A DNA stretch of 64,000 nt, from NCBI RefSeq assembly GCF_900625105.1, contig NZ_UYYD01000010.1, positions 1 to 64,000 of the forward strand, read 5' to 3'. The notes under the pieces are model-generated. The model did not search any database. It was not told the DNA's origin and saw nothing but the letters and a program-made list of their open reading frames with translations. The position numbers and the translations under genes are program-made. Positions 1 through 64,000 of this stretch are shown here, piece by piece. This DNA comes from Agathobaculum sp. Marseille-P7918 (GTDB lineage Bacteria; Bacillota; Clostridia; Oscillospirales; Butyricicoccaceae). Each line of letters begins with the position of its first letter. Position 1 is the first letter of the stretch.

Positions 1-2
1 GA

Positions 3-296
3 GTGTGCTTCGTCCTGATCGGCCTGCTCGACGAGTGGCAGGATCACCCGCCGCTCTGGCTGCAAATGCTCGAGGGGGCGATGCTCGTGACCGCGCTCGA
101 GCTGATCACCGGACTGATCGTCAACCGGTGGCTCGGCTGGAATGTGTGGGACTATTCCGACGTGCCGCTCAATCTCTGGGGGCAGGTGTGTCCACAGTTC
201 GCGGTCGCGTGGTTTTTCCTCTCAGCGCTGGCCGTGTGGCTGGAAAACGCGCTGCACCGGCTGGCGGCGCGGCTGATGCACCGGCAGGGGAGGTGA
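3..296 (+). CDS. CmpB-like (ABC transporter type IV) membrane protein, partial
   Basis: The 5' end is missing; the frame is open to the window edge and the 97 visible residues are the C-terminal part. Hydrophobic segments near residues 22-40 and 60-82, and the WDYSD..LNLWGQVC pattern, resemble the PF06541 putative ABC-transporter type IV family. Such proteins occur just upstream of holins in clostridial prophages, as here. The role in the phage is unknown; a membrane function during lysis or lysogeny is only an inference. Confidence 0.55.
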   Translation: MCFVLIGLLDEWQDHPPLWLQMLEGAMLVTALELITGLIVNRWLGWNVWDYSDVPLNLWGQVCPQFAVAWFFLSALAVWLENALHRLAARLMHRQGR

Positions 297-370
297 TCTT
301 TTGCCGGGTTGACCATAGGACGGAAAAAAGCGCCCACACAGGGCGCACAAGTAGAAAGGAGACACCGAAA

Positions 371-856
371 ATGGATCATGTAACCGAAATCAAGGCCGCT
401 TGCGCGGCAGGTGTGGCTGTGCTGACCGCCCTGTGGGGCTGGTTCGGCTGGGTGATCGTGCTGTTTGTCGCCTGCATGGTGGTAGACTACCTGACGGGCA
501 CAATGGCCGCGATGTACGCGGGCAGCTGGTCGAGCTCTACGGCGTGTAAGGGGATTTTACATAAGCTGGGCTGCATTGTCGTGGTTGCAGTGGCCGGGGC
601 AGCGGATCTGCTGCTCGGCATGATGCTCGCGCACCTGCCAGGCATTACGCTGCCGTTTGAGTATACCGTGCTGATCTGCCCGGTCGTGGTGATCTGGTAC
701 ATCCTGACCGAGCTGGGCAGCATCATCGAAAACGCGGTGGCGTTGGGCGCGCCGTGCCCCAAATGGCTTGCAGGTGTGGTGGACGCAGCTAAGGACGCAG
801 TGGAGGAGACCGGCAGCAAGATCCTGCCGCAGTCGGAGGGGGACGAGGACACATGA
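371..856 (+). CDS. Phage holin family protein
   Basis: A 161-residue membrane protein of the toxin-secretion/phage-lysis holin type (PF05105, holin_4). It has hydrophobic segments near residues 15-45, 60-85 and 95-120, an IVLFVACMVVDYLTG motif typical of the family, and a charged C-terminal tail. The start is the ATG at 371, preceded by AAAGGAG at 355-361; an open frame extends upstream but has no such site. The stop overlaps the endolysin start (ATGA at 853-856), so the two are translationally coupled. The holin would form membrane lesions that release the endolysin. Confidence 0.85.
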   Translation: MDHVTEIKAACAAGVAVLTALWGWFGWVIVLFVACMVVDYLTGTMAAMYAGSWSSSTACKGILHKLGCIVVVAVAGAADLLLGMMLAHLPGITLPFEYTVLICPVVVIWYILTELGSIIENAVALGAPCPKWLAGVVDAAKDAVEETGSKILPQSEGDEDT

Positions 857-2181
857 GCAGTATCCGATGCGACATTTACGACCCGTCCGAGTGGACCATC
901 TGGTTTGCGGCGGCGCCCTACGGCGCGGCCAGTAAGCCCGCCAAGACGCTGAAAAAATGGGCGGCCGAAGAGGGCGCAGATGTGGTGTACAACCTCTGTC
1001 TGTTCAACATGACCGGCTCGGGCAGCGACCAGTACGGCGTCATCAAGGGGCGCACCTTGCAGTATCTGCGCGCGAAGGACGTAGACTGCGGCTATGGTGG
1101 CACGGCTGAGCGCCTGACCGTCAGCCCGGGCAACGTGGTCGCAGGCGTCAAGGTCGCGGTGCGCGACGGCGTGGTGCTGTCCGGGCTGGACAAGTCCACC
1201 TACCGCAGCCGCAACATGATCGGCGAGCTGGCCGACGGGCGCATCATCGTCGTGCAGTCCTCGGACGGCTGCACCGAGGAGCAGGTGGCGCGCTACGCCG
1301 CCGGGCGGTACACGATCGAGCTGCTGTTGGTGCAGGACGCGGGCGGCAGCACCGGCATGTACCGCGTGAATGACGGCTACTTATTCGCCCCCGAGAAGGA
1401 GGGCACGGACGGCAGACCGGTGTGCAGCGTAGTATGTATGAGAAAGAAGAACAAGGAGGGCAAACCTATGGGCAAGAAGAAGGTATTTCTGGGCGTAGGC
1501 CACGGCGGCAGCGACCCCGGCGCGGTTGGCTATCTGGTCGAGAAGGATGTGAACTTTACGATGGCGACCGCCTGCCGCGATTTCCTGACGGCCTACGGCG
1601 TGGACGTCAAGATGAGCCGCACTAAGGACGAGGACGACACGGTCAATCAGGAGGTCGCGGAATGCAACGCCTATGCGCCCGATCTGGCCGTGGACATTCA
1701 CAACAACTCGGGCGGCGGCGACGGCTTCGAGGTGTACCACACGATCGGCGGCGGCACGGGCAAGACGCTCGCGCAGAACATCGAAAAGCATGTCAAGGCC
1801 ATGGGCCAGAACAGCCGCGGCGTCAAGACGCGGCAGGGCAATAATGGCGACTACTACGCGTTCATCCGCGAGACGGTTGCGCCCGCCGTGATCTGCGAGG
1901 GCGTGTTTGTCGATACCAAGGCGGATGCTGCGCAGGCCGACACGCTGGCCGAGCAGCAGGCGTTCGGCGTCGCGTACGCCAAGGGTATCCTTGATACACT
2001 CGGTCTGGCGTATGATGAGCCGGAGGAAGCGCCGGAAGAGGCGGAGACCGACGAAGAGGTGCAGGCGGCCATCACCAAGGTGCAGCAAACGGCTGGCCTT
2101 GCTGCGGAGACCATGCAGTATCTGCTGGCGTATGAGTACGGTACGGATCTGGTGATTAAGCTCGCGAACGCAATGAAATAA
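853..2181 (+). CDS. Two-domain endolysin: NAGPA-like domain plus N-acetylmuramoyl-L-alanine amidase
   Basis: The protein has 442 residues. Residues 1-200 resemble the phosphodiester glycosidase (NAGPA, PF09992) fold, with YRSRNMIGELADGR and VQDAGGSTGMY matching its conserved segments. Residues about 208-385 are an Amidase_3 domain: GVGHGGSDPGAVG (zinc His), DIHNNSGGGDGFEVY (second His) and VICEGVFVD (catalytic Glu). An acidic linker and a short helical tail follow. It would cleave the amide bond between muramic acid and the stem peptide at lysis. A strong ribosome-binding site and ATG lie in frame at the domain border, so a free amidase could also be made. It overlaps the holin by four bases. 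Confidence 0.85.
   Translation: MSSIRCDIYDPSEWTIWFAAAPYGAASKPAKTLKKWAAEEGADVVYNLCLFNMTGSGSDQYGVIKGRTLQYLRAKDVDCGYGGTAERLTVSPGNVVAGVKVAVRDGVVLSGLDKSTYRSRNMIGELADGRIIVVQSSDGCTEEQVARYAAGRYTIELLLVQDAGGSTGMYRVNDGYLFAPEKEGTDGRPVCSVVCMRKKNKEGKPMGKKKVFLGVGHGGSDPGAVGYLVEKDVNFTMATACRDFLTAYGVDVKMSRTKDEDDTVNQEVAECNAYAPDLAVDIHNNSGGGDGFEVYHTIGGGTGKTLAQNIEKHVKAMGQNSRGVKTRQGNNGDYYAFIRETVAPAVICEGVFVDTKADAAQADTLAEQQAFGVAYAKGILDTLGLAYDEPEEAPEEAETDEEVQAAITKVQQTAGLAAETMQYLLAYEYGTDLVIKLANAMK
1453..1470 (+). promoter_or_regulatory. Internal ribosome-binding site and ATG inside the endolysin gene
   Basis: AAGGAGGG at 1453-1460 lies seven bases before an in-frame ATG at 1468, which is codon 206. Translation from here would give MGKKKVFLGVGHGG and onward, i.e. 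exactly the amidase domain. This is either a dual-start endolysin or the scar of two fused genes. Confidence 0.55.
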
Positions 2182-2203
2182 CGGTGTTCAATTTGGACAC
2201 GGG

Positions 2204-2233
2204 AAAGCCCGGGGCGTTGTGCCTCGGGCTTTA
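2204..2233 (+). terminator. Terminator after the endolysin gene
   Basis: AAAGCCCGGGGC and GCCTCGGGCTTT form a strong GC-rich stem with a five-base loop, followed by a short T-rich run. It ends the phage late transcript next to the host junction. Confidence 0.8.
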
Positions 2234-2242
2234 TTATCTGTT

Positions 2243-2347
2243 TTAGCAATTAGCACCGCCCAGCTGTGTGATAACGATCTTGGCGGTCTGCGGGTCGGGG
2301 TTTTTGATGTTGACCGGGTATTGCAAGCGTTTATCGTATGACCACAT
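2243..2347 (-). pseudogene. cotJC: 5' fragment of cotJC, cut by the prophage
   Basis: Reading from the ATG at 2347, the first 31 codons give MWSYDKRLQYPVNIK and ITQLGG, the start of the spore-coat manganese-catalase-like protein CotJC, normally about 190 residues. After GGA the frame leaves the family pattern (usually GGxDGE), reads N-C, and stops at 2243. The start overlaps the cotJB stop (TAATG), as expected in a cotJABC operon. The missing part is presumably on the far side of the prophage. If the phage excises precisely the gene would be restored; if not, it is dead. Confidence 0.8.
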
Positions 2348-2604
2348 TAGTTATCCTCTCCTTCCCACGGCCACGGGTCGTCGATCCAGCGCCAGCTGCC
2401 GACACGGGTATCCACCTCGCGGGCGGTCAGCGGGCCGAAGGCGTCCTCGTATTCCGCTGCGGCCTTGTCGAAAGCGGTGCGCATTTTGCTGTAATAGGCC
2501 AGCGCCGCGGTGTTCTGCGGGTGGCCGTCGAGGTACTCGATCACATCCACGAGCGCAAAATCATACATGCGCACGCGGCTGAGCAGTTTTTCACGTTCGG
2601 TCAT
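2347..2604 (-). CDS. cotJB: Spore coat protein CotJB
   Basis: An 85-residue protein with the CotJB pattern: MTEREKLL at the start, a DFALVDVIEYLDGHP segment, a helical middle (YYSKMRTAFDKAAAEYE), FGPLTA, and a C-terminal WRWIDDPWPWEGE. CotJB works with CotJA and CotJC in assembly of the inner spore coat. The start codon overlaps the cotJA stop (ATGA at 2601-2604) and its stop overlaps the cotJC start, so the three are one translationally coupled unit. Its presence indicates a spore-forming host. Confidence 0.92.
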   Translation of the reverse strand: MTEREKLLSRVRMYDFALVDVIEYLDGHPQNTAALAYYSKMRTAFDKAAAEYEDAFGPLTAREVDTRVGSWRWIDDPWPWEGEDN

Positions 2605-2798
2605 TGGGGAACGGCCTCCTCTCCGAGGAAAGGCTTGTCGAGTGCCGGAAAGATGGTGCCGCGGCTGAAGGCCAGCGCGGGTTCATACGGCGTATCAAAG
2701 CTTTGCGCCGGCACGAATGCCATGGCAAGCGAAAGCAGACGGGGATCGATGCTGTCCGCAGGCAGCGCCTGATCGCCCGAAGGGTTGGTCGTATTCAT
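2601..2798 (-). CDS. cotJA: Spore coat-associated protein CotJA
   Basis: A 65-residue protein with the CotJA core: LAMAFVPAQSF, PYEPALAFSRGTIFP, and the end ALDKPFLGEE. It is the first gene of the cotJABC operon. A good ribosome-binding site (AAGGAG) precedes its ATG. Upstream, CATACACT at 2853-2846 on the minus strand fits the -10 of sporulation sigma E, the factor that drives cotJ in Bacillus subtilis. It acts in the mother cell during coat assembly. Confidence 0.92.
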   Translation of the reverse strand: MNTTNPSGDQALPADSIDPRLLSLAMAFVPAQSFDTPYEPALAFSRGTIFPALDKPFLGEEAVPQ

Positions 2799-2845
2799 AT
2801 GCAGATTGCTCCTTGTTTGTCGGTTTGAGGTCTCGCCTCAATCTC

Positions 2846-2853
2846 AGTGTATG
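2846..2853 (-). promoter_or_regulatory. Sigma-E-like -10 element of the cotJ operon
   Basis: The minus strand reads CATACACT, an exact fit to the sigma E -10 consensus (CATACAnT), about 48 bases before the cotJA start. A good -35 is not evident, so the call rests on the -10 and the known regulation of cotJ. Confidence 0.45.
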
Positions 2854-2890
2854 CTGCCGGAAAAAAGACGGTGAAAGCGGGAAGAAACTG

Positions 2891-2899
2891 TGGTATACT
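2891..2899 (+). promoter_or_regulatory. Extended -10 promoter for the UPF0340 gene
   Basis: TGGTATACT is an extended -10 (TGn-TATACT) 27 bases before the start at 2926. The -35 position (GTGAAA) is poor. AGGAGG at 2911-2916 is the ribosome-binding site. Confidence 0.4.
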
Positions 2900-2925
2900 G
2901 TAACTATAAAAGGAGGCATGGAAAA

Positions 2926-3486
2926 ATGGAGCTTTCTGAAATCAGAGAACAGAGCGCAAAAGCGGCGGCTCTGGTGTGTGACGCGGCAAAGCTGCGTGCA
3001 GGAGATTTGTTTGTGGTCGGCTGTTCGTCGAGCGAGATCTGCGGCGAAAAGATCGGCACGCATTCGAGTGTAGAGGTGGCCGAGGCCGTGTTCGAAGGCA
3101 TCTACGGCGTGCTGCGGGAGCGGGATATCTATCTGGCTGCGCAGTGCTGCGAGCACCTCAACCGTGCGCTTGTGGTCGAGCGGGCGGCATGCGAACGGTT
3201 CGGGCTGGACGAGGTCAACGTTATCCCGCAGCCCAAGGCGGGCGGTTCGTTCGGCACGACCGCGTATAAGCGGTTTACCGATCCGGTCGCGGTGGAAAGC
3301 CTCAAGCAGTCCGCATCTGCGGGCATGGATATCGGCGGAACACTGATCGGCATGCATATCAAGCCGGTTGTTGTGCCGCTGCGCATCGAGGTCAAGCACA
3401 TCGGTGAGGCGATCCTGCTTTGCGCACGCCGCCGCGCGAAATTTGTCGGCGGCAGCCGCGCGGTGTATAACGAAAAACTGTTGTGA
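2926..3486 (+). CDS. TIGR01440 / UPF0340 family protein (YwlG-like)
   Basis: A 186-residue soluble protein of the UPF0340 family. Typical segments are VGCSSSEICGEKIGTHSS, AAQCCEHLNRALV, VNVIPQPKAGGSFGTTAY and AGMDIGGTLIGMH, ending VGGSRAVYNE. The family is related in sequence to a nucleoside/sugar-binding fold but has no established function. The ATG at 2926 is chosen because AGGAGG lies nine bases upstream; the longer frame from 2890 would overlap the promoter. It heads a plus-strand run with the HAD hydrolase and TSCPD genes. Confidence 0.88.
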   Translation: MELSEIREQSAKAAALVCDAAKLRAGDLFVVGCSSSEICGEKIGTHSSVEVAEAVFEGIYGVLRERDIYLAAQCCEHLNRALVVERAACERFGLDEVNVIPQPKAGGSFGTTAYKRFTDPVAVESLKQSASAGMDIGGTLIGMHIKPVVVPLRIEVKHIGEAILLCARRRAKFVGGSRAVYNEKLL

Positions 3487-3493
3487 GGGATGT

Positions 3494-4198
3494 ATGGGAC
3501 TGAAAGCGGTATTTTTTGATCTGGATGACACGCTGTACAGCAGCTTTCAGGCATGCGACGCGTATGCCTATGAGCGGCTCGCGGCTTGGGCGGAGCAGGA
3601 ACTGGGCATTTCCGGCGACGGATTCGCGCAGGCCTTCCGTGTGAACCGGCAGCGCCTTTCCCGCCAGCAGCCCGGCATGCCGCCGGTGCATGACCGCGTG
3701 CTGTTTGCACAGGGCGCGCTCGAGCGGCTGGGCTGCAACGCCATCCGCTATGCGCGGCGCGCGCATCGGGTCTACTGGGATGCGGTGCTGGAGAAAATGG
3801 AGCTGCGTCCGGGCGTAACTGAACTGCTGGACGATCTGCGGCAAGCCGGTGTCAAGACGGCGGTCTGCACGGATATGCTGGTGGATATCCAGATGGAAAA
3901 ACTGGAGTATCTGGGCCTTGCCGATCGCGTGGACTATCTGGTTTCGAGCGAAGAGGCGGGCATGGACAAGCCGGGCGCGCCGATCTTCTGGCTGGCGCTG
4001 CAAAAATGTGGCTGCCTGCCGAATGAGGCAGTGATGGTGGGAGATAACTTCCGGCATGACGTGCAGGGCGCGATGGACGTCGGCATTGCAGGGGTCTGGC
4101 TCAACTGGACCGGTCTGCCGCAGCCGCAGGACGAGCGCCCGTTCTATGAGGCGGACACATTTGCGCAGGCGGCGGAGCATATCCGCGCCCTGCTGTGA
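3494..4198 (+). CDS. HAD-IA family hydrolase
   Basis: A 234-residue haloacid-dehalogenase-type phosphatase. Motif I is FFDLDDTLYSS (nucleophile and acid/base Asp), motif II the CTDM segment near residue 126, motif III the Lys in MDKPGAP, and motif IV VGDNFRHDVQGA. A helical cap (residues about 15-90) follows motif I, as in phosphoglycolate phosphatase and YjjG-like enzymes. The substrate cannot be read from the sequence. It starts seven bases after the preceding gene, so the two are likely co-transcribed. Confidence 0.88.
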   Translation: MGLKAVFFDLDDTLYSSFQACDAYAYERLAAWAEQELGISGDGFAQAFRVNRQRLSRQQPGMPPVHDRVLFAQGALERLGCNAIRYARRAHRVYWDAVLEKMELRPGVTELLDDLRQAGVKTAVCTDMLVDIQMEKLEYLGLADRVDYLVSSEEAGMDKPGAPIFWLALQKCGCLPNEAVMVGDNFRHDVQGAMDVGIAGVWLNWTGLPQPQDERPFYEADTFAQAAEHIRALL

Positions 4199-4214
4199 GG
4201 AGGATTAGCAAACA

Positions 4215-4475
4215 ATGCAGCATTTTGACTATAAACCGCGCGGCGTATGCCCGATGCGGATCTCATTCGATCTGGATGGGGATAAGGTGCACAATGTCTC
4301 CTTCCTCGGCGGCTGCAACGGCAATTTGCAGGCGATCAGCCGCGTGGTCGAGGGTATGACCGTCGATCAGATCGAGGGATATTTCAAGGGGATTTCGTGC
4401 AGCGGCAAGGGAACCAGCTGTTCGGATCAGCTGGCGACCGCGGTACGCGCGGCGTACGAAAAGGAAAAAGCCTGA
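4215..4475 (+). CDS. TIGR03905 family TSCPD domain protein
   Basis: An 86-residue protein with the TSCPD-type pattern: GVCPMRI, VSFLGGCNGNL, GISCSGKGTSCSDQLA. The same domain occurs at the C-terminus of some ribonucleotide reductases, and the stand-alone form is found widely in Clostridia. The four conserved Cys suggest metal binding; the function is not known. GAGGAGG lies just before its ATG. It is the last gene before a terminator shared with the convergent phosphopantetheinyl transferase gene. Confidence 0.88.
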   Translation: MQHFDYKPRGVCPMRISFDLDGDKVHNVSFLGGCNGNLQAISRVVEGMTVDQIEGYFKGISCSGKGTSCSDQLATAVRAAYEKEKA

Positions 4476-4480
4476 CAAAA

Positions 4481-4510
4481 AAAGGACGATGCAGATTGCA
4501 TCGTCCTTTT
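4481..4510. terminator. Bidirectional terminator between TSCPD and PPTase genes
   Basis: AAAGGACGATGCA and TGCATCGTCCTTTT pair almost perfectly around a short loop. A runs on the left and T runs on the right let it serve both convergent units. Confidence 0.85.
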
Positions 4511-4522
4511 GCTATATCGGGA

Positions 4523-5179
4523 TCATTCCATGATGTGCAGCACGGGCTGCTCCGCACCGGCCTGCTCCACACATACCGCGAGACGGTAGTTGCGGTCGGC
4601 AAACTCGGGCAGGAAGAGCGAATAGCTGCCGGTGACTTCGTCGCAGTCCAGACGCGGCGGCATGCGGTGGATATCGATCCAGAAGCTGCGCAGCGGCAGG
4701 TCCAGCCCGCGGCCGGTGGACTTGACAAAGCTCTCCTTGAGCGTCCAGAGCTTGTAGAAGGCGTCATCCCGTGCAGAGGGAAGCACCGTGTTGAGGTAGC
4801 GCACTTCTTCCCGGTGGAAAAAACGGGAAGCGATGTCGCGCCGGCCGGGTTCACAGCGCTCGATATCCACGCCGACCGGGTGATCGCTGACGGCACAGAC
4901 CGCCCATTCGCCCGAATGGGACAGGCTGAAGTGGATGCCGGGTTCGGACACCAGATAAGGCTTGCCGCCTTCGGCAATCGAGATGGCAAGCGGGTGCACC
5001 ACCCAGGGATGCTGCTGTGCAACTGCGTATTCGAGAAGGAGCGAGGCGGCAAAGCCCTGCGCTCTGGCTGCTCCGTGTCGTCGGTCGAGCTGTTCCAGCC
5101 GTCCGCGGGATAGTCGGGCGCGGGACGCGCTGTCGTCCGGGTTCACAGCGGATACCGGGATAGCGTATACAGCAGTCAA
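4523..5179 (-). CDS. 4'-phosphopantetheinyl transferase, Sfp type
   Basis: A 218-residue protein of the Sfp/AcpT superfamily, which moves phosphopantetheine from CoA to a carrier-protein serine. Diagnostic motifs are GVDIE (Mg-binding Asp and Glu) and FYKLWTLKESFVK. FSLSHSGEWA is the substrate-contact loop. The start is a TTG at 5179 with AGGGGG upstream. A consensus-like promoter lies further upstream. No carrier protein or synthase gene is in the window, so the target is unknown; it could serve a secondary-metabolite or fatty-acid carrier. Confidence 0.9.
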   Translation of the reverse strand: MTAVYAIPVSAVNPDDSASRARLSRGRLEQLDRRHGAARAQGFAASLLLEYAVAQQHPWVVHPLAISIAEGGKPYLVSEPGIHFSLSHSGEWAVCAVSDHPVGVDIERCEPGRRDIASRFFHREEVRYLNTVLPSARDDAFYKLWTLKESFVKSTGRGLDLPLRSFWIDIHRMPPRLDCDEVTGSYSLFLPEFADRNYRLAVCVEQAGAEQPVLHIME

Positions 5180-5230
5180 GAAAATTCCCCCTAATGATTT
5201 GCGCGTGTGCGAAAGTAAAATCCTACCCCT

Positions 5231-5260
5231 ATTATATCACGATGGAACAGAGGTTGACAA
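5231..5260 (-). promoter_or_regulatory. Sigma-A promoter for the PPTase gene
   Basis: On the minus strand TTGTCA (5260-5255) and TATAAT (5236-5231) are 18 bases apart, about 50 bases before the TTG start. Confidence 0.7.
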
Positions 5261-5302
5261 TTCTCTTTCTCTTGCGGAATGAAAAAATGGATCAATTTGG
5301 AT

Positions 5303-6172
5303 TTATGTGTTGCTTTTGTGGTGCTGCGGCACGGGATTGACCGTGCAGACCGCGCCGTGCGGGCAGGCGCGGCGGCAGTCGCCGCAGCGGATGCATTCCG
5401 GGCTGTTGGGTGTTTGCCAAACGGGAATATCCAGCTTGCAGGCACGCTGGCAGGCGCCGCACTGGGTGCATTTTTCCGCATCGATGCGGAACCGGTAGAG
5501 CGCGACCGGGTTAAACAGACCGTAAATCGCGCCGAGCGGGCACAGATACCGGCAGAACGGCCGGTACACCACGATGCTCAGCAGCAGCAGCGCTGCAAGG
5601 ATTGCGGTTTTCCAAGTGAACAGCCAGCCGAGCGCCGCGCGCAGCGGCGGGTTGGACGCGATGAGCGGGATACCGGCAAACAGCGTGCCGGACGGGCAGA
5701 TGTATTTGCAGAACCAGGGCTGCCCCTGTCCGACGATGTCCAGCACGGTCAGCGGCAGAACAATGACAAACCCGACCAGAATGACGTATTTCAGATATTT
5801 GAGGACGCGGTCACCCGGCAGGCGGCGCAGTTTTTTCGGGAAGGGAATCTTGTCCAGCAGATCCTGCACCAGCCCGAAGGGACACAGCCAGCCGCAGACC
5901 AGCCGGCCGAACAGCGCGCCGAACAGCAGGAAAAAGCCGATCACATAAAAGGTGAACTTGTTGGTGCGGCTGGTGATGACGGCCTGAAAAGAGCCGATCG
6001 GGCACGAGCCGAGCGCGCCCGGGCAGGAATAGCAGTTCAGCCCGGGGACACAAACCAGCTTGCCGGCCCCTTTGTAGATGCTTCCCTTGGCGAAACCGGC
6101 GGCGTAACCGTTCGTCAGGGCGGCAAAGACCAGCTGCACCAGCGTGCGCAGGTGCTTGCGCAGTTTACCCAA
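5303..6172 (-). CDS. 4Fe-4S binding membrane protein (NapH/YccM-like)
   Basis: About 289 residues. Four transmembrane stretches alternate with Cys clusters: CVPGLNCYSCPGALGSCPIG, CGWLCPFG, CKYICPSG and CRYLCPLG. Two ferredoxin motifs follow at the C-terminus (CTQCGACQRAC, CIRCGDCRRAC). This is the layout of NapH-type electron-transfer proteins. The start is probably the TTG at 6172, overlapping the end of the CXXC gene with GGAG ten bases before it. With the two upstream genes it forms a cassette that likely passes electrons across the membrane to a thioredoxin-like partner; the exact reaction is unproven. Confidence 0.85.
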   Translation of the reverse strand: MGKLRKHLRTLVQLVFAALTNGYAAGFAKGSIYKGAGKLVCVPGLNCYSCPGALGSCPIGSFQAVITSRTNKFTFYVIGFFLLFGALFGRLVCGWLCPFGLVQDLLDKIPFPKKLRRLPGDRVLKYLKYVILVGFVIVLPLTVLDIVGQGQPWFCKYICPSGTLFAGIPLIASNPPLRAALGWLFTWKTAILAALLLLSIVVYRPFCRYLCPLGAIYGLFNPVALYRFRIDAEKCTQCGACQRACKLDIPVWQTPNSPECIRCGDCRRACPHGAVCTVNPVPQHHKSNT

Positions 6173-6311
6173 GGCCGATGCACTCCATGCAGATGTTGAC
6201 CGCTTTGCGGAATACGGTCTGCGTTTCCCCGCGCAGTACGCCCAGCGCAAGAAACAGCACGGCAACCGCCAGCGTGATGATGGCGGCGCGGTTGCGGCGG
6301 ATAAAACTCAT
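6165..6311 (-). CDS. CD1871A family CXXC motif-containing protein
   Basis: A 48-residue protein: a basic start (MSFIRRNR), one transmembrane helix (residues 9-27), then RGETQTVF and a C-terminal CMEC motif. This is the CD1871A family, always found between a TlpA-like protein and a 4Fe-4S membrane protein, as here. Its start overlaps the TlpA stop (ATGA) and its end overlaps the start of the 4Fe-4S gene. The CXXC may relay electrons; this is inference from context. Confidence 0.88.
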   Translation of the reverse strand: MSFIRRNRAAIITLAVAVLFLALGVLRGETQTVFRKAVNICMECIGLG

Positions 6312-6919
6312 GCCTGCACCTCGGAAAGCATCTGGTCAATGGTCTGCTCCCACTGCTCCTTGCTTTGCGCGCTGACGATGGCAGAGCCGACCTGTGTGCC
6401 CTCGCTGTCCACAAAGAAGGTGGTCGGCACATAGCTGATCTGCGACAGCACGCCCAGCAGGTCGTCCGAGGGCAGCAGATGGGTGTAGTTCGCGCCGGTC
6501 TGAGCGACGATGTCGCGGGCGGTCTGCACCTGTTCTTCATTGATGCTTCCGTCCGTGTTCAGTACGTCGGAAACCATACCGATGATCTGCACGTTGCGAT
6601 CGGCGTATTCCTGCGCCAGCTCACCCAGATCGGGCATCTCGTTGATGCACGGGCTGCAGAAGGTCGCCCACACGTTGACCATGGTCAGATCGTAGTCGGC
6701 CAGCATGGACTGATCGACTGTGTTGCCGTCTAGATCGGTGGCGGAAAACTGGCTCAGCACACCGGCCTGCGCGGTATCGCTCTGTGCGCTGTCGGTTTGC
6801 GTTTGGTCGGTCGCAGGCGTCAGCTGGCCGCCGTCCGCGGAAGAAGATCCACCGCAGCCGCCCAGCGACAGCATCCCGGCGAGCGAGATGCTCAGCAATG
6901 CAAATGGGATTCGTTTCAT
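6308..6919 (-). CDS. TlpA family thiol-disulfide oxidoreductase lipoprotein
   Basis: A 203-residue protein with a lipoprotein signal (lipobox LGGC near residue 22), a Ser/Thr/Gln-rich linker, and a thioredoxin-like TlpA/ResA domain from about residue 55. The active site is WATFCSPC and the cis-Pro segment is SYVPTTFFVD. It would act outside the membrane as a dithiol-disulfide reductant. It is the first gene of the three-gene redox cassette and has a consensus promoter. Confidence 0.9.
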   Translation of the reverse strand: MKRIPFALLSISLAGMLSLGGCGGSSSADGGQLTPATDQTQTDSAQSDTAQAGVLSQFSATDLDGNTVDQSMLADYDLTMVNVWATFCSPCINEMPDLGELAQEYADRNVQIIGMVSDVLNTDGSINEEQVQTARDIVAQTGANYTHLLPSDDLLGVLSQISYVPTTFFVDSEGTQVGSAIVSAQSKEQWEQTIDQMLSEVQA

Positions 6920-6949
6920 GGGAATTCCTCCGAAACCTTGATTTTAATT

Positions 6950-6978
6950 ATTATACGGGTGACAAAGCGGTCTGTCAA
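6950..6978 (-). promoter_or_regulatory. Consensus sigma-A promoter of the TlpA cassette
   Basis: TTGACA (6978-6973) and TATAAT (6955-6950) on the minus strand, spacer 17, a perfect match. The start codon is 31 bases downstream. Confidence 0.85.
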
Positions 6979-7011
6979 CTGAAAAGATGACATGGGAAAA
7001 CAGGATAAAAG

Positions 7012-7046
7012 AAAACCGTCCAGGAAAGCATTTCCCGGACGGTTTT
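7012..7046. terminator. Terminator after the Cthe_2159-like gene
   Basis: AAAACCGTCC.GGAAA and TTTCC.GGACGGTTTT form a long near-perfect stem; T runs exist on both sides, but it is placed to end the minus-strand operon. Confidence 0.85.
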
Positions 7047-7087
7047 GTCTGGATGGGTATGGGGAAAAGAGGCGTATCGGAACGGGG

Positions 7088-9079
7088 TCAAGCGGATGCG
7101 GCGGTCTGGCTTTGCGGCATTTCGCCGCGGCCGCCCTGCGTGCCGCCCATGCCGCCGTGGCCCATACCGCCGCCGCTGCCGTACAGCAAGCCGTCCAGCG
7201 TGACTTCGGTGGAGGCGTCGCCGGTCGTGACGGTGTAAGTGCCGTCCGCTTCCAGACCGGGGCAGCTGATGACCACCGAGCTGAACGCCTGCGGCGCATC
7301 CCAGGAGGCCAGCACGTTGCCGGCGCTGTCGCAGACCGAGACCGTGCTGCCCGCGGCCTGTGCATCCACGGTGAGCAGGATTGCGCCCTGCGTGGAGCTG
7401 TCGCCGAAATTCTGCGCCATGCCGGACGAGCCTACGCCGATCAGCGTGCCGCCGGTGATGGCGGCGTCGCCGTTGTAGTCGAGCGCCGAATCCGCGCTGC
7501 CGTCCTTGGTGGAAACATAGACTGTGCCGCCGCTGACGGTCAGGTCGCCGTTGGAATCCAGCCCGTCACCGCCCGCGTTGACGGTCAGGCTGCCGCCCGT
7601 GATCGTGATGCTGACGCCGTCTTCTGCGGCAAACTGATCCTGTCCGTTGCCGCCAAAGCCGCTTTCGTTCGCGCCGCCCGCGGCGTTGACGCCGTCGTCG
7701 CTGGCAGTGATGCTGATGTCGCCGCCGCTGACCGTGACGGTCAGGCCTTCCAGCCCTTCGTAGCAGGTGGGAATGTCGATCTCGCCGTCCGAGACGGTCA
7801 GCGCGTTGTCCGCGTGGAACGCGTCGTCGCCGGTTTGGATGTTGGCGGTGCCGCCGCTGACGGTCAGGTCGCCGTTCGAGTGGAAGGCGTCGTCCGCGCA
7901 GTCGAGCGTGAAGCTGCCGCCCAAAATGGTCAGCGCGGTGCCTGCTTTGAAGCCCTTGGTGCTGACCGTGTCGGTCGTGTCATCCTCGGACGCAGCGGAA
8001 GCGTCGGATGCCTGATTTTCGTCCGCGGCAGGCGCTGCGGCTGCATCCGAAGCGGCGGCATTGTCTGTCGGCGCTGCACCCTGCGGCGGATCGGCAGGCG
8101 GCTCTGCGCCCTCCTGCGGCATTTCGCCGGTCGGACGATCGGGCGGCTGCGTGCTGCCGTCCGCATTGGGCATGCGGCCGCCCTTGCCGCCCATACCGCT
8201 GCCGGGTGCGGCATCGCTCGTGTGTGTTTCGCCGTTTGCACTGCCGCCGCCGGTGGTGATCGTGCAGGTCGCGTCGTCCACCTGCATCCAGCTGCTTGCA
8301 CTCAGACCGTCGCCTTCCGCGGTGATGGTGAACGTGCCGCCCGCAAGGTAGACAAAGCCCTTGTCGGCGTCCTCTTCGTTGTCGCTCTGGATGGCGTCTT
8401 TGCCGGTCGTCAGGGTGAAGGTGCCGTCCGCGATGCGTACGCTGTCCTTGCCGGACAGGCCCTGTCCCGCGGCAGTGACCACATAGGTGCCGCTGGCGAT
8501 CGCCAGATCATCCTTGCTGACCACGCCGTGTCCCGCGGGGGAATCGACGGTGAGTGTGCCCAGCCCGTTTAGAGTGAGGTCGGATTTGGAAAAGACCGCG
8601 CCGTCGATGTTGTTGTCGTCCAGTTGGGTGAAGGTTTCACCGGCGGACAGCGTGTTCTGCGAGTCCGCTGCGGTGGTCACAAATACCTTGTCGGCCTGCC
8701 GGACGTAAAGCGCGGCGCAGTCCGTGCAGTGGATGCTGGCGTTATCCAGCACGAGCTGGACTTTGTCGGTGTCCTCGGCATCCACGATCACCATGCCGTC
8801 ATCCAGTGTGCCGGACAGGAGGTAGGTGCCCTCGTCGGTGATGGTGACCGTGCTGCCGTCAATGGTGACCGCGTCGCTGTCGCTGGACGCGGAGCTGCCC
8901 GAAAGCGTGATGGCGGCGGCGGTCGTCTCGTCGTAGCCGACTTCCAGATCGCGGTCGGTGAACATGTCGTCCAGCGTGACCGTCGCGGTCTGGCCGGCTT
9001 CCTCCGTCGCTTGGGCGGACTGACAGCCGGACAGCAGTACGGCAGCCGCCAGCAGCGGCAGCAGGCAGTGTTTTTTCAT
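7088..9079 (-). CDS. Cthe_2159 family carbohydrate-binding lipoprotein
   Basis: A 663-residue exported protein. A lipoprotein signal ends in LLSGC at residue 19. The body is built from repeating beta-strand units such as GTFTLTTGKDAIQSDN, GGTFTITAEGDG and GDLTVSGGTVYVST, the beta-helix pattern of the Cthe_2159 domain (PF14262), whose founder binds cellulose and acidic polysaccharides. A Pro/Gly/Ala-rich insert lies at residues about 290-375 and a Gly-Gly-Met-rich tail at the C-terminus. It is the last gene of an operon with DUF4956 and VTC-domain proteins and probably binds a surface polymer. Confidence 0.85.
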   Translation of the reverse strand: MKKHCLLPLLAAAVLLSGCQSAQATEEAGQTATVTLDDMFTDRDLEVGYDETTAAAITLSGSSASSDSDAVTIDGSTVTITDEGTYLLSGTLDDGMVIVDAEDTDKVQLVLDNASIHCTDCAALYVRQADKVFVTTAADSQNTLSAGETFTQLDDNNIDGAVFSKSDLTLNGLGTLTVDSPAGHGVVSKDDLAIASGTYVVTAAGQGLSGKDSVRIADGTFTLTTGKDAIQSDNEEDADKGFVYLAGGTFTITAEGDGLSASSWMQVDDATCTITTGGGSANGETHTSDAAPGSGMGGKGGRMPNADGSTQPPDRPTGEMPQEGAEPPADPPQGAAPTDNAAASDAAAAPAADENQASDASAASEDDTTDTVSTKGFKAGTALTILGGSFTLDCADDAFHSNGDLTVSGGTANIQTGDDAFHADNALTVSDGEIDIPTCYEGLEGLTVTVSGGDISITASDDGVNAAGGANESGFGGNGQDQFAAEDGVSITITGGSLTVNAGGDGLDSNGDLTVSGGTVYVSTKDGSADSALDYNGDAAITGGTLIGVGSSGMAQNFGDSSTQGAILLTVDAQAAGSTVSVCDSAGNVLASWDAPQAFSSVVISCPGLEADGTYTVTTGDASTEVTLDGLLYGSGGGMGHGGMGGTQGGRGEMPQSQTAASA

Positions 9080-9093
9080 AACAGATGGCTCCT

Positions 9094-9789
9094 TTATAAT
9101 TCCGTGGTGAGGGTTTCCTGCTTGGAAACCGTGATCTCCAGATTGCCGTTGCGGCAGCGGAGCTTGTCGATCAGCTCTTTTTCCACATCCGCGCTGCGCA
9201 GCGTGATATTGTAAGTCAGACGGAACAGGCTGCCCATGTTGGTGGTTTTAACCTGCGTCAGCTCGCAGGCGGAGGTGTATTCGCGCAGCAGCCCGTCAAA
9301 GACACCGGTGTAGTCCAGGTCCTCGGGGATGGTGATGTGCAGGGTTTTGTACAGCGCTGCCTTTTTCCCCGCGCCGAAATCGATGTGGTTGTACAGCATG
9401 GTGGCTGCGCCCAGTACGACGGCGAACAGGAAGCCGTAGGCGATATAGCCCATGCCGATGATCAGGCCGGTGCCCATGGCCAGAAAGATCGCGCCGATCT
9501 CCTTGGCCGTGCCGGGAACCGAGCGGAAGCGCACCAGACTGAACGCACCGGCCACGGCAACGCCCGCGCCGACGTTGCCGTTGACCATCATGATGACCAT
9601 GCAGACAATGGCGGGCAGCAGTGCCATGGTGGCGACAAAGCTGCGGGTATAGCGCGTGCGGTACATGTAGCAGCCCGCGAGCAGCAGCCCGATGACCAGC
9701 GCGCTTGCCACGCAGAGCAAAAAGTCGGAAACCGGGATGACCGTGGTCATCTCCGTGTCAAACAGGCCGCGAAACAGATTGTCAAGCAT
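9094..9789 (-). CDS. DUF4956 domain-containing membrane protein
   Basis: A 231-residue protein. Its N-terminal half has about four hydrophobic segments (residues 20-45, 52-70, 75-90, 105-135) with the DUF4956 signature AGAFSLVRFRSVPGTAKEI. Its C-terminal half is a soluble alpha/beta domain. DUF4956 proteins travel with VTC-domain proteins and Cthe_2159 proteins in Firmicutes, exactly as here; their function is unknown. Its start overlaps the VTC gene by eight bases, showing coupling. Confidence 0.88.
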   Translation of the reverse strand: MLDNLFRGLFDTEMTTVIPVSDFLLCVASALVIGLLLAGCYMYRTRYTRSFVATMALLPAIVCMVIMMVNGNVGAGVAVAGAFSLVRFRSVPGTAKEIGAIFLAMGTGLIIGMGYIAYGFLFAVVLGAATMLYNHIDFGAGKKAALYKTLHITIPEDLDYTGVFDGLLREYTSACELTQVKTTNMGSLFRLTYNITLRSADVEKELIDKLRCRNGNLEITVSKQETLTTEL

Positions 9790-10501
9790 AAAGCAGTCCT
9801 CCGGAAAAGTCAGTGTCCAGCATATTCTGGTATGCTGCGCCGTATTTGGAAAATGAGGTGTGGAAAACGCCGTGTTCGGTGAGCGTATGCGTCATCCAGA
9901 GCGGCATACCGCCGGAGGTTTTGATCTCCATGAGCGTCTGGCCGCACGCCAGCAGAGACGTGCCGTAAACCGGACTGCCGAGCGAAAAGTCGCGGCAGCG
10001 GTACAGGATGTTCTCGTCGAAGGTGACGCGGAAGTCGCTGCCATCCAGCGCATAGAAGGCTTCGCGCTCGTAGGAGAGAAAGACCGCGGGACGCAGCGTG
10101 CGGTAATACGCGCGGAAATATTCGATTTCGTTCGCGATCTGGGACTGCACGGGCAGGGCGCTGCCGGTGCGGAAGCTGTCCATCGCCTGCGCTTCCGGCA
10201 GAACCAGACGCCGCTTGTAAACCACAGACTGGAACTTCTTTTTCAGTTCGACGAATACCGGGTCGCCCGGCCGCGCCTGACGGTAGCTGCGGATGCGCAG
10301 TTTTTCCTTATAGGTGGGCTTTTCCAGCGACCGCCGGATCAGCCGGAAGGTGTCGGTATCATAGTAGATATTCCGGATGGTGCTGCGGCCGAACCGATCC
10401 AGCTGCATATGCTCCTGCATGGCGCGCAGCAGCGCTTGCTTTTGCTGCGCGGTCAGTAAGTATTTGATTTCGTATCGCTCAAAGGTCGTCTGATACGCCA
10501 T
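9782..10501 (-). CDS. VTC domain-containing protein (polyphosphate polymerase-like)
   Basis: A 239-residue protein matching the VTC domain (PF09359), the tunnel fold of yeast polyphosphate polymerase Vtc4. Seen are FERYEIKYLLT at the start, STIRNIYYDTD, YKEKLRIRSY, VFVELKKKF, YKRRL and, near the end, LMEIKT, the basic and acidic residues lining the tunnel. It may make polyphosphate or another polyanion, but bacterial members next to DUF4956 have not been shown to. First gene of the operon; its promoter carries direct repeats that fit a PhoB-type regulator. Confidence 0.87.
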   Translation of the reverse strand: MAYQTTFERYEIKYLLTAQQKQALLRAMQEHMQLDRFGRSTIRNIYYDTDTFRLIRRSLEKPTYKEKLRIRSYRQARPGDPVFVELKKKFQSVVYKRRLVLPEAQAMDSFRTGSALPVQSQIANEIEYFRAYYRTLRPAVFLSYEREAFYALDGSDFRVTFDENILYRCRDFSLGSPVYGTSLLACGQTLMEIKTSGGMPLWMTHTLTEHGVFHTSFSKYGAAYQNMLDTDFSGGLLYA

Positions 10502-10570
10502 AGAGGGTTCCTCCTTCTTGCCGGGCCGGCGGCCTATGGCCGCGGGCCGTATCGTATTTTGACTGTGTTC

Positions 10571-10626
10571 AGTATACCGCCGCTGCCTTAACTAAACTTT
10601 AACAGAAACTTTAAGTAAACTTAAAA
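10571..10626 (-). promoter_or_regulatory. VTC operon promoter with response-regulator repeats
   Basis: The minus strand has TATACT at 10576-10571. In place of a -35 it has copies of TTAAAGTTT at 10602-10594 and 10614-10606, plus a related copy at 10626-10617, spaced 11-12 bases. Direct repeats replacing the -35 are typical of promoters activated by OmpR/PhoB-family regulators; the RR encoded at 11952-12626 is the natural candidate. Confidence 0.6.
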
Positions 10627-10663
10627 CAACCGGATTGTTTTCCGGGGGTGGTAAAAAAAGAAA

Positions 10664-10691
10664 CAGAACCCGCCGAAAAAGGCGGGTTCTG
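10664..10691 (-). terminator. Terminator after the histidine kinase gene
   Basis: CAGAACCCGCC and GGCGGGTTCTG pair perfectly around GAAAAA; on the minus strand a T-rich run follows. Confidence 0.85.
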
Positions 10692-10716
10692 TCGGGTTAT
10701 GGTGCTTTGCAATGGG

Positions 10717-11955
10717 TTATGCGGGAAAAGTGACAGTGATGAGCAGGGAGGCTTCGTCTGCGGTGGAAGCCGTGATTTTCCCCTTGTGCGCGGTGACGAT
10801 CGCCTGCGCGATGGAAAGCCCGAGGCCGTAGCCGCCGGTCTGCGAGTTGCGCGACTGGTCGGTGCGGTAAAACCGGTCGAACAGGTGCTCGGTCTGGGTT
10901 TTGGTGATGTGCTCGGCGGCGTTTCGGACGGTGAAACGGATGAGGTTCTTTTGCTGTTCCAGCGTGCAGGTGATGGTGCTTTGCGGGGTGGAATACTTGA
11001 CTGCGTTGTCCAGCAGGATGGAGAACAATTTGCGCAGCGATTTTTCATCCCCGCACACCGAGAGCATCGGCTGAAGGTGCAGCTCGAGCGCTTTGCCCTG
11101 CGTCCGTGCCACGGCCTGAAACGGTGCGATCGTTTCCTCCGCAATGTCGGACAGCGGCAGCTCGAGCATTTGCAGCTGGGTCTGTTCTTCCTCCATGCGG
11201 GAGAGCAGAATCAGGTCGTTCGTCAGGTCGGCCAGACGTCTGGTCTGCGTCTGGATATCGCTGACCCATTCATTTTCCCCGTAATCCATGGCGAGGATTT
11301 CCGCATCGGCGTTGAGAATGGTCAGCGGGGTTTTCAGTTCATGTCCGGCATCGGTGATAAATTGCTTTTGCTTTTCGTAGTTTTCTAGAAACGGCCGCAC
11401 GATTCGTCCGGACAGAAACACCAGAAGCAGCAGCACCAGCAGCGAGCCGACGATCGACACGGACAGACAACTCAAAAGCAGGGTTTTGAAGTTGTCCAGT
11501 CCTCGGCTGCAATCGAGGAATAGGATAAGCGTTTCCGACGAGGAGTCGTCCACCAGAAAACGGTATTGATCAGTGAATCCCTGCGTTTTGCCCTGCGTCC
11601 ATACCGCCTGTGCGTAGGCGATGGCGGCGGAGGAGTCCACCGCGGCGATTTTGCCGGTGTTGACTGCATGCACGCTGCCATCCTTGTCAAGCGTGACGAA
11701 AAAGTAGCGCGTTTCATAGGGCAGCTCGGGCGACAGATGAGGGCCTTTTTGGGGCATGGGTTCCTCCGGCGGGGTGTCGTGCAGGGCCTTTGGGAAAAAA
11801 CCGTTGTTGTCTGCCAGCAGCGAAAGCGTGCTGTCCGCGTCCCGGATCACCTGACAGTAGTAAACAAGGTTGACGGCGCTCATGATGACCAGCAGCACGG
11901 CCAGCAGCGACACCATGGCGGCGATGATCAGTTTGATGCGAAGTTTTCGGATCAT
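10717..11955 (-). CDS. Sensor histidine kinase
   Basis: 412 residues. A transmembrane helix at about residues 9-32, an extracellular sensor region to about 155, and a second helix (about 160-185) precede a HisKA domain with the H-box DAGHELKTPLTIL. The HATPase domain has SILLDNAVKYS (N-box) and GYGLGLSIA (G-box). The ATG at 11955 overlaps the stop of the response regulator (ATGA), so the two are coupled. The signal is unknown; the neighbouring VTC operon is the likely output. Confidence 0.9.
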   Translation of the reverse strand: MIRKLRIKLIIAAMVSLLAVLLVIMSAVNLVYYCQVIRDADSTLSLLADNNGFFPKALHDTPPEEPMPQKGPHLSPELPYETRYFFVTLDKDGSVHAVNTGKIAAVDSSAAIAYAQAVWTQGKTQGFTDQYRFLVDDSSSETLILFLDCSRGLDNFKTLLLSCLSVSIVGSLLVLLLLVFLSGRIVRPFLENYEKQKQFITDAGHELKTPLTILNADAEILAMDYGENEWVSDIQTQTRRLADLTNDLILLSRMEEEQTQLQMLELPLSDIAEETIAPFQAVARTQGKALELHLQPMLSVCGDEKSLRKLFSILLDNAVKYSTPQSTITCTLEQQKNLIRFTVRNAAEHITKTQTEHLFDRFYRTDQSRNSQTGGYGLGLSIAQAIVTAHKGKITASTADEASLLITVTFPA

Positions 11956-12626
11956 GGCAGTTCCTCCAGCGAGTAACCCGCGTTGCGGGTGGCCTTGATC
12001 TGGATATCGGCGTGCAGCGCGGACAGCTTTTTGCGCAGGTAGGAGATGTAGACCCATACCACGTTAATTTCGGCTTCGCTGTCATAGCCCCAGATCTTTT
12101 CCAGCAGGCGTTCGGAGGAAATCAGGCTGTGCGGATTGCGCAGGAGCAGCTCGAGGATCTGGAATTCCTTGTTGGCCAGCCGGAAACTGCCGGCGGGTGT
12201 GGACAGCTCAAAGCTGGCACAGTCCAGCGTCACGTTGCCCATTTGCAGGCGGGAATCGGTCTGGGCGCTTTGCGTGCGGGTCATCGCGCGGATGCGCGCG
12301 AGCAGTTCCTGCGTGTGGAACGGCTTGGTCAGATAGTCGTTTGCGCCCGCGTCCAGCCCGAGCACTTTGTCATCGACCTCGGCTTTGGCCGTCAGCATGA
12401 GTACGGGGATGCAGTTGCCCTTGCTGCGGATGGTTTTGAGCACGGTGATCCCATCCACTTTGGGCATCATGATATCCAGAATAACGCCGTCGTAGTTGTC
12501 CGCTTCCAGATAGTCCAGGGCGGCTTGGCCGTCGCCGACTGCGTCCACGGAATAATTGTTCCGTTCCAGAATGGTGACCAGCGCTTTGGACAGCGCTTTC
12601 TCATCCTCTGCCAGTAATAATCTCAT
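11952..12626 (-). CDS. Response regulator, OmpR/PhoB family
   Basis: 224 residues. The receiver has all key residues: AEDEK acidic pocket, phospho-acceptor Asp in DGVILDIMMPK, MLTAK, and YLTKPF. A winged-helix DNA-binding domain follows (residues about 130-222, with YISYLRKKL and TRNAGYSL). It is the partner of the histidine kinase immediately downstream. The promoter of this gene and of the VTC operon carry related TTAAA repeats at the -35 position, suggesting autoregulation and activation of the VTC operon. Confidence 0.92.
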   Translation of the reverse strand: MRLLLAEDEKALSKALVTILERNNYSVDAVGDGQAALDYLEADNYDGVILDIMMPKVDGITVLKTIRSKGNCIPVLMLTAKAEVDDKVLGLDAGANDYLTKPFHTQELLARIRAMTRTQSAQTDSRLQMGNVTLDCASFELSTPAGSFRLANKEFQILELLLRNPHSLISSERLLEKIWGYDSEAEINVVWVYISYLRKKLSALHADIQIKATRNAGYSLEELP

Positions 12627-12676
12627 GTGAAAGTCTCCTTGAGGGCAAAGTATGCCGCATGCCGTTTCCTGCTTTT

Positions 12677-12714
12677 ATTATACAATACCGGTGCAACTTT
12701 AAATAGAGTTTAAC
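12677..12714 (-). promoter_or_regulatory. Promoter of the RR-HK operon with direct repeats
   Basis: The minus strand has TATAAT at 12682-12677. The -35 position is not consensus, but GTTAAAC and TTTAAAGTT repeats sit there 11 bases apart (12714-12694). They resemble those before the VTC operon, which supports autoregulation. Confidence 0.5.
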
Positions 12715-12898
12715 GATGCACAAAATGCTAAACGCATAACTGGTGGAACACACAGGAAGAAAGTGGAAGAATAAGGAAGAAAAGTGCGAAATAACAGGGA
12801 AAAAATAAAAAAAGACAGACAGTTTTGAAATTTTTGTCGATAAAACGGATTATATTTTATTGAACGGTGGGGGAAGAAACAGATGGGAGGCAAAAACA

Positions 12899-13084
12899 AT
12901 GCGGTATCGGATGATCGCGTGCAGCAGCGGACAGTTTGGCTTGGAAGGGGACGGCGTGTATATAGAGGATGTTTTCGTATCCAGACAGGAAATGGTACAT
13001 TTTGTCGGGCGGCTCAATCGGTTTGATGTTTCGCCCTGCCATATATACGATGTGATCGAGGATTATTTTGGGGAACTCGTTTGA
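12899..13084 (+). CDS. DUF6514 family small protein
   Basis: 61 residues from the ATG at 12899, which has GGGAGG upstream. The pattern is a Gly-rich beta start (SSGQFGLEGDGVYIEDV), then VGRLNRFDVSPCHIYDVIEDYFGE. This fits the DUF6514 family of small clostridial proteins, which has no known function. It stands alone, between the two-component promoter region and its own terminator. Confidence 0.6.
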   Translation: MRYRMIACSSGQFGLEGDGVYIEDVFVSRQEMVHFVGRLNRFDVSPCHIYDVIEDYFGELV

Positions 13085-13104
13085 CGGAGGAGTCAGATAA
13101 TTCC

Positions 13105-13134
13105 AAAAAAGGACGCAGAATGCGTCCTTTTTTT
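13105..13134 (+). terminator. Terminator after the DUF6514 gene
   Basis: AAAAAAGGACGCA and TGCGTCCTTTTTT pair around a short loop, ending in a T run. Confidence 0.88.
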
Positions 13135-13163
13135 CATAGCGCGACAGTTTTCGACAAAATTCT

Positions 13164-13192
13164 TTGCGTTTCGCGGAAAAAATCCGTATAAT
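13164..13192 (+). promoter_or_regulatory. Sigma-A promoter of the sigma/DUF4367 operon
   Basis: TTGCGT (13164-13169) and TATAAT (13187-13192), spacer 17, 35 bases before the start at 13227. Confidence 0.75.
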
Positions 13193-13226
13193 AACAAGTG
13201 ATTGCACCGAAAGAAAGAGAGGGAGC

Positions 13227-13754
13227 ATGCGGATGAAAGCGGACAAGGTGGAACGCTTGTATCGCAAATATGCGAAAATGATGCTTTGTGCGGCGCATTC
13301 CGCGACGAATGACCCGCAGCTGGCGGAGGATGCCGTACAGCAGACATTCGAGAAACTGCTGCGCATGGAGGATCGGATCAAGGAAGAGGAAGAAAAGATG
13401 ACGGGCGGTCTGCTGATCCTGATGACCCGGCAGGCGGTCAGCGAACTGTTTGAAAAGAAAACCAAGGCGGTTGGAATGCAAACGGTGGATGATGAGAATA
13501 CACCGGAGGCTGTGGATGAAATGGGGGACATCCTTGGCCTGATCTTCCAGAAGGATTTTGTGCAGGACCTGACCAAATCGCTGGGATGGCTGAAGGAGAA
13601 ATATTCGGTTCCGATCATCTTGCGGTATGGATATGAAATGAATAACGATGAGATCGCGCGTCTGCTGCATATTGACAAAGGCAAAGTATGTGTGCGCATT
13701 CACCGGGGCATGAAAAAGATCCGGGAATATCTGGAGAAAGGAGGCGGGCTGTAA
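13227..13754 (+). CDS. RNA polymerase sigma factor, sigma-70 family (ECF-like)
   Basis: 175 residues with region 2 (YRKYAKMMLCAAHSATND, AEDAVQQTFEKLL) and region 4 (ILRYGYEMNNDEIARLLHI, VCVRIHRGMKKIREYL). The linker is long and acidic. It would direct RNA polymerase to a small regulon. The ATG at 13227 follows GAGGGAG. Its stop overlaps the start of the DUF4367 gene (TAATG at 13752-13756), the usual layout of an ECF factor with its membrane-bound partner. Confidence 0.88.
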   Translation: MRMKADKVERLYRKYAKMMLCAAHSATNDPQLAEDAVQQTFEKLLRMEDRIKEEEEKMTGGLLILMTRQAVSELFEKKTKAVGMQTVDDENTPEAVDEMGDILGLIFQKDFVQDLTKSLGWLKEKYSVPIILRYGYEMNNDEIARLLHIDKGKVCVRIHRGMKKIREYLEKGGGL

Positions 13755-14488
13755 TGGAGCAGAATCAAAAGCATGAGCAGGAAATGCTGGAACAGATGCT
13801 GAAATACGCCAGCGCGCAGTCGCTGGAAGCGCTGTATGACGAATATGCGGATGAAACGACGGATGACAGCCAGCCTTCCGAGCAGTTGGACAACGCGGTC
13901 ATGCAGATGCTGGCAGATGCGCGGGAAAAAGAGCAGCAGGAGGAACGGGCGCGGAACAAGGCGGTGCGGTACCGGCACATGCTGCGGCGGCTGGCCGCTG
14001 CGGTGGCGCTGGTGGTTGCGATCGGCGCGGTCGGCGGTATGCTGGTGATGAATGTTGAGGCGTGGCGCGTGCCGTTTTTGAATTTTGTGTTTGAGATCAC
14101 CGGCGAGGGAACCGAGGTACGGCTGAACGGGGAGGATGAACTTGCGAAACAGACAGTTTCCTTTTCTGTTCCGGTGCCGGAATATCTTCCGGAAAATTTT
14201 GAATTGACCAATAGTATGGATGATACGGTCAAAAGCTATTTGACGTATCAAGATGATGCAGGGAACGAGATTATTTATATTTTCACTTCTTCTGATGAAA
14301 CCATGTGGACAAAATATGCGGATCAGGAGAAAGAAAATGTCAGCATCAATGGCATGAACGGATATTTAATCGGCGGGTCGGGGCAAGAAGGAATTACCCT
14401 GATTTGGGGAAGTGAAGATGAAGTATTCACTTTATGGGGTGAAATTTCGGCGGATGAACTGATCAAAATTGCGGAAAGTATAAAATGA
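13754..14488 (+). CDS. DUF4367 domain protein, probable anti-sigma partner
   Basis: 244 residues. An acidic helical N-terminus (about 1-75) is followed by a transmembrane helix (about 79-98). The outer C-terminal domain contains VPEYLPENFELT and SINGMNGYLIGG, the DUF4367 pattern. DUF4367 proteins are often encoded right after an ECF sigma factor and are thought to hold it at the membrane. No classical zinc anti-sigma motif is present, so the anti-sigma role is inferred from the coupled start. The 3' half is visibly AT-richer than the operon's first gene. Confidence 0.8.
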   Translation: MEQNQKHEQEMLEQMLKYASAQSLEALYDEYADETTDDSQPSEQLDNAVMQMLADAREKEQQEERARNKAVRYRHMLRRLAAAVALVVAIGAVGGMLVMNVEAWRVPFLNFVFEITGEGTEVRLNGEDELAKQTVSFSVPVPEYLPENFELTNSMDDTVKSYLTYQDDAGNEIIYIFTSSDETMWTKYADQEKENVSINGMNGYLIGGSGQEGITLIWGSEDEVFTLWGEISADELIKIAESIK

Positions 14489-14543
14489 AATAAACCCCTT
14501 TCTTTTCCAGTATATTAGATGACTGGTAAAGAAAGGAGTATAC

Positions 14544-14972
14544 ATGAAAAAGTATTTCAGATACGTCGCTTTATGTCTGGTATTGTCCATTTTTATGTCG
14601 AATGTTTCGCTCGCAGTCAGTGAGGATGCCATCACATTATCCAATGCAAGTGATGCGTTTGTGCAGACTTCGCATACCTCGGATTTGGATACGGATACAG
14701 GATTGTATATTTATGCTGCGGATGTGATTGCCAAATCGGGCGCAACGTCAACATATGTTTCCTGTGTGATTCAGAGAAGAGAAAACGGGGAGTTTGTAAA
14801 CGTCCCGGGCGCTTGGCTCTCGGATTCACAGTCCGGCAGATTTGCAGCGGTTGGCGGCCAGCGATATGTGTATAAAGGTTATTGGTACCGCACGCAGGCC
14901 ACCTATATTGTTCATATCAATGGTCAGGAATATAAGATTGTTAACAACAGTGACCAGTATTGGTACAACTGA
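14544..14972 (+). CDS. Small secreted protein of unknown family
   Basis: 142 residues with a clear signal peptide (residues about 1-25, cleavage near LAVSE). The mature part is Ser/Thr- and Tyr-rich, with VSCVIQRRENGEF and a C-terminal VHINGQEYKIVNNS; it looks like a small beta-sandwich. I do not recognise the family with certainty. GAAAGGAG precedes its ATG. It follows the sigma/DUF4367 pair after 55 bases and may be part of that regulon. Its codons are AT-richer than the surrounding chromosome. Confidence 0.7.
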   Translation: MKKYFRYVALCLVLSIFMSNVSLAVSEDAITLSNASDAFVQTSHTSDLDTDTGLYIYAADVIAKSGATSTYVSCVIQRRENGEFVNVPGAWLSDSQSGRFAAVGGQRYVYKGYWYRTQATYIVHINGQEYKIVNNSDQYWYN

Positions 14973-15021
14973 TTTGTCCAACCCATCAAGTGATTTATTA
15001 ACAACGGAAAGACCAGTCACG

Positions 15022-15050
15022 AAAAGCCTCACGTTTGGTGGGGCTTTTTT
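15022..15050 (+). terminator. Terminator after the secreted protein gene
   Basis: AAAGCCTCAC and GGTGGGGCTTTTTT form a stem with a GTTT loop and T run. Confidence 0.8.
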
Positions 15051-15079
15051 GTGCCCGAAAGCCGGCCGGCGGCCGCGGA

Positions 15080-15108
15080 TTGTGCGCTTTCCGGATTTAT
15101 GGTATAAT
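15080..15108 (+). promoter_or_regulatory. Sigma-A promoter of the alarmone synthetase gene
   Basis: TTGTGC (15080-15085) and TATAAT (15103-15108), spacer 17, with a strong ribosome-binding site GGAGGAG before the ATG at 15150. Confidence 0.75.
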
Positions 15109-15149
15109 ATAAAAAACATCCGTATTACTGTTTTCACGGAGGAGATCTT

Positions 15150-15815
15150 ATGGACCTTGCTGATTTTTTCGCGATTGATAAACTGTCCGAGCACGACGAA
15201 GAGCAGCTGCTCCAGTCCGCCATGCAGTTGCAGCAGATGATGATGCTGTACGAAGCGGGCATCCGGGAAATCAAAACCAAACTGGATATTTTGAACGATG
15301 AATCCCACCTTTCGGGCAAACCCAGCCCGATCGACTCGATCAAAAGCCGTATCAAGACGCCGCGCAGCATCATCGGCAAGCTCAAGCGCCGCGGCTTTCC
15401 GATCTCGCTGCAATCCATGATGGAAAACCTCAATGACATCGGCGGCATCCGCGTGATCTGCCCGTTCATCGAGGATATCTATACCGTGGCCGATATGCTC
15501 ATGCGGCAGGATGACCTGACCCTCATCGAGCGCAAGGATTATATTCAAAATCCTAAGCCGAATGGCTACCGCAGCCTGCATCTGATTCTGGAAGTGCCGA
15601 TTTTCCTGTCCGACCGTACACAGCCGGTGCATATCGAATTGCAGCTGCGCACGATCGCGATGGACTTCTGGGCCAGCCTGGAGCATCAGCTGCGCTATAA
15701 GTCCAACGTAGAAGTGCCCGCGCATATTTCGGACGACCTCAAGGCCTGCGCGGATGTGATTGCGGCAACCGATGAGGAGATGCAGCGCATCGCCAAGGAA
15801 TTACATGTACTCTGA
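15150..15815 (+). CDS. Small alarmone synthetase (GTP pyrophosphokinase family, RelQ/YjbM-like)
   Basis: 221 residues, the length of single-domain RelQ/RelP enzymes. The RelA_SpoT synthetase signatures are visible: IKSRIKTPRSIIGKLKRRG, NDIGGIRVICPF, ERKDYIQNPKPNGYRSLHL, and VHIELQLRTIAMDFWASLEHQL. It transfers pyrophosphate from ATP to GDP or GTP to make (p)ppGpp. No hydrolase or ACT/TGS domain is present. It is followed after 18 bases by rmuC and shares its promoter. Confidence 0.92.
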   Translation: MDLADFFAIDKLSEHDEEQLLQSAMQLQQMMMLYEAGIREIKTKLDILNDESHLSGKPSPIDSIKSRIKTPRSIIGKLKRRGFPISLQSMMENLNDIGGIRVICPFIEDIYTVADMLMRQDDLTLIERKDYIQNPKPNGYRSLHLILEVPIFLSDRTQPVHIELQLRTIAMDFWASLEHQLRYKSNVEVPAHISDDLKACADVIAATDEEMQRIAKELHVL

Positions 15816-15833
15816 ACCGAAAGGAATCCCCCT

Positions 15834-17099
15834 ATGCAATATATTCCCGTTATCACGCTGGCGCTGGTCGCCGTGTTGCTTGTGCTGGTCATCGTGCTGC
15901 TCGTGCGGCAGCGGCCGCAGGACAGCGGCGGCGCGCACGGCTCGATCACGGCGCTGGGCACACTGGTCAGCCAGAACCTGCGCGAGGGCCGCGAAGCGCA
16001 GCTGAACCAGCTTGCCGCCATGGACAAAAGCCTTGCCGGCAAAATGACCGGCGTGACCGATCAGCTCGGCCAGTTCGAGCGGCGGCTGCACGGCTTCACT
16101 GCGGAAACCACACAGAATCTGGAGAACATCCGCGTCACGGTGGACCACAACCTGCGCGCGATGCAGGTGGATAACAACAAAAAGCTGGACGATATGCGTC
16201 AGATTGTGGACGAAAAGCTGCAAAAGACGCTTTCCGAGCGCATGAATGAGTCCTTTCGGCTGGTCAATGAGCGGCTCGAGCAGGTCTACAAGGGCCTGGG
16301 TGAGATGCAGACGCTCGCGCAGGGCGTGGGCGATCTGAAAAAGGTGCTGACCAACGTCAAAACCCGCGGTATTGTGGGCGAAATTCAGTTGGGCGCGATT
16401 TTGGAGGACATCCTCGCGCCCGAGCAGTACGCCGTCAATGTCGCCACGCGGCCGGGCAGCCGCAATGTGGTTGAGTATGCGGTCAAGCTGCCCGCGGAGG
16501 ACGGCGGCCACGTCTGGCTGCCGATCGACTCCAAGTTCCCGGGCGATACTTACGGCGCGCTGCGCGACGCCTATGAGGACGGCTCGCGCGAGCAGATCGA
16601 CGCCTGCGTCAAGCAGCTGATCGCAACCCTCAAGGCCGAAGCCAAGGATATCCGCGACAAGTATCTGGAGCCGCCGTATACGACCGAGTTCGGCATCCTG
16701 TTTTTGCCGTTTGAAGGCTTGTATGCCGAGGCGGTCAGCCGCGGCATGGTCGAGGTGCTCCAGCGGGAGTACCATGTCAATCTCGCAGGTCCCAGCACGA
16801 TGGCGGCGCTGCTCAACTCGCTGCAGATGTCGTTCCGCACGATCGCGATCCAAAAGCGCTCGGGCGAGGTGTGGAGCGTATTGGGTGCGGTCAAGACCGA
16901 GTTTGATAAGTTTGAAGCCTGCCTGACGCAGACGCAGACCCGCCTGGATCAGGCCAGCCGGGAGCTGGATAAGCTGGTAGGCACGCGCACGCGCGCGATC
17001 CGCCGCAAGCTCAAGGGCGTGACCGAGCTGAGCGAAGCGGAAAGCGAGTCGGTGCTCGGGCTGACGGATGGCGCGGGCGCACCGGAAGAGGAAGAATAA
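15834..17099 (+). CDS. rmuC: DNA recombination protein RmuC
   Basis: 421 residues: an N-terminal transmembrane helix (about 5-24), a long coiled-coil region (about 40-165), then the RmuC domain with TRGIVGEIQLGAIL, YAVKLP, WLPIDSKFPGD, and LAGPSTMAALLNSLQM, the conserved nuclease-like core. RmuC proteins limit recombination at inverted repeats; the biochemical activity is not well defined. It is the last gene of the unit before a strong terminator. Confidence 0.92.
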   Translation: MQYIPVITLALVAVLLVLVIVLLVRQRPQDSGGAHGSITALGTLVSQNLREGREAQLNQLAAMDKSLAGKMTGVTDQLGQFERRLHGFTAETTQNLENIRVTVDHNLRAMQVDNNKKLDDMRQIVDEKLQKTLSERMNESFRLVNERLEQVYKGLGEMQTLAQGVGDLKKVLTNVKTRGIVGEIQLGAILEDILAPEQYAVNVATRPGSRNVVEYAVKLPAEDGGHVWLPIDSKFPGDTYGALRDAYEDGSREQIDACVKQLIATLKAEAKDIRDKYLEPPYTTEFGILFLPFEGLYAEAVSRGMVEVLQREYHVNLAGPSTMAALLNSLQMSFRTIAIQKRSGEVWSVLGAVKTEFDKFEACLTQTQTRLDQASRELDKLVGTRTRAIRRKLKGVTELSEAESESVLGLTDGAGAPEEEE

Positions 17100-17109
17100 C
17101 GCCAAAGCA

Positions 17110-17137
17110 AAAGGGCTGTCCCGCGGGACAGCCCTTC
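17110..17137 (+). terminator. Terminator after rmuC
   Basis: AAGGGCTGTCCCG and CGGGACAGCCCTT form a perfect inverted repeat followed by a weak T stretch. Confidence 0.85.
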
Positions 17138-17231
17138 ATAAATTCTTAAGAAATATTTCACAGTTTTGTGCAGGACATGCCGCGGAAAACCGGATACAAT
17201 AAAAGCAGAAAAACGACAGGAGGATCGTGGT

Positions 17232-17336
17232 ATGAAGCAGGACCAGCAAAAGACAAACGGACTGTGGGCGTTGTTCCAGCACTGGGCGGATGTTTTCTTC
17301 GGCCCGATCGAACGCGGCAAATACCGCGGCTGGTAA
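17232..17336 (+). CDS. 34-residue predicted protein
   Basis: A short frame with an AGGAGG ribosome-binding site before the ATG at 17232 and a terminator 16 bases after its stop. The product starts MKQDQQKTNG and has an aromatic amphipathic middle (LWALFQHWADVFFG) and a basic end (ERGKYRGW). No family is recognised. The isolated unit suggests a real small gene, but coding is not proven. Confidence 0.5.
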   Translation: MKQDQQKTNGLWALFQHWADVFFGPIERGKYRGW

Positions 17337-17351
17337 CCAAAACGGCAATTT

Positions 17352-17394
17352 AACGTCCCTGCGGCCAACGGGTTTGGCTGCGGGGACGTTTTGT
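17352..17394. terminator. Terminator between the 34-aa gene and the response regulator gene
   Basis: AACGTCCCTGCGGCC and GGCTGCGGGGACGTT form a stem with a T run on the plus side; it can serve both convergent genes. Confidence 0.75.
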
Positions 17395-18068
17395 TATGTT
17401 TCGATGTAATAGCCTACGCCGCGTTCCGCGTGAATCTGCGCTGCCGAACCGATCGTGCGCAGCTTGCGGCGCACGAGGGACAGATAGACCTCAATCGCGT
17501 TGTAGGCGGATTCGGTGTCCAGCCCCCAGACCTTTTGCCGCAGGGTCTCGCGGGGCAGGACCTGACCGGTGTGTAGCAGGAACAGCTCGATCAGCTGCAA
17601 TTCCTTGCAGGATAGCCGGACTTCGCCCTTCGGGCCGTGCAGCAGGCAGTGCCCGCGGTCGAGTGACAGGTCGCCCGCCTGCAGCAGGCGGGGCTGCAAA
17701 ACCGGGCTGCGCCGGCTGAGCGCGCGTATGCGCGCGAGCAGCTCGCCGAGCAGATAGGGTTGGGTCAGCACATCGTCCGCGCCGGCGTCCAGCACCAGAA
17801 TGCGGTCGCGCGCGGACAGATGTGCTGCCACGATCAGCAGCGGCACGGACATGCCGTCCTCCCGCAGCGCGGGCAGGAGCGCAGCCAACTGCTGCGCAGC
17901 CGCTTTGCCTGTGCTGTCGGTCAACAGGACTGCGACGTCATACAGTCCCTCCGGGCAGAGCAGTGGTTCCGTGCCGGGCATTGGGATATGGTCGTATAGA
18001 ATATGGTCGCGCCGGAGCGCTTGCGGAATCTTTTCATTCTCCGTTTCCCCAATCAGAAGAACACGCAT
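17394..18068 (-). CDS. Response regulator-like protein with degenerate receiver
   Basis: 224 residues. The C-terminal half is a normal OmpR-type winged helix (CKELQLIELFLLHTGQV, YLSLVRRKLR, ERGVGYYIE). The N-terminal receiver lacks its key residues: the acidic pocket reads IGETE, the phospho-acceptor position in YDVAVLL is Leu, the switch Thr region reads VAAHLS, and the conserved Lys is Gln (LTQPY). It is thus unlikely to be phosphorylated in the usual way. No histidine kinase is beside it. It is divergent from the MacAB-like pump operon, whose promoter has direct repeats. Confidence 0.88.
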   Translation of the reverse strand: MRVLLIGETENEKIPQALRRDHILYDHIPMPGTEPLLCPEGLYDVAVLLTDSTGKAAAQQLAALLPALREDGMSVPLLIVAAHLSARDRILVLDAGADDVLTQPYLLGELLARIRALSRRSPVLQPRLLQAGDLSLDRGHCLLHGPKGEVRLSCKELQLIELFLLHTGQVLPRETLRQKVWGLDTESAYNAIEVYLSLVRRKLRTIGSAAQIHAERGVGYYIET

Positions 18069-18161
18069 GAAGAATCTCCTTTCCTTCGGGGGTGCTTCTC
18101 ATTGTGATAGTTTTTTGTGGAGTTTTTGTGTCTGGGCGATGGAAAAATTGTTAAGTTGCGG

Positions 18162-18198
18162 TTTCTTCAATCTTTCTTCAAACCATTGCGCTTATGAT
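18162..18198 (+). promoter_or_regulatory. Pump operon promoter with TTTCTTCAA direct repeats
   Basis: TTTCTTCAA occurs at 18162-18170 and 18173-18181, an 11-base period that fits tandem binding of an OmpR-family dimer. TATGAT at 18193-18198 is the likely -10, and the second repeat covers the -35. The divergent response regulator is the likely binder. Confidence 0.5.
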
Positions 18199-18236
18199 GT
18201 AACGCGGCAATAGACCGGAGCAGGAGGGAGCATAGA

Positions 18237-20072
18237 TTGAAACTGCCGTTTGATACATTGCGAGGGAAAAAGCCGCGCAAGGGAAGAAAGCTGTTTTCGT
18301 TCCGCAAAGCGGAGACCGAGCAGCCGCAGACGGATGCGGCGCCCGGCGCGCACAGCAAAAAGAAAAAGCGCGGGAAGCTGAAAAAGAAGGTGGTCATCCC
18401 GGCCGTACTGATCGTTGTGCTGGTCGGCGGTTTGGGTGTGCGGCACTTTTTGCTGGCGGGGAAGGACGAGGTCACCCAGACCTATACCGAGAGCGAAGCG
18501 TCCCGGCAGGACATTCAGCTGACCCTGTCCGCAACCGGCACCATCGAGCCGGCCAACCAGTACGAGGTGACCAGCGCCGTGCAGGGCGAGGTGCTCTCCT
18601 GCACGTTTGAGGAAGGCGACGAGGTCAAAAAGGGCGATGTACTGTATGAGATCGACAGCACGGACGCGCAGAACTCGATCGAGCAGGCGGAGCTGTCGCT
18701 TCAGCAGAGTCAGAACAGCTATAACCAGACGGTCGAGAGCCTGGATGATCTCAATGTCAAGTCGGACAAATCCGGCGTAGTGACCAAACTGTATGTTGAG
18801 GTGGGCGATCAGGTGCAGGCGGGGGCGACGATTGCGGATGTGCGCGATTCTTCGTCCATGGAGCTGACCGTGCCGTTCAATTCCGCGGACGCGGCTTCGT
18901 TTGGTGTGGGCGCGACGGCAACCGTCACGCTCGACGGCTCGTTTGAGACGCTTACCGGCGCGGTCACGGCGATCGATGCGGCGGATACCGTGCTGGACGG
19001 TTATCAGATCGTCCGTTATGTTACCATCCGGGTGAGCAATCCGGGCGGCCTGTCCACCTCGTCGGCGGCCAGCGCAACGATAAACGGCGTAGCCTGCAAT
19101 CAGGGCGCAAACTTTACTTATCTGTCCGAATTTACCATCACTGCCGATACCGCCGGCAAGGTGGCGAGCCTGTCCATCCGGGAAGGCTCGTCCGTGTCGG
19201 CGGGACAGACCGTAGCGACGCTGTCTTCCACCTCGGTGGCAAATCAGGTCGAGAACAGCAAGCTGTCGCTTGCGCAGCAGGAGCTTTCCTATCAGAATAC
19301 CGTGGATAAGCTGGACGACTACACGATTACTGCCCCCATCGACGGCACGGTGATCACCAAAAACACCAAGGTCGGCGATACGCTGGACGCCACCAACGGC
19401 CAGACCACGCTGGCCGTCATCTACGACCTGTCCTATCTGACCTTTGATATCTCGCTCGATGAGCTGGATATCAATGAGGTCGCAGTTGGCCAGACGGTCA
19501 ACATCACCTGCGATTCGCTCGAGGATGCAGGCACAATTGAGGGCGTGGTGACTAAAGTTTCGGTTGCAGGCACGACCGCCAACGGGGTAACCAGCTATCC
19601 GGTCACCGTGCAGATCGACAATCCGCCGGAGGATCTGCTGCCCGGTATGAACGTGGACGCGACCATTGTGGTCGAAGAGGCGACGGATGCGATCGCGGTG
19701 CCGATTGCTGCGGTGCAGCGCGGCAATGTGGTCTATGTCAAGGATGACAGCGCCAAAAATACGGACGGCACAATGGTGAACGGCACGCTGCTGCCCGACG
19801 GCTGGAAGGCGGTTGAGGTGGAAACCGGCCTGTCGGATGCGAACTACATCGAGATCGTTTCCGGTATTGCAGAAGGCGATATCGTTTATGTGCCGCAGGT
19901 GATCCGTGAGTCGTCCGAGGAGCAGGGCGAGATGGGTGAGATGCCCGGCGGTATGGGCGGCATGGGTGGTATGTCCGGCGGCGATATGGGCGGCATGCCC
20001 TCCGGCGGCGGAGGCGGCATGCCTTCTGGAGGCGGCGGTATGCCTTCGGGCGGCGGAGGCGGTATGCCGTGA
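18237..20072 (+). CDS. HlyD/MacA-type efflux adaptor subunit
   Basis: 611 residues from a TTG start with AGGAGGGAG upstream. A basic N-terminus and a transmembrane helix (about 45-66) lead to paired biotinyl-lipoyl-like domains ([21 protein letters not shown] split by coiled coils, and [15 protein letters not shown]) and beta-barrel regions, as in MacA and YknX. The last 50 residues are almost only Gly, Met, Pro and Ser (repeated GGMPSGGGG). The adaptor couples the MacB-like ABC transporter encoded next to an extracellular path. The stop overlaps the ATPase start. Confidence 0.88.
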
Positions 20073-20803
20073 GCCGGATACAGCAAACCGCAGCCCAAAC
20101 GCCGCTCATCGAGCTGCGCGATATCTATAAGATCTACCATATGGGTGACACCGATGTGCATGCGTCGGACGGCGTTTCCATGAAAATTTACCGGGGCGAG
20201 TTCGTGGCGATCGTCGGCCAGTCCGGTTCGGGCAAGAGTACGCTGATGAATATCATCGGCTGTCTGGATGTGCCGACAAGCGGGCAGTATTTGTTAAACG
20301 GTGAGGACGTGTCCGAGCTGACCGATGATGAGCAGGCCGAGATCCGCAACAAAACGCTCGGCTTTATCTTCCAGCAATACAACCTGATTCCCAAACTGAA
20401 CGTGCAGGAAAATGTCGAACTGTCGCTTTTATACGCCGGTATGCCGGCGGACGAGCGCGCTGAGCGGGCGCGCTATCAGATCGCGCGCGTCGGCCTTGCG
20501 GGCAAGGAGAAAAACCTGCCGAGTCAGCTTTCCGGCGGTCAGCAGCAGCGTGTGTCCATTGCCCGCGCGCTCGCGGGCAACCCGTCGGTCATTCTGGCCG
20601 ACGAGCCGACCGGCGCGCTGGATTCGCGCACCAGCCGGGAAGTGCTGGACTTCCTGCGCAAACTCAATGACGAGGGCAACACCATCGTCCTGATTACGCA
20701 CGACAACAGCATTGCGCAGGAGGCCAAGCGGGTCATCCGCGTGGCGGACGGTAAAATCATTTTTGATGGCCCGGCGCGTGAGGCCTTCCCGAGAGGAGAC
20801 TGA
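20069..20803 (+). CDS. MacB/YknY-like ABC transporter ATP-binding protein
   Basis: 244 residues, GTG start overlapping the adaptor stop. Walker A is GQSGSGKST, the Q-loop lies in [10 protein letters not shown], the signature is LSGGQQQR, and Walker B is [12 protein letters not shown], followed by the H-loop ITHD. It is the separate ATPase of a LolD/MacB-type exporter and powers the permease encoded next. Confidence 0.93.
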
Positions 20804-20806
20804 CGG

Positions 20807-21982
20807 ATGGGATTTACACAGGCGTTCAAGCTGGCGCTCAAAAGTCTGGCGGGCAGCAAACTGCGCGCGTTTCTGACCATGCTGGGCATCATCATCGGCG
20901 TCGGCTCGGTGATCATTCTGGTTTCCCTCATGCAGGGCATGACGGGTGAGGTCACCTCGATGTTTGAGGACATGGGCACCAATGTGCTGACCGTCAATGT
21001 CACCGGCCGCGGCTCGTCCCGCACGGTGGACGTGGACGATATGTATGACCTGTATGAGCAAAACACCGATGTGTTCATGGGCATGAGCCCGACGGTGTCG
21101 GTTATGGGTTCGGTCAAAACATCGACCGGTTCGGACAGCTTTTCGTCCACCACGGTCAGCGGCGTGTCCGAGCAGTATGCCGAGATCAACGACCTCGGGC
21201 TGCAAAGCGGCCGCTTCATCAGCTATGCTGACCTCGAGGCGCGCAGCAAGGTGGCGGTCGTCGGCGCCTATGTGGCGAACATGCTGGGCGGGAACGCGGT
21301 CGGGCAGACGGTCAAGGTTAACGGCAATGCGCTGATCGTGGTCGGCGTATTGGCAGCGCAGGACGACGCGTCCGAAGGCTCGGCGGATGACTGCATCTAT
21401 CTGCCGTATACGACGGCCTCCAAGCTGACCTTTGGCGAGATCTCAACCTATACCTTTGCCACATGGGATGCCTCGCTGAACACACAGGGCACGACCATTC
21501 TGGACAATGCACTGTATGCGGTGTTTGAAAACGAGGATTTTTATACCATCTCCGACATGCAGGAGATGATTGACTCGATGGAAGAGATGATCGGGATGAT
21601 GACCATGGTGCTGGTCGGCATTGCAGGCATTTCGCTGCTGGTCGGCGGCATCGGCATTATGAACATTATGCTCGTGTCGGTCACCGAGCGCACGCGCGAG
21701 ATCGGCATCCGCAAATCGCTGGGCGCAAAGCGGCGCGATATCATGCGCCAGTTCGTCATCGAGGCGGGAACGACCTCGGCGCTCGGCGGCGTGATCGGTA
21801 TTGTGTTCGGCGCGGCGGTGGCGGTGTCGCTCGGGCAGCTGATCGGTATCAACGCGACCCCTTCGGTGAGCGCGGTCGGGGTCAGCTTCGGCGTTTCAGT
21901 GTTCATCGGCGTGTTTTTCGGCTTCATGCCAGCGAGCAAGGCGGCAAAACTCAACCCGATCGATGCGCTGCGCTATGATTAA
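20807..21982 (+). CDS. MacB/YknZ-like ABC transporter permease
   Basis: 391 residues. One N-terminal transmembrane helix (LTMLGIIIGVGSVIILVS), a large extracellular MacB_PCD domain (about 45-240), then three helices in an FtsX domain (GIAGISLLVGGIGIMNIMLVS, the conserved SVTERTREIGIRKSLGAKR loop, and two further helices). It pairs with the ATPase and adaptor as a mechanotransmission-type exporter of peptides, antibiotics or envelope molecules; the substrate is not known. Confidence 0.92.
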   Translation: MGFTQAFKLALKSLAGSKLRAFLTMLGIIIGVGSVIILVSLMQGMTGEVTSMFEDMGTNVLTVNVTGRGSSRTVDVDDMYDLYEQNTDVFMGMSPTVSVMGSVKTSTGSDSFSSTTVSGVSEQYAEINDLGLQSGRFISYADLEARSKVAVVGAYVANMLGGNAVGQTVKVNGNALIVVGVLAAQDDASEGSADDCIYLPYTTASKLTFGEISTYTFATWDASLNTQGTTILDNALYAVFENEDFYTISDMQEMIDSMEEMIGMMTMVLVGIAGISLLVGGIGIMNIMLVSVTERTREIGIRKSLGAKRRDIMRQFVIEAGTTSALGGVIGIVFGAAVAVSLGQLIGINATPSVSAVGVSFGVSVFIGVFFGFMPASKAAKLNPIDALRYD

Positions 21983-21995
21983 AAGGAGGAAGAAC

Positions 21996-23843
21996 ATGAA
22001 AAAACTGATTTCGCTCGTGCTCGCGGCGGCGGTCCTGCTTGGCTGCCTGCCGGCGGCGCTTGCCGCGTCCGTGGCGTCGGAGAGCGTGGTCGAACAGGTG
22101 ATCCGCGCGGCTGGCATCATGGTGGGCAACACGAGCGGCAACCTGAATCTGGACAAATCGGTCACCCGCGCGGAATATGCCAAGATGCTGGTCGCAGCGT
22201 CCAGCTACAAAGACAAGGTGGCGGGTACGTCCAATGTTTCCCCCTTCTCCGATGTGCCGTATACGCATTGGGCGGCGGGCTACATCAAAACCGCGGTGCA
22301 GCAGGGCTGGCTGACCGGCTATCTGGACGGCAGCTACAAGCCGGATAAGACGGTCACGCTGGAAGAGGCAGCGACCGGCTGCCTCAAGCTGCTCGGCTAC
22401 ACAACTGAGGACTTTTCCGGTTCGTACCCGTATGGTCAGTTGGCGCTGTATCAGTCGCTCGGGCTGGACACGGGCGTGACCGCGTCGCAGGGCACGACCA
22501 TGACCCGCCGCAACATGATGTACCTGTTTTACAACCTGCTCAACGCGGATACCAAGGATGGGCAGGTGTATGCCCAGACACTGGGTTATACGCTGAACAG
22601 CAACGGCGAGATCGACTACCTGAGCATGGTTTCCGACACGATGGAAGGGCCGTTTGTCGTGGAGGGCAGCCTGTCCGATCTGGTTTCGAGTGCGGGCAGG
22701 ACGGTTTACCGCAACGGCTATGCATCCACGGCCGACGCGGTGCAGCAGTATGACGTAATTTATTATAACGATTCGGCCATCTGGGCCTATGCCAACGCGG
22801 TCAGCGGCACCTATCAGGCGGCGTCTCCGTCCGCTTCTTCGCCGACCTCGGTGACGGTGGCGGGCAATACCTATGAGATCGAGACGAGCGAAGCCGCCTA
22901 TGCGCTGTCCACGCTGGGCGGGCTGAATATCGGCGATATCGTGACCCTGCTGCTCGGACGGGACGGCAAGGTGGCCTACGCGCTGCCGGCGGAGGATTAT
23001 GCCTCCGCCGTGGCCGGCGTAGTGACGGCGGTCGGTACGGGCACCTATCACAACGCGGTCGGCAACGCCTATACGACGCGCACGGTCACGGTGGCGGCGA
23101 CCGACGGCAATTGTTACACTTATCCCTGCTCCAAAACCTCGATTGAAGAGGGCGATTTGGTTTCGATCGGTTTCGGCTCGTCCGGAACCGATGTTTCTAT
23201 CCTGCCGTCTTCGTCGGTGACCGGTACGGTATCCGGTCACACGATCGGCAGCAAAACCATGGCGGATGATATCCGCATCTTGGACGTAAATGACACCAGC
23301 ACCGTGCGTGTGTATTATTCCCGCTTAAACGGTGCGGTGCTGGACAGCCGGGATGTGCGGTATTATGCGGAAAATGAGGACGGTGAGATCACCGATCTGA
23401 TTCTGAACGACTTTACGGGTGACCTGTACGAATATGGCATCATCACCTCGGTGGAGGAGGAGTCGAATGACATGAGCCTGTCCGGCAGTTATACCTATCT
23501 GCTGAACGGTGAAAAGCAGACGATCGCGACGAGCGGCAAAACGCTCGGCGCCAAGACCGGCCCGGCGCGGCTGACGATCGAAAACGGGCAGCTCGCCGCG
23601 ACGCGCACCCTGTATCAGATCAAGAATCCGGACAGCATCACCCAGCTTGGCGTGACCAAGGATGAGGAAAGTTGGCTGTTTGCGGATGCCTGCGCGGTGT
23701 ATCTGTATGACAATTCGGCGTACAGCCTGCTTTCGCTCAACGAATTGCGCAACAACTTTGATGCGTACAACATCACCTGCTATTATGACAACGACACGGA
23801 TGACGGCGGCCGCATCCGCATCATCGTGGCGCGGCCGGCATAA
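21996..23843 (+). CDS. S-layer homology domain protein
   Basis: 615 residues with a signal peptide (MKKLISLVLAAAVLLG..., cleavage near ALAAS). Residues about 38-180 contain SLH repeats (VTRAEYAKMLVAA, FSDVPYTHWAAGYIKTAV, GYLDGSYKPDKTVTLEEA), which bind pyruvylated secondary cell-wall polysaccharide. The rest is Thr/Ser-rich with repeated beta segments of unknown role. AAAAGGAGG precedes the ATG. It follows the pump permease by 13 bases, so the two may be co-expressed. CsaB, which makes the SLH ligand, is encoded at 33962-36211. Confidence 0.88.
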   Translation: MKKLISLVLAAAVLLGCLPAALAASVASESVVEQVIRAAGIMVGNTSGNLNLDKSVTRAEYAKMLVAASSYKDKVAGTSNVSPFSDVPYTHWAAGYIKTAVQQGWLTGYLDGSYKPDKTVTLEEAATGCLKLLGYTTEDFSGSYPYGQLALYQSLGLDTGVTASQGTTMTRRNMMYLFYNLLNADTKDGQVYAQTLGYTLNSNGEIDYLSMVSDTMEGPFVVEGSLSDLVSSAGRTVYRNGYASTADAVQQYDVIYYNDSAIWAYANAVSGTYQAASPSASSPTSVTVAGNTYEIETSEAAYALSTLGGLNIGDIVTLLLGRDGKVAYALPAEDYASAVAGVVTAVGTGTYHNAVGNAYTTRTVTVAATDGNCYTYPCSKTSIEEGDLVSIGFGSSGTDVSILPSSSVTGTVSGHTIGSKTMADDIRILDVNDTSTVRVYYSRLNGAVLDSRDVRYYAENEDGEITDLILNDFTGDLYEYGIITSVEEESNDMSLSGSYTYLLNGEKQTIATSGKTLGAKTGPARLTIENGQLAATRTLYQIKNPDSITQLGVTKDEESWLFADACAVYLYDNSAYSLLSLNELRNNFDAYNITCYYDNDTDDGGRIRIIVARPA

Positions 23844-23855
23844 GGTCGGACGAAA

Positions 23856-23885
23856 AAAGGGTTTCTCCTATGGAGAAACCCTTTG
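23856..23885 (+). terminator. Terminator after the SLH protein gene
   Basis: AAAGGGTTTCTCC and GGAGAAACCCTTT form a perfect stem with a three-base loop. Confidence 0.88.
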
Positions 23886-23892
23886 ATATTTC

Positions 23893-23921
23893 TTGCGCTT
23901 TGCACAAACAAAAGATATAAT
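23893..23921 (+). promoter_or_regulatory. Sigma-A promoter of the ybaK-like gene
   Basis: TTGCGC (23893-23898) and TATAAT (23916-23921), spacer 17; the start codon is at 23954. Confidence 0.75.
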
Positions 23922-23953
23922 ATCTGTATAAAATGCAGATTGGAGCGAGAACA

Positions 23954-24433
23954 ATGGCTTCGGATAAAACCAATGTAATGCGTGTGCTCGAGCAGCATAA
24001 AATCGCGTATACCGCACATGAATATCCGCACGGCAAGGAAGCGGTGGACGGCGTGAGCGTGTCCAAACTGCTGGGACTGAACGTCGATCAGGTGTTCAAA
24101 ACGCTGGTCGCGCGCGGCCGCTCGGGCAGTTTTCATGTATTTGTCATCCCGGTGGCCAAAGAGCTTGACCTGAAAAAGGCCGCCAAGGCCGCGGGAGAAA
24201 AGTCGGTGGAGCTGGTGCATGTCAAGGAGCTGCTGGGCCTGACCGGCTATGTGCGCGGCGGCTGCTCGCCGGTGGGCATGAAAAAGGCGTTTGCCACTGT
24301 GTTTGACGAGAGCGTCAACACTATCCCGACCGTGATCGTGTCGGCGGGCAAGATCGGCTACCAGATCGAGTGCGCCCCGGCGGATTTGATCGCGCTGACG
24401 CGGGCCAAAACCGCGCCCATCACGACGGACTGA
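23954..24433 (+). CDS. ybaK: Cys-tRNA(Pro)/Cys-tRNA(Cys) deacylase YbaK/EbsC family
   Basis: 159 residues. The YbaK core is clear: EYPHGKEAVDGVSVSKLLGL, VFKTLVARG, VIPVAKELDLKKAAKAAG, VELVHVKELLGLTGYVRGGCSPVGMKK and the end IGYQIECAPADL. The conserved Lys in VFKTLV is the catalytic one. The enzyme hydrolyses mischarged Cys-tRNA(Pro). The ATG at 23954 has GGAG upstream. Its 3' end overlaps the convergent gene by 14 bases. Confidence 0.92.
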   Translation: MASDKTNVMRVLEQHKIAYTAHEYPHGKEAVDGVSVSKLLGLNVDQVFKTLVARGRSGSFHVFVIPVAKELDLKKAAKAAGEKSVELVHVKELLGLTGYVRGGCSPVGMKKAFATVFDESVNTIPTVIVSAGKIGYQIECAPADLIALTRAKTAPITTD

Positions 24434-25193
24434 GCAGTTCTTCGGCATCCGGAAACAGTGCGAACACGGTCTGCACGCCGCAGCCGGCCAGCTGCGCGAG
24501 CTTGGCCTCGAGCGTGGAGGTATCGTCGAACAGCACAAAGTGCGCGCGTCCGTCGGGATCGGTGTAGGTGAAGTATTTGGCGCACAGCTCGCGCGAGAAA
24601 AAGGTCTGCGCACCGGTGCGCGTCAGCAGGGCTTCGCGCTCGGTTTTGGTCAGGGTTTTGCCGTTCGGCGTGTTGGAGGGCAGCATGAAATCCTGCGAGA
24701 CCGGCTGCAAGAACGCTGCGATGCGCGCCGCGCCGTAAATGCCCTGCAAAGAGGAAATGTAGGCGGTCAGACTGCCGCCGGAGAGCGCGGTCGGCGTGGT
24801 CAGTATGGCGTGCGTCAGCTGGCGGCCGCAGGGAAGCGGGACGAAAAACGGGATGCCCGCATCGTGCAGCGCGGTGTCGAACGCCGCAAGCAGCGCGCGG
24901 CCGCGCGGGGTATCGTGTTCAAAATCGGCGAATACGCCGGGCGCGCCCGTGCGACGGGCTTCATAGACCAGATCGGCCGCCAGCCGTTCCGGGTTGCACA
25001 TCGCCAGATCGAGCGGCGGGTCGCATAAGCCCAGCAGGCAGTGCGCCTGCGCGGTGGGAAGCTGCAGCCGCTGCAAGGCGCCTTTGGGCGTGATGCCCAG
25101 ACAAAGGTGCAGCACGGGCATGCCCTGCCCGGCTGCGCGTGCCGTATCCCGGCCGGTGCATACCAGCACCAGATTTTTCGTATATACCATCAT
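24420..25193 (-). CDS. Uncharacterised protein, possibly a GH18-like TIM barrel
   Basis: 257 residues from the ATG pair at 25193, with AAGGGAG upstream; the longer frame lacks such a site. The sequence suggests alternating strands and helices: PVLHLCLGITPKGA, PGVFADFEHDT, GIPFFVPLP, ILTTPTALSGG. The C-terminal YFTYTDPDGRAHFVLFDD and GCGVQTVFALFPDAEELL recall the last part of GH18-type domains in spore-cortex enzymes. The usual DxxDxDxE motif is not visible, only DFEHD, so enzymatic activity is uncertain. The family is not firmly recognised. Confidence 0.6.
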   Translation of the reverse strand: MMVYTKNLVLVCTGRDTARAAGQGMPVLHLCLGITPKGALQRLQLPTAQAHCLLGLCDPPLDLAMCNPERLAADLVYEARRTGAPGVFADFEHDTPRGRALLAAFDTALHDAGIPFFVPLPCGRQLTHAILTTPTALSGGSLTAYISSLQGIYGAARIAAFLQPVSQDFMLPSNTPNGKTLTKTEREALLTRTGAQTFFSRELCAKYFTYTDPDGRAHFVLFDDTSTLEAKLAQLAGCGVQTVFALFPDAEELLSPS

Positions 25194-25318
25194 GATCGAC
25201 TCCCTTGTGTTCGGGCAGCGGCGCATGGTGGGGAGAGCGGCGCTGCACTGGACTTTTTGGACAAATTCTATTACACTATATGTGGCACCCGCCAAAGTGA
25301 GAACGCAGGAGTGAACGA

Positions 25319-25831
25319 ATGAGCAAACTGATTCCGGATTATGTGTTTGAATCCATTTATGATATTACGCCCGCGCTGCTGCAGCAGCACGGGGTGCGCG
25401 GCGTGCTGATCGACCTGGACGGGACGATGGCCTCACGTAAGGCCGCGCTGCCGCCGGATACGCTGGCGCCGTTTGTGCAGACGCTGCGCGAAGCCGGGCT
25501 GCGCGTGCTGGTGTTTTCCAACAATCGCGAGACGCGTGTGCGCAAATTCTGTCAGGCGCTGGGCGCGGAGTACCATTGCCGGGCGGCCAAGCCGCTGGCA
25601 TTCGGCTTCCGCCGTGCAGCCGAGCGGTTGGGGCTGCCGCTGACACAGGTCGCCGTGATCGGCGATCAGATTTTTACCGATGTGCTGGGCGGCAACCGCG
25701 TCGGCGCGCTGACCTGTTATGTGCAGACGCTCGACCGGCATTCGTTCTGGATCAATCTGCGCTATCAGATCGAGCGCGGATTCATCGAGCGCGGCAAGCA
25801 CAGAATGGAAGCGAGGGAACGGCATGAGTGA
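25319..25831 (+). CDS. YqeG family HAD IIIA-type phosphatase
   Basis: 170 residues. LIDLDGTMAS is HAD motif I, VFSNNRE motif II, AAKPLAF carries the motif III Lys, and VIGDQIFTDVLGGNR is motif IV. The start IPDYVFESIYDITP and the end GFIERGK fit YqeG. In Bacillus it is encoded near yqeH and aroE; here it is followed by a TIM-barrel gene, aroQ and a peptidase gene. The physiological substrate is not known. The stop overlaps the next start by eight bases. Confidence 0.92.
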   Translation: MSKLIPDYVFESIYDITPALLQQHGVRGVLIDLDGTMASRKAALPPDTLAPFVQTLREAGLRVLVFSNNRETRVRKFCQALGAEYHCRAAKPLAFGFRRAAERLGLPLTQVAVIGDQIFTDVLGGNRVGALTCYVQTLDRHSFWINLRYQIERGFIERGKHRMEARERHE

Positions 25832-26684
25832 GGCGAAATTCGGTCCGGCGGGCAATTCTGAGTCCTTTGCCGCCGAAGGGTTCAAAAAAAGCGAGGACGC
25901 GCCCGCGTGGCTGGCAGCCAAGGGGCTGACCGCGTTTGAATATCAGTGTGGCCGCGGCGTGCGCTGCGGGGAGGAGACCGCGCGCAAGATCGGCGCGGCG
26001 GCGGCTCTGCACGGCATCGCCATGAGCATCCACGCGCCGTACTTTATCAACCTTTCCTCGGAGGAAAGCGAGCGCATGGAGAAAAACGTCGGCTATGTGA
26101 TGGAGACAGCCAAGCTGGCTGTGCCGCTCGGCGCGACGCGCATGGTGGTGCACTGCGGCGGACAGGGCAAGCTGACGCGCGAGCGCGCGATGCGCAACAC
26201 GCATGAGAATGTGAAAAACATTCTGCGCGCGCTCGAGGAAGCCCATCTGACCGGCTGCACGGTCTGCCTGGAAACCATGGGAAAAAAGAGCGTGCTCGGC
26301 TCGGCAGAGGAGGTCTGCGAGCTGGTCGCAGCGGATGAGCGTCTGCTGCCCTGCATCGACTTCGGGCATCTCAATTGCCGCACAGGCGGCGGCATGTCCA
26401 CGCGGGAGGATGTAAAACGCCTGTTTGACCTGATGGAAAACACCATCGGTGTTGAACGCACGCGTGTGCTGCACGCGCATTTCTCGCATATTGAATATAA
26501 CGACAAGGGAGAGGTGCGGCACCTGACCTTTGCCGACACCGCGTACGGACCGGATTTTGCGCCGGTTGCACAGGAGGCCGCGGCACGCGGCTACACCCCG
26601 ACGTTTATCTGCGAGTCGGCCGGCACACAGGCCGAGGATGCCGTGACCATGATGCAAATTTTTCAAAAGGAGATAGAAAAATGA
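25824..26684 (+). CDS. Deoxyribonuclease IV-like TIM-barrel protein (AP endonuclease 2 family)
   Basis: 286 residues of the xylose-isomerase-like TIM barrel/endonuclease IV superfamily. Metal-binding-type segments are SIHAPYFINL, MVVHCGG, VCLETMG, CIDFGHLN, LHAHFSH and FICESAG, in the order seen in Nfo. These His, Glu and Asp residues would bind the zinc cluster that cleaves at abasic sites. It is slightly divergent from classical Nfo, so a role in repair is likely but not certain. The ATG start overlaps yqeG, and the stop overlaps aroQ (ATGA). Confidence 0.85.
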   Translation: MSEAKFGPAGNSESFAAEGFKKSEDAPAWLAAKGLTAFEYQCGRGVRCGEETARKIGAAAALHGIAMSIHAPYFINLSSEESERMEKNVGYVMETAKLAVPLGATRMVVHCGGQGKLTRERAMRNTHENVKNILRALEEAHLTGCTVCLETMGKKSVLGSAEEVCELVAADERLLPCIDFGHLNCRTGGGMSTREDVKRLFDLMENTIGVERTRVLHAHFSHIEYNDKGEVRHLTFADTAYGPDFAPVAQEAAARGYTPTFICESAGTQAEDAVTMMQIFQKEIEK

Positions 26685-27115
26685 AAAAAGTGCTGCTGAT
26701 CCATGGACCCAATATCAATTTGACCGGTCAGCGCGAGCCGGGCATTTACGGCTCGGAAACGCTGGCCACCATCAATGCGGAGGTCGTGACCAAGTGCCAG
26801 CGGCTGGGAATGGACTGCGCGGTGTTTCAGTCCAATTCGGAGGGCGCGCTCATCGACCGCATCCATGCCGCGCGCGAAGACTGCGACGCCATCATCATCA
26901 ACGCGGGCGCGTATACGCATTACAGCTACGCTCTGCGGGACGCGATTGCGGCGGTGCGGCTGCCTGCCGTAGAGGTGCATATGTCCAATGTGGATGCGCG
27001 CGAGGAATTCCGCCACAAGTCGGTCATCGGGCCGGTCTGTGCGGGTTCGATTGCGGGCTTCGGCAAGCACAGCTATCTGCTGGCCGTGGATGCGGTCAAG
27101 GCAATCATTGGGTGA
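26681..27115 (+). CDS. aroQ: Type II 3-dehydroquinate dehydratase
   Basis: 144 residues, the normal length. Motifs include HGPNINLTGQREPGIYG (catalytic Tyr near residue 24), FQSNSEGALID, NAGAYTHYSYALRDAI, VEVHMSNVDAREEFRHKSV and GFGKHSYLLA. It dehydrates 3-dehydroquinate to 3-dehydroshikimate in the shikimate pathway; type II enzymes are dodecamers. It lies in a coupled run with the TIM-barrel gene upstream and the peptidase downstream. Confidence 0.95.
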   Translation: MKKVLLIHGPNINLTGQREPGIYGSETLATINAEVVTKCQRLGMDCAVFQSNSEGALIDRIHAAREDCDAIIINAGAYTHYSYALRDAIAAVRLPAVEVHMSNVDAREEFRHKSVIGPVCAGSIAGFGKHSYLLAVDAVKAIIG

Positions 27116-27125
27116 GGCGACAAAA

Positions 27126-28190
27126 ATGAAACGAAAGGAATTGCAGGAGCTTTTGCTCGAAGCGCCCTATGACGCGCTGGTGCTGACGAGCGAAGTCAAC
27201 CGCCGCTATGCGACCGGTTTCCACTCGACCGCGGGTGCGGTGTATCTGTCCGCGAAGCAGGCAGTGTTCTTCACGGATTTCCGTTATGTCGAAGCGGCGC
27301 GCGCCGCGGTGACGGACTTTGAGGTGCGGGAGATCGGCGGCGGCCGCAGTTATACCGCGGCGATCAACGAGCTGATCGAGCAGGACGGCGTCAAAACGGT
27401 TGCGCTCGAGGACGGGACGCTGACCTATGCGGAGTACATGACATGGGCTTCCGCGCTGCACGCGACCGCCATGCGGCTGGAGGACGGCGTGGCCTGCCTG
27501 CGTGTGGTCAAAGAGGACGACGAGGTGCAAAAGATCGTTGCGGCGCAGCGCATTGCCGAGCAGGCGTTTGAGGAGGTCATGAACGACATCCGCATCGGCG
27601 TGACCGAAAAGGAGATCGCCGCGCGCCTGACCTATCTGATGCTGCATTACGGGGCGGAGAATATGTCGTTCGACCCGATCGTGGTATCGGGCGCGAACAG
27701 CTCCAAGCCGCATGGCGTGCCGACCGAGAAAACCATCGCCGCGGGCGATTTTGTGACGATGGATTTCGGCTGCATCGTGGACGGCTATTGCTCGGATATG
27801 ACGCGTACGGTCGCGGTCGATCATGTGACCGAGGAGATGCAGCGCGTATATGACACCGTGCTGGATGCACAGCTGGCAGGCATCGCGGTGTGCAAGGCGG
27901 GCGTGCCCGGCTCTGAGGTGGATGGCGCGGCGCGCCGCGTGATCGAGCAGGCGGGCTACGGCGATGCGTTTGGCCATGGCTTTGGTCACGGCGTCGGTCT
28001 GGAGATCCACGAGGCGCCGAATGCTTCCGTGCGGTCGGAAATGCCGCTGCCGGCAGGCAGCATCCTGACCGCGGAACCGGGCATCTATCTGCCGGGCAAG
28101 TTCGGCGTGCGCATCGAGGACATGCTGTATGTCATCGAGGACGGCTGCATCAACCTGACCGAGGCGCCTAAAACGCTGCGTATTTTGTAA
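27126..28190 (+). CDS. M24 family Xaa-Pro aminopeptidase
   Basis: 354 residues. A creatinase-like N-terminal domain (about 1-125, TSEVNRRYATGFHSTAG) precedes the M24 catalytic domain. Metal ligands are in MDFGCIVDGYCSDMTRT (Asp pair), FGHGFGHGVGLEIHEAP (His), TAEPGIY (Glu) and VRIEDM (Glu). It would remove N-terminal residues before proline (PepQ/YpdF-like). It follows aroQ after ten bases and is followed by a terminator. Confidence 0.92.
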   Translation: MKRKELQELLLEAPYDALVLTSEVNRRYATGFHSTAGAVYLSAKQAVFFTDFRYVEAARAAVTDFEVREIGGGRSYTAAINELIEQDGVKTVALEDGTLTYAEYMTWASALHATAMRLEDGVACLRVVKEDDEVQKIVAAQRIAEQAFEEVMNDIRIGVTEKEIAARLTYLMLHYGAENMSFDPIVVSGANSSKPHGVPTEKTIAAGDFVTMDFGCIVDGYCSDMTRTVAVDHVTEEMQRVYDTVLDAQLAGIAVCKAGVPGSEVDGAARRVIEQAGYGDAFGHGFGHGVGLEIHEAPNASVRSEMPLPAGSILTAEPGIYLPGKFGVRIEDMLYVIEDGCINLTEAPKTLRIL

Positions 28191-28207
28191 GGGTACCATC
28201 AGACAGA

Positions 28208-28245
28208 AAAAAGCACCGGAAACGAATTTCGTTTCCGGTGCTTTG
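28208..28245 (+). terminator. Terminator after the M24 peptidase gene
   Basis: AAAGCACCGGAAACGAA and TTCGTTTCCGGTGCTTT form a long perfect stem. Confidence 0.9.
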
Positions 28246-28274
28246 CATGTTAAGTAACCGATAGGAGGAAGAGA

Positions 28275-28517
28275 TTAGTCTTCGTCTTCGATTTCCAGAT
28301 AATCAGCCAGATCCTTGAACAGTGCGGTCGGGTCAACGTCATCCTCCAGCACGATCTGCAGGGGCTCGTTGAGGGACAGCAGGAACATGCCGAGCAGGCT
28401 CTTGGCGTCTACCATGCCGCTCTTGCCGTGAATCCAGATGTCGAAGCCGTACTTGGTGACGATCTTGTTGATCTTCTGAATGTCGTCCGTATTCTTAACA
28501 CGAATACCTCTGGTCAT
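28275..28517 (-). CDS. HPr-like protein lacking the phosphorylated His
   Basis: 80 residues from the ATG at 28517 (GGAGG upstream). It aligns without gaps to HPr: KYGFDIWIHGKSG matches KYDADVNLEYNGK, and VDAKSLLGMFLLSL matches VNLKSIMGVMSLGI. The regulatory Ser46 position is kept (Ser40), but the active-site His15 position is Asn9 and the ARP that follows is absent. It therefore cannot carry phosphate from enzyme I; like Crh it could act only as a regulator. An acidic tail ends the protein. Such proteins are common in Clostridia. Confidence 0.82.
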   Translation of the reverse strand: MTRGIRVKNTDDIQKINKIVTKYGFDIWIHGKSGMVDAKSLLGMFLLSLNEPLQIVLEDDVDPTALFKDLADYLEIEDED

Positions 28518-28563
28518 AAAAATTACCTCCATTTCAAAAACGCGTTTTTCCTTTTCTGCTAAC

Positions 28564-28575
28564 ATTATAGCATAA
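28564..28575 (-). promoter_or_regulatory. Extended -10 promoter of the HPr-like gene
   Basis: On the minus strand TGCTATAAT (28572-28564) is an extended -10 about 47 bases before the start. The -35 is weak. Confidence 0.55.
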
Positions 28576-28732
28576 AAATGCGGAAAGAAAAGAGTTTTTT
28601 GCGCCATTCGGCATTTTTCATCATTTTGAAGCGTGGATTCGTGTGCATTGCATAAAACTTGTGTTTTATGCACAAAAAGTGCGCAGAAAAACTGTGCAAT
28701 GTGCGAATTTCACAATAATATAACAAAAAAAC

Positions 28733-28757
28733 AACAGCCTGCGTATCAGCAGGCTGT
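28733..28757 (-). terminator. Terminator after the anti-sigma gene
   Basis: AACAGCCTGC and GCAGGCTGTT pair around GTATCA; on the minus strand a run of seven T follows. The rest of 28518-28814 holds only the HPr promoter and the hairpin at 28769-28791. Confidence 0.8.
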
Positions 28758-28768
28758 TACATTCCGGA

Positions 28769-28791
28769 CCGGACGGCCCCACACCGTCCGG
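28769..28791. other. GC-rich hairpin downstream of the anti-sigma gene
   Basis: CCGGACGG and CCGTCCGG form a perfect 8-bp stem with a 7-base loop. It lies between the stop codon and the terminator and may stabilise the 3' end of the transcript. Confidence 0.45.
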
Positions 28792-28814
28792 CACTGTTTG
28801 CCCCCACGGGCTTT

Positions 28815-30224
28815 CTACTCTTCTATCGAAATGGTGAATTGATCGATGCGAACAGCCGCAATCGTTTCGGTTTTCAAAAAGCGGCGGCTTTCCGATCCAG
28901 CCTGAAATTCATACTCGATGCCGAACTCTGCTGTTGCGGCATCTGTGCTGCCGGAACTGAGTGAACTGCCGCGTGCTGCGGTTTTTACGATGGTGCCATC
29001 CCGCAGGACAAGCGTTACGGTTGGCGCCTGCCGGTCGTAAAAGAACGAATGTTCCTTAGAGGCGGAGTCGATCGGCATTGTGCCGGTCAGCTCCAGACCG
29101 AGCGGCGAAATGGTCAGTCCGGTCAGATGCATGTCGTTGGCGGCGTTCAGATTCAGCTGGCGCGTCAGCGTTTGTGCGCTCGGCGCGCAGAAGGAAAACG
29201 ACCAGCCGTCTTTGGTCAGCGGGGTGAAGCGCTGATAGGAGATCTGCGGCTCCAGATAGGGCAGATCCTGCTCGGTCAGCCCCTCAAACTGGGTCTCGTA
29301 CAGTTCCGTGTCGCAGTCGGCATCGCCGTAGCCGTGCTGCGAACCGAAGTACAGACGGCCGGTGCGGATATCCCGCAGGGAATCAATTTGCGCGGCTACG
29401 CTGTCGTACAGATTGCGTTCGGGCATGCGCAGCGAAACGCACAAAAGGTCGCCCTCAAAGGCGACGCCGGCAAATTGGATCTCGGGCGATTGGTAGGACT
29501 GCGGCAGGAGGGCGTTGGTGCAGTCCTGCTGCTGGAGGGCGGCCAGACGCTGCGCACCGCTGTCCTCTTCCTGCAAGGAAACCGGATGCGAGCGATAGAT
29601 CGCGGCCAGATCGACCGGCGCGGGCAGCGAGTCGGTTTGCTCCATGGTGGAGGCCGGCTCGATCGTCAGCGTCAGCTGCCGGTCGCCGGGGTCTTCGGTC
29701 AGCGAAAAGGCGCTGTAATAGTATTCGACCGACGGGTCGGTGCTGTCAAGCGAACCCGTGCCGCTCGACGAAACGCAGTACTCCTCCGAGCCGTCCATCA
29801 GCAGGGAGGCATCGCCCAGCATGGTCATGCGGGAATCGCCGTGGATGTCCGAGCCGTCCTCATAGCGGAAGGAATAGAGCACGGCGACCTGTTGTTCGCT
29901 GACGATGGCGTCCTCCAGCGTAATAGTGCATCCATCGACCGTCTGCGTTTGCCATACGGGCGTAGCCAAACCGTCCGGCATCATCACGCCCCGCCCGAAC
30001 AAGGCGTTCCAGCCGCCGGAAAGCTGCACCATGGCAGCGGCTGCGGTCGCCGTCAGCAGGACGGCGGCAAGGACAGCGGCCAGAATGCGCTGCGGGCTGC
30101 GCAGCGGCATGCGGTGGCTGCGGCGGGCACGCTGCTCGCGCACGGCGCCGGCAATGTCGTACATCGGGGTCTCGATCTGTTCGAGTGCCTGACGGATCCG
30201 CAGGTCATCCGGTGTGAGTTTCAT
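28815..30224 (-). CDS. DUF4179-like membrane anti-sigma factor
   Basis: 469 residues. A short cytoplasmic N-terminus (about 1-45), one transmembrane helix (about 46-66, RILAAVLAAVLLTATAAAA), and a large outer domain with WNALFGRG and TVDGCTITLEDAIVSEQQVAVLYSF, the pattern of DUF4179-type anti-sigma proteins. It starts about 20 bases before the end of the upstream sigma gene, with AGGAGGAG inside that gene, so the two are coupled. It probably holds the ECF factor at the membrane until a signal arrives. Confidence 0.82.
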   Translation of the reverse strand: MKLTPDDLRIRQALEQIETPMYDIAGAVREQRARRSHRMPLRSPQRILAAVLAAVLLTATAAAAMVQLSGGWNALFGRGVMMPDGLATPVWQTQTVDGCTITLEDAIVSEQQVAVLYSFRYEDGSDIHGDSRMTMLGDASLLMDGSEEYCVSSSGTGSLDSTDPSVEYYYSAFSLTEDPGDRQLTLTIEPASTMEQTDSLPAPVDLAAIYRSHPVSLQEEDSGAQRLAALQQQDCTNALLPQSYQSPEIQFAGVAFEGDLLCVSLRMPERNLYDSVAAQIDSLRDIRTGRLYFGSQHGYGDADCDTELYETQFEGLTEQDLPYLEPQISYQRFTPLTKDGWSFSFCAPSAQTLTRQLNLNAANDMHLTGLTISPLGLELTGTMPIDSASKEHSFFYDRQAPTVTLVLRDGTIVKTAARGSSLSSGSTDAATAEFGIEYEFQAGSESRRFLKTETIAAVRIDQFTISIEE

Positions 30225-30741
30225 ACGACTTGCTCCTCCTTTCTGCCGGCGTCCCCTCCAGCGCTTGGGCCAGCTTTTTGCGTGCGCGTTCGTACCGCTT
30301 GCGCAGAGTAGCGGCCGGCCTGCCGTAAATGACGGCAAGTGCGTCAAAGCTGCGCTGTTCAATGACACGGCTGTATACCAGCGCGCGCTGCTCGGGTGAG
30401 AGCGTTTCCAACGCGCGCCGCAGGTCCTCGCCGATATAATCCGGATCGGACGCCACGGGCGGCGGCGTGACCAGCTGGCGCTTACGATGGCGCAGCATGT
30501 CCACGCAGGTCGTGTAGGCAAGGCGGTACAGCCATGCGCTCAGGCTGGTGCCCGGACGGAACCGGCGATGGTTGTCATAAGCTTTGATGAAGGTCGTCTG
30601 CACGGCGTCCTGCGCTTCGTGATAGTCGCACAGGATGTGGTGACAGTACCGCAGGAGCGGCTGACCGTATAGTGCAATTGCATCTGCGAGCGCTGCCTCG
30701 CTGCCGCTGGCAAAGCGCTCGTCCAATGGGCGGGCGTCCAT
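30205..30741 (-). CDS. ECF-type RNA polymerase sigma factor
   Basis: 178 residues from the ATG at 30741 (AAGGGGG upstream). Region 2 is LLRYCHHILCDYHEAQDAVQTTFIKAYDNH and ends SLSAWLYRLAYTTCVDMLRHRKR; region 4 is LSPEQRALVYSRVIEQRSFDALA and ATLRKRYERARKKL (quoted in parts). It would transcribe a small regulon, probably including itself. It is coupled to the anti-sigma gene. An ECF-like promoter sequence lies upstream. Confidence 0.9.
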   Translation of the reverse strand: MDARPLDERFASGSEAALADAIALYGQPLLRYCHHILCDYHEAQDAVQTTFIKAYDNHRRFRPGTSLSAWLYRLAYTTCVDMLRHRKRQLVTPPPVASDPDYIGEDLRRALETLSPEQRALVYSRVIEQRSFDALAVIYGRPAATLRKRYERARKKLAQALEGTPAERRSKSYETHTG

Positions 30742-30778
30742 GACTGCGCCCCCTTTCGTAGGAACATGTTCACCCGTT

Positions 30779-30807
30779 ATAACGGATGTGGGGCGCGTTT
30801 TGTGACA
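30779..30807 (-). promoter_or_regulatory. Possible ECF-type autoregulatory promoter
   Basis: The minus strand reads TGTCACAAAAC (from 30807) and CGTTAT (30784-30779) with 17 bases between the boxes. This resembles ECF promoters (TGTnACA ... CGT) and lies 38 bases before the sigma gene start. Confidence 0.35.
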
Positions 30808-30859
30808 GGGGTTTCGGATATTTTTCCGTTTTGTTACGAATATTCGTGAAAGACAACAA

Positions 30860-30896
30860 AAAGAGCCGCCGGAATTGTGCATTCCGACGGCTCTTT
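30860..30896 (-). terminator. Terminator after aspS
   Basis: AAAGAGCCG.CGGAAT and ATTCCG.CGGCTCTTT form a strong stem; T-rich sequence follows on the minus strand. Confidence 0.85.
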
Positions 30897-30910
30897 CTTT
30901 TGAAATGGGA

Positions 30911-32242
30911 TTACGGCTCGAGGCGGTTCATGTCACGCGGGAACATGGACGCTTCACGCACATTGTTCAGACCGAGCAGCTGCATGGTCAGGCGCTCCAG
31001 GCCGATGCCCAGACCGCCGTGCGGCGGCATGCCGTACTTGTGCAGCATGGTGAAGGACTCAAACAGCTCGACGTTCATCTTGCGCGCTTCCAGCTTGGCG
31101 ATCTGCTGCTGATAGTCGTGGATACGCTGGCCGCCGGTCGTGATTTCCAGACCGCGGAACAGCAGGTCAAACGACAGCGCGAGCTTGGGATCTTCCGGAT
31201 CGTCCATCGCGTAGAACGGGCGCTTAGCAGACGGGAAGTGGGTGACGAACACGAAATCACTGCCGTGCTCTTCCTTGGCCCACTGGCAGAGCAGCACTTC
31301 CTCATCCGGGTTGAGGTCGTAGCGGTTCTTGGACTTGTGGCCGTATTTCTCTTCCATGATCTGCTTGGCTTCGTGGAAGCGGATGGTCGGGATCTCGGTG
31401 ATCTCCGGCACATCGGTTTTCAGCATCTCAAGTTCTTCCGGGCAGTGCTCCTTGACGTACGCCATCACATACTTGAGCATGCCGGTCTCCATTGCCATAA
31501 CGTCGTACATCGAGTCGATATACGCCATCTCGAAGTCCAGGCCGATATATTCGTTTAAGTGGCGCGAGGTGTTGTGGCGCTCGGCGCGGTATACGCTGCC
31601 GATCTCAAACACGCGGCCGAACGCGCCGGCCAGATACTGCTTGTGGAACTGCGGGGACTGCGCCAGATAGGCCGGCTGGCCGAAGTAATCCAGCTTGAAC
31701 AGGTTTGCGCCGCCTTCCGCGCCCGCAACCACGATCTTGGGGGTGTGGATGTGGGTGAAGCCCTGCGACTGCATATACTGTGCAAAGCCGTCCGCGATCG
31801 CGCCCTGCACGCGGAATACCGCCTGCTTGCGCGGATGGCGCAGCGTGATCGGACGCAGCGGCAGGTCAACGTCGAGCGACAGGCCCATATACTTCTTGCC
31901 CAGCGGCACCGGTAGCTGGTCGTACGGACGGGCAAGCACCTGGATCGCGCTGAGCACGACCTCCACGCCGTGTTCGGCGCGCGGCTCTTCGCGCACCGTG
32001 CCGGTCACTTCGAGCACCAGCGCATCCTTGATTTCGCTGCGCTTGATGCCGCCGATCTCATCGCCCTGGAAGGTGCACTGGATCAGGCCGCGCTCGACGC
32101 GCATGATGACGAACGCAAAGTCCGACATGTCGCGCACGCGGTGTACCGTGCCGCGGAACGTAACTTCGCCGCCGACTGCATCGCAGACGCGCTTGACCGT
32201 ATCGACGTACTGGCCCGCTTCGTGAATCATTTCCATAATCAT
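30911..32242 (-). CDS. aspS: Aspartate--tRNA(Asp/Asn) ligase, archaeal type
   Basis: 443 residues: an N-terminal OB-fold anticodon domain (about 15-115, VTFRGTVHRVRDMSDFAFV) and a class II catalytic core. Motif 2 is FEIGSVYRAERHNTSRHLNEYIGLDFEM; motif 3 is GLGIGLERL; the C-terminus MFPRDMNRLEP matches archaeal AspRS. It lacks the bacterial GAD insertion domain. Such enzymes may charge tRNA(Asn) with Asp for amidotransferase repair; whether this one discriminates cannot be told. It has its own promoter and terminator. Confidence 0.9.
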   Translation of the reverse strand: MIMEMIHEAGQYVDTVKRVCDAVGGEVTFRGTVHRVRDMSDFAFVIMRVERGLIQCTFQGDEIGGIKRSEIKDALVLEVTGTVREEPRAEHGVEVVLSAIQVLARPYDQLPVPLGKKYMGLSLDVDLPLRPITLRHPRKQAVFRVQGAIADGFAQYMQSQGFTHIHTPKIVVAGAEGGANLFKLDYFGQPAYLAQSPQFHKQYLAGAFGRVFEIGSVYRAERHNTSRHLNEYIGLDFEMAYIDSMYDVMAMETGMLKYVMAYVKEHCPEELEMLKTDVPEITEIPTIRFHEAKQIMEEKYGHKSKNRYDLNPDEEVLLCQWAKEEHGSDFVFVTHFPSAKRPFYAMDDPEDPKLALSFDLLFRGLEITTGGQRIHDYQQQIAKLEARKMNVELFESFTMLHKYGMPPHGGLGIGLERLTMQLLGLNNVREASMFPRDMNRLEP

Positions 32243-32280
32243 TAACGCCTCTCTATTTCAGCATTTTCATACAGGGTCAT

Positions 32281-32309
32281 ATTATACCATTGATTTGCGG
32301 GATAGACAA
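32281..32309 (-). promoter_or_regulatory. Sigma-A promoter of aspS
   Basis: TTGTCT (32309-32304) and TATAAT (32286-32281) on the minus strand with a 17-base spacer. Confidence 0.8.
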
Positions 32310-32354
32310 GATTTTTGAGAGAAAAAGGTGGGAATTTCAACGGAAAAATTGGAT

Positions 32355-33800
32355 TTACCGCTTGAGCTTGCGCAGGACGGCTTGCATTTCCGCGCGTCCT
32401 TCGCCGCTGGCGACGATGCAGACTGCATAGACCACCGCGCCCGCAGGCACGGCGCACACCAGCCGCAGCAGGTTGCTCACCGGCAGCATCGTGCAGGCAA
32501 AGGCCGCCGCGCCGCACAGCAGGGCGGAAACCACGATGCGAATGATGTTTTTGGCGGGAACGCGGAACAAAAAGCGGCGGCGCACCCGCGCGCAAGTGAT
32601 GAAAAAGTAGGATGCGAAGGCGACGATCGAACCGATGGCGCCGCCCGTGAAGCCGACGGCCTGCAGCAGCAGGACGCTGGAGATCACCTTGATGACCGCT
32701 GCCGCCGCGCTGTTCTGCAGCACGGAAACCGTGGACTGCTCGAGCTCGTACGCCTTGTTGGCGTATTCGGTCAATCCCATGAACAGCATGGCCAGCGCGG
32801 TATACGCGATGACCGGCGCGCCCGCGTCATACCCTTTGGCGAACAGCACGCGCGACATCGGCAGCGCGACCGCCGTCAGTCCGGTCACGGCCGGCACGGC
32901 GATCAGCAGGTACAGCCGCACGCCCTGATCGAGCAGGGGCTTGGCCGTTTCGCGGCCGCCCTCACGCCACGCGCGCAGCACCGCGGGATAGACGCCGCGC
33001 ATGATGCCGACCGAGATCATGGTGAACAGGCCGGACGCGATCGAGTTGTTGGAGGAATAGATGCCGTAAACATCCATATCGAAAAAGCCGACCACCAGAT
33101 ATTTGTCGATCTGGTTGAGCAGCGTGACCGAGATGGAAACGCCCATCAGCGGCACGCCGAAACGTAGGAATTTGTTCAGCAGATCGCGCGAGAACCAGCG
33201 CAGCCGCGCGATCGACGGCAGACCAAGCGCGAGCACCGCACCGATCCCGGCCACGCCGTCCGCCACGGTGTTGGCACAGATGGCGGGGAAGGGGGACGCA
33301 GGGTTGCGCATGCCGAACACCAGCGCGTAGGCGACCAGCAGCTTGAGGCCGGCCGAGGTCAGGCTCAGCGAAATCGAGGCCCGCATCCGGCCGAGCTGGA
33401 TGAGTGCGGCGTTGAGGATCTGGAAGATCGTGTAGCTGAAAAACATGGTCATGAATCCCAGATACAGCGGATCGCACAGCAGGATGGCCGCGCCGCAGCA
33501 GAATACTGCGACGGCCGCACAGATGATCAGGTAGATGGTCGAGACCGTGGAAAACAGGCCGCGGCCCTGATCCTTGCCGAATTCCTCTCCGACATAGCGG
33601 GTGGCGGCGTTTGCCATCCATCCGGCCAGAATCAGATAGGCGATCTGCACGTTGAAATTGATGAAGTTGAACGTGCCGACCGTGGATTCGTAAAACAGGT
33701 GGGTATACAGGGAGGTACACGCGATTACCAGCAGGCCTTCAATGACCTTCGCGGGCAGAAACAGCATCGCGTCGCGTGTCATGGTGTTTTTTGAGGACAA
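32355..33800 (-). CDS. Polysaccharide flippase (MATE/Wzx-like)
   Basis: About 481 residues with 12-14 predicted transmembrane helices, of the multidrug/oligosaccharidyl-lipid/polysaccharide flippase superfamily. The start is probably the TTG at 33800, with GAGGG seven bases before it; the first ATG of the open frame (33842) lies inside the promoter. It would flip lipid-linked sugar repeats to the outer face. It is divergent from the GT4-CsaB and GT genes, which supports a shared role in wall polysaccharide synthesis. Confidence 0.8.
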   Translation of the reverse strand: MSSKNTMTRDAMLFLPAKVIEGLLVIACTSLYTHLFYESTVGTFNFINFNVQIAYLILAGWMANAATRYVGEEFGKDQGRGLFSTVSTIYLIICAAVAVFCCGAAILLCDPLYLGFMTMFFSYTIFQILNAALIQLGRMRASISLSLTSAGLKLLVAYALVFGMRNPASPFPAICANTVADGVAGIGAVLALGLPSIARLRWFSRDLLNKFLRFGVPLMGVSISVTLLNQIDKYLVVGFFDMDVYGIYSSNNSIASGLFTMISVGIMRGVYPAVLRAWREGGRETAKPLLDQGVRLYLLIAVPAVTGLTAVALPMSRVLFAKGYDAGAPVIAYTALAMLFMGLTEYANKAYELEQSTVSVLQNSAAAAVIKVISSVLLLQAVGFTGGAIGSIVAFASYFFITCARVRRRFLFRVPAKNIIRIVVSALLCGAAAFACTMLPVSNLLRLVCAVPAGAVVYAVCIVASGEGRAEMQAVLRKLKR

Positions 33801-33832
33801 AGGGAAACCCTCGCTTTCGGTCAGATAGATAT

Positions 33833-33861
33833 AGTATAGCATGGTTTGGGGGCAAAAACAA
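33833..33861 (-). promoter_or_regulatory. Promoter of the flippase gene
   Basis: TTGTTT (33861-33856) and TATACT (33838-33833) on the minus strand, spacer 17. It is back to back with the CsaB-fusion promoter. Confidence 0.65.
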
Positions 33862-33892
33862 ATAACGGTTTGTAAACACCGCGACTTGTGTT

Positions 33893-33921
33893 TTGCATTT
33901 GCGTTCTTTTCGTGCTATACT
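33893..33921 (+). promoter_or_regulatory. Promoter of the GT4-CsaB operon
   Basis: TTGCAT (33893-33898) and TATACT (33916-33921) with a 17-base spacer and a TGC extension before the -10. Confidence 0.7.
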
Positions 33922-33961
33922 GTCTGTATCTGTGAGAAAATGTCCTTTGGAGGAATCTGTT

Positions 33962-36211
33962 TTGCGAGTGATGCATGTGATGGGCGGCGGCGACGTGGGC
34001 GGCGCCAAGACCCAAATTATGAATACCGTCACCGGGCTTGCCAGACGCAATGATGTGATGCTGATTTCCTTCCGCGCCGGCCCGTTCGCGGACGAGGCGC
34101 GTGAGCGCGGCATCGATGTGCGCGTGATCGAGCGGCACAACCCGTTCCGTGCGGCGCGGGCGATGCGCGATCTGGTGGACCAGTTCCGGCCGGACATCAT
34201 CCACTGCCACGGCGGCCGCGCCAATCTGATGGGCGCGATGGTGCGCCGCACGCGCCGCGTGCCGGTCGTGACGACCGTCCACTCGGATTATAAGCTGGAC
34301 TACCTCGGCAACCCGCTCAAGCAGCATACGTTCGGCGCGGCCAATGCAGTGGCGCTGCGCTTTCTGGATTTTTATCAGCCGGTGGCCGACCGCATGGCGC
34401 GCACCCTGATCGAGCGCGGCTTTGATCCCGAGCGCATCGTTAAGATCTATAACGGCATGGAGTTCCGGCGGCCGGAGGGCGAATTTGACCGCGCCCAGTA
34501 TCTCAAAGAAAACTACGGCGCGGAGATCGAGGAAGGGGACGTGCTGTGCGGCATTGCCGCGCGTCTGACCGCGGTCAAGGACATTGCGACGACCGTGCGC
34601 GCCTTTGCCGCAGCCTTGCAAAGCGCGCCGCAGCTGCGTCTGTTCATCGCAGGCGAGGGCGAGGATGAGGACATGCTCCGCAAGCTCGCCGACCAGCTCG
34701 GCGTTTCCGAGCGTGTGACGTTCTGCGGCTGGGTCTCGCCTGTGGAGCCGTTTTTCCGCGCGATGGATATTAACGTCCTGTCCTCGGTGTCCGAAACCTT
34801 CCCGTATTCCATTCTGGAGGGCGTCTGCGCGGGGTGCGCGACCATTTGCTCGGACGTCGGCGGCATGCCCGAGCTGATCGACACGGGTGAAAATGGTTAT
34901 ATTTTCCCGGTCGGGGACGACAAAAAGCTGAGCGAATATATGACGCGGCTGGCAAACGACGCTGCGCTGCGCGAGACCTTTGCGCAGGCGCTGTATGAAA
35001 AGGCGTCGAGCAATTTTTCCAAAGACAAAATGTGCGAGCGGCAGGAGGCTAACTACCGGCATCTGCTCGCGCGCTTCCACCGCCCCAAGGACGAGCGCGA
35101 GAGCATCGTCATCTGCGGCGCGTATGGCCGCGGCAACGCGGGCGACGACGCGATTCTGGAGGCCATCGTGCAGGAGATGCGCGCGCTCGACCCCGAGCGC
35201 ACGATCTGTGTCATGTCCCGCCGGCCCAAGGAGACAAAGCTCACTTACCGCACGGGCGCGGTGTATACCTTCAATATCTTTTCCGTTCTGCGGCGCTTCC
35301 GCCGCGCGGCACTCTATATCAACGGCGGCGGCACACTCATGCAGGACGTGACCTCGACCCGTTCGATCTGGTATTACTGCTACACGCTGCGCGCGGCGAA
35401 AAAGCGCGGCTGCAAGGTCATGATGTACGGCTGCGGCATCGGCCCGATCAACCGGGCGGGCAACCGAAAGATGGCGGCCAAAACCATCGATGGATCGGTT
35501 GACCGCATCACGCTGCGCGACGAAAACTCCCGGCAGGAGCTGGCGCGCATGGGCGTGACCCGGCCGGATATCCGCGTGTCCGCCGATCCGACCATCATCC
35601 TCGACCCCGCGCCGCGCGAGATCGTCAACCTTGCGCTCGAACAGAGCGGCATCGACCCGGAGGGCAAGTATATCGGTTTCGGCCTGCGCAACTGGAAGGG
35701 GCTGGACGCGGCGCTGCCCGCGATCGCGGCGGCGGCGGATTATGCCTATGAAAAGCACGGCCTGACGCCGGTGTTTGTGCCGATCGAGTTCCCGAGCGAC
35801 CTGACGCCTGCCGAGCGGGTGGGCGCGCTGCTGCATTGCCCGTGGTACGCGGTGCGCACGCGGCAGCCGATCGAGGTGACCATCGGCATCCTCGCGCGCA
35901 TGCAGACCGTGGTCGGCATCCGCCTGCATTCGCTGATGTTCTCGGCGGGGCAGGGTGTGCCGGTCGTCGGCATGAGCTATGATATCAAGGTGGACAGCTT
36001 CCTTAAGTATATCGGCAGCAGCACCTGCTTGCAGCTGCGCGAGGTGCGGGCGGATGAGCTGTGCCACCTGATCGATAAATGCCTGTCCGGTGCGCTGGAC
36101 GAGGAAGTGCGGCGCAACGCCAAGCTGCTGCGCGAGCGCGAGCACGAAAATGTGCGCGGCGCCGCGACACTGCTTGGCATTCAAAACGAAAAGGAGGAGG
36201 CAGCACAATGA
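33962..36211 (+). CDS. csaB: Fusion of GT4 glycosyltransferase and CsaB polysaccharide pyruvyl transferase
   Basis: 749 residues from a TTG start with GGAGG eight bases upstream. Residues 1-372 are a GT-B glycosyltransferase of family 4 (HVMGGGDVGGAKTQ, DIIHCHGGRANLMG, CGIAARLTAVKD, FPYSILEGVCAGC with the donor-binding Glu). Residues about 378-749 are a polysaccharide pyruvyl transferase of the CsaB type (CGAYGRGNAGDDAILEAI, INGGGTLMQDVTS, YGCGIGPI, GIRLHSLMFSAGQGVPVVG). CsaB adds ketal pyruvate to wall polysaccharide, creating the ligand for SLH domains. The two are normally separate proteins. It overlaps the next glycosyltransferase gene (ATGA). Confidence 0.88.
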   Translation: MRVMHVMGGGDVGGAKTQIMNTVTGLARRNDVMLISFRAGPFADEARERGIDVRVIERHNPFRAARAMRDLVDQFRPDIIHCHGGRANLMGAMVRRTRRVPVVTTVHSDYKLDYLGNPLKQHTFGAANAVALRFLDFYQPVADRMARTLIERGFDPERIVKIYNGMEFRRPEGEFDRAQYLKENYGAEIEEGDVLCGIAARLTAVKDIATTVRAFAAALQSAPQLRLFIAGEGEDEDMLRKLADQLGVSERVTFCGWVSPVEPFFRAMDINVLSSVSETFPYSILEGVCAGCATICSDVGGMPELIDTGENGYIFPVGDDKKLSEYMTRLANDAALRETFAQALYEKASSNFSKDKMCERQEANYRHLLARFHRPKDERESIVICGAYGRGNAGDDAILEAIVQEMRALDPERTICVMSRRPKETKLTYRTGAVYTFNIFSVLRRFRRAALYINGGGTLMQDVTSTRSIWYYCYTLRAAKKRGCKVMMYGCGIGPINRAGNRKMAAKTIDGSVDRITLRDENSRQELARMGVTRPDIRVSADPTIILDPAPREIVNLALEQSGIDPEGKYIGFGLRNWKGLDAALPAIAAAADYAYEKHGLTPVFVPIEFPSDLTPAERVGALLHCPWYAVRTRQPIEVTIGILARMQTVVGIRLHSLMFSAGQGVPVVGMSYDIKVDSFLKYIGSSTCLQLREVRADELCHLIDKCLSGALDEEVRRNAKLLREREHENVRGAATLLGIQNEKEEAAQ

Positions 36212-37386
36212 AAAACCATGTCGTTTGCCTTTCAACCACCAACTATCACCCGCTGCCCACGCGCAAACAGAACGTGATGAGCCGTCTGCGGAACAGCGAG
36301 GTGCTGTATTTTGACCCGCCGGTGTCGCTGATCGCACCGCTCAAGGACAAAAAAGCGTCCGCCTATCTCAAGAAATACAAGCAGCCGGGCGAAAAGGTCG
36401 AGGGACACGAAAACATCACGGTGTACGCGCTGCCGCCCGTTCTGCCGTTCTTCAACAAGTTCCGTTGGGTTAACAAGATCAACCAGAAGCGGCAGGCTGC
36501 CTTTGTGCGGCAGAAGATGCGCGAGCATGGCTTCGGGGACGAGACCGTGCTGTGGTGCTACTCGCCGTCCTCGTGCGACATTGTGGAGCACATTCCGCAT
36601 CGCGCGTTGGTGTATGACTGCGTGGACCGCCATTCGGCCTATAAGGGTCACATCAACCCGGCGGTCGTCGATCAGATGGAGCGCGACCTAGCAAAGCCCG
36701 CCGATCAGGTGTTTGCGACCGCGGTCGGTCTGGCCGAAACGCTCGAAAAAATCAACCCGACGACCAAAATGATCCCGAACGGCGCAGCGTACGAGATCTT
36801 CTCGCGCGTGCAGACGGAAAAGGACACGCTGTCCTGCCCGGAGGATATGAAGAATCTGAAACATCCGGTGTTCGGCTTTGTCGGCATGCTGCAGGAGTGT
36901 ATCGACTACGCGCTGATCGAAAAGCTGGCGAAAGAACGGCCGGACGCGACAATCTTCCTCATTGGCCGTACGCTGCCGGGCGTCGACCTGACGCATCTGC
37001 GGCAGTATCCCAACATCGTGTTCCACGGTCTGGTGCCGCAGCCCGAGCTGCCCGCGTACCTTGCGCAGATGGACGTGTGCCTGAACGTGTTCCGTGCGGG
37101 TGCTTTGAGCAAGGATGTGTCGCCGCTGAAATTCTATGAGTATCTGGCGACCGGCAAACCGGTGGTTTCCACACGCGAGCCGCTGCAGGTAGAGGATTTC
37201 AAGGACGTGGTCTACATTGCGCACAATGCGGACGAATTTCTCTCGCTGTGCGACGCTGCCGCGGCGGAAAACGATCCGGAAAAGGTGCAAAAACGCTTGG
37301 CGTACGGCGCGCAGTGCTCGTGGACCGAGCGCGTGCACCAGATGGAAGCCGTATTATATGCCAAGGGCGTTCTGCACGAAAGCTGA
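36208..37386 (+). CDS. GT-B glycosyltransferase (family 4/TuaH-like)
   Basis: 392 residues. The N-terminal half has a VCLSTTNYHPLPTRKQ start and LWCYSPSSCDIVEHI; DCVDRHSAYKGH resembles TuaH-like transferases. The C-terminal half has FGFVGMLQECIDYALIEKLA, FHGLVPQPELPAYLAQMDVCLNVF and KFYEYLATGKPVVST, the GT-B donor site. AAGGAGGAGG precedes the ATG. It is coupled to the CsaB fusion and likely extends the same polymer. Confidence 0.87.
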   Translation: MKNHVVCLSTTNYHPLPTRKQNVMSRLRNSEVLYFDPPVSLIAPLKDKKASAYLKKYKQPGEKVEGHENITVYALPPVLPFFNKFRWVNKINQKRQAAFVRQKMREHGFGDETVLWCYSPSSCDIVEHIPHRALVYDCVDRHSAYKGHINPAVVDQMERDLAKPADQVFATAVGLAETLEKINPTTKMIPNGAAYEIFSRVQTEKDTLSCPEDMKNLKHPVFGFVGMLQECIDYALIEKLAKERPDATIFLIGRTLPGVDLTHLRQYPNIVFHGLVPQPELPAYLAQMDVCLNVFRAGALSKDVSPLKFYEYLATGKPVVSTREPLQVEDFKDVVYIAHNADEFLSLCDAAAAENDPEKVQKRLAYGAQCSWTERVHQMEAVLYAKGVLHES

Positions 37387-37445
37387 CGCGCGCGGCGGAT
37401 ATCTTTGGGCATTCGTACAAAACACGAAAAAACCATGTAAAATGC

Positions 37446-37474
37446 TTGCAATGCACGGCTGCATTCGATAAAAT
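37446..37474 (+). promoter_or_regulatory. Promoter of the purine operon
   Basis: TTGCAA (37446-37451) and TAAAAT (37469-37474), spacer 17. A leader of about 180 bases lies between it and purE. Confidence 0.6.
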
Positions 37475-37518
37475 AATAGTGTATCTTCACCGATCATCCG
37501 AGAGAAAGAGGTGCACCC

Positions 37519-37602
37519 ATGACCGGCAGTGTTTTCTTGATCAAAACAGTGGAAATGCCCGGGCATTCGTGCATGATTTCGGGTATTGGTGCAGCACATT
37601 GA
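37519..37602 (+). CDS. Possible 27-residue leader peptide of the purine operon
   Basis: An ATG frame with AGAGGTG upstream, ending eight bases before a terminator hairpin. The product (MTGSVFLIKTVEM... ending GIGAAH) has no run of a single amino acid, so classical charged-tRNA attenuation is not obvious. It may be a leader peptide or chance. Confidence 0.3.
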   Translation: MTGSVFLIKTVEMPGHSCMISGIGAAH

Positions 37603-37610
37603 GCACATAT

Positions 37611-37645
37611 AGGACACGGGTATATCCGTGTCCTCATTTGTTTTT
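37611..37645 (+). terminator. Attenuator-like terminator before purE
   Basis: AGGACACGG and CCGTGTCCT pair around a six-base loop, followed by CATTTGTTTTT. It lies between the operon promoter and purE, with the purE ribosome-binding site starting right after it, so read-through must be controlled. No known purine, PRPP or folate riboswitch core is recognisable. Confidence 0.6.
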
Positions 37646-37660
37646 GAGGAGGAATCGCAG

Positions 37661-38152
37661 ATGAAAAAAGTACTGGTCATCATGGGCTCGGACAGCGACC
37701 TGAAGGTGATGGAAAAGTGCATCGATCGCCTGAAGTCGTTTGACATCCCGACCGAAGTGCGCATTTGTTCTGCACACCGCACGCCGGCGGTGGCGGAGCA
37801 GCTGTCTCAAAACGCGAAGGCGGACGGCTTTGGCGTCATCATCGCGGCAGCGGGCAAGGCGGCCCATTTGGGCGGCGTGCTGGCGGCCAACACGACCCTG
37901 CCGGTCATCGGCGTGCCGATGGGTACGAGCGTCATGGGCGGCATGGACAGCCTGCTCTCCATCGTGCAGATGCCCAAGGGTATCCCGGTGGCGACCGTTG
38001 CGATCGACGGCGCGGACAACGCAGCCATTCTGGCCGCGCAGATGATCGCCCTGTCGGACGACGCGCTGGCGGACAAGCTTGCACAGTTCAAGAAGGACAT
38101 GGCAGACGAAGTCATGGCAAAGGACGAAAAGGTCAAGGCACAGTTTGCATAA
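37661..38152 (+). CDS. purE: 5-(carboxyamino)imidazole ribonucleotide mutase
   Basis: 163 residues, class I PurE. MGSDSDLKVMEKC, CSAHRTP (catalytic His), IIAAAGKAAHLGGVLAANT, PVIGVPMGTSVMGGMDSLLS and PVATVAIDGADNAA are all canonical. It converts N5-CAIR to CAIR. No purK is beside it in the window. It is the first gene of the pur operon, with GAGGAGG before the ATG. Confidence 0.96.
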   Translation: MKKVLVIMGSDSDLKVMEKCIDRLKSFDIPTEVRICSAHRTPAVAEQLSQNAKADGFGVIIAAAGKAAHLGGVLAANTTLPVIGVPMGTSVMGGMDSLLSIVQMPKGIPVATVAIDGADNAAILAAQMIALSDDALADKLAQFKKDMADEVMAKDEKVKAQFA

Positions 38153-38255
38153 AGGGTAAAGGCGCGGCGGGCGGAACCATTGCCGCACGCCGGGTACAAC
38201 CCAAAACAAAATGGTTTGTTTTAAATTACACATATAAAAATGGAGGAAAATGGAC

Positions 38256-38966
38256 ATGGAAAAGAAAGAACAGCTCTACGAAGGCAAGGCTAAGAAGGTT
38301 TTTGCGACCGACGATGCAAATTATGTAATCGTGGACTACAAGGACGACGCGACCGCGTTCAACGGTGAAAAGAAGGGCACGATCGCAGGCAAGGGCGTCA
38401 TCAACAACGTGATGAGCAACCATATGTTCCAGCTGCTCGAGCAGCAGGGCGTGCCGACGCATTTTGTCGAGCAGCTTTCCGACCGCGAGACCCTGGTCAA
38501 GAAGGTGTCCATCGTACCGCTCGAAGTCATCATCCGCAACATCTCGGCCGGTTCGTTTGCCAAGCGTTACGGCGTAAACGAAGGCATCGTGTTTGACGAG
38601 CCGACCATCGAATTCTCCTACAAAAACGACGATCTGGGCGACCCGCTCATGAACGCTTACCATGCCATCGCGCTCAAGCTCGCGACCCGCGAGGAGATCG
38701 AGCGCATCAAGGCCATGGCATTCAAGGTCAACGAAGTGATGAAGCAGTATTTCGATACGCTCAACGTCACGCTCGTGGACTTCAAGCTCGAGTTCGGCAA
38801 GACCGCGGACGGCACCATCGTGCTGGCTGACGAGATCAGCCCGGACACCTGCCGTCTGTGGGACAAGACCACGGGCGAGAAGCTGGATAAGGACCGTTTC
38901 CGTCGCGATCTGGGCGGCGTAGAAGAGGCCTACCAGGAAATCATGAAGCGCGTAATGAGCAAGTAA
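38256..38966 (+). CDS. purC: SAICAR synthetase
   Basis: 236 residues. [10 protein letters not shown] (ATP site), [47 protein letters not shown] and the final AYQEIMKRV are family signatures. It joins aspartate to CAIR using ATP. The ATG at 38256 is chosen since GGAGG lies nine bases before it; the ATG at 38250 is too close. About 100 bases separate it from purE. Confidence 0.96.
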
Positions 38967-38991
38967 TCCCATATTGAAAAAAGGCAAATCC

Positions 38992-40485
38992 ATGAAATAT
39001 CGTATTCTAAAGCAAAGCAAAACCCCGTTTGACAAGGTGCACGAAGAGTGCGGTGTGTTCGGCATCGCCGCACCGGAAGGCAAGGAGATCGCAGCCGCAC
39101 ACGAAGCGTATGTTGCACTGTTTGCCTTGCAGCACCGCGGACAGGAGGCAGCCGGCATCGCGGTCAATAACCGCGGTGTCATCCACTGCCACAAGGACGT
39201 CGGTCTGGTCAGCCAGGTGTTCAACCAGCAGATTCTGGACAGCATGCCCGGCTCGATGGCGGTCGGTCACGTCCGCTATTCGACCACCGGCAAGCAGTCG
39301 CGCGAAAACGCACAGCCGATCGCCATTACGCACGTCAAGGGCAACCTTGCCGTGGCACACAACGGCAATCTGGTCAACGCGGGCGAGTTGCGCCGCCGCA
39401 TCGAACTGAACGGCGGCATCTTCCGTTCTTCGAACGACACCGAAGTGCTGGTGTATACCATCGTCAACGAACGCCTCAAGTGCGGCAGCATCGAAGAGGC
39501 GGTCAAAAACACCATGAGCATCATTCAGGGCGCGTATTCGCTGGTCGTGATGAGCCCGCGCAAGCTGATCGCTGCGCGTGATCCGCATGGCTTCCGCCCG
39601 CTGTGCATCGGCCTGCTGGACGACTGCTATGTTTTCGCTTCCGAGACTTGCGCGCTCGACGCGCTGGGCGCGACCTTTGTCCGCGACGTTGAGCCGGGCG
39701 AGGTCTGCGTGGTGGAAAACGGCAAGCTGCGCTCGATGCACTGCGGCGTGCAGTGCAAGAGTTCCGCCTGCGTGTTTGAGTATATCTATTTTGCCCGTCC
39801 GGACTCGATCATCGACGGGGCCAGCGTCGAACTGGCCCGTCAGGAGGCCGGCAAGTACCTGTCCATCGAGCATCCGGTCGGCGCGGATGTGGTCATCGGC
39901 GTGCCGGATTCCGGCATTCCCGCCGCGATCGGCTATGCTAAGTTTTCTGGCATTCCGTATGGCGTGGGCCTGATCAAAAACCGCTATATCGCCCGCACCT
40001 TCATCCAGCCGGGACAGGACAAGCGCGAGCGTTCGGTGCGCCTCAAGCTCAATGCTCTGCGCACCGCGGTCGAGGGCAAGCGCGTCATCATGGTCGATGA
40101 CTCGATCGTGCGCGGCACGACCTGCGCGCGGCTGGTAAAGCTTTTGCGCGACGCAGGCGCTGCCGAGGTGCATATGCGCATCTCCGCGCCGCCGTTCCGT
40201 CATCCCTGCTTCTTCGGCACGGATATCCCGGAGCGCAGCCAGCTGCTGGCGCACGGCCGCACGGTTGAGGAAATGCGCGAGATCATCGGCGTGGACAGCC
40301 TCGGCTTCCTGTCGCTGGAAGCGGCGCGCAAGATCGCCGTGGGCTGCCATCTGGGCTTCTGTGACGCCTGCTTCTCGGGCGAATACCCGATCCCGGTGCC
40401 CGAACAGGCCGAAAAGAACATGTTTGAAAACGAAATACCGCTCGGCGCGGACAAGCATGCCGGCGGAAATCAAGACAAGGAGTAA
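38992..40485 (+). CDS. purF: Amidophosphoribosyltransferase
   Basis: 497 residues. A short leader precedes the N-terminal nucleophile Cys20 (HEECGVFGIA), exposed after propeptide removal. The glutaminase domain has QHRGQEAAGIAV, GHVRYSTTG and AHNGNLVN. The PRTase domain has VIMVDDSIVRGTT. Cys residues near the end (CHLGFCDACFSGEYP) fit the Fe-S ligands of Bacillus-type PurF. It catalyses the first committed step, PRPP to phosphoribosylamine. It is directly followed by a paralogue. Confidence 0.96.
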   Translation: MKYRILKQSKTPFDKVHEECGVFGIAAPEGKEIAAAHEAYVALFALQHRGQEAAGIAVNNRGVIHCHKDVGLVSQVFNQQILDSMPGSMAVGHVRYSTTGKQSRENAQPIAITHVKGNLAVAHNGNLVNAGELRRRIELNGGIFRSSNDTEVLVYTIVNERLKCGSIEEAVKNTMSIIQGAYSLVVMSPRKLIAARDPHGFRPLCIGLLDDCYVFASETCALDALGATFVRDVEPGEVCVVENGKLRSMHCGVQCKSSACVFEYIYFARPDSIIDGASVELARQEAGKYLSIEHPVGADVVIGVPDSGIPAAIGYAKFSGIPYGVGLIKNRYIARTFIQPGQDKRERSVRLKLNALRTAVEGKRVIMVDDSIVRGTTCARLVKLLRDAGAAEVHMRISAPPFRHPCFFGTDIPERSQLLAHGRTVEEMREIIGVDSLGFLSLEAARKIAVGCHLGFCDACFSGEYPIPVPEQAEKNMFENEIPLGADKHAGGNQDKE

Positions 40486-40488
40486 CAA

Positions 40489-41910
40489 ATGGGAGGATTT
40501 TTCGGCGTAGTCTCCAAGCAGGACTGTGTGCTGGATATTTTCTTCGGCGTGGACTATCACTCGCATCTGGGTACGCGCCGCGGCGGTATGATTCTGTATG
40601 ACAAGGATCGCGGCTTCCAGCGCCAGATCCACAGCATTGAAAACACCCCGTTCCGCACCAAGTTTGAAAAAGACCTGCCGGACTTTTCCGGCTGCAGCGG
40701 CATCGGCTGCATCAGCGACACCGATCCGCAGCCGCTGCTCGTGCGTTCCCACCTCGGTCTGTATGCGCTGACCACGGTCGGCATCATCAACAACGCCGAG
40801 GAACTGGTTTCCCGTTACTTTTCCGACCACGGCCATCAGTTCATGGCGATGAGCTCGGGCAAGGTCAACTCCACCGAGCTGGCCGCGGCGCTCATCAACC
40901 AGAAGGACGATCTGGTGTCCGGCATCCTGCACGCGCAGGAGCTGATCGACGGTTCGCTGACCGTGCTGGTGCTGACCAAGGACGGCATCATCGCCGCGCG
41001 CGACCGTCTGGGCCGTCTGCCGGTGCTGATCGGCCAGAATGAGGACGGCTGCTGCGTCTCGTTTGAGTCCTTTGCTTACCACAAGCTGGGCTATGAGGAC
41101 GCGTATGAGCTTGGGCCGCGCGAGATCGTCAAGGTCACTGAGGACGGTTTTGAAACGCTCTCGCCTGCGGGCAAGGAGATGAAGATCTGCTCCTTTCTGT
41201 GGACGTATTACGGCTACCCCAATTCCAACTATGAAGGCGTCAACGTCGAGGTCATGCGTTACCGCAACGGCGCGATCATGGCGCAGGACGATAAAAAGCG
41301 CGGTCTGGCCGAGGATGTGGACTACATCGCAGGCGTGCCGGATTCCGGCGTGCCGCACGCGATCGGCTATGCCAACGAATGCGGTAAGCCCTTTGCCCGT
41401 CCGTTCGTCAAGTATACGCCGACCTGGCCGCGTTCGTTCATGCCGGCCAATCAGAAGGTCCGCAATCAGGTCGCCAAGATGAAGCAGATTCCGGTGCCCG
41501 AGCTGATCGAGGGCAAAAAGCTGCTGTTTGTGGACGACTCGATCGTGCGCGGCACGCAGCTACGCGAGACCGTGGAATTCCTGTATGAGTCGGGCGCAAA
41601 GGAAGTGCATATGCGCTCGGCTTGCCCGCCGATCATGTACGGCTGCAAATACCTGAACTTTTCTTCGAGCAATTCCGAAATGGAGCTGCTCGCTCGCCGC
41701 ATCGTGCAGGAGCTCGAGGGCGACGAGGGCCAGAAGCATCTGGAGGAATACGCGGACGCCAACACCGAGCGCGGCCAGTGCATGCTGAAAACCATCTGCG
41801 AGAAGTTCGGTTTCAGCTCGCTGGGCTATCAGTCGCTCGACGGCCTGCTGGAGGCCATCGGGCTGGACCGCGACAAGGTTTGCACCTATTGCTGGAACGG
41901 CAAGGAATAA
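40489..41910 (+). CDS. PurF paralogue lacking the glutaminase Cys
   Basis: 473 residues with PurF architecture, but it starts MGGFFGVVSKQDC, so the nucleophile Cys at position 2 is Gly and no propeptide exists. The PRTase half is intact (YIAGVPDSGVPHAIGYA, LLFVDDSIVRGTQ). The glutaminase-like half keeps HLGTRRGG and NNAEEL. Without the Cys it cannot use glutamine in the normal way; it may use ammonia or regulate the first PurF. Three bases separate it from purF. Similar tandem pairs occur in other Clostridia. Confidence 0.85.
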   Translation: MGGFFGVVSKQDCVLDIFFGVDYHSHLGTRRGGMILYDKDRGFQRQIHSIENTPFRTKFEKDLPDFSGCSGIGCISDTDPQPLLVRSHLGLYALTTVGIINNAEELVSRYFSDHGHQFMAMSSGKVNSTELAAALINQKDDLVSGILHAQELIDGSLTVLVLTKDGIIAARDRLGRLPVLIGQNEDGCCVSFESFAYHKLGYEDAYELGPREIVKVTEDGFETLSPAGKEMKICSFLWTYYGYPNSNYEGVNVEVMRYRNGAIMAQDDKKRGLAEDVDYIAGVPDSGVPHAIGYANECGKPFARPFVKYTPTWPRSFMPANQKVRNQVAKMKQIPVPELIEGKKLLFVDDSIVRGTQLRETVEFLYESGAKEVHMRSACPPIMYGCKYLNFSSSNSEMELLARRIVQELEGDEGQKHLEEYADANTERGQCMLKTICEKFGFSSLGYQSLDGLLEAIGLDRDKVCTYCWNGKE

Positions 41911-41946
41911 GCCGTTCCGCCCAATAAACGACGAAGGAGTATTACT

Positions 41947-42984
41947 ATGAGTGAGAGCCGTTCTGAAAGCTACAAGGCAGCCGGTGTAGACGTTACCGCC
42001 GGTTACGAGGCAGTCAAGCTGATGAAGCCGATGGTCGAATCGACCTTTACCAAGGGCGTCATGGGTACGCTTGGCGGTTTCGGCGGCCTGTTCCGTCCGG
42101 ACTTTAAGGGCATGGCTGATCCCATTCTGGTTTCCGGTACGGACGGCGTGGGCACCAAGCTCAAGCTGGCCTTCCTGATGGACAAGCATGACACGGTCGG
42201 CATCGACTGCGTCGCTATGTGCGTCAATGATATCGCCTGCTGCGGTGCGCAGCCGCTGTTCTTCCTCGATTACATCGCGGTCGGCAAAAACCACCCGGCC
42301 AAGATCGCACAGATGGTTTCCGGCATCGCGGAAGGCTGCCGTCAGGCGGGCTGCGCGCTGATCGGCGGCGAGACCGCCGAGATGCCCGGTTTCTATCCGG
42401 TGGATGAATACGACATGGCGGGTTTCTCGGTCGGCATGGTCGATAAGGAGAAGATGATCGACGGCACGAATATCCGTCCGGGCGATGCGCTGATCGGCGT
42501 GGCGTCCTCCGGCGTGCACTCCAACGGCTATTCGCTGGTGCGCAAGACGCTGGGCATCAACGAAAAGTCCGTGCGCCGCTACATCGATGAGTTCGGCAAG
42601 ACGCTCGGCGAAGAGCTGCTGACTCCGACCAAGATCTATGTCAAGGCCATTCAGGGCCTGATGGGCAAGGTCGAAGTCAAGGGCATCAGCCATATCACGG
42701 GCGGCGGCTTCTATGAGAATGTGCCGCGCATGCTGCCGGAAGGCATCTGCGCGAAGATCGAGAAGAGCGCAATGCCGGTGCCGCCGGTGTTCGACCTGAT
42801 CGCCAAGACCGGCAAGATCCCGGAGCGCGATATGTACAACACCTTCAACATGGGCGCGGGCCTCGTGCTTGCAGTCGCAGCGGAGGACGCTTCCCGTGCG
42901 GTGGCCGCGATTTCGGCTGCGGGCGAGAAGGCATATGTCATCGGTGAGTGCGTCGCGGGCGAAAAGGGCGTCGTGCTCGAGTAA
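41947..42984 (+). CDS. purM: Phosphoribosylformylglycinamidine cyclo-ligase
   Basis: 345 residues. [34 protein letters not shown] (quoted in part), [38 protein letters not shown] and [16 protein letters not shown] are the PurM hallmarks. It closes the imidazole ring to AIR with ATP. The purL/purQ/purS genes for the previous step are not in this window. AAGGAG lies upstream of its ATG. Confidence 0.96.
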
Positions 42985-43002
42985 TAGAGTGGAGAATCAG
43001 TT

Positions 43003-43626
43003 ATGACGAACATCGCAGTTTTGGTTTCGGGCGGCGGCACGAATTTGCAGGCGCTGATCGACGCGCAGGCCGCGGGCAAGATCGAAAACGGCGCCATCCG
43101 GCTGGTGGTTTCCTCCAATCCGGAGGCGTTTGCGCTCGAGCGTGCGGCGAAGGCGTCCATTCCGTCCGCCGTGCTGCGCCGCCGCGACTTTGACAGCGCG
43201 GAGGATTATGATGCGGCGCTGACCGCGCTTTTGGAGGAATACGGCATCGGGCTGATCGTGCTGGCCGGGTTTATGACCGTGCTGCCGGACAGCTTCTGCC
43301 GCCGGTACGAAAACCGCATCATCAACGTGCATCCGTCGCTCATCCCGTCCTTCTGCGGGGCGGGGTATTACGGCCTGCGCGTACATGAAGCCGCTTTGGC
43401 CAAAGGGGTGAAAGTGACCGGCGCAACCGTCCATTTCGTATCCGAAGTGGTGGACGGCGGTGCAATCATCGCCCAGAAAGCGGTCGAAGTGGAGGAGGGC
43501 GACACGCCGGAGATCTTGCAGAAGCGCGTGATGCAGAATGCAGAATGGATTCTGCTGCCGCAGGCGGTCAGCGACTTCTGTGCGGGACGCCTGAGCGTCC
43601 ACGGCGCGTGGGTCACTAGGAAATAA
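43003..43626 (+). CDS. purN: Phosphoribosylglycinamide formyltransferase
   Basis: 207 residues. VLVSGGGTNLQALID, LAGFMTVLP, NRIINVHPSLIPSFCG (catalytic Asn and His), AATVHFV-type loop VTGATVHFVSEVVDGG, and the catalytic Asp within it. It formylates GAR using 10-formyl-THF. The gene lies 18 bases after purM. Confidence 0.95.
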   Translation: MTNIAVLVSGGGTNLQALIDAQAAGKIENGAIRLVVSSNPEAFALERAAKASIPSAVLRRRDFDSAEDYDAALTALLEEYGIGLIVLAGFMTVLPDSFCRRYENRIINVHPSLIPSFCGAGYYGLRVHEAALAKGVKVTGATVHFVSEVVDGGAIIAQKAVEVEEGDTPEILQKRVMQNAEWILLPQAVSDFCAGRLSVHGAWVTRK

Positions 43627-43643
43627 GGAGGAAGCAAAGCGTT

Positions 43644-44369
43644 ATGAGCAAGAATGTGTTCGATATCAGTAATGAACTGATGAGCAACGCTTATCCCGGC
43701 CGCGGCATTATCTTCGGCCGCACGCTGGACAATAAGCAGAATGTGGTCGCGTACTTCATCATGGGCCGTTCGGAGAACAGTCGCAACCGCATTTTCGTGG
43801 AAACCGAGGACGGAATCCGTACCCAGGCTTACGACCCGTCCAAGATGACCGATCCGTCGCTCATCATTTATCATCCGGTGCGCCAGTGCGGCGGCAAGCT
43901 GGTTGTCACCAACGGCGACCAGACCGACACGATCTGCGACTATCTGCGCGAGGGCAAGAGCTATATCGATGCGCTGCGCACGCGCCAGTTCGAGCCGGAC
44001 GCGCCCAACTACACGTCCCGCATTTCGGGCGTCATCAATGAGGACGGCTCGTACAGCCTTTCCATCCTCAAGAATTTCACGTCCGACCGCACCTCCAACA
44101 AGCGCTTTTTCTATGAATATGACAAGCCGGTGCCGGGCCTCGGTCACTTCATCCACACCTATCAGTGCGATGGCGATCCGCTGCCGCCGTTCCGCGGTGA
44201 GCCCAAGTGCATCCGCATTGAAAAGCCGATCAAGCAGTTCACCGAAATGCTGTGGACGAGCATGAACGAGCAGAACAAGGTCGCCCTGTTTGTGCGCTAT
44301 ATCGACCTGGAAACCGGCGCATATTGGCAGGAAATCCGCAACAAGCATGAGGAGGGCAAGGACGCATGA
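43644..44369 (+). CDS. purO: IMP cyclohydrolase, PurO type
   Basis: 241 residues matching the archaeal-type IMP cyclohydrolase family (PF07826): NAYPGRGIIFGRT, FIMGRSENSRNRIF, DPSLIIYHPVR, VVTNGDQTD, YTSRISG. It carries out the last step, FAICAR to IMP, normally done by the N-terminal domain of bifunctional PurH. The next gene codes for the other half. GGAGG precedes its ATG; its stop overlaps purH (ATGA). Confidence 0.9.
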   Translation: MSKNVFDISNELMSNAYPGRGIIFGRTLDNKQNVVAYFIMGRSENSRNRIFVETEDGIRTQAYDPSKMTDPSLIIYHPVRQCGGKLVVTNGDQTDTICDYLREGKSYIDALRTRQFEPDAPNYTSRISGVINEDGSYSLSILKNFTSDRTSNKRFFYEYDKPVPGLGHFIHTYQCDGDPLPPFRGEPKCIRIEKPIKQFTEMLWTSMNEQNKVALFVRYIDLETGAYWQEIRNKHEEGKDA

Positions 44370-45541
44370 AGGAACTGGCACTCAAATACGGCTGCAACCC
44401 CAATCAGAAGCCCGCGCGCATCTTTATGACCGAGGGCGAGCTGCCGATCGAGGTTTTGAACGGCAAGCCGGGCTATATCAACTTCTGTGACGCATTCAAC
44501 TCGTGGCAGCTGGTCAAGGCGCTGAAAAAGGCGACCGGTATGCCGGCGGCGGCGTCTTTCAAGCACGTTTCTCCCGCGGGCGCGGCGCTCGGTAAGCCGC
44601 TGACCGAGGTGGAGAAGCAGATGTACTTTGTCGAGGCCGATCATGAGCTGTCGCCCATCGCGTGCGCCTATATCCGCGCGCGCGGCGCAGACCGTCTGTG
44701 CTCTTACGGCGACTGGGCGGCGCTCTCCGACGTGTGCGACGCGGATACCGCCAACTACCTCAAGCACGAGGTGTCGGACGGCATCATCGCGCCGGGTTAC
44801 ACGGACGAGGCGCTCGAGATCCTCAAAACCAAGCGCAAGGGTGGCTACAACGTCGTCAAGATCGACCCGGATTACGTTCCGAAGCCGATCGAGCAGCGCG
44901 ACATTTTCGGCATTCGCTTTGAGCAGGGCTATAACAACTACGAGATCGACGAGAGCCTGCTGAACAACATCGTCACCGAAAACAAGGAACTGCCCGAGAG
45001 CGCCAAGCACGACATGATCCTGTCGCTGATTACGCTCAAGTATACCCAGTCCAACTCGGTCTGCTATGTCAAGGATGGCATGACCATCGGCGTGGGCGCC
45101 GGCCAGCAGAGCCGCATCCACTGCACCAGACTCGCGGGCAACAAGGCGGATAACTGGTTCCTGCGGCAGCATCCCAAGGTGCTCGGCCTGCAGTTTGTCG
45201 ACGGCATCCGCCGCCCCGACCGCGACAACGCGATCGATGTGTATATCTCGGACGAATACGAGGATGTGCTGGCAGACGGCGTTTGGCAGAACACCTTCAA
45301 GGTCAAGCCCGAGGTGCTCACCGCCGAGGAAAAGAAGGCGTGGATTGCGAAAAACACCGGCGTGACCGTCGGTTCGGACGCGTTCTTCCCGTTCGGCGAC
45401 AACGTTGAGCGCGCGCGCAAGTCGGGTGTACAGTATATCGTGCAGCCGGGCGGCTCGATCCGTGACGATAACGTCATTGAAACGGCCAACAAGTACGGCA
45501 TCGTCATGGCGTTCACCGGCATGCGCCTGTTCCACCATTGA
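44366..45541 (+). CDS. purH: AICAR formyltransferase (single-function PurH)
   Basis: 391 residues corresponding to the AICARFT half of PurH: LKYGCNPNQKPARIF, FKHVSPAGAALG (catalytic Lys-His), SNSVCYVKDGMTIGVGAGQQSR, and DAFFPFGDNV. The IMP cyclohydrolase (MGS-like) domain is absent, which is made good by the PurO-type gene upstream. It formylates AICAR with 10-formyl-THF. The stop overlaps the start of the next gene. Confidence 0.94.
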   Translation: MKELALKYGCNPNQKPARIFMTEGELPIEVLNGKPGYINFCDAFNSWQLVKALKKATGMPAAASFKHVSPAGAALGKPLTEVEKQMYFVEADHELSPIACAYIRARGADRLCSYGDWAALSDVCDADTANYLKHEVSDGIIAPGYTDEALEILKTKRKGGYNVVKIDPDYVPKPIEQRDIFGIRFEQGYNNYEIDESLLNNIVTENKELPESAKHDMILSLITLKYTQSNSVCYVKDGMTIGVGAGQQSRIHCTRLAGNKADNWFLRQHPKVLGLQFVDGIRRPDRDNAIDVYISDEYEDVLADGVWQNTFKVKPEVLTAEEKKAWIAKNTGVTVGSDAFFPFGDNVERARKSGVQYIVQPGGSIRDDNVIETANKYGIVMAFTGMRLFHH

Positions 45542-46125
45542 GTCGAGAAAACGCCGCATCCGCGGCAAACTGGACGCTGGCAGCGCTGGTCGTGCAGGTC
45601 GCAGCCGCGGCCTGCATCGGCATGGTGGGCGCGTTGGCCGGGGCGGCGCTCATGGCAGTGTGCTATCTGATGAACGCATGGGCGGCATGGCGGCTGCGCT
45701 GCTTTGTGGCGATGGGCGCGGCACTGGTCGGCTGCGTGCTGACGCTGCTGCTGCCGAACGGCACGAGCCCGGACTGGATCGGCAATATGCTGGTCAACCT
45801 GCTGTTTTTGCTGATGTATCTGCCCATGCAGCGCAGCTTTGATCGAAAATTCCGCGCGCAGGATGCGTCTGAGCAGACGCTTCGGCTGGGCCGGACGTGG
45901 TCGCTCGTGACGCTTCTCCAGCGCGGCGCTTCCATGATGGGATTTCTGCCACTGTTTGTCGGGCAGGCGGAGCTGTCGGCCGCGCAGGGCGCGTATACGA
46001 CGCTGTTTACCGTGCAGGTGACGCTGGAAATGATCGCGCTGCTGGCGGCGATCGTGTCCTATATCTGGATGGTGCGCTATTTGTGGCGCGCGCGGACGCT
46101 GCTGAAAGCGCAGGTGGAGCCATGA
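45538..46125 (+). CDS. Unknown integral membrane protein in the purine operon
   Basis: 195 residues from a TTG that overlaps the purH stop. It has about five to six hydrophobic segments (near residues 11-30, 33-48, 54-72, 78-95, 115-135 and 155-178), with a charged loop FDRKFRAQDASEQ in the middle. No family is recognised. Its coupling both to purH and to the next membrane gene suggests a functional pair. A transport or anchoring role in purine metabolism would be a guess. Confidence 0.7.
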   Translation: MSRENAASAANWTLAALVVQVAAAACIGMVGALAGAALMAVCYLMNAWAAWRLRCFVAMGAALVGCVLTLLLPNGTSPDWIGNMLVNLLFLLMYLPMQRSFDRKFRAQDASEQTLRLGRTWSLVTLLQRGASMMGFLPLFVGQAELSAAQGAYTTLFTVQVTLEMIALLAAIVSYIWMVRYLWRARTLLKAQVEP

Positions 46126-46661
46126 AGCTGATTCGCGGCTATTATGCCTATCTTGCCATCGCGGGCGGCTGGCTGCTTCGGCTGATATTGCAGCAAAACT
46201 GGATGCTGCAAGTCGTGGCTTACGCGCTGATTGCCGCAGGCGCGCTGTCTTTACAGCAGGTATCGCGCTGGTTTTGGCGTGCGAGCATCGCGGCCGATGT
46301 GTGTATCGTCTTTCAAGTGGTCTGCGGGCCGGCGGTTATTCCGGCGGGGCTATTCCGCACGGTGCTGGAATATGCGTCGCTTGTGCCGCTGCTGCTGACC
46401 GGCTGCATGCTACTGATGGCGTTTATGGCGCAGATGCAGGACGCAGGCCGCAGTACGCTTCCCGAGTGGGCGATTTTCGTCGTGTGGAGCGCGGGATTGA
46501 TCCTGACGCTGCTCATGGCGCCCGGCTGGCTGAACGACTACGCGCTGGCACTGATTGTCACCGCGGTCAACACGCTGACGGTGCTTGGGTACATTGCGCT
46601 GCTGGCGGATACGTTCCGCGCGCAGAAAGAATACATCCGTACGGAGGGAGAAAAACCATGA
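46122..46661 (+). CDS. Second unknown membrane protein in the purine operon
   Basis: 179 residues from the ATG at 46122, overlapping the previous stop (ATGA). About five hydrophobic segments (near residues 5-22, 26-43, 50-70, 82-105, 115-135, 140-160). It ends with a charged tail (FRAQKEYIRTEGE). It is similar in size and layout to its neighbour, but no clear family is visible. It overlaps purD by four bases. Confidence 0.7.
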   Translation: MKLIRGYYAYLAIAGGWLLRLILQQNWMLQVVAYALIAAGALSLQQVSRWFWRASIAADVCIVFQVVCGPAVIPAGLFRTVLEYASLVPLLLTGCMLLMAFMAQMQDAGRSTLPEWAIFVVWSAGLILTLLMAPGWLNDYALALIVTAVNTLTVLGYIALLADTFRAQKEYIRTEGEKP

Positions 46662-47914
46662 AAGTAATGGTGATCGGCGGCGGCGGGCGAGAGCACGCCA
46701 TCGTGCATACCTTAAAGAAAAGCCCCAAGGTGGACTATATCTGGTGCGCGCCGGGCAACGGCGGCATCGCACAGGAAGCGGAGTGCGTGGACATCAAGGC
46801 GACCGATATCGATGGCGTGGTGGCGTTTGCCAAGGAGCATAAGCCAGACCTCGTGATGGTCGCGCCGGACGATCCGCTTGCGCTCGGCATGGTGGATGCG
46901 CTGGAAGAGGCGGGCATCCGCGCCTTTGGCCCGCGCAAAAACGCAGCGGTGATCGAAGGCTCCAAGTCCTTTGCCAAAGAACTGATGAAGAAATACGGCA
47001 TCCCGACGGCGGGCTATGCGGTATTTGAGGATTCGGCAGCGGCCATCGCCTATATCAAGGAGCAGGGCGCGCCGATCGTGGTCAAGGCGGACGGTTTGGC
47101 GCTCGGCAAGGGCGTGACGGTCGCCATGACCGAGGACGAAGCGATTGCTGCGGTCAAGGACGCGATCGACGGCCACGCGTTCGGCGGCGCGGGCGCACGC
47201 GTCGTCATCGAAGAATACCTGACCGGGCCGGAGGTATCCGTCCTTGCGTTTGTGGACGGCAAGCACCTCAAGACCATGCCGTCGGCGCAGGATCACAAGC
47301 GTGCCTACGACCACGATGAAGGGCCGAATACGGGCGGCATGGGTGCGTTCTCGCCCTCGCGGTTCTATACGGACGACATCGCGCAGACCTGCATGGAGAC
47401 GATTTTCAAGCCCACGGTCGCGGCGATGGCCAAGGAGGGCCGTCCGTTCAAGGGCGTGCTGTACTTCGGCCTGATGCTGACGCCCAAGGGGCCTAAGGTG
47501 ATCGAATACAACGCGCGTTTCGGCGATCCGGAGACGCAGGCGGTGCTGTCCCGTCTGGAGACCGACCTGTTTGACATCTTTAACGCGGTTATCGACGAAA
47601 AGCTGGACGAGATCGACATCCAGTGGTCGGATAACGCGGCTTGCTGCGTCTGCATGGCGTCGGGCGGCTATCCCAAGGCTTATGAGAAGGGCAAGGTCAT
47701 CACCGGGCTGGACGACGTGACCGACTCGTTCGTGTTCCATGCGGGCACGGCGGTCAAGGACGGCGCGTTCGTCACCAGCGGCGGCCGTGTTCTCGGCGTG
47801 ACGGCGACCGCGCCTACGCTCGACGAGGCGATCGTCAAAGCATACGCGGACGTCAAGAAGATTCATTTTGACAAAGCACATTACCGCACGGATATTGGAG
47901 TGAAAAAGGGATGA
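46658..47914 (+). CDS. purD: Phosphoribosylamine--glycine ligase
   Basis: 418 residues. VMVIGGGGREHAIV, APGNGGIAQ, VVAPDDPLALGMVDAL, KADGLALGKGV, VVIEEYLTGPEVSVLAFVDG, SAQDHKRAYDHDEGPNTGGM (quoted to 20) and YNARFGDPETQ are canonical ATP-grasp GARS motifs. It joins glycine to phosphoribosylamine. GGAGGGAG lies before the ATG at 46658. Placement at the end of the operon, after two membrane protein genes, is unusual. Confidence 0.96.
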   Translation: MKVMVIGGGGREHAIVHTLKKSPKVDYIWCAPGNGGIAQEAECVDIKATDIDGVVAFAKEHKPDLVMVAPDDPLALGMVDALEEAGIRAFGPRKNAAVIEGSKSFAKELMKKYGIPTAGYAVFEDSAAAIAYIKEQGAPIVVKADGLALGKGVTVAMTEDEAIAAVKDAIDGHAFGGAGARVVIEEYLTGPEVSVLAFVDGKHLKTMPSAQDHKRAYDHDEGPNTGGMGAFSPSRFYTDDIAQTCMETIFKPTVAAMAKEGRPFKGVLYFGLMLTPKGPKVIEYNARFGDPETQAVLSRLETDLFDIFNAVIDEKLDEIDIQWSDNAACCVCMASGGYPKAYEKGKVITGLDDVTDSFVFHAGTAVKDGAFVTSGGRVLGVTATAPTLDEAIVKAYADVKKIHFDKAHYRTDIGVKKG

Positions 47915-48435
47915 AAAACGAACAACAGGAGCAGATTCTCGGCTGTATGGCCGATGTGCTGAACCAGAACGGTTTTCGCGCTGAGGTGATGCGCAAGGAA
48001 GGCGCGCCCACGCTGCTGCGCTGCGAGGCGATGCGGCAGGGTAAGGTCGCCAAGGATGTGGTGATTGAAGCGTGCTTCATCCCGATGCAGCTACCGGGCG
48101 AGGATATGGGCCTGCTGCAATTTTTCGTGACGCTGTTCCAGGGTGCGCCGGATACGCACACCAATCAGCTGCGCCGCGCCTGTGCGTACTGCAATGACTT
48201 CTGCGCGCTCGGTGCGTTCGGCTTTTATGAGCAGGCGGGTCAGATCTACCTCAAGCACAACACGCTGTTGGACGGCTCGCTCGAGCTGGAGAAGATCATT
48301 CCCTTTGTGGCGGATAATATCTCTGTGCTGCTGGCGGCGGTCAGCCGCTTTATCGACGGTCTGGCGCAGATCGCCTATGCGGGCATGACGCTGGACGCTG
48401 TGATCGATCAGGAACTGTTCCCCAAGATGGGCTGA
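47911..48435 (+). CDS. Unknown soluble protein at the end of the purine operon
   Basis: 174 residues, starting four bases before the purD stop (ATGA). The N-terminal part (FRAEVMRKEGAPTLLRCEAMRQG, quoted in part) and the pattern of strands then helices recall the YbjN/type III secretion chaperone-like fold, but the match is weak. Several Cys are present (CAYCNDFCALGAFG). The function is unknown. It is the last gene before the operon terminator. Confidence 0.75.
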   Translation: MKNEQQEQILGCMADVLNQNGFRAEVMRKEGAPTLLRCEAMRQGKVAKDVVIEACFIPMQLPGEDMGLLQFFVTLFQGAPDTHTNQLRRACAYCNDFCALGAFGFYEQAGQIYLKHNTLLDGSLELEKIIPFVADNISVLLAAVSRFIDGLAQIAYAGMTLDAVIDQELFPKMG

Positions 48436-48447
48436 ACGGAAAACGAC

Positions 48448-48483
48448 AAAGCACCGGAATCCAATGGGTTCCGGTGCTTTTTT
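48448..48483 (+). terminator. Terminator of the purine operon
   Basis: AAAGCACCGGAA and TTCCGGTGCTTTTTT form a strong stem with a nine-base loop and T run. Confidence 0.9.
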
Positions 48484-48620
48484 GCAGGCAAAAGGGAAAA
48501 AGTATATAAAAACAGATGCGGTACTAATAGGGGAATCTATTTTGCTGAAACGGAGAAAAACAGTAAAATCCTGTCTGCATCTCAAATAAATGACCGCATG
48601 TTCTCTTTTGAAGGAAAAGA

Positions 48621-48650
48621 AAAAGCTGCCGGAACATGTCCGGCAGCTTC
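48621..48650 (-). terminator. Terminator after fbp
   Basis: AAGCTGCCGGA and TCCGGCAGCTT pair around ACATG; T-rich sequence follows on the minus strand. Confidence 0.85.
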
Positions 48651-48673
48651 TGGGTGCAGAGAGAAAACACCGA

Positions 48674-50650
48674 TTAATTCTCGCGGTTGTCCTCTTTGAT
48701 TTCGCCGCGGCGGAAAGCGGCCAGCAGCTCCTTGAGGTCGTCGATCGTCTGCTGCAGCGCGTGTCCGACATCGGTCTCGCAGATGCGGATGCGGTTTTCC
48801 GAGCGGTCGAACGCCATCGAGGTGGACAGGATGTCCTTGTTGTCGCGGATGGCGGTTTCCTTGCCGGGGAAGGGCTCGTGCGCGGTGATGTGGATGCCCC
48901 ACGAGTCGAATACCAGCGTATAGCCTGCGATGCCGGTCGTCGGCTGATAGGCGCGGCAGAAGCCGCCGTCGATCACGATCAGGCGGCCGCCCGCCTTGAT
49001 CGGGCTTTCGCCGTCCTTGGTCTTGACCGGCACATGGCCGTTGACAATGTGGCAGTGCTCGCCCTCCAGACCGAACTCGCGCAGGATGCGCACGCACACC
49101 TCATCCTCGTTGTAGAAGGAGTAATAGGGGTTTTTCGGCTCGGCCCAAGTGGATTTGTCCTCGATCAGGCGGCGCTCAAAGGTGGCAATGTGGTCGCGTC
49201 CGAACGAGGGCGAGTTGCGCCCGCACCAGAGGAACCACAGGAAATCCTTGCCGAACTGGCGCTCTTCCGTGCCCTCGCGCGCGTAGTATCCCTCGCGGGC
49301 CACGGTTTCGCACCAGTCCATGAGCGCCTTGCCGGACAGCTGTTGTCCGCCGAAGGAGAACTGCAGAAATTCGCCCTTGTCGTCCATCGGGATGCAGCCG
49401 TGGAACAGCAGATTGCCGTTGAAGCACTTGTACAGTCCGCCCTTGGAGTACAGGAAGCCGATATGTCGCTGCAGCTTTTCGCTGCGCAGAAAAGAATTTT
49501 TCAGCTGCGCCATCAAGGTGTGTTCCTCGGGTGTCAGACGATAGGGGTCCGCCGGGTCGATGGTCGGGAAGTCGCAGTCGCGCAGCGTATATTCGCCGGT
49601 CGGCAGCGTAACCGTCCCCTTTGCAAAGTCGATCTTGTCGAGCAGCAGGCGGTCATCCATGTGGAAGGAGGGGTTGCGCTGGATGGTTTGCCCCTCGAGC
49701 TTGAACTGGATGATGGCGATGGCTTTGTGCATACGCGCGGCACGCGCCGTGTCCACACCGGTCTGCTCGGCGGGCTCGAGCATTTTGGGCATAAAGCAGG
49801 AAACATCGCTGTTTCGGTAGGTCTCGTCTGCAAACAACGCCAGCGGGCGCAGGCTGATGCCGTAGCCGGTTTCGATCACGTCCAGATTGTTGTAGGTGAT
49901 CGAGTTGCTCAGCACGGTCGCAATGCAGGTGCGGCTGCCGGTGGCAGCGCCCATCCATAACACATCGTGGTTGCCCCACTGGATATCGACCGAGTGATGG
50001 TCCATCAGCATGTCCATGATGATATCCGCGCGCGGGCCGCGGTCAAAAATGTCGCCGACGATATGCAGGTGATCGACGACCAAGCGTTTGATCAGATTGC
50101 ACATGGAAATGATGAACTCTTCAGCGCGGTCGGTTTCGATGATCGAGGAGATGACGGTGTCAAAGTATTCGCGCTTGTTGTAGATATCGTTATTCTTGTT
50201 GAGCAGCTCGTTGATGATGTCACCGTTCCAGCGCGGCAGGGCGCGGCGCACCTTGGCGCGCGTGTACTTGGACGCGCACAGACGGCAGATTTCAAGCAGG
50301 CGGCTGAGCGTGATACGGTACCACTCGGCGCGGTCGGGCGAGGCCGCGACCAGCTCTTCCAGCTTTTCTTCCGGGTAATAGATGAGGGTGGCGAGGCGGG
50401 CGCGCTCATCGGCGGGCAAGCTGTCGCGCAGCACGATGTCCACTTTCTCGCGCACGGCGCCCGAGGCGTTGTTCAGGATATGTACGAAAGCGTCCGCTTC
50501 GCCGTGCAGGTCGCTCATAAAGTGTTCGGTACCTTTGGGCAGGCTGAGGATGGCCTGCAAATGGATGATTTCGCTGCTTGCCGCGCGCACATTCGGGTAT
50601 TGCAGTGCGAGCAGACGCAAATATTTTTGTCGGTCGGTGATGTTGTCCAT
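48674..50650 (-). CDS. fbp: Fructose-1,6-bisphosphatase, class III
   Basis: 658 residues, typical of the Firmicutes class III enzyme. The start is MDNITDRQKYLRLLALQYPN. The calcineurin-like metallophosphatase motifs are FMSDLHGEADAF, VGDIFDRGPRAD, WGNHDVLWMGAA and, near the end, GHVPVK and VIDGGFCRAYQPTTGIAGYT (quoted to 20). It makes fructose 6-phosphate for gluconeogenesis. The ATG at 50650 has AGGAG upstream; the extra upstream frame crosses the promoter and is not used. Monocistronic. Confidence 0.95.
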   Translation of the reverse strand: MDNITDRQKYLRLLALQYPNVRAASSEIIHLQAILSLPKGTEHFMSDLHGEADAFVHILNNASGAVREKVDIVLRDSLPADERARLATLIYYPEEKLEELVAASPDRAEWYRITLSRLLEICRLCASKYTRAKVRRALPRWNGDIINELLNKNNDIYNKREYFDTVISSIIETDRAEEFIISMCNLIKRLVVDHLHIVGDIFDRGPRADIIMDMLMDHHSVDIQWGNHDVLWMGAATGSRTCIATVLSNSITYNNLDVIETGYGISLRPLALFADETYRNSDVSCFMPKMLEPAEQTGVDTARAARMHKAIAIIQFKLEGQTIQRNPSFHMDDRLLLDKIDFAKGTVTLPTGEYTLRDCDFPTIDPADPYRLTPEEHTLMAQLKNSFLRSEKLQRHIGFLYSKGGLYKCFNGNLLFHGCIPMDDKGEFLQFSFGGQQLSGKALMDWCETVAREGYYAREGTEERQFGKDFLWFLWCGRNSPSFGRDHIATFERRLIEDKSTWAEPKNPYYSFYNEDEVCVRILREFGLEGEHCHIVNGHVPVKTKDGESPIKAGGRLIVIDGGFCRAYQPTTGIAGYTLVFDSWGIHITAHEPFPGKETAIRDNKDILSTSMAFDRSENRIRICETDVGHALQQTIDDLKELLAAFRRGEIKEDNREN

Positions 50651-50680
50651 GGGGAAGCTCCTCTCTGATACCTTTTCTTT

Positions 50681-50709
50681 AGTATGCCATAAAACCAAGG
50701 GAAACACAA
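50681..50709 (-). promoter_or_regulatory. Promoter of fbp
   Basis: TTGTGT (50709-50704) and CATACT (50686-50681) on the minus strand, spacer 17, 31 bases before the start. Confidence 0.6.
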
Positions 50710-50734
50710 AGGGATTTGTGTAAAAACAAAGAAA

Positions 50735-50764
50735 ACCGCTGTCCCATTGGGATGAGACAGCGGT
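50735..50764 (-). terminator. Terminator after the TtcA-like gene
   Basis: ACCGCTGTC and GACAGCGGT form a stem; on the minus strand TTTTCTTTGTTTTT follows. Confidence 0.8.
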
Positions 50765-50771
50765 AGGCGGA

Positions 50772-51515
50772 TTATTTGGGACGCTTTTTGGGCGTGCGGG
50801 TGCGGTCGGGTGCCCAGCCCGGAAGCGGGTAGCGTTGGATCGCGCCGAAGATGCGCTCGCGCAGGCCGGGCATGGTCTGTTCAAGGTTTTTCAGCAGGTC
50901 CTTGATCTCCTGCCGCTTGGTGTTGCCATCGGCGGGGCAGGGATTATGGACGATCGGCAGAGCGTGCCGCTGCGCGAACGAGCGGACATAGTACTCGGGG
51001 GTATACAGCAGCGGGCGGATGAGTGTGATGCCCGTACGGTCGAGAAAGGTCACCGGCTGGAAGCACGAGATGCGTCCCTCGTAGAACAGGGACAGCATAT
51101 AGGTTTCCACCACGTCGTCAAAGTGGTGGCCGAGCGCGACCTTCTTGCAGCCTGCGGCGAGCGCGGCCTCGTGCAGCGCGCCGCGGCGCATCTTGGCGCA
51201 CAGCGCACAGGGGTTTTCCTCCTTGCGGATGTCGAAGATGATCGGTCCGATCTGGGTCGGGATGCGGATATACTCGACGCCCAGCTCGTCGCACAGCGTC
51301 TGCACGGGGGAGAAGTCCATCTCGTCGTAGCCCATTTCGAGCGTGATGGCAATCACTTCGAATTTCTTGGGATAGAAGGCGCGCAGCTTGGCCAGCGCAA
51401 CGAGCAGCGCAAGCGAATCCTTGCCGCCCGACACACCGACCGCGATGCGGTCGCCGTCTTCAATCATATGGTAATGGTCCACCGCGCGGCGGACGTAAGA
51501 GAGCATTTTCTGCAT
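50772..51515 (-). CDS. TtcA-like tRNA thiolation protein (PP-loop ATPase)
   Basis: 247 residues. The PP-loop AVGVSGGKDSLALLVAL binds ATP; CALCAKMRRGAL carries the CxxC and NPCPADGNTKRQEI the third Cys, together the Fe-S ligands of TtcA/TtuA-type enzymes. LGHHFDDVVETYMLSLF is also family-typical. It probably adds sulfur to tRNA (2-thiocytidine 32 in TtcA); the exact base is not determined. The tail is rich in Arg, Lys and Pro. Confidence 0.87.
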   Translation of the reverse strand: MQKMLSYVRRAVDHYHMIEDGDRIAVGVSGGKDSLALLVALAKLRAFYPKKFEVIAITLEMGYDEMDFSPVQTLCDELGVEYIRIPTQIGPIIFDIRKEENPCALCAKMRRGALHEAALAAGCKKVALGHHFDDVVETYMLSLFYEGRISCFQPVTFLDRTGITLIRPLLYTPEYYVRSFAQRHALPIVHNPCPADGNTKRQEIKDLLKNLEQTMPGLRERIFGAIQRYPLPGWAPDRTRTPKKRPK

Positions 51516-51692
51516 GATTTGGTCTCCGTTTTCTCGTGAAACTTAAGTCGAATACCATTATTTATAGCAGAAAACCGCTTGTGACGCAAATCAAAAATTT
51601 GAATTGCAAAGTGAGAAAACAAGAGAATACAAGAGAACAAGCGAGAATAAGAGAGATCTTAATGGATTTGAGATAAATTTCAAAAAATCCGC

Positions 51693-51721
51693 TTGACTTG
51701 CGAAAACAGATGTGTTTTAAT
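51693..51721 (+). promoter_or_regulatory. Promoter of rplM-rpsI
   Basis: TTGACT (51693-51698) and TTTAAT (51716-51721), spacer 17. The AT-rich leader from 51722 to 51793 contains CTCGCTTAGAGCGG, a small stem that may belong to a ribosomal-protein leader. Confidence 0.7.
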
Positions 51722-51793
51722 AGATATGCTCGCTTAGAGCGGTTAAAAATGTTGTCAAAATAATTTTTGATAGAATAAACGGAGGAAGAAAAC

Positions 51794-52222
51794 ATGTCTA
51801 CTTTTATGGCTAAGGCAGAGACTGTCGAGCGTAAGTGGTATGTGCTGGACGCCGCGGGCAAGCCGCTTGGCCGCACCGCCGCTACCGCCGCCATGCTGCT
51901 GCGCGGCAAGCACAAGGCCGAGTTCACCCCCCACGTTGACTGCGGCGATTTTGTCATCGTCATCAACGCGGACAAGGCGATCCTGACCGGCAAGAAGCTC
52001 ACCCAGAAGTACTACCGTCATCACACCGGCTGGGTCGGCGGTCTGAAGGAAGTACAGTACAAGACCCTGATGCACGAGAAGCCGGAGTTTGCAATGCAGC
52101 TGGCTGTCAAGGGCATGCTGCCGAAGAACTCGATCGGCCGTCAGTCCGCGACCCGTCTCAAGGTTTACGCTGGCGAGAACCACAACCATCAGGCGCAGAA
52201 GCCCGAAGTTTGGGATAAGTAA
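51794..52222 (+). CDS. rplM: 50S ribosomal protein L13
   Basis: 142 residues, standard length. [20 protein letters not shown] (start), [35 protein letters not shown] (quoted in part), [14 protein letters not shown] and [20 protein letters not shown] match L13. It is an early-assembly protein of the large subunit. GGAGG precedes the ATG. It is co-transcribed with rpsI, the usual pair. Confidence 0.97.
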
Positions 52223-52237
52223 GGGAGGAACTAACTG

Positions 52238-52645
52238 ATGTATACACCTAAGAAGGCTTATTTCTATGGCACCGGCAGAAGAAAGTCCTCCGTTGCCCGC
52301 GTTCGTCTGTTCCCGGGCGGCACCGGTGAGATCAAGATCAACAACCGTACCATCGACAACTACTTCGGTCTGGAGACCCTGAAGATGGTTTGCCGTCAGC
52401 CGTTCGAAGTGACCGGCACTGCCGGCAAGTTCGACGTAGAGTGCACCGTAACCGGCGGCGGCTTTACCGGCCAGGCTGGTGCGATCCGTCACGGCATCGC
52501 CCGTGCACTGCTGCAGGCGGATTCCGATCAGTACCGCGCAGCCCTCAAGGCGGCCGGCTACCTGACCCGCGATCCGCGCATGAAGGAACGCAAGAAGTAC
52601 GGCCTCAAGGCAGCACGTCGTGCTCCTCAGTTCAGCAAGAGATAA
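52238..52645 (+). CDS. rpsI: 30S ribosomal protein S9
   Basis: 135 residues. [39 protein letters not shown] (quoted to 20), [15 protein letters not shown] and the tail [19 protein letters not shown] ending QFSKR are typical S9. The C-terminal tail reaches the P-site tRNA. It lies 15 bases after rplM. The integrative element begins shortly after its terminator, so the gene is intact. Confidence 0.97.
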
Positions 52646-52675
52646 TCAGCTGTTCAAACTGTATCAAAATGCTTC

Positions 52676-52711
52676 AAAAAGCCCGGAAAATCAAGGTTTT
52701 CCGGGCTTTTC
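52676..52711 (+). terminator. Terminator after rpsI
   Basis: AAAAAGCCCGGAAAA and TTTTCCGGGCTTTT pair around TCAAGG. Confidence 0.9.
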
Positions 52712-52733
52712 CTATGCCCTGAATGGCTGATGT

Positions 52734-52755
52734 AGTTTGATAAAGTTTGATGTAA
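52734..52755 (+). repeat. TTTGA repeats, left array
   Basis: AGTTTGATA and AGTTTGATGTAA place two TTTGA cores at 52736 and 52746, ten bases apart. They match the three-copy array at 52920-52950. Confidence 0.5.
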
Positions 52756-52780
52756 CGAGACCCATCTTAACACAATTTTT

Positions 52781-52857
52781 AGTGGTTACCAAGTGGATAA
52801 CCGGCAAAAAACAGGCTAAAAAGAGGGCCAAGTGGTTACTAAATAGGATAACCGAAG
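52781..52857. repeat. Two imperfect GGTTA...TAACC dyads
   Basis: AGTGGTTACCAAGTGGATAA (52781-52800, continuing CCGG) and AGTGGTTACTAAATAGGATA (52831-52850, continuing ACCG) are direct repeats 50 bases apart. Each contains a GGTTA/TAACC dyad. They look like operators for a DNA-binding protein at the element end. Confidence 0.55.
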
Positions 52858-52919
52858 GCCGTTTTTTGCCCTTTGGAGAGGTGACTTTTTCTTCTCCTTC
52901 ATCGACCATTTTCATCTGA

Positions 52920-52950
52920 TTAGTTTGAGATAATTTGACCTAATTTGAAT
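52920..52950 (+). repeat. TTTGA repeats, right array (10-bp period)
   Basis: TTTGA occurs at 52924, 52934 and 52944, exactly ten bases apart, each preceded by TA or AA (TAGTTTGAGATAATTTGACC and on). Helically phased short repeats near an ICE end fit integrase arm-type sites. Confidence 0.55.
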
Positions 52951-52973
52951 ACAACAGAATAAATCTAATCGCC

Positions 52974-53007
52974 AAGCGCTCAGTATTTTTCTACTGGGCG
53001 CTTTTTG
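52974..53007 (+). terminator. Terminator upstream of parA (first of two)
   Basis: AAGCGCTCAGTA and TACTGGGCGCTTTTT form a stem with one mismatch. It would insulate the element from host transcription. Confidence 0.7.
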
Positions 53008-53040
53008 CGTTTCCGGGGAATTTCATTCCGGGATAAGAAA

Positions 53041-53077
53041 AGGCCGTCACTTTCAATTTTTGAAGTGGCGGCTTTTT
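53041..53077 (+). terminator. Terminator upstream of parA (second of two)
   Basis: GCCGTCACTT and AAGTGGCGGC pair around a short loop, followed by TTTTT, 46 bases before the parA start. Confidence 0.7.
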
Positions 53078-53122
53078 CTATTTCCAGAAGCCATAGAACA
53101 ATTCAGAAATGAGGTGAAGTCA

Positions 53123-53944
53123 TTGAACACGCAAATCATCGCCATCGCCAACCAGAAAGGCGGCGTTGGCAAGACAACCACCTGCGCGAACTTGGGGATC
53201 GGGCTGGCGCAGGCCGGGAAGAAAGTGCTGCTGATTGACGGGGACCCGCAAGGCAGCCTGACCATCAGCCTTGGAAATCCCCAGCCGGACAAACTGCCCT
53301 TTACCCTGTCCGACGCTATGGGCCGTATTCTGATGGATGAGCCAATCAAGCCCGGTGAGGGTATCCTGCACCACCCGGAAGGCGTTGACCTGATGCCTGC
53401 TGACATTCAGCTCTCCGGCATGGAGGTCTCCCTGGTGAACGCCATGAGCCGTGAAACCATCTTGCGGCAATACCTGGACACACTCAAGGGACAGTATTCC
53501 CATATCCTGATTGACTGCCAGCCTTCCCTGGGTATGCTCACGGTCAACGCACTGGCAGCCGCCAACAGGATCATAATCCCCGTCCAGGCGGAGTATCTAC
53601 CCGCCAAGGGCCTGGAACAGCTGCTCCAGACGGTCAATAAGGTGAAGCGGCAAATCAATCCCAAGCTCCAGATCGACGGCATACTGCTGACGATGGTGGA
53701 CAACCGCACCAACTTTGCCAAGGAGATCGCCGCCCTGCTGCGGGAGACCTACGGCAGCAAAATCAAGGTGTTCGGCACCGAGATTCCCCATTCCGTCCGG
53801 GCAAAGGAAATCAGCGCCGAGGGCAAGAGCATTTTTGCCCACGACCCCAATGGCAAGGTGGCCGAGGGGTACAAAAATCTGACCCAGGAGGTGATAAAAC
53901 TTGAAAAGCAGCGCGAAAAAAGTAGAGCTGGCCTCGGTAGATGA
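53123..53944 (+). CDS. ParA family ATPase of the ICE
   Basis: 273 residues from a TTG with GAGGTG upstream. The deviant Walker A is NQKGGVGKTTT, the Walker B segment is ILIDCQPSLGML, and PVQAEYLPAKGLEQLL is typical of Soj/ParA. It binds DNA non-specifically with ATP and, with ParB, partitions the circular element or aids its maintenance. Its 3' end overlaps parB by 44 bases. It is the first ICE gene. Confidence 0.92.
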   Translation: MNTQIIAIANQKGGVGKTTTCANLGIGLAQAGKKVLLIDGDPQGSLTISLGNPQPDKLPFTLSDAMGRILMDEPIKPGEGILHHPEGVDLMPADIQLSGMEVSLVNAMSRETILRQYLDTLKGQYSHILIDCQPSLGMLTVNALAAANRIIIPVQAEYLPAKGLEQLLQTVNKVKRQINPKLQIDGILLTMVDNRTNFAKEIAALLRETYGSKIKVFGTEIPHSVRAKEISAEGKSIFAHDPNGKVAEGYKNLTQEVIKLEKQREKSRAGLGR

Positions 53945-54836
53945 TTTATTCTCCACCGAGGAAGGCCGTCAGGATGCCAAGCTGGAGAAGATTCAGGAAA
54001 TCTCCCTTTCTGAGCTGCATCCTTTCAAGAACCACCCATTCAAAGTCAAGGATGACGAGGCCATGATGGAGACCGCCGACAGTGTGCGGCAGTACGGTGT
54101 TCTGGTTCCGGCGATTGCCCGCCCGGACCCGGAGGGCGGCTATGAGCTGATAGCCGGTCACAGGCGGCACCGAGCCAGTGAGCTGGCTGAGAAAGAAACC
54201 ATGCCGGTCATTGTCCGAGACCTGGACGATGATGCCGCCACCATCATCATGGTGGACAGCAACTTGCAGCGGGAAAGCCTGCTCCCCAGCGAGAGGGCTT
54301 TTGCCTACAAGATGAAGCTGGAGGCCATGAAGCGACAGGCCGGGAGACCCACCAAAGAAAATAGTTCCCAACTTGGGAACGATTTCGGAAAGAAGTCCAG
54401 CGAGCTTTTAGCTGAACAGGTTGGCCAGAGTAAAAATCAGATTTTCCGCTATATCCGCCTGACGGAGCTGATTCCCGAACTGCTGGATATGGTGGATGAA
54501 AAGAAAATCGCCCTCAACCCGGCTTATGAGCTGTCTTTCCTCAAAAAAGAGGAACAGCGGGATTTGCTGGACGCGATGGAAAGTGAACAGGCTACCCCCT
54601 CTCTCTCCCAGGCCCAGCGGCTCAAGAAATACAGCCAGGAGGGACATCTGACCCTCGATATGATGCGCGTCATCATGGGCGAGGAAAAGAAAAGCGATCT
54701 GGACCGGGTAACTTTCACTTCTGACACCCTGCGAAAGTATTTTCCCAAGAGCTACACGCCCCAGCGGATGCAGGAAACCATTATCAAACTGCTGGAGGCG
54801 TGGCAGAAGAAGCGCCAGAGAGACCAGGAACGATGA
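53901..54836 (+). CDS. ParB/RepB/Spo0J family partition protein of the ICE
   Basis: 311 residues from a TTG with AGGAGG upstream. The ParB/sulfiredoxin-like NTPase domain shows LHPFKNHPFKV, VRQYGVLVPAIARP, YELIAGHRRHRASEL (GHRRxxA box) and IMVDSNLQRE. A helix-turn-helix follows (SELLAEQVGQSKNQIFRYIRL), with a basic C-terminus. It would bind parS sites. It overlaps parA. Confidence 0.92.
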   Translation: MKSSAKKVELASVDDLFSTEEGRQDAKLEKIQEISLSELHPFKNHPFKVKDDEAMMETADSVRQYGVLVPAIARPDPEGGYELIAGHRRHRASELAEKETMPVIVRDLDDDAATIIMVDSNLQRESLLPSERAFAYKMKLEAMKRQAGRPTKENSSQLGNDFGKKSSELLAEQVGQSKNQIFRYIRLTELIPELLDMVDEKKIALNPAYELSFLKKEEQRDLLDAMESEQATPSLSQAQRLKKYSQEGHLTLDMMRVIMGEEKKSDLDRVTFTSDTLRKYFPKSYTPQRMQETIIKLLEAWQKKRQRDQER

Positions 54837-54848
54837 AAGGAGCCGCCT

Positions 54849-55124
54849 ATGAGGGATATTTCAGCCCGTGAGCTGAAAGGACACAATATTTTGGCCGTAG
54901 AGCGTTTTCAAGATAACACCCGCTGGATGATCGAGTTTTCCGTTCAGCGCCCTTGTTCCTACGGCAACCCCGGCGATGAAATGCGGCTGTTTCTCACGGA
55001 GGACGGGTATCAGGCCGCCCTTCACAGCCAGAAGCGCCGGGAAATCAAAATCAAGCGGTATGCCCGTGTGATCGAGGGCCATGTTCTCGACTTCAAACCG
55101 GACAAGCGCCGCCGCCACCCGTAA
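54849..55124 (+). CDS. DUF5720 family protein
   Basis: 91 residues: MRDISARELKGHNILAVERF, DNTRWMIEFSV, GDEMRLFLTEDGYQAALHSQ and a basic tail. It fits the DUF5720 family found right after parB in Tn1549-type elements. The function is unknown. GAAAGGAG lies before its ATG. Confidence 0.8.
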   Translation: MRDISARELKGHNILAVERFQDNTRWMIEFSVQRPCSYGNPGDEMRLFLTEDGYQAALHSQKRREIKIKRYARVIEGHVLDFKPDKRRRHP

Positions 55125-55157
55125 ACTCATCATCACTACGAAAGGAAAGGAATGAAT

Positions 55158-55343
55158 ATGTGTACTGTCCAGAGCATCAAAGATGCCATCCGGGAAAGTT
55201 GTCAGTCCCAGTATGATATGGAATCCACCGACATTGACCGGGTTTTGCAGACCCTCCCGTTTTCGGAGCATGAACCGATGTTCAGTCATCCGCCGAAGTA
55301 CAAGCGTCCCTACCGGCCCTGGCAGAACAACAAAAACAGCTGA
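55158..55343 (+). CDS. Small ICE protein of unknown function
   Basis: 61 residues from the ATG at 55158, seven bases after AAAGG; the ATG at 55152 is too close to it. The N-terminal helix is acidic and Ser/Gln-rich and the C-terminus is basic and Pro/Tyr-rich (PPKYKRPYRPWQ). No family is recognised. It precedes a terminator. Confidence 0.6.
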   Translation: MCTVQSIKDAIRESCQSQYDMESTDIDRVLQTLPFSEHEPMFSHPPKYKRPYRPWQNNKNS

Positions 55344-55381
55344 AAGCCACAGTCTTTTTCACGAAAGATTGTGGCTTTTTT
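55344..55381 (+). terminator. Terminator after the small ICE gene
   Basis: AAGCCACA.TCTTT and AAAGA.TGTGGCTT form a stem, followed by TTTT. Confidence 0.8.
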
Positions 55382-55412
55382 CATGCCCTGAAATTAGAAA
55401 GGAGTGAAGTCA

Positions 55413-56291
55413 ATGGCCGTTTTTCGCATTGAACGGACCAGAGATTATACTGTGATGAGCAATCATCACCTGCGAAACCATGAACTGTCCCTCAAGGCCA
55501 AGGGACTGCTTTCCATGATGCTATCCCTGCCGGATGACTGGAACTATACCACCCGTGGCCTTGCGAAAATCTGCAAGGAGGGCGTTGACGCCATCGGTAA
55601 TGCGCTGCGGGAGTTGGAAACCGCCGGTTACATCGTGCGGAACCAGCTGCGGGACCGACAAGGCCGGATCAGCGACACGGAGTATGTCATCTACGAGCAG
55701 CCACAGCCGAAGAACCCGGATACGCCCCAGCCGGATACGGCTTCACCAGATACGGAAAACCCGTATCTGGATAAACCGGATACGGAAAAGCCCGCAGAAT
55801 TAAATATAGAGAAACCAAATACCCAAAAACAAAATACTCATGGAGCAAGTACCGATTCCATTCCCTTCCGGGAAACAGCGGCAGCACAGCTGCCGGAACG
55901 GAAAGGAAGGGATGCGATGTCTGTCTCAGAGATAGAAAATTATCGGGAATTGATTCTGGAGAACATCGAGTATGATTATCTGTGCAGAGAGTTTTCGACC
56001 TATCGGGAGGACCTGGACGAGATTGTGGAGCTGATGGTGGAGACCGTTTGCGCCAAGCGTAAGACCACTCGGATCGCTGGCAGCGACTTTCCCCATGAAG
56101 TCGTGCGCTCCCGGTTCTTGAAGCTGGATAGCGAGCATATCCGATTTGTCATGGACGGTATGCAGAAAAACACCACAGAGGTCCGCAATATGAAACAGTA
56201 TTTGCTTGCAGTGCTGTTCAATGCGCCCACCACCATCAGTAATCACTACACCGTACAAGTCAATCACGATATGAACGCAGGCGGCTGGTAA
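55413..56291 (+). CDS. Replication initiator-like protein (RepA_N/DUF6017 type)
   Basis: 292 residues from the ATG at 55413 (AAAGGAG upstream). The N-terminal winged helix reads VMSNHHLRNHELSLKAKGLL, MLSLPDDWNYTTRGLAKI and ALRELETAGYIVR, as in replication initiators of ICEs and plasmids. A Pro/Thr/Asp-rich linker with repeated NPDTPQPDT-like units follows (residues about 100-150). The C-terminal domain (FSTYREDLDEIVELM, ending with MKQYLLAVLFNAP) is DUF6017-like. It probably starts replication of the circular form. Confidence 0.82.
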   Translation: MAVFRIERTRDYTVMSNHHLRNHELSLKAKGLLSMMLSLPDDWNYTTRGLAKICKEGVDAIGNALRELETAGYIVRNQLRDRQGRISDTEYVIYEQPQPKNPDTPQPDTASPDTENPYLDKPDTEKPAELNIEKPNTQKQNTHGASTDSIPFRETAAAQLPERKGRDAMSVSEIENYRELILENIEYDYLCREFSTYREDLDEIVELMVETVCAKRKTTRIAGSDFPHEVVRSRFLKLDSEHIRFVMDGMQKNTTEVRNMKQYLLAVLFNAPTTISNHYTVQVNHDMNAGGW

Positions 56292-56303
56292 ACAGCCGCT
56301 TTT
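56281..56303 (+). terminator. Terminator at the end of the RepA-like gene
   Basis: GCGGCTG and CAGCCGC pair around GTAAA, followed by TTTTCTGTT; the stem includes the stop codon. Confidence 0.7.
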
Positions 56304-56339
56304 CTGTTGCCCGGAAATACCGGGAGAAAGGATTTTGCC

Positions 56340-56702
56340 ATGAAACGACCTCTTGCCTACATTACGGCTCCCTGGAGCAACAACCAGTATGAGAACGCCG
56401 AGAACGCTGCTACCTACTGCCGCCAGGTGTACGATGCCGGTTATTCGCCCATCTGCCCGGTTCTGTTCCTGTCCACCTTTCTCAAGGACGAAATCCCCCA
56501 GGAACACAAGGACGGGCTGGATATGGCGCGAGACTATCTGCGTCGCTCTCATGTGCTGGTGGTCTGCGGCCACGGCATCGACGAGACCGTGAAGAATGAC
56601 ATTGCCACCGCTGAGCGCCTGCGAATCACCGCCACCACCCTGGACGGTATCCTGACCGTGAAGGGCCAGGGACGCGGGAAAGGAGGTGCGCGCCATGGCT
56701 GA
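56340..56702 (+). CDS. DUF4406/DUF7768-like protein
   Basis: 120 residues. The start RPLAYITAPWSNNQYENAEN (quoted to 20), GYSPICPVLFLSTFL, HKDGLDMARDYLRRSHVLVV and the following CGHGIDETV fit the nucleoside 2-deoxyribosyltransferase-like fold often encoded in these ICEs. The substrate is unknown. GAAAGG precedes the ATG at 56340. Confidence 0.78.
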   Translation: MKRPLAYITAPWSNNQYENAENAATYCRQVYDAGYSPICPVLFLSTFLKDEIPQEHKDGLDMARDYLRRSHVLVVCGHGIDETVKNDIATAERLRITATTLDGILTVKGQGRGKGGARHG

Positions 56703-56751
56703 GTGAAAGGCCGTGGGCCAGCTGTATAACCATCCTAACCAGCTTTGCTGA
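56695..56751 (+). pseudogene. Possible small ICE gene with an early stop
   Basis: AAAGGAGG at 56680-56687 precedes an ATG at 56695, but the frame reads Met-Ala-Glu-stop. Past the TGA it continues KAVGQLYNHPNQLC and stops. A single base change could have created the TGA. Coding is uncertain. Confidence 0.25.
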
Positions 56752-56766
56752 AAGGAGGCATAGACA

Positions 56767-56805
56767 ATGAAATACCTGTTGAGGCGGTTGGTGGTTCCGC
56801 CTTAG
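56767..56805 (+). CDS. Possible 12-residue peptide
   Basis: GAAAGGAGG precedes an ATG that encodes MKYLLRRLVVPP and stops. The DNA also forms a stem (GGCGG/CCGCC). It could be a leader peptide for pcfB or the remnant of a longer gene. Confidence 0.25.
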   Translation: MKYLLRRLVVPP

Positions 56806-56852
56806 TTTCAGATACCACCCCTGCAAAAACCGCAGAAAGGAGGCGATGACCT

Positions 56853-57353
56853 ATGCAGGAGGAAGTGGAAAACAGGACTTTGACGCTGGTAGTCAGCGGC
56901 ACAAAGTTCACCGGGCGTCTGTTTAAGGCCGCCATTTGCAAATATCTTGCCCACCGCAAGGAAAAGATGCTGCAAAAGCAGAGAAGCCGTGATGCGCCTG
57001 TGAAGCCCCAGGGCAAGCAGACGGTGAAACAGCTGATCGGTCAGAACCAGGGTGTTTCCAACATCGAGATTACCGACCCCTCCATCAAGGAATTTGAGAA
57101 AATCGCCCGGAAATATGGTGTGGACTATGCGGTGAAAAAGGACCGCAGCAGTTCCCCACCCAAGTACCTGATTTTTTTCAAAGGCCGGGATGCGGATGCC
57201 CTGACAGCTGCCTTTACCGAATATACCGGCAAAAAGGTAAGAAAGGCAGAGAAATCCGAGCGCCCGTCCGTGCTGGCAAAGCTGAGCCAGTTCAAAGAGT
57301 TGGTGAAGCACGCCGTCGTGGATCGGAACAAGCGAAAGGAGCTGGAACGATGA
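56853..57353 (+). CDS. PcfB family conjugation protein (DUF3801)
   Basis: 166 residues with the PcfB pattern: TGRLFKAAICKYLAH, GKQTVKQLIGQNQGVSNIEI (quoted to 20), FEKIARKYGVDYAVKKD and YLIFFKGRDADALTAAF. PcfB works with the coupling protein and relaxase in DNA transfer. AGGAGG lies before its ATG. It overlaps virD4 by four bases (ATGA), the usual ICE layout. Confidence 0.88.
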   Translation: MQEEVENRTLTLVVSGTKFTGRLFKAAICKYLAHRKEKMLQKQRSRDAPVKPQGKQTVKQLIGQNQGVSNIEITDPSIKEFEKIARKYGVDYAVKKDRSSSPPKYLIFFKGRDADALTAAFTEYTGKKVRKAEKSERPSVLAKLSQFKELVKHAVVDRNKRKELER

Positions 57354-58387
57354 AAAAGCAGCTTGACATCAAAAAGCTCCTTGTTTTGAACCTGCCGTAT
57401 ATTCTGATGGGCTTGTTTGCCACCAACTTCGGTGAAGGATGGCGGATGGCCGTGGGCGCGGACGCTTCGGCAAAAATGCTCTCGTTCTTCTCCACACTGC
57501 CGGAGGCGCTTGCCAGCTGGTGGCCCAGCCTGCACCCGCTGGACCTGCTGGTGGGCCTGTGCTGCGGCGGTGGCCTGCGGCTGGCGGTCTATCTCAAGAG
57601 CAAGAACGCCAAGAAGTACCGGCATGGCATGGAGTACGGCTCCGCCCGCTGGGGAACCCATGAGGATATTGCACCTTATATCGACCCGGTATTCCAGAAC
57701 AATGTGATTCTGACCAAAACCGAGAGCCTGACCATGAACAGTCGCCCCAAGGACCCCAAGACCGCCAGAAACAAAAATGTGCTGGTGATCGGCGGCTCCG
57801 GTTCCGGTAAAACCCGGTTCTGGCTGAAACCGAACCTGATGCAGATGCACTCGTCCTATGTGGTCACAGACCCCAAAGGCACCATCCTGGTGGAGTGCGG
57901 CAAAATGCTTCAGCGCGGTACGCCCAAGCTGGGCAAGGACGGAAAGCCCATGAAGGATAAGCACGGCAAGGTCATCTATGAGCCGTACCGGATTAAGGTC
58001 CTCAATACCATCAACTTCAAGAAATCCATGCACTACAATCCCTTTGCCTACATCCACTCCGAAAAGGACATCTTGAAGTTGGTCACGACGCTCATCGCCA
58101 ACACTAAGGGCGAGGGCAAGGCCGGGGACGATTTCTGGGTCAAAGCCGAGACACTTTTGTACTGCGCCCTCATCGGGTATATCCACTATGAGGCACCGGT
58201 GGAGGAACAAAACTTCTCCACCCTCATCGAGTTCATCAACGCCATGGAGGTCCGGGAGGATGACGAGGAGTTCAAAAACCCCGTGGACCTGATGTTTGAC
58301 GCATTGGAAGCGGAAAAGCCAAACCACTTTGCCGTCCGGCAGTATAAAAAATACAAGCTGGCGGCGGGTGATATATGCTCTAAGTGA
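57350..58387 (+). pseudogene. VirD4-type coupling protein, truncated by insertion
   Basis: 345 residues; family members have roughly 600. Two N-terminal membrane segments (about 10-28 and 55-78) precede the ATPase domain, with Walker A VIGGSGSGKTRFW and YVVTDPKGT. The protein runs normally to YKLAAG and then ends IC-S-K within the terminal palindrome of the next element. The C-terminal ATPase half (second Walker motif, all-alpha domain) is missing here and should lie beyond the nested element. As it stands the coupling protein is not functional unless the insertion excises. Confidence 0.85.
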
Positions 58388-58437
58388 CTTCTTAATCATG
58401 ATTTTGTCATGATTAGTGAAGCAATCACTTAGAGCAT
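58375..58437. repeat. Long palindrome at the left end of the nested element
   Basis: ATGCTCTAAGTGA (58375-58387) pairs with TCACTTAGAGCAT (58425-58437). Inside it CTTC/GAAG and TTAATCATGA/TCATGATTAG (one mismatch) pair too, leaving a five-base loop. It lies exactly where virD4 homology stops and 22 bases before the recombinase start. It may be an attachment end, a recombinase binding site, or a terminator. Confidence 0.8.
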
Positions 58438-58459
58438 TTTTGTTTCAGGAGGTACAGCT

Positions 58460-60340
58460 ATGAGAAACGAAAAAATCACCCCACTGTACGAGCGCCTGAG
58501 CCGGGACGATGAGTTACAGGGCGAGAGCAATTCCATATCCAACCAAAAACAGATGTTAGAGGATTTTGCTCGCCGGAACGGGCTGCCCAACCCTACGCAC
58601 TTTACTGATGATGGTATCTCAGGCACTCGTTTTGACCGCCCCGGATTTTTGGCGATGATGGAGGAAGTGGAGGCAGGGCGCGTAGAGGCAATCGTCATCA
58701 AGGACATGAGCCGGTTGGGGCGCGACTATCTGAAGGTTGGTCAGGTCATGGAGGTTTTGCGGCAGCGTGGTGTTCGTCTGATCGCCATTAACGACGGTGT
58801 GGACAGTCTGAAAGGCGATGACGATTTTACCCCGTTCCGCAACATCATGAATGAATTTTATGCCCGTGATACCAGCCGGAAAATCCGTTCTGTGTTCAAG
58901 TCAAAAGGCATGAGTGGCAAGCACCTGACCGGCACCGTGATTTACGGCTATTTGTGGGACGAAAAACGGGAGCATTGGCTGGTAGATGAAGAAGCCGCCG
59001 AAGTGGTACGCCGTATCTTCTCTCTCACGCTGGAGGGATATGGGCCTTATCAGATTGCTTGTAAACTATCCACAGACCGGATTGAAATTCCTGTCGTACA
59101 CCTTGCCCGCTTCAATGAGGGTGTGAACCGTTCAAAGCCGGTCAAAGACCCGTATGGATGGGGATCATCTACCATCGTGAACATTTTGAAAAAACGAGAG
59201 TATTTGGGACACACCATCAATTTCAAGACCCGCAAGCACTTTAAGGACAAGAAAAGCCACTATGTTTCTGAGGACGAGTGGACGATCTTTGAGAATACCC
59301 ATGAAGCCATTATCGACCAGCAGACCTTTGATTTGGTGCAGAAAATCCGTAGCAATGTACGGCGTTATCCAAACGGCTGGGGCGAAGCGGCTCCCCTCAC
59401 AGGCTTACTCTATTGTGCCGATTGTGGCGGCAAGATGTATGTCCACCGCACCAACAATGGCAAGCGGATTTCTCAATATACCTGTTCCAATTATACCAAA
59501 GTTCCGTGTGGGACACTATGCCTTACACAACACCGTATCAATGAGAGTGCTGTTCTGACATTGGTTTCCGACACACTCCGGGCTATCGCTGAATATTCCA
59601 GAAATGACCGGACGGAATTTATTCACACTGTTCAGGAAACGCAGGTTGCCCAACAGAGTGCCGATATAGCGAAAAAGCGCAGGCGTCTGGCCGCTGCTCA
59701 AAAGAGAGCCGGAGAACTGGAAAAACTGATTTGCAAAATCTATGAGGACAACGCCCTCGGCAAACTGCCGGATGCACGATATAGGGCGCTTGATGCACAG
59801 TATGCCAAAGAGCAGGACACACTTGAGATTGAAATTGTGGAGCTGGAAAAGGCTGTTACCGGCTATGAACAGAGCCAGAAATCAGCGGAGAAATTTATAG
59901 CCCTGATTGATAAGTACGAGAATTTTGACACGCTGACAAATACCATGCTCAACGAGTTTGTAGAGAAAATCCTTGTCCATGAACGCGCCCGAAAAGGCAG
60001 CCAGGACACCACGCAGGAAATTGAAATCTACTTCAATTTTTTAGGACGCTATATCCCACCATCCTTACAGCCGGTTCCTTTAACCCCGGAGGAACAGGAA
60101 GAACTGCGGAAAAAAGAAGAACGCAAGGACAGGCTTCATCAGAATTATTTGAAGCGGAAAGCCAGCGGCGCACAAAAACGGTATGAGGACAAAATTAAGG
60201 CAAAGAAAAAAGCGGAAATGGACGCTAAGAAAGCCCTGATCCGGGCTGAGGATATGAAAAAAGGTGTTTTTTCTACTGTCGGGCAGCTGCCAAAAGAAGA
60301 ACCGCGCAAAGGCAGCATAGCAGCCAGCGCAGCAGTCTAA
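58460..60340 (+). CDS. Large serine recombinase (Tn4451 TnpX-like)
   Basis: 626 residues. The resolvase domain (about 5-150) has YERLSRDDE (catalytic Ser), DDGISGTRFDRPGF and IVIKDMSRLGRDYL. A recombinase domain (about 170-285, YGYLWDEKREHW, ILKKREYLGHTI) and a zinc ribbon (YCADCGGKMY ... YTCSNY) follow. Then come a coiled coil and a DUF4368-like C-terminus with a highly charged tail. AGGAGG precedes the ATG. It would excise and insert the element via a circle. Confidence 0.92.
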   Translation: MRNEKITPLYERLSRDDELQGESNSISNQKQMLEDFARRNGLPNPTHFTDDGISGTRFDRPGFLAMMEEVEAGRVEAIVIKDMSRLGRDYLKVGQVMEVLRQRGVRLIAINDGVDSLKGDDDFTPFRNIMNEFYARDTSRKIRSVFKSKGMSGKHLTGTVIYGYLWDEKREHWLVDEEAAEVVRRIFSLTLEGYGPYQIACKLSTDRIEIPVVHLARFNEGVNRSKPVKDPYGWGSSTIVNILKKREYLGHTINFKTRKHFKDKKSHYVSEDEWTIFENTHEAIIDQQTFDLVQKIRSNVRRYPNGWGEAAPLTGLLYCADCGGKMYVHRTNNGKRISQYTCSNYTKVPCGTLCLTQHRINESAVLTLVSDTLRAIAEYSRNDRTEFIHTVQETQVAQQSADIAKKRRRLAAAQKRAGELEKLICKIYEDNALGKLPDARYRALDAQYAKEQDTLEIEIVELEKAVTGYEQSQKSAEKFIALIDKYENFDTLTNTMLNEFVEKILVHERARKGSQDTTQEIEIYFNFLGRYIPPSLQPVPLTPEEQEELRKKEERKDRLHQNYLKRKASGAQKRYEDKIKAKKKAEMDAKKALIRAEDMKKGVFSTVGQLPKEEPRKGSIAASAAV

Positions 60341-60366
60341 TCATCACGGAGCAAAGGAGAATGAAT

Positions 60367-60720
60367 ATGAGTAAGTTGACTTACATTCGTTGTGGAGATT
60401 ATGATATACCCAACCTAAAACTTTCTGAACAGCCGGAAACTTCTATCGGCAAGTACGGCAGGATGCGAAAATCCTACTTGAAGGAACATCGCCCCATTCT
60501 CTACAACCAACTGCTGATGAGCGAGAAGCTGTATCCGCACCTGTTAGAGATTGACCGGACAGCGCAGGAGCGTATGGACACCATGTTACCTCACATGATG
60601 GAGGCTACGGGTGTCACTGAGGAACTGAAAGCCTGTGATCCTATGCGTTGGGTGGGGCTGATGAACACATTAACGGCACAGATTGAGGAAATTTTAATCA
60701 GGGAACTGATTTGCAGCTGA
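60367..60720 (+). CDS. tnpV: Transposon-encoded protein TnpV
   Basis: 117 residues from the ATG at 60367, seven bases after AAAGGAG. YIRCGDYDIPNL, GKYGRMRKSYLKEHRP, YNQLLMSEKLYPHLLEIDR and MTAQIEEI-type end (LTAQIEEIL) are TnpV features (PF14198). It is a small helical protein of unknown role found next to the recombinase of Tn4451-like transposons. Confidence 0.87.
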   Translation: MSKLTYIRCGDYDIPNLKLSEQPETSIGKYGRMRKSYLKEHRPILYNQLLMSEKLYPHLLEIDRTAQERMDTMLPHMMEATGVTEELKACDPMRWVGLMNTLTAQIEEILIRELICS

Positions 60721-60736
60721 ATGGGAGGTGCGGGAA

Positions 60737-61036
60737 ATGCTGACCTTTGAAAAGGTTTTGAAAGTGTTTCAGGCATATCTGGATGATGATCCTCTGTATG
60801 AGGTGGTTCAGACCAGTCATGGTTATACATTGATGGCATGGGAACCCCACCGGAATGACTGGTACAGCGCCGAAATACAGAAAACCCCGGAGGATTTACG
60901 GAACGCTTTGTTGGGTACATACGCTAACTTTCTGGAAGATAAGATTACCGGAAATGACCGCGACCTGACTGTGACAGAAACCGCAGAAATCCAGCAGAGG
61001 TGCCGGGAACTTTGGGAAAAGTGCCGGGAAACTTGA
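60737..61036 (+). CDS. Small conserved transposon protein
   Basis: 99 residues from the ATG at 60737, with GGGAGGTG upstream. LTFEKVLKVFQAYLDDDP, VVQTSHGYTLMAWEPHRND (quoted in part) and an acidic/basic C-terminal helix. Proteins of this type accompany tnpV; no function is known to me. It is convergent with the XRE regulator gene. Confidence 0.65.
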   Translation: MLTFEKVLKVFQAYLDDDPLYEVVQTSHGYTLMAWEPHRNDWYSAEIQKTPEDLRNALLGTYANFLEDKITGNDRDLTVTETAEIQQRCRELWEKCRET

Positions 61037-61063
61037 TATAGAAACGCCAGAAGGAGGCCGCGA

Positions 61064-61432
61064 TTATGCGTCCTCCTTCTGCTTCGCAGTCTGTTCCATT
61101 TTGAGCGCCCCGTCTATGGCACCTTCGATAATCGGCAGGTATTCTTCAGGGCAAAGCTTCAGCTTGTGGCTGACCCGTTGCCGCTGTTCGCTTTCTTCCC
61201 GCATGATCTCCGGGTTAAAATATCGCTCTACGGGAAGTCCGCAGACCTTAATCAACTGGATCATCACAGGCAGGCTCGGAATCGCACCTTGATTCTCAAT
61301 GTTGGCAAGATACCGCCATTCAATCCCAACCATTTCTGCCAATGTTTTTCGTGCCAGACGCTTTGCCTCTCGTGCGGCTTTGACATCTGCGCCGAAGGTT
61401 TCAAAACCGGGACAATCTTCAACTTTCGCCAT
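61064..61432 (-). CDS. XRE family transcriptional regulator
   Basis: 122 residues. A helix-turn-helix lies at about 28-60 (RKTLAEMVGIEWRYLANIEN, then PSLPVMIQLIKVCGLPVERYF). The C-terminus is Gln/Glu-rich and probably mediates dimerisation. It likely controls the element; it is divergent from the small HTH gene and two copies of an 11-base repeat lie between them. Confidence 0.85.
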   Translation of the reverse strand: MAKVEDCPGFETFGADVKAAREAKRLARKTLAEMVGIEWRYLANIENQGAIPSLPVMIQLIKVCGLPVERYFNPEIMREESEQRQRVSHKLKLCPEEYLPIIEGAIDGALKMEQTAKQKEDA

Positions 61433-61454
61433 ATAACATCACCCAGTTACATTG

Positions 61455-61518
61455 TATAATTCATACTTTGCCCGTGTAATGTTGCCATATGCAGTTTGAT
61501 TGAAGTTTATAATTCATA
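61455..61518. repeat. Paired TATAATTCATA operator-like repeats
   Basis: TATAATTCATA occurs at 61455-61465 and again at 61508-61518, between the divergent XRE and HTH genes. A likely binding site for the XRE regulator. Confidence 0.5.
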
Positions 61519-61527
61519 TTTCGTTTC

Positions 61528-61556
61528 TTGCATTGTTCGAGAAAGAGAACTATAAT
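61528..61556 (+). promoter_or_regulatory. Promoter of the HTH/response regulator operon
   Basis: TTGCAT (61528-61533) and TATAAT (61551-61556), spacer 17; GGAGG precedes the ATG at 61577. Confidence 0.75.
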
Positions 61557-61576
61557 ATATCCTGTGGAGGTGCGAA

Positions 61577-61756
61577 ATGGACTATATGACATTGAAAGAG
61601 GCCGCCGAAAAGTGGGGCGTGACACCTCGTAGGGTAAATTATTATTGTGCCGGTGGGCGTATCCCCGGTGCTGTGAAGATGGCCGGTGTCTGGCTGATAC
61701 CAAAAGAGACAGAAAAACCGCGTGACAGGAGAACAAGAGATGGAAAACAGCTTTAG
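61577..61756 (+). CDS. Small helix-turn-helix protein (excisionase/MerR-like)
   Basis: 59 residues: MTLKEAAEKWGVTPRRVNYY is a MerR/excisionase-type helix-turn-helix, followed by a wing (GRIPGAVKMAGVWLIP) and a basic tail. Such proteins recur in clostridial mobile elements as directionality factors or regulators. It overlaps the response regulator gene by 17 bases, so the two are co-expressed. Confidence 0.75.
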   Translation: MDYMTLKEAAEKWGVTPRRVNYYCAGGRIPGAVKMAGVWLIPKETEKPRDRRTRDGKQL

Positions 61757-62432
61757 TATTTTAATTATTGAAGATGACGTACTGCTAAACGATATGACTA
61801 AGCGGCTTTTAACCCAACATGGATATTGCGTAACTTCTGCCTATTCTGGAAGTGAGGCACTTCTATTGATTGAAAAAAGCAGCTTTGACTTGATTTTACT
61901 TGATCTGATGCTTCCCGGCATACCGGGCGAGATAGTATTGGACAAGATAAAGAGCATGATGGATATTCCGATTATCGGTGTGTCCGCTAAAACGGATATA
62001 GACAGCAAAGTGAACCTCATACGAAACGGTGCAGATGATTACATCACAAAGCCATTCGACAATCAAGAGCTGCTGGTGCGGATTGAAGCAGTGCTCCGGC
62101 GCTTTCAGAAGTCTACCACCCCCAACAATAGCAAAATACTTCGATTTAAGGACTTGTCCCTTGATACAGAAGCTATGGAGGCTAAAATCAGGAATACCCC
62201 CATTACTTTGACACGGTATGAATACCTGATTTTGCAACTTCTGATGTCCTCGCCCTCAAAGGTATTCACAAAGAACAATATTTTTGAAAGCGTGTGGAAT
62301 GAAAATTTTATCGGGGACGATAATGCAATCAATGTCCACATTGGAAATCTCCGCAAGAAGTTTGCCAAAGTCAATCCAGAGGAAAAGTATATTCAGACGG
62401 TTTGGGGCCTCGGTTTCAAAATGCAGGGCTAA
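61740..62432 (+). CDS. Response regulator, OmpR family, in the nested element
   Basis: 230 residues from the ATG at 61740, with AGGAG upstream. The receiver is intact: ILIIEDD, LILLDLMLPG (phospho-Asp), IGVSAKT, YITKPF. The winged-helix domain has LTRYEYLILQLL, NVHIGNLRKKF and TVWGLGFKM. It is followed by an ABC transporter; the kinase is not in the window and may lie after the permease. This layout resembles regulator-transporter cassettes for peptide antibiotics. Confidence 0.88.
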   Translation: MENSFSILIIEDDVLLNDMTKRLLTQHGYCVTSAYSGSEALLLIEKSSFDLILLDLMLPGIPGEIVLDKIKSMMDIPIIGVSAKTDIDSKVNLIRNGADDYITKPFDNQELLVRIEAVLRRFQKSTTPNNSKILRFKDLSLDTEAMEAKIRNTPITLTRYEYLILQLLMSSPSKVFTKNNIFESVWNENFIGDDNAINVHIGNLRKKFAKVNPEEKYIQTVWGLGFKMQG

Positions 62433-62505
62433 CCCTTAGAGAAATCTTATGAAGTTTGCACACCAGTCTGCTACAATAAGACAGCATGGAAAGGGGATGA
62501 TTATT

Positions 62506-63414
62506 TTGGAGACTGCTTTGGAAACAGCTGGGTTGACCTATGTTTTCCCGGATGGAAACGGAATTAAAAATATCGCGTTTCAGGTAAAACGCGGAGAAAT
62601 CTATGCACTGTATGGCGGCCATAACGCCGGGAAATCTGTACTGTTGCAAACCATTATAGGTACACTTAAACCTCAAGCTGGTACGCTCAAATTATTTGGC
62701 AATATAGACTATCAGAAGGAGCGCCGCCGGATTGGGTTTGTACCACAAAAGCCTGTGACAATCGGCTCTCTGTCACCTGCTGATATGTTGCGTTATTTTT
62801 CTTCCGTTTTTGGAACCGCAGAAATCCATATTTTAGATATACTGCATTTGAACCTGAAAGAGAAAAAGGCGGTACGGCGATTGCCATTATCGACCCAGCG
62901 TTTAGTGAATTTGGCTGTTGCCCTTTTTGGAAATCCAGATATGATAATTTTGGACGATCCTTGTTCCGGGCTAGATAAGGGAGAATGTGAACACCTGCTT
63001 TCTGTTCTGAACTATCTGCATGAAATCAACCATACCACACTTTTAATCTCTGGACAGGATTATACGCTGCTTTCCCGGCTTGCATCCAAATATGGCGTGA
63101 TGGCAGATGGCAAGCTGCTTTGTGAGCTTACGGCTGGGGAATTGAAAGAGAGCTGCCAGCGGTGCATAAAGATAAGAACTCCACAATTAGAACGGGCTAT
63201 TACGATTTTAAGCCAGCAGTTCCCGGATTTTGAAGTGTTGGGTCATGACCTGATTAGAATTTTTCATTGTAATGAGCAATCCGGGGAAATCAATACGCTG
63301 CTGGTTCATTCCGGGATAGAGGTATCAGAAATCTGGCTTGCCGGTATGGAGCCGACCGACTATCTTTTGAAAATGACAGGAGGTGCAAAGAGTGATTCAG
63401 ACGATGCAAAGTGA
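62506..63414 (+). CDS. ABC transporter ATP-binding protein
   Basis: About 302 residues. Walker A is GGHNAGKSVLL, Walker B MIILDDPCSGLD. The ABC signature is degenerate (LSTQR in place of LSGGQ). The C-terminal part after about residue 215 is an extra domain (IKIRTPQLERAITIL). The TTG at 62506 is preferred because AAGGGG lies nine bases before it; the ATG at 62497 directly abuts that site, and 62449 is a longer alternative. It overlaps the permease gene and forms an ABC-2 exporter with it. Confidence 0.85.
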   Translation: METALETAGLTYVFPDGNGIKNIAFQVKRGEIYALYGGHNAGKSVLLQTIIGTLKPQAGTLKLFGNIDYQKERRRIGFVPQKPVTIGSLSPADMLRYFSSVFGTAEIHILDILHLNLKEKKAVRRLPLSTQRLVNLAVALFGNPDMIILDDPCSGLDKGECEHLLSVLNYLHEINHTTLLISGQDYTLLSRLASKYGVMADGKLLCELTAGELKESCQRCIKIRTPQLERAITILSQQFPDFEVLGHDLIRIFHCNEQSGEINTLLVHSGIEVSEIWLAGMEPTDYLLKMTGGAKSDSDDAK

Positions 63415-64000
63415 GTTGTTCCGTATCCGCAAAAGCCGCCTGTTTTGGGCCTGCCTCGTATTGGCTGCGTTTTTTGTCTTTGCGCTTGCCCTGACCTTTT
63501 ATCACAATTCGGTAAATGGTATGCTTCCGGTTATATCACTGGTTTCGTTCACGGAGTTTCTGTTTTCAGATTACAGTCTGATTTTTCCATTGACGCTCTT
63601 TTTGTGCCTGTACTTTACAGAAGATTTTCATACCGGCACATACAGTATCACACTTTCTAAAGGTACAAGCAGAGTACACCTATTCTTTGGAAAACTGCTG
63701 GCCTCATGGGGTGGCGTTTTATTTTTTCTGTTTGTATGCTTTGGTGTTGCGTATTTGTCAATTCTGATGATGGGAGCATCCCGGTATGACATAGAGTATT
63801 CGTTTTCTGCAATCGGAGTCTTTCTTTTGTTTCAATGCCTGTGCTTTTTAGGTTACACTGCATTTCTCAATTTGTTAAGTTACCTGCTCCGGCATCGGAT
63901 CATTGTTACGATTACCGCATTTTTTATGCTGGGGGTTTTGTATTTATATCTCACAAAGATAAGTACAGCACTGGATATGGATTATTCGCTCTACAAGTAT
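63392..64000 (+). CDS. ABC-2 type transporter permease, partial
   Basis: The frame opens at a GTG at 63392 with AGGAGGTG six bases upstream and is still open at the window edge (203 residues seen). It starts MQTMQSELFRI-like (VIQTMQSELFRIRKSR), then hydrophobic segments near residues 17-36, 45-70, 105-125, 140-165 and 175-190. Between them is YFTEDFHTGTYSITLSKGTS, a segment often seen in ABC-2 permeases. It overlaps the ATPase gene by 23 bases. Confidence 0.8.
   Translation, partial: MIQTMQSELFRIRKSRLFWACLVLAAFFVFALALTFYHNSVNGMLPVISLVSFTEFLFSDYSLIFPLTLFLCLYFTEDFHTGTYSITLSKGTSRVHLFFGKLLASWGGVLFFLFVCFGVAYLSILMMGASRYDIEYSFSAIGVFLLFQCLCFLGYTAFLNLLSYLLRHRIIVTITAFFMLGVLYLYLTKISTALDMDYSLYKY

Follow-up and report, generated by a model that had tools for sequence, protein, structure and literature searches.

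Organization of the cotJ locus

The window, i.e. the whole stretch of DNA analysed here (64,000 nucleotides), covers the opening 64 kb of contig C12 in the draft genome of Agathobaculum sp. Marseille-P7918 (36 contigs, 99% complete), hereafter the source genome. Near its left end, phage lysis genes meet the spore-coat genes cotJA, cotJB and cotJC, and the following features were identified:

371..856, plus strand: phage holin gene (lysis; PF05105, E 1.8e-32)
853..2181, plus strand: phage N-acetylmuramoyl-L-alanine amidase gene (lysis; PF01520, E 3.5e-32)
about 2204..2233, plus strand: terminator-like hairpin 3' of the amidase gene, read by eye from the sequence
2243..2347, minus strand: 5' part of cotJC, an ORF of 34 aa with 31 family codons followed by three phage-side codons and a stop
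2347..2604, minus strand: cotJB, intact (PF12652, E 9e-26)
2601..2798, minus strand: cotJA, intact (PF11007, E 2.5e-15)

The holin and amidase genes run from the left up to the cotJC fragment. In a profile search, residues 1-32 of this fragment (ORF 2347..2243) align to positions 1-32 of the Mn_catalase family PF05067 (E 5e-8), and its ATG overlaps the stop codon of cotJB in the sequence TAATG. The initial annotation had described cotJA and cotJB as intact and cotJC, joined to cotJB by the TAATG overlap, as cut after about 31 family codons exactly where the phage lysis module ends, beside a phage terminator. This description is borne out: both neighbouring genes match their Pfam families, the overlap is present, the 31 codons give way to three foreign codons and a stop, the holin and amidase genes abut the fragment, and the hairpin-like sequence read by eye lies between them and the break.

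The 3' part of cotJC and the att sites

Since the window starts at base 1 of C12, the search for the other prophage end was extended to the remaining contigs. In the source genome PF05067 matches twice, at the window fragment (profile positions 1-32) and at C23:244780-245259 (profile positions 24-197); no further match and no whole cotJC was found by profile search in this 99% complete draft. The second match is the 3' part of cotJC, which begins at the GGxDGE segment, as had been predicted, and lies directly downstream of the gene for a 487-aa large serine recombinase (LSR). The recombinase, which answers to the integrase expected beside the 3' part, carries Resolvase, Recombinase and zinc-ribbon domains and belongs to PHROG 95 (integrase). 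Two features in the window have counterparts on C23:

2255..2260, minus strand: core GGCGGT, found also at C23:245236-245241 in the same reading phase
2235..2251, minus strand: phage-side att arm AATTGCTAAAACAGATA, pairing with the integrase-side arm on C23 at 16 of 17 positions

The core falls inside the stretch (near 2245-2262) in which a shared sequence had been anticipated. The window junction reads CAG CTG GGC GGT and the C23 junction CAA TTT GGC GGT CCG GAC GGC; at both, GGCGGT makes up two whole in-phase codons. When the flanks are joined across the core, they give one open frame for a 217-aa CotJC, with no stop. When the phage sides are joined, they give the attP TATCTGTTTTTGCAATT-TGGCGGTGCT-AATTGCTAAAACAGATA, whose inverted arms pair at 16 of 17 positions, a value matched by none of 5000 shuffles. 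Nine relatives with an intact gene carry the undisturbed GGnGG site, i.e. an empty attB. The core of the source genome was read from the sequence itself, and the cores of other junctions serve as examples only; automated core finding gave spurious or very short cores at several junctions, the source one included (gapped or over-extended alignments).

The proposal that a prophage splits cotJC thus holds, with the 3' part on C23 behind an LSR and with matching att halves: the element in the source genome splits the gene, and both the split and the recombination machinery are in place. Three outcomes had been named as speaking against it, namely a missing 3' part, a missing core and a complete cotJC elsewhere, and none of them was found. 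C12 and C23 are unjoined in the assembly, so that the evidence linking them is the match of their att halves and the fact that the genome has just one pair of cotJC pieces. Beyond the integrase, C23 continues for 4.2 kb and then ends; this stretch contains an Ltp-type lipoprotein gene, and repressor-like and AbrB-like reading frames were recognised there by eye. DNA 91-95% identical to the start of C12 is present on C14 and C25, and DNA 97-98% identical to the end of C23 on C34 and C22, which probably explains the contig break inside the element. These copies also make it likely that the source genome holds several related prophages; portal genes are found on C22, C30 and C35.

Split cotJC genes in the family, order and class

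PF05067 was matched in 78 of 87 genomes of the same family by profile search. By hand count, cotJC is in pieces in 36 of the 87, about half of the genomes with a cotJC-like match (36 of about 73), and the pieces end at recurrent places; in 29 of the 36, one break or more was seen from both sides. There are four break sites, at residues of about 31 (A), 63 (B), 136 (C) and 176 (D) numbered on the source CotJC, and all fall within conserved motifs. In the 35 genomes that were read closely, 50 sites are occupied, and an LSR lies within 900 bp on the element side in 44 of them (A, 10/11; B, 15/16; C, 15/19; D, 4/4); at the other six no LSR was found within that distance. The count of 50 was reached from 52 by removing two rows with over-extended alignments (site A of G019 and of G029), and it excludes six one-sided site-D ends without an LSR (G022, G023, G044, G047, G050 and G085). 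Two or three sites are split in 11 of the 35 genomes (G001, G005, G006, G011, G023, G028, G029, G033, G044, G045 and G050). G023 may even hold four elements, because LSRs of two lineages face the two sides of its site B. The 5' piece still directly follows cotJB in 30 of 31 cases.

Neighbouring pieces on the same contig are collinear and on one strand in 42 of 44 pairs (22/22 in the family, 20/22 in further genomes of the order), with spacings from 3.1 kb (G252) and 3.5 kb (G247) up to 49 kb (G023) and 52 kb (G001). The two exceptions are G224, with pieces on opposite strands, and G171, with pieces in the wrong order and 675 kb apart; simple excision would not rejoin them, unless these are assembly errors. 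An LSR adjoins the 3' piece in both G224 (L218/L219) and G171 (L116/L117), which are rearranged or misassembled.

In the order sample, 62 of the 65 weak-match genomes outside the family show the same break places by hand count, and they represent 12 further families. Together with 18 family members, at least 80 of the 247 genomes in this sample are split; G099, G182 and G294 were left uncounted, and in G268 the pieces extend to contig edges. In the class sample, clear splits among the matches listed include G331 (on one contig), G413 and G385. The order and class counts are lower bounds. cotJC is a recurrent target at several sites, and some of its elements are small and unlike phages, which goes beyond what the initial annotation foresaw.

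Recombinase lineages, joined attP sites and small elements

In a tree of 61 LSRs, the lineages sort by cotJC site. The LSRs of site C form one clade (14 rows, 100/99), as do those of site D (5 rows, 100/100); those of site B form two clades (7 and 11 rows), and those of site A fall in one clade together with eight viral LSRs. The site-C LSR of G033 is broken into two ORFs. A small protein with no Pfam family is translationally coupled to site-B LSRs (L025:6548-6769, L033, L063, L101 and L103), with six related rows in one cluster and three in another; it may be another candidate factor.

With 13 site-A LSRs as query, 556 genome loci were collected and the best 80 were inspected. A cotJC piece lies at the LSR end in 68 of these best 80 by tblastn (37 with the 3' piece, 31 with the 5' piece), and in five more by reading the DNA (L137, L139, L160, L173 and L177). 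Two others (L188 and L196) carry a joined attP, and the remaining ones are L125 (cotJC 0.9 kb off), L168 and L175 (contig ends), L128 (another gene) and L136. In L128 the site-A-type LSR is followed by an att-like core at about 11437, apparently in a gene other than cotJC, and this is a possible second target. The titles of the site-A loci include Agathobaculum, Butyricicoccus, Intestinibacillus massiliensis, Clostridium methylpentosum DSM 5476, Ruminococcus flavefaciens and Marasmitruncus massiliensis.

Joined palindromic attP sites with a GGnGG core occur in five of 12 loci lacking a cotJC piece (L009, L011, L014, L188 and L196), in viral contigs as well as MAG contigs. Their arms pair at 13-16 of 17 positions, with none of 400 shuffles as good in each case, against only 8-11 in 20 half-site control loci. 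Look-alike sites seen by eye in L118 (bajarodcaudo virus 3, a complete circular phage), L013 and L015 failed the arm-pairing test, and the attP pattern of the source genome had no match in the viral contigs.

Small elements with cargo genes are found too, so not all cotJC elements are phages. The 3.1 kb element of G252 contains an LSR and, as its only other large gene, one for pyrimidine nucleoside phosphorylase (L098:6000-7298); the 4.2 kb element of G011 contains an LSR, a sodium symporter and a RidA-type protein. A [FeFe]-hydrogenase-like gene was found in L018:5366-6889 (G001, site B) and in L034:5922-7445 (G023, site A, where the copy was read in a near-identical sequence); it is cargo of two elements that occupy different cotJC sites and have unrelated LSRs.

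Constraint on the separated pieces

The pieces were analysed in 62 genomes (50 split, 9 intact and three in neither class: G043, G007 and G048). Their 11,057 codons include one stop, at codon 204 of G084, which is at the natural end. Paralogues, loci L003 and L044 and pairs outside dS 0.1-2.0 were omitted from the omega analysis. Past the first break, the median omega is 0.114 for split-split pairs (443 pairs) and 0.088 for split-intact pairs (201); for intact-intact pairs it is 0.085 (three overlapping stretches, 77 values), so that split pairs lie somewhat above intact ones. Because the downstream codons are untranslatable as CotJC without excision, the constraint favours a restored gene. 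Repeated recent entry of elements could yield the same picture as long maintenance of the split. Taken together, constraint and recurrence strongly suggest that cotJC is restored.

Sporulation genes and a candidate excision factor

SpoIVA was found in 69 of the 87 family genomes, the source genome among them. Of the 36 split genomes 33 have it, and the completeness of the other three is 78-90%. The source genome also has a SpoIIID gene, and its matches to sigma-K (TIGR02846) are all below the family cut-off. Two further features bear on regulation:

2846..2853, minus strand: CATACACT upstream of cotJA, sigma-E -10-like, read from the sequence
C23:249843-250157: candidate recombination directionality factor (RDF), a small phage protein of the source genome

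We take CATACACT to resemble the -10 box of sigma-E promoters. Proteins related to the candidate RDF, collected by an iterated search that did not fully converge, have about 55-125 residues (one 212-residue row is an over-long reading frame) and gave nothing above chance in Pfam and PHROG, or weak matches to phrog_26314 (function unknown). Of 96 site-A loci, 43 have the gene upstream of the LSR; among the 52 loci whose upstream DNA extends to 5 kb or more, the number is 37. In 44 of 44 rows it is on the strand opposite the LSR. In two small elements, those of G230 (4.0 kb) and G023 (7.3 kb), the gene adjoins the LSR.

The strings used in the search for regulatory boxes are what we take to be the sigma-E and SpoIIID consensus sequences; the papers searched show logos. 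ATACANT occurs within 60 bases upstream of nine of 38 candidate RDF genes (0.66 expected; 0 of 300 shuffles). An exact SpoIIID-type box, WWRRACARNY, precedes 11 of the 38 against 34 of 747 control ORFs (Fisher 2e-6), and CATACAMT precedes four of the 38 against one of 747 (Fisher 2e-5); these p values are overstated, as the upstream regions come from related phages and are not independent, and many of the control ORFs are not genes. None of 43 regions upstream of the candidate RDF has a two-box sigma-E pattern, so that enrichment there is confined to the -10-like and SpoIIID-like boxes, and sigma-E or sigma-K patterns were not enriched before the LSR. Upstream of the candidate RDF in the source genome is AATACACT, one letter off, with no exact SpoIIID box. 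The sigma-E/SpoIIID control that we consider here is modelled on the RDF of the skin element in Clostridioides difficile, which, according to the available excerpts of the report, is controlled by sigma-E and SpoIIID (PMC5025042).

Proposed mechanism and alternative explanations

In the mechanism we propose, the LSR of a temperate phage would insert the phage into cotJC at the conserved GGnGG site at codons 30-31, and precise exit through attL x attR would restore the gene. By analogy, we infer that excision would take place in the mother cell of a sporulating bacterium, the cell that requires cotJABC; loss of the element there would be of no cost to the element's lineage. The trigger may be the small phage protein as a candidate RDF under sigma-E/SpoIIID-type control. 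It is likely, judging from the gene pieces, att sites and constraint, that LSR elements sit in cotJC and leave it in the mother cell with restoration of the gene. A broader reading seems to us evenly balanced: cotJC would be a dock throughout the Clostridia for a guild of LSRs borne by phages and minimal elements, with one site per lineage, and the mother cell would rejoin up to four or five pieces through element factors sensing sigma-E/SpoIIID. In such a dock, insertion would cost nothing, since the cell in which excision takes place is going to die in any case.

Ordinary lysogeny would have the element exit only at induction (DNA damage), and the repair of cotJC would be a by-product unlinked to sporulation. 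The joined attP sites in viral contigs agree with this, as do the lysis and repressor genes that the source element has like an ordinary phage. However, elements of 3-8 kb without phage genes occupy the sites too, constraint persists on the pieces, and boxes of mother-cell type lie upstream of the candidate RDF; we therefore regard a link to induction alone as unlikely.

cotJC might also be a dispensable landing site, the gene being dead after insertion, the split lineages young and further elements free to enter. Insertions are indeed common and turning over, several genomes have two or three splits, the LSR of G033 is broken, and a distant paralogue (31-34% identity; G005, G033, G046 and G050) might substitute for CotJC. 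Yet with about half of the family genomes that have a cotJC-like match split, decayed copies would be expected to be common, whereas the pieces are without internal stops and their omega past the first break is far below 1; in addition, most lineages, including the source genome, have no second full-length PF05067 match. A decayed gene was set aside on account of the stop-free pieces and the low omega, and a dispensable site appears quite improbable. The survey fits a restorable rather than a dead gene.

It is very improbable that the 3' part is made alone, as a shortened working enzyme that needs no rejoining. An in-frame TTG after the integrase does open the 3' ORF, but by eye no ribosome-binding site precedes it, and on that ground an independent start was set aside; moreover, the LSR abuts the 5' part instead in 31 of the best 80 loci, and splits at codons 63, 136 and 176 would leave fragments of 40-75 residues with the conserved motifs separated. 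An assembly or binning artefact is hardly credible and was set aside, for although many of the genomes are MAGs, the source contigs break inside the phage and G224 and G171 are odd, the same breaks occur in isolates (Butyricicoccus sp. Marseille-Q5471 and Intestinibacillus massiliensis) and in single-contig genomes (G005, G252 and G331).

Comparison with known rearrangements

The rearrangement of sporulation genes by skin, SP-beta, gin and yin is already established, and the comparisons below follow the available excerpts of the papers cited. In Bacillus subtilis, the SP-beta prophage lies in spsM, and its precise excision in sporulation restores the gene (PMC4191935). Like it, the cotJC phages are temperate, have a serine recombinase and occupy a gene for the spore envelope (PMC4191935); the target gene differs, and SP-beta is one element in one place, whereas many phages and small elements use four places in cotJC. 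With skin in sigK of B. subtilis and C. difficile they share a serine recombinase and inverted-repeat att sites, although the target of skin is a sigma factor gene (PMC5025042). The gin element in gerE of Bacillus cereus likewise indicates that an intervening element need not be a phage, and there the RDF GirX works with the recombinase GirC (PMC5595907); however, gin is a single 28.6 kb element with three recombinases, and the smallest cotJC elements have 3-4 kb and one recombinase. The yin element in yabG of Clostridium botulinum is also a prophage-like insertion in a sporulation gene, but again in another target (PMC10747680). What is shared with the skin, SP-beta and gin type is a cut sporulation gene, a recombinase in the element, a core that restores the frame and the lack of a second whole gene, and what is shared with phages that use large serine integrases is an attP with inverted arms (16/17) around a short core.

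Developmental genes split by several elements are also found in heterocyst-forming cyanobacteria, where nifD of Rivularia sp. PCC 7116 has four elements and more than one is present in 10 of 87 genes (PMC4874684); there, however, the cell is a terminal heterocyst, and the recombinases and genes are others (PMC4874684). We found no report of cotJC as an insertion target in the open-access literature, and the available part of a survey of LSR targets does not name it (PMC10083194). The prophage phi027 of C. difficile is described, in the excerpt at hand, as adjoining a CotJC homologue (PMC11222575).

The known rearrangements of sporulation genes are few, with one element per gene. If the reading proposed here is true, developmental DNA rearrangement would be routine in the gut microbiota, with a coat gene split at four places by separate recombinase lineages in no fewer than a third of the genomes sampled from this order of gut bacteria, and it would account for the truncated cotJC genes called by annotation pipelines. 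It would also provide a collection of recombinases, each with its matching att sites, and would make the reading of the host's developmental state by phages testable across many related phages.
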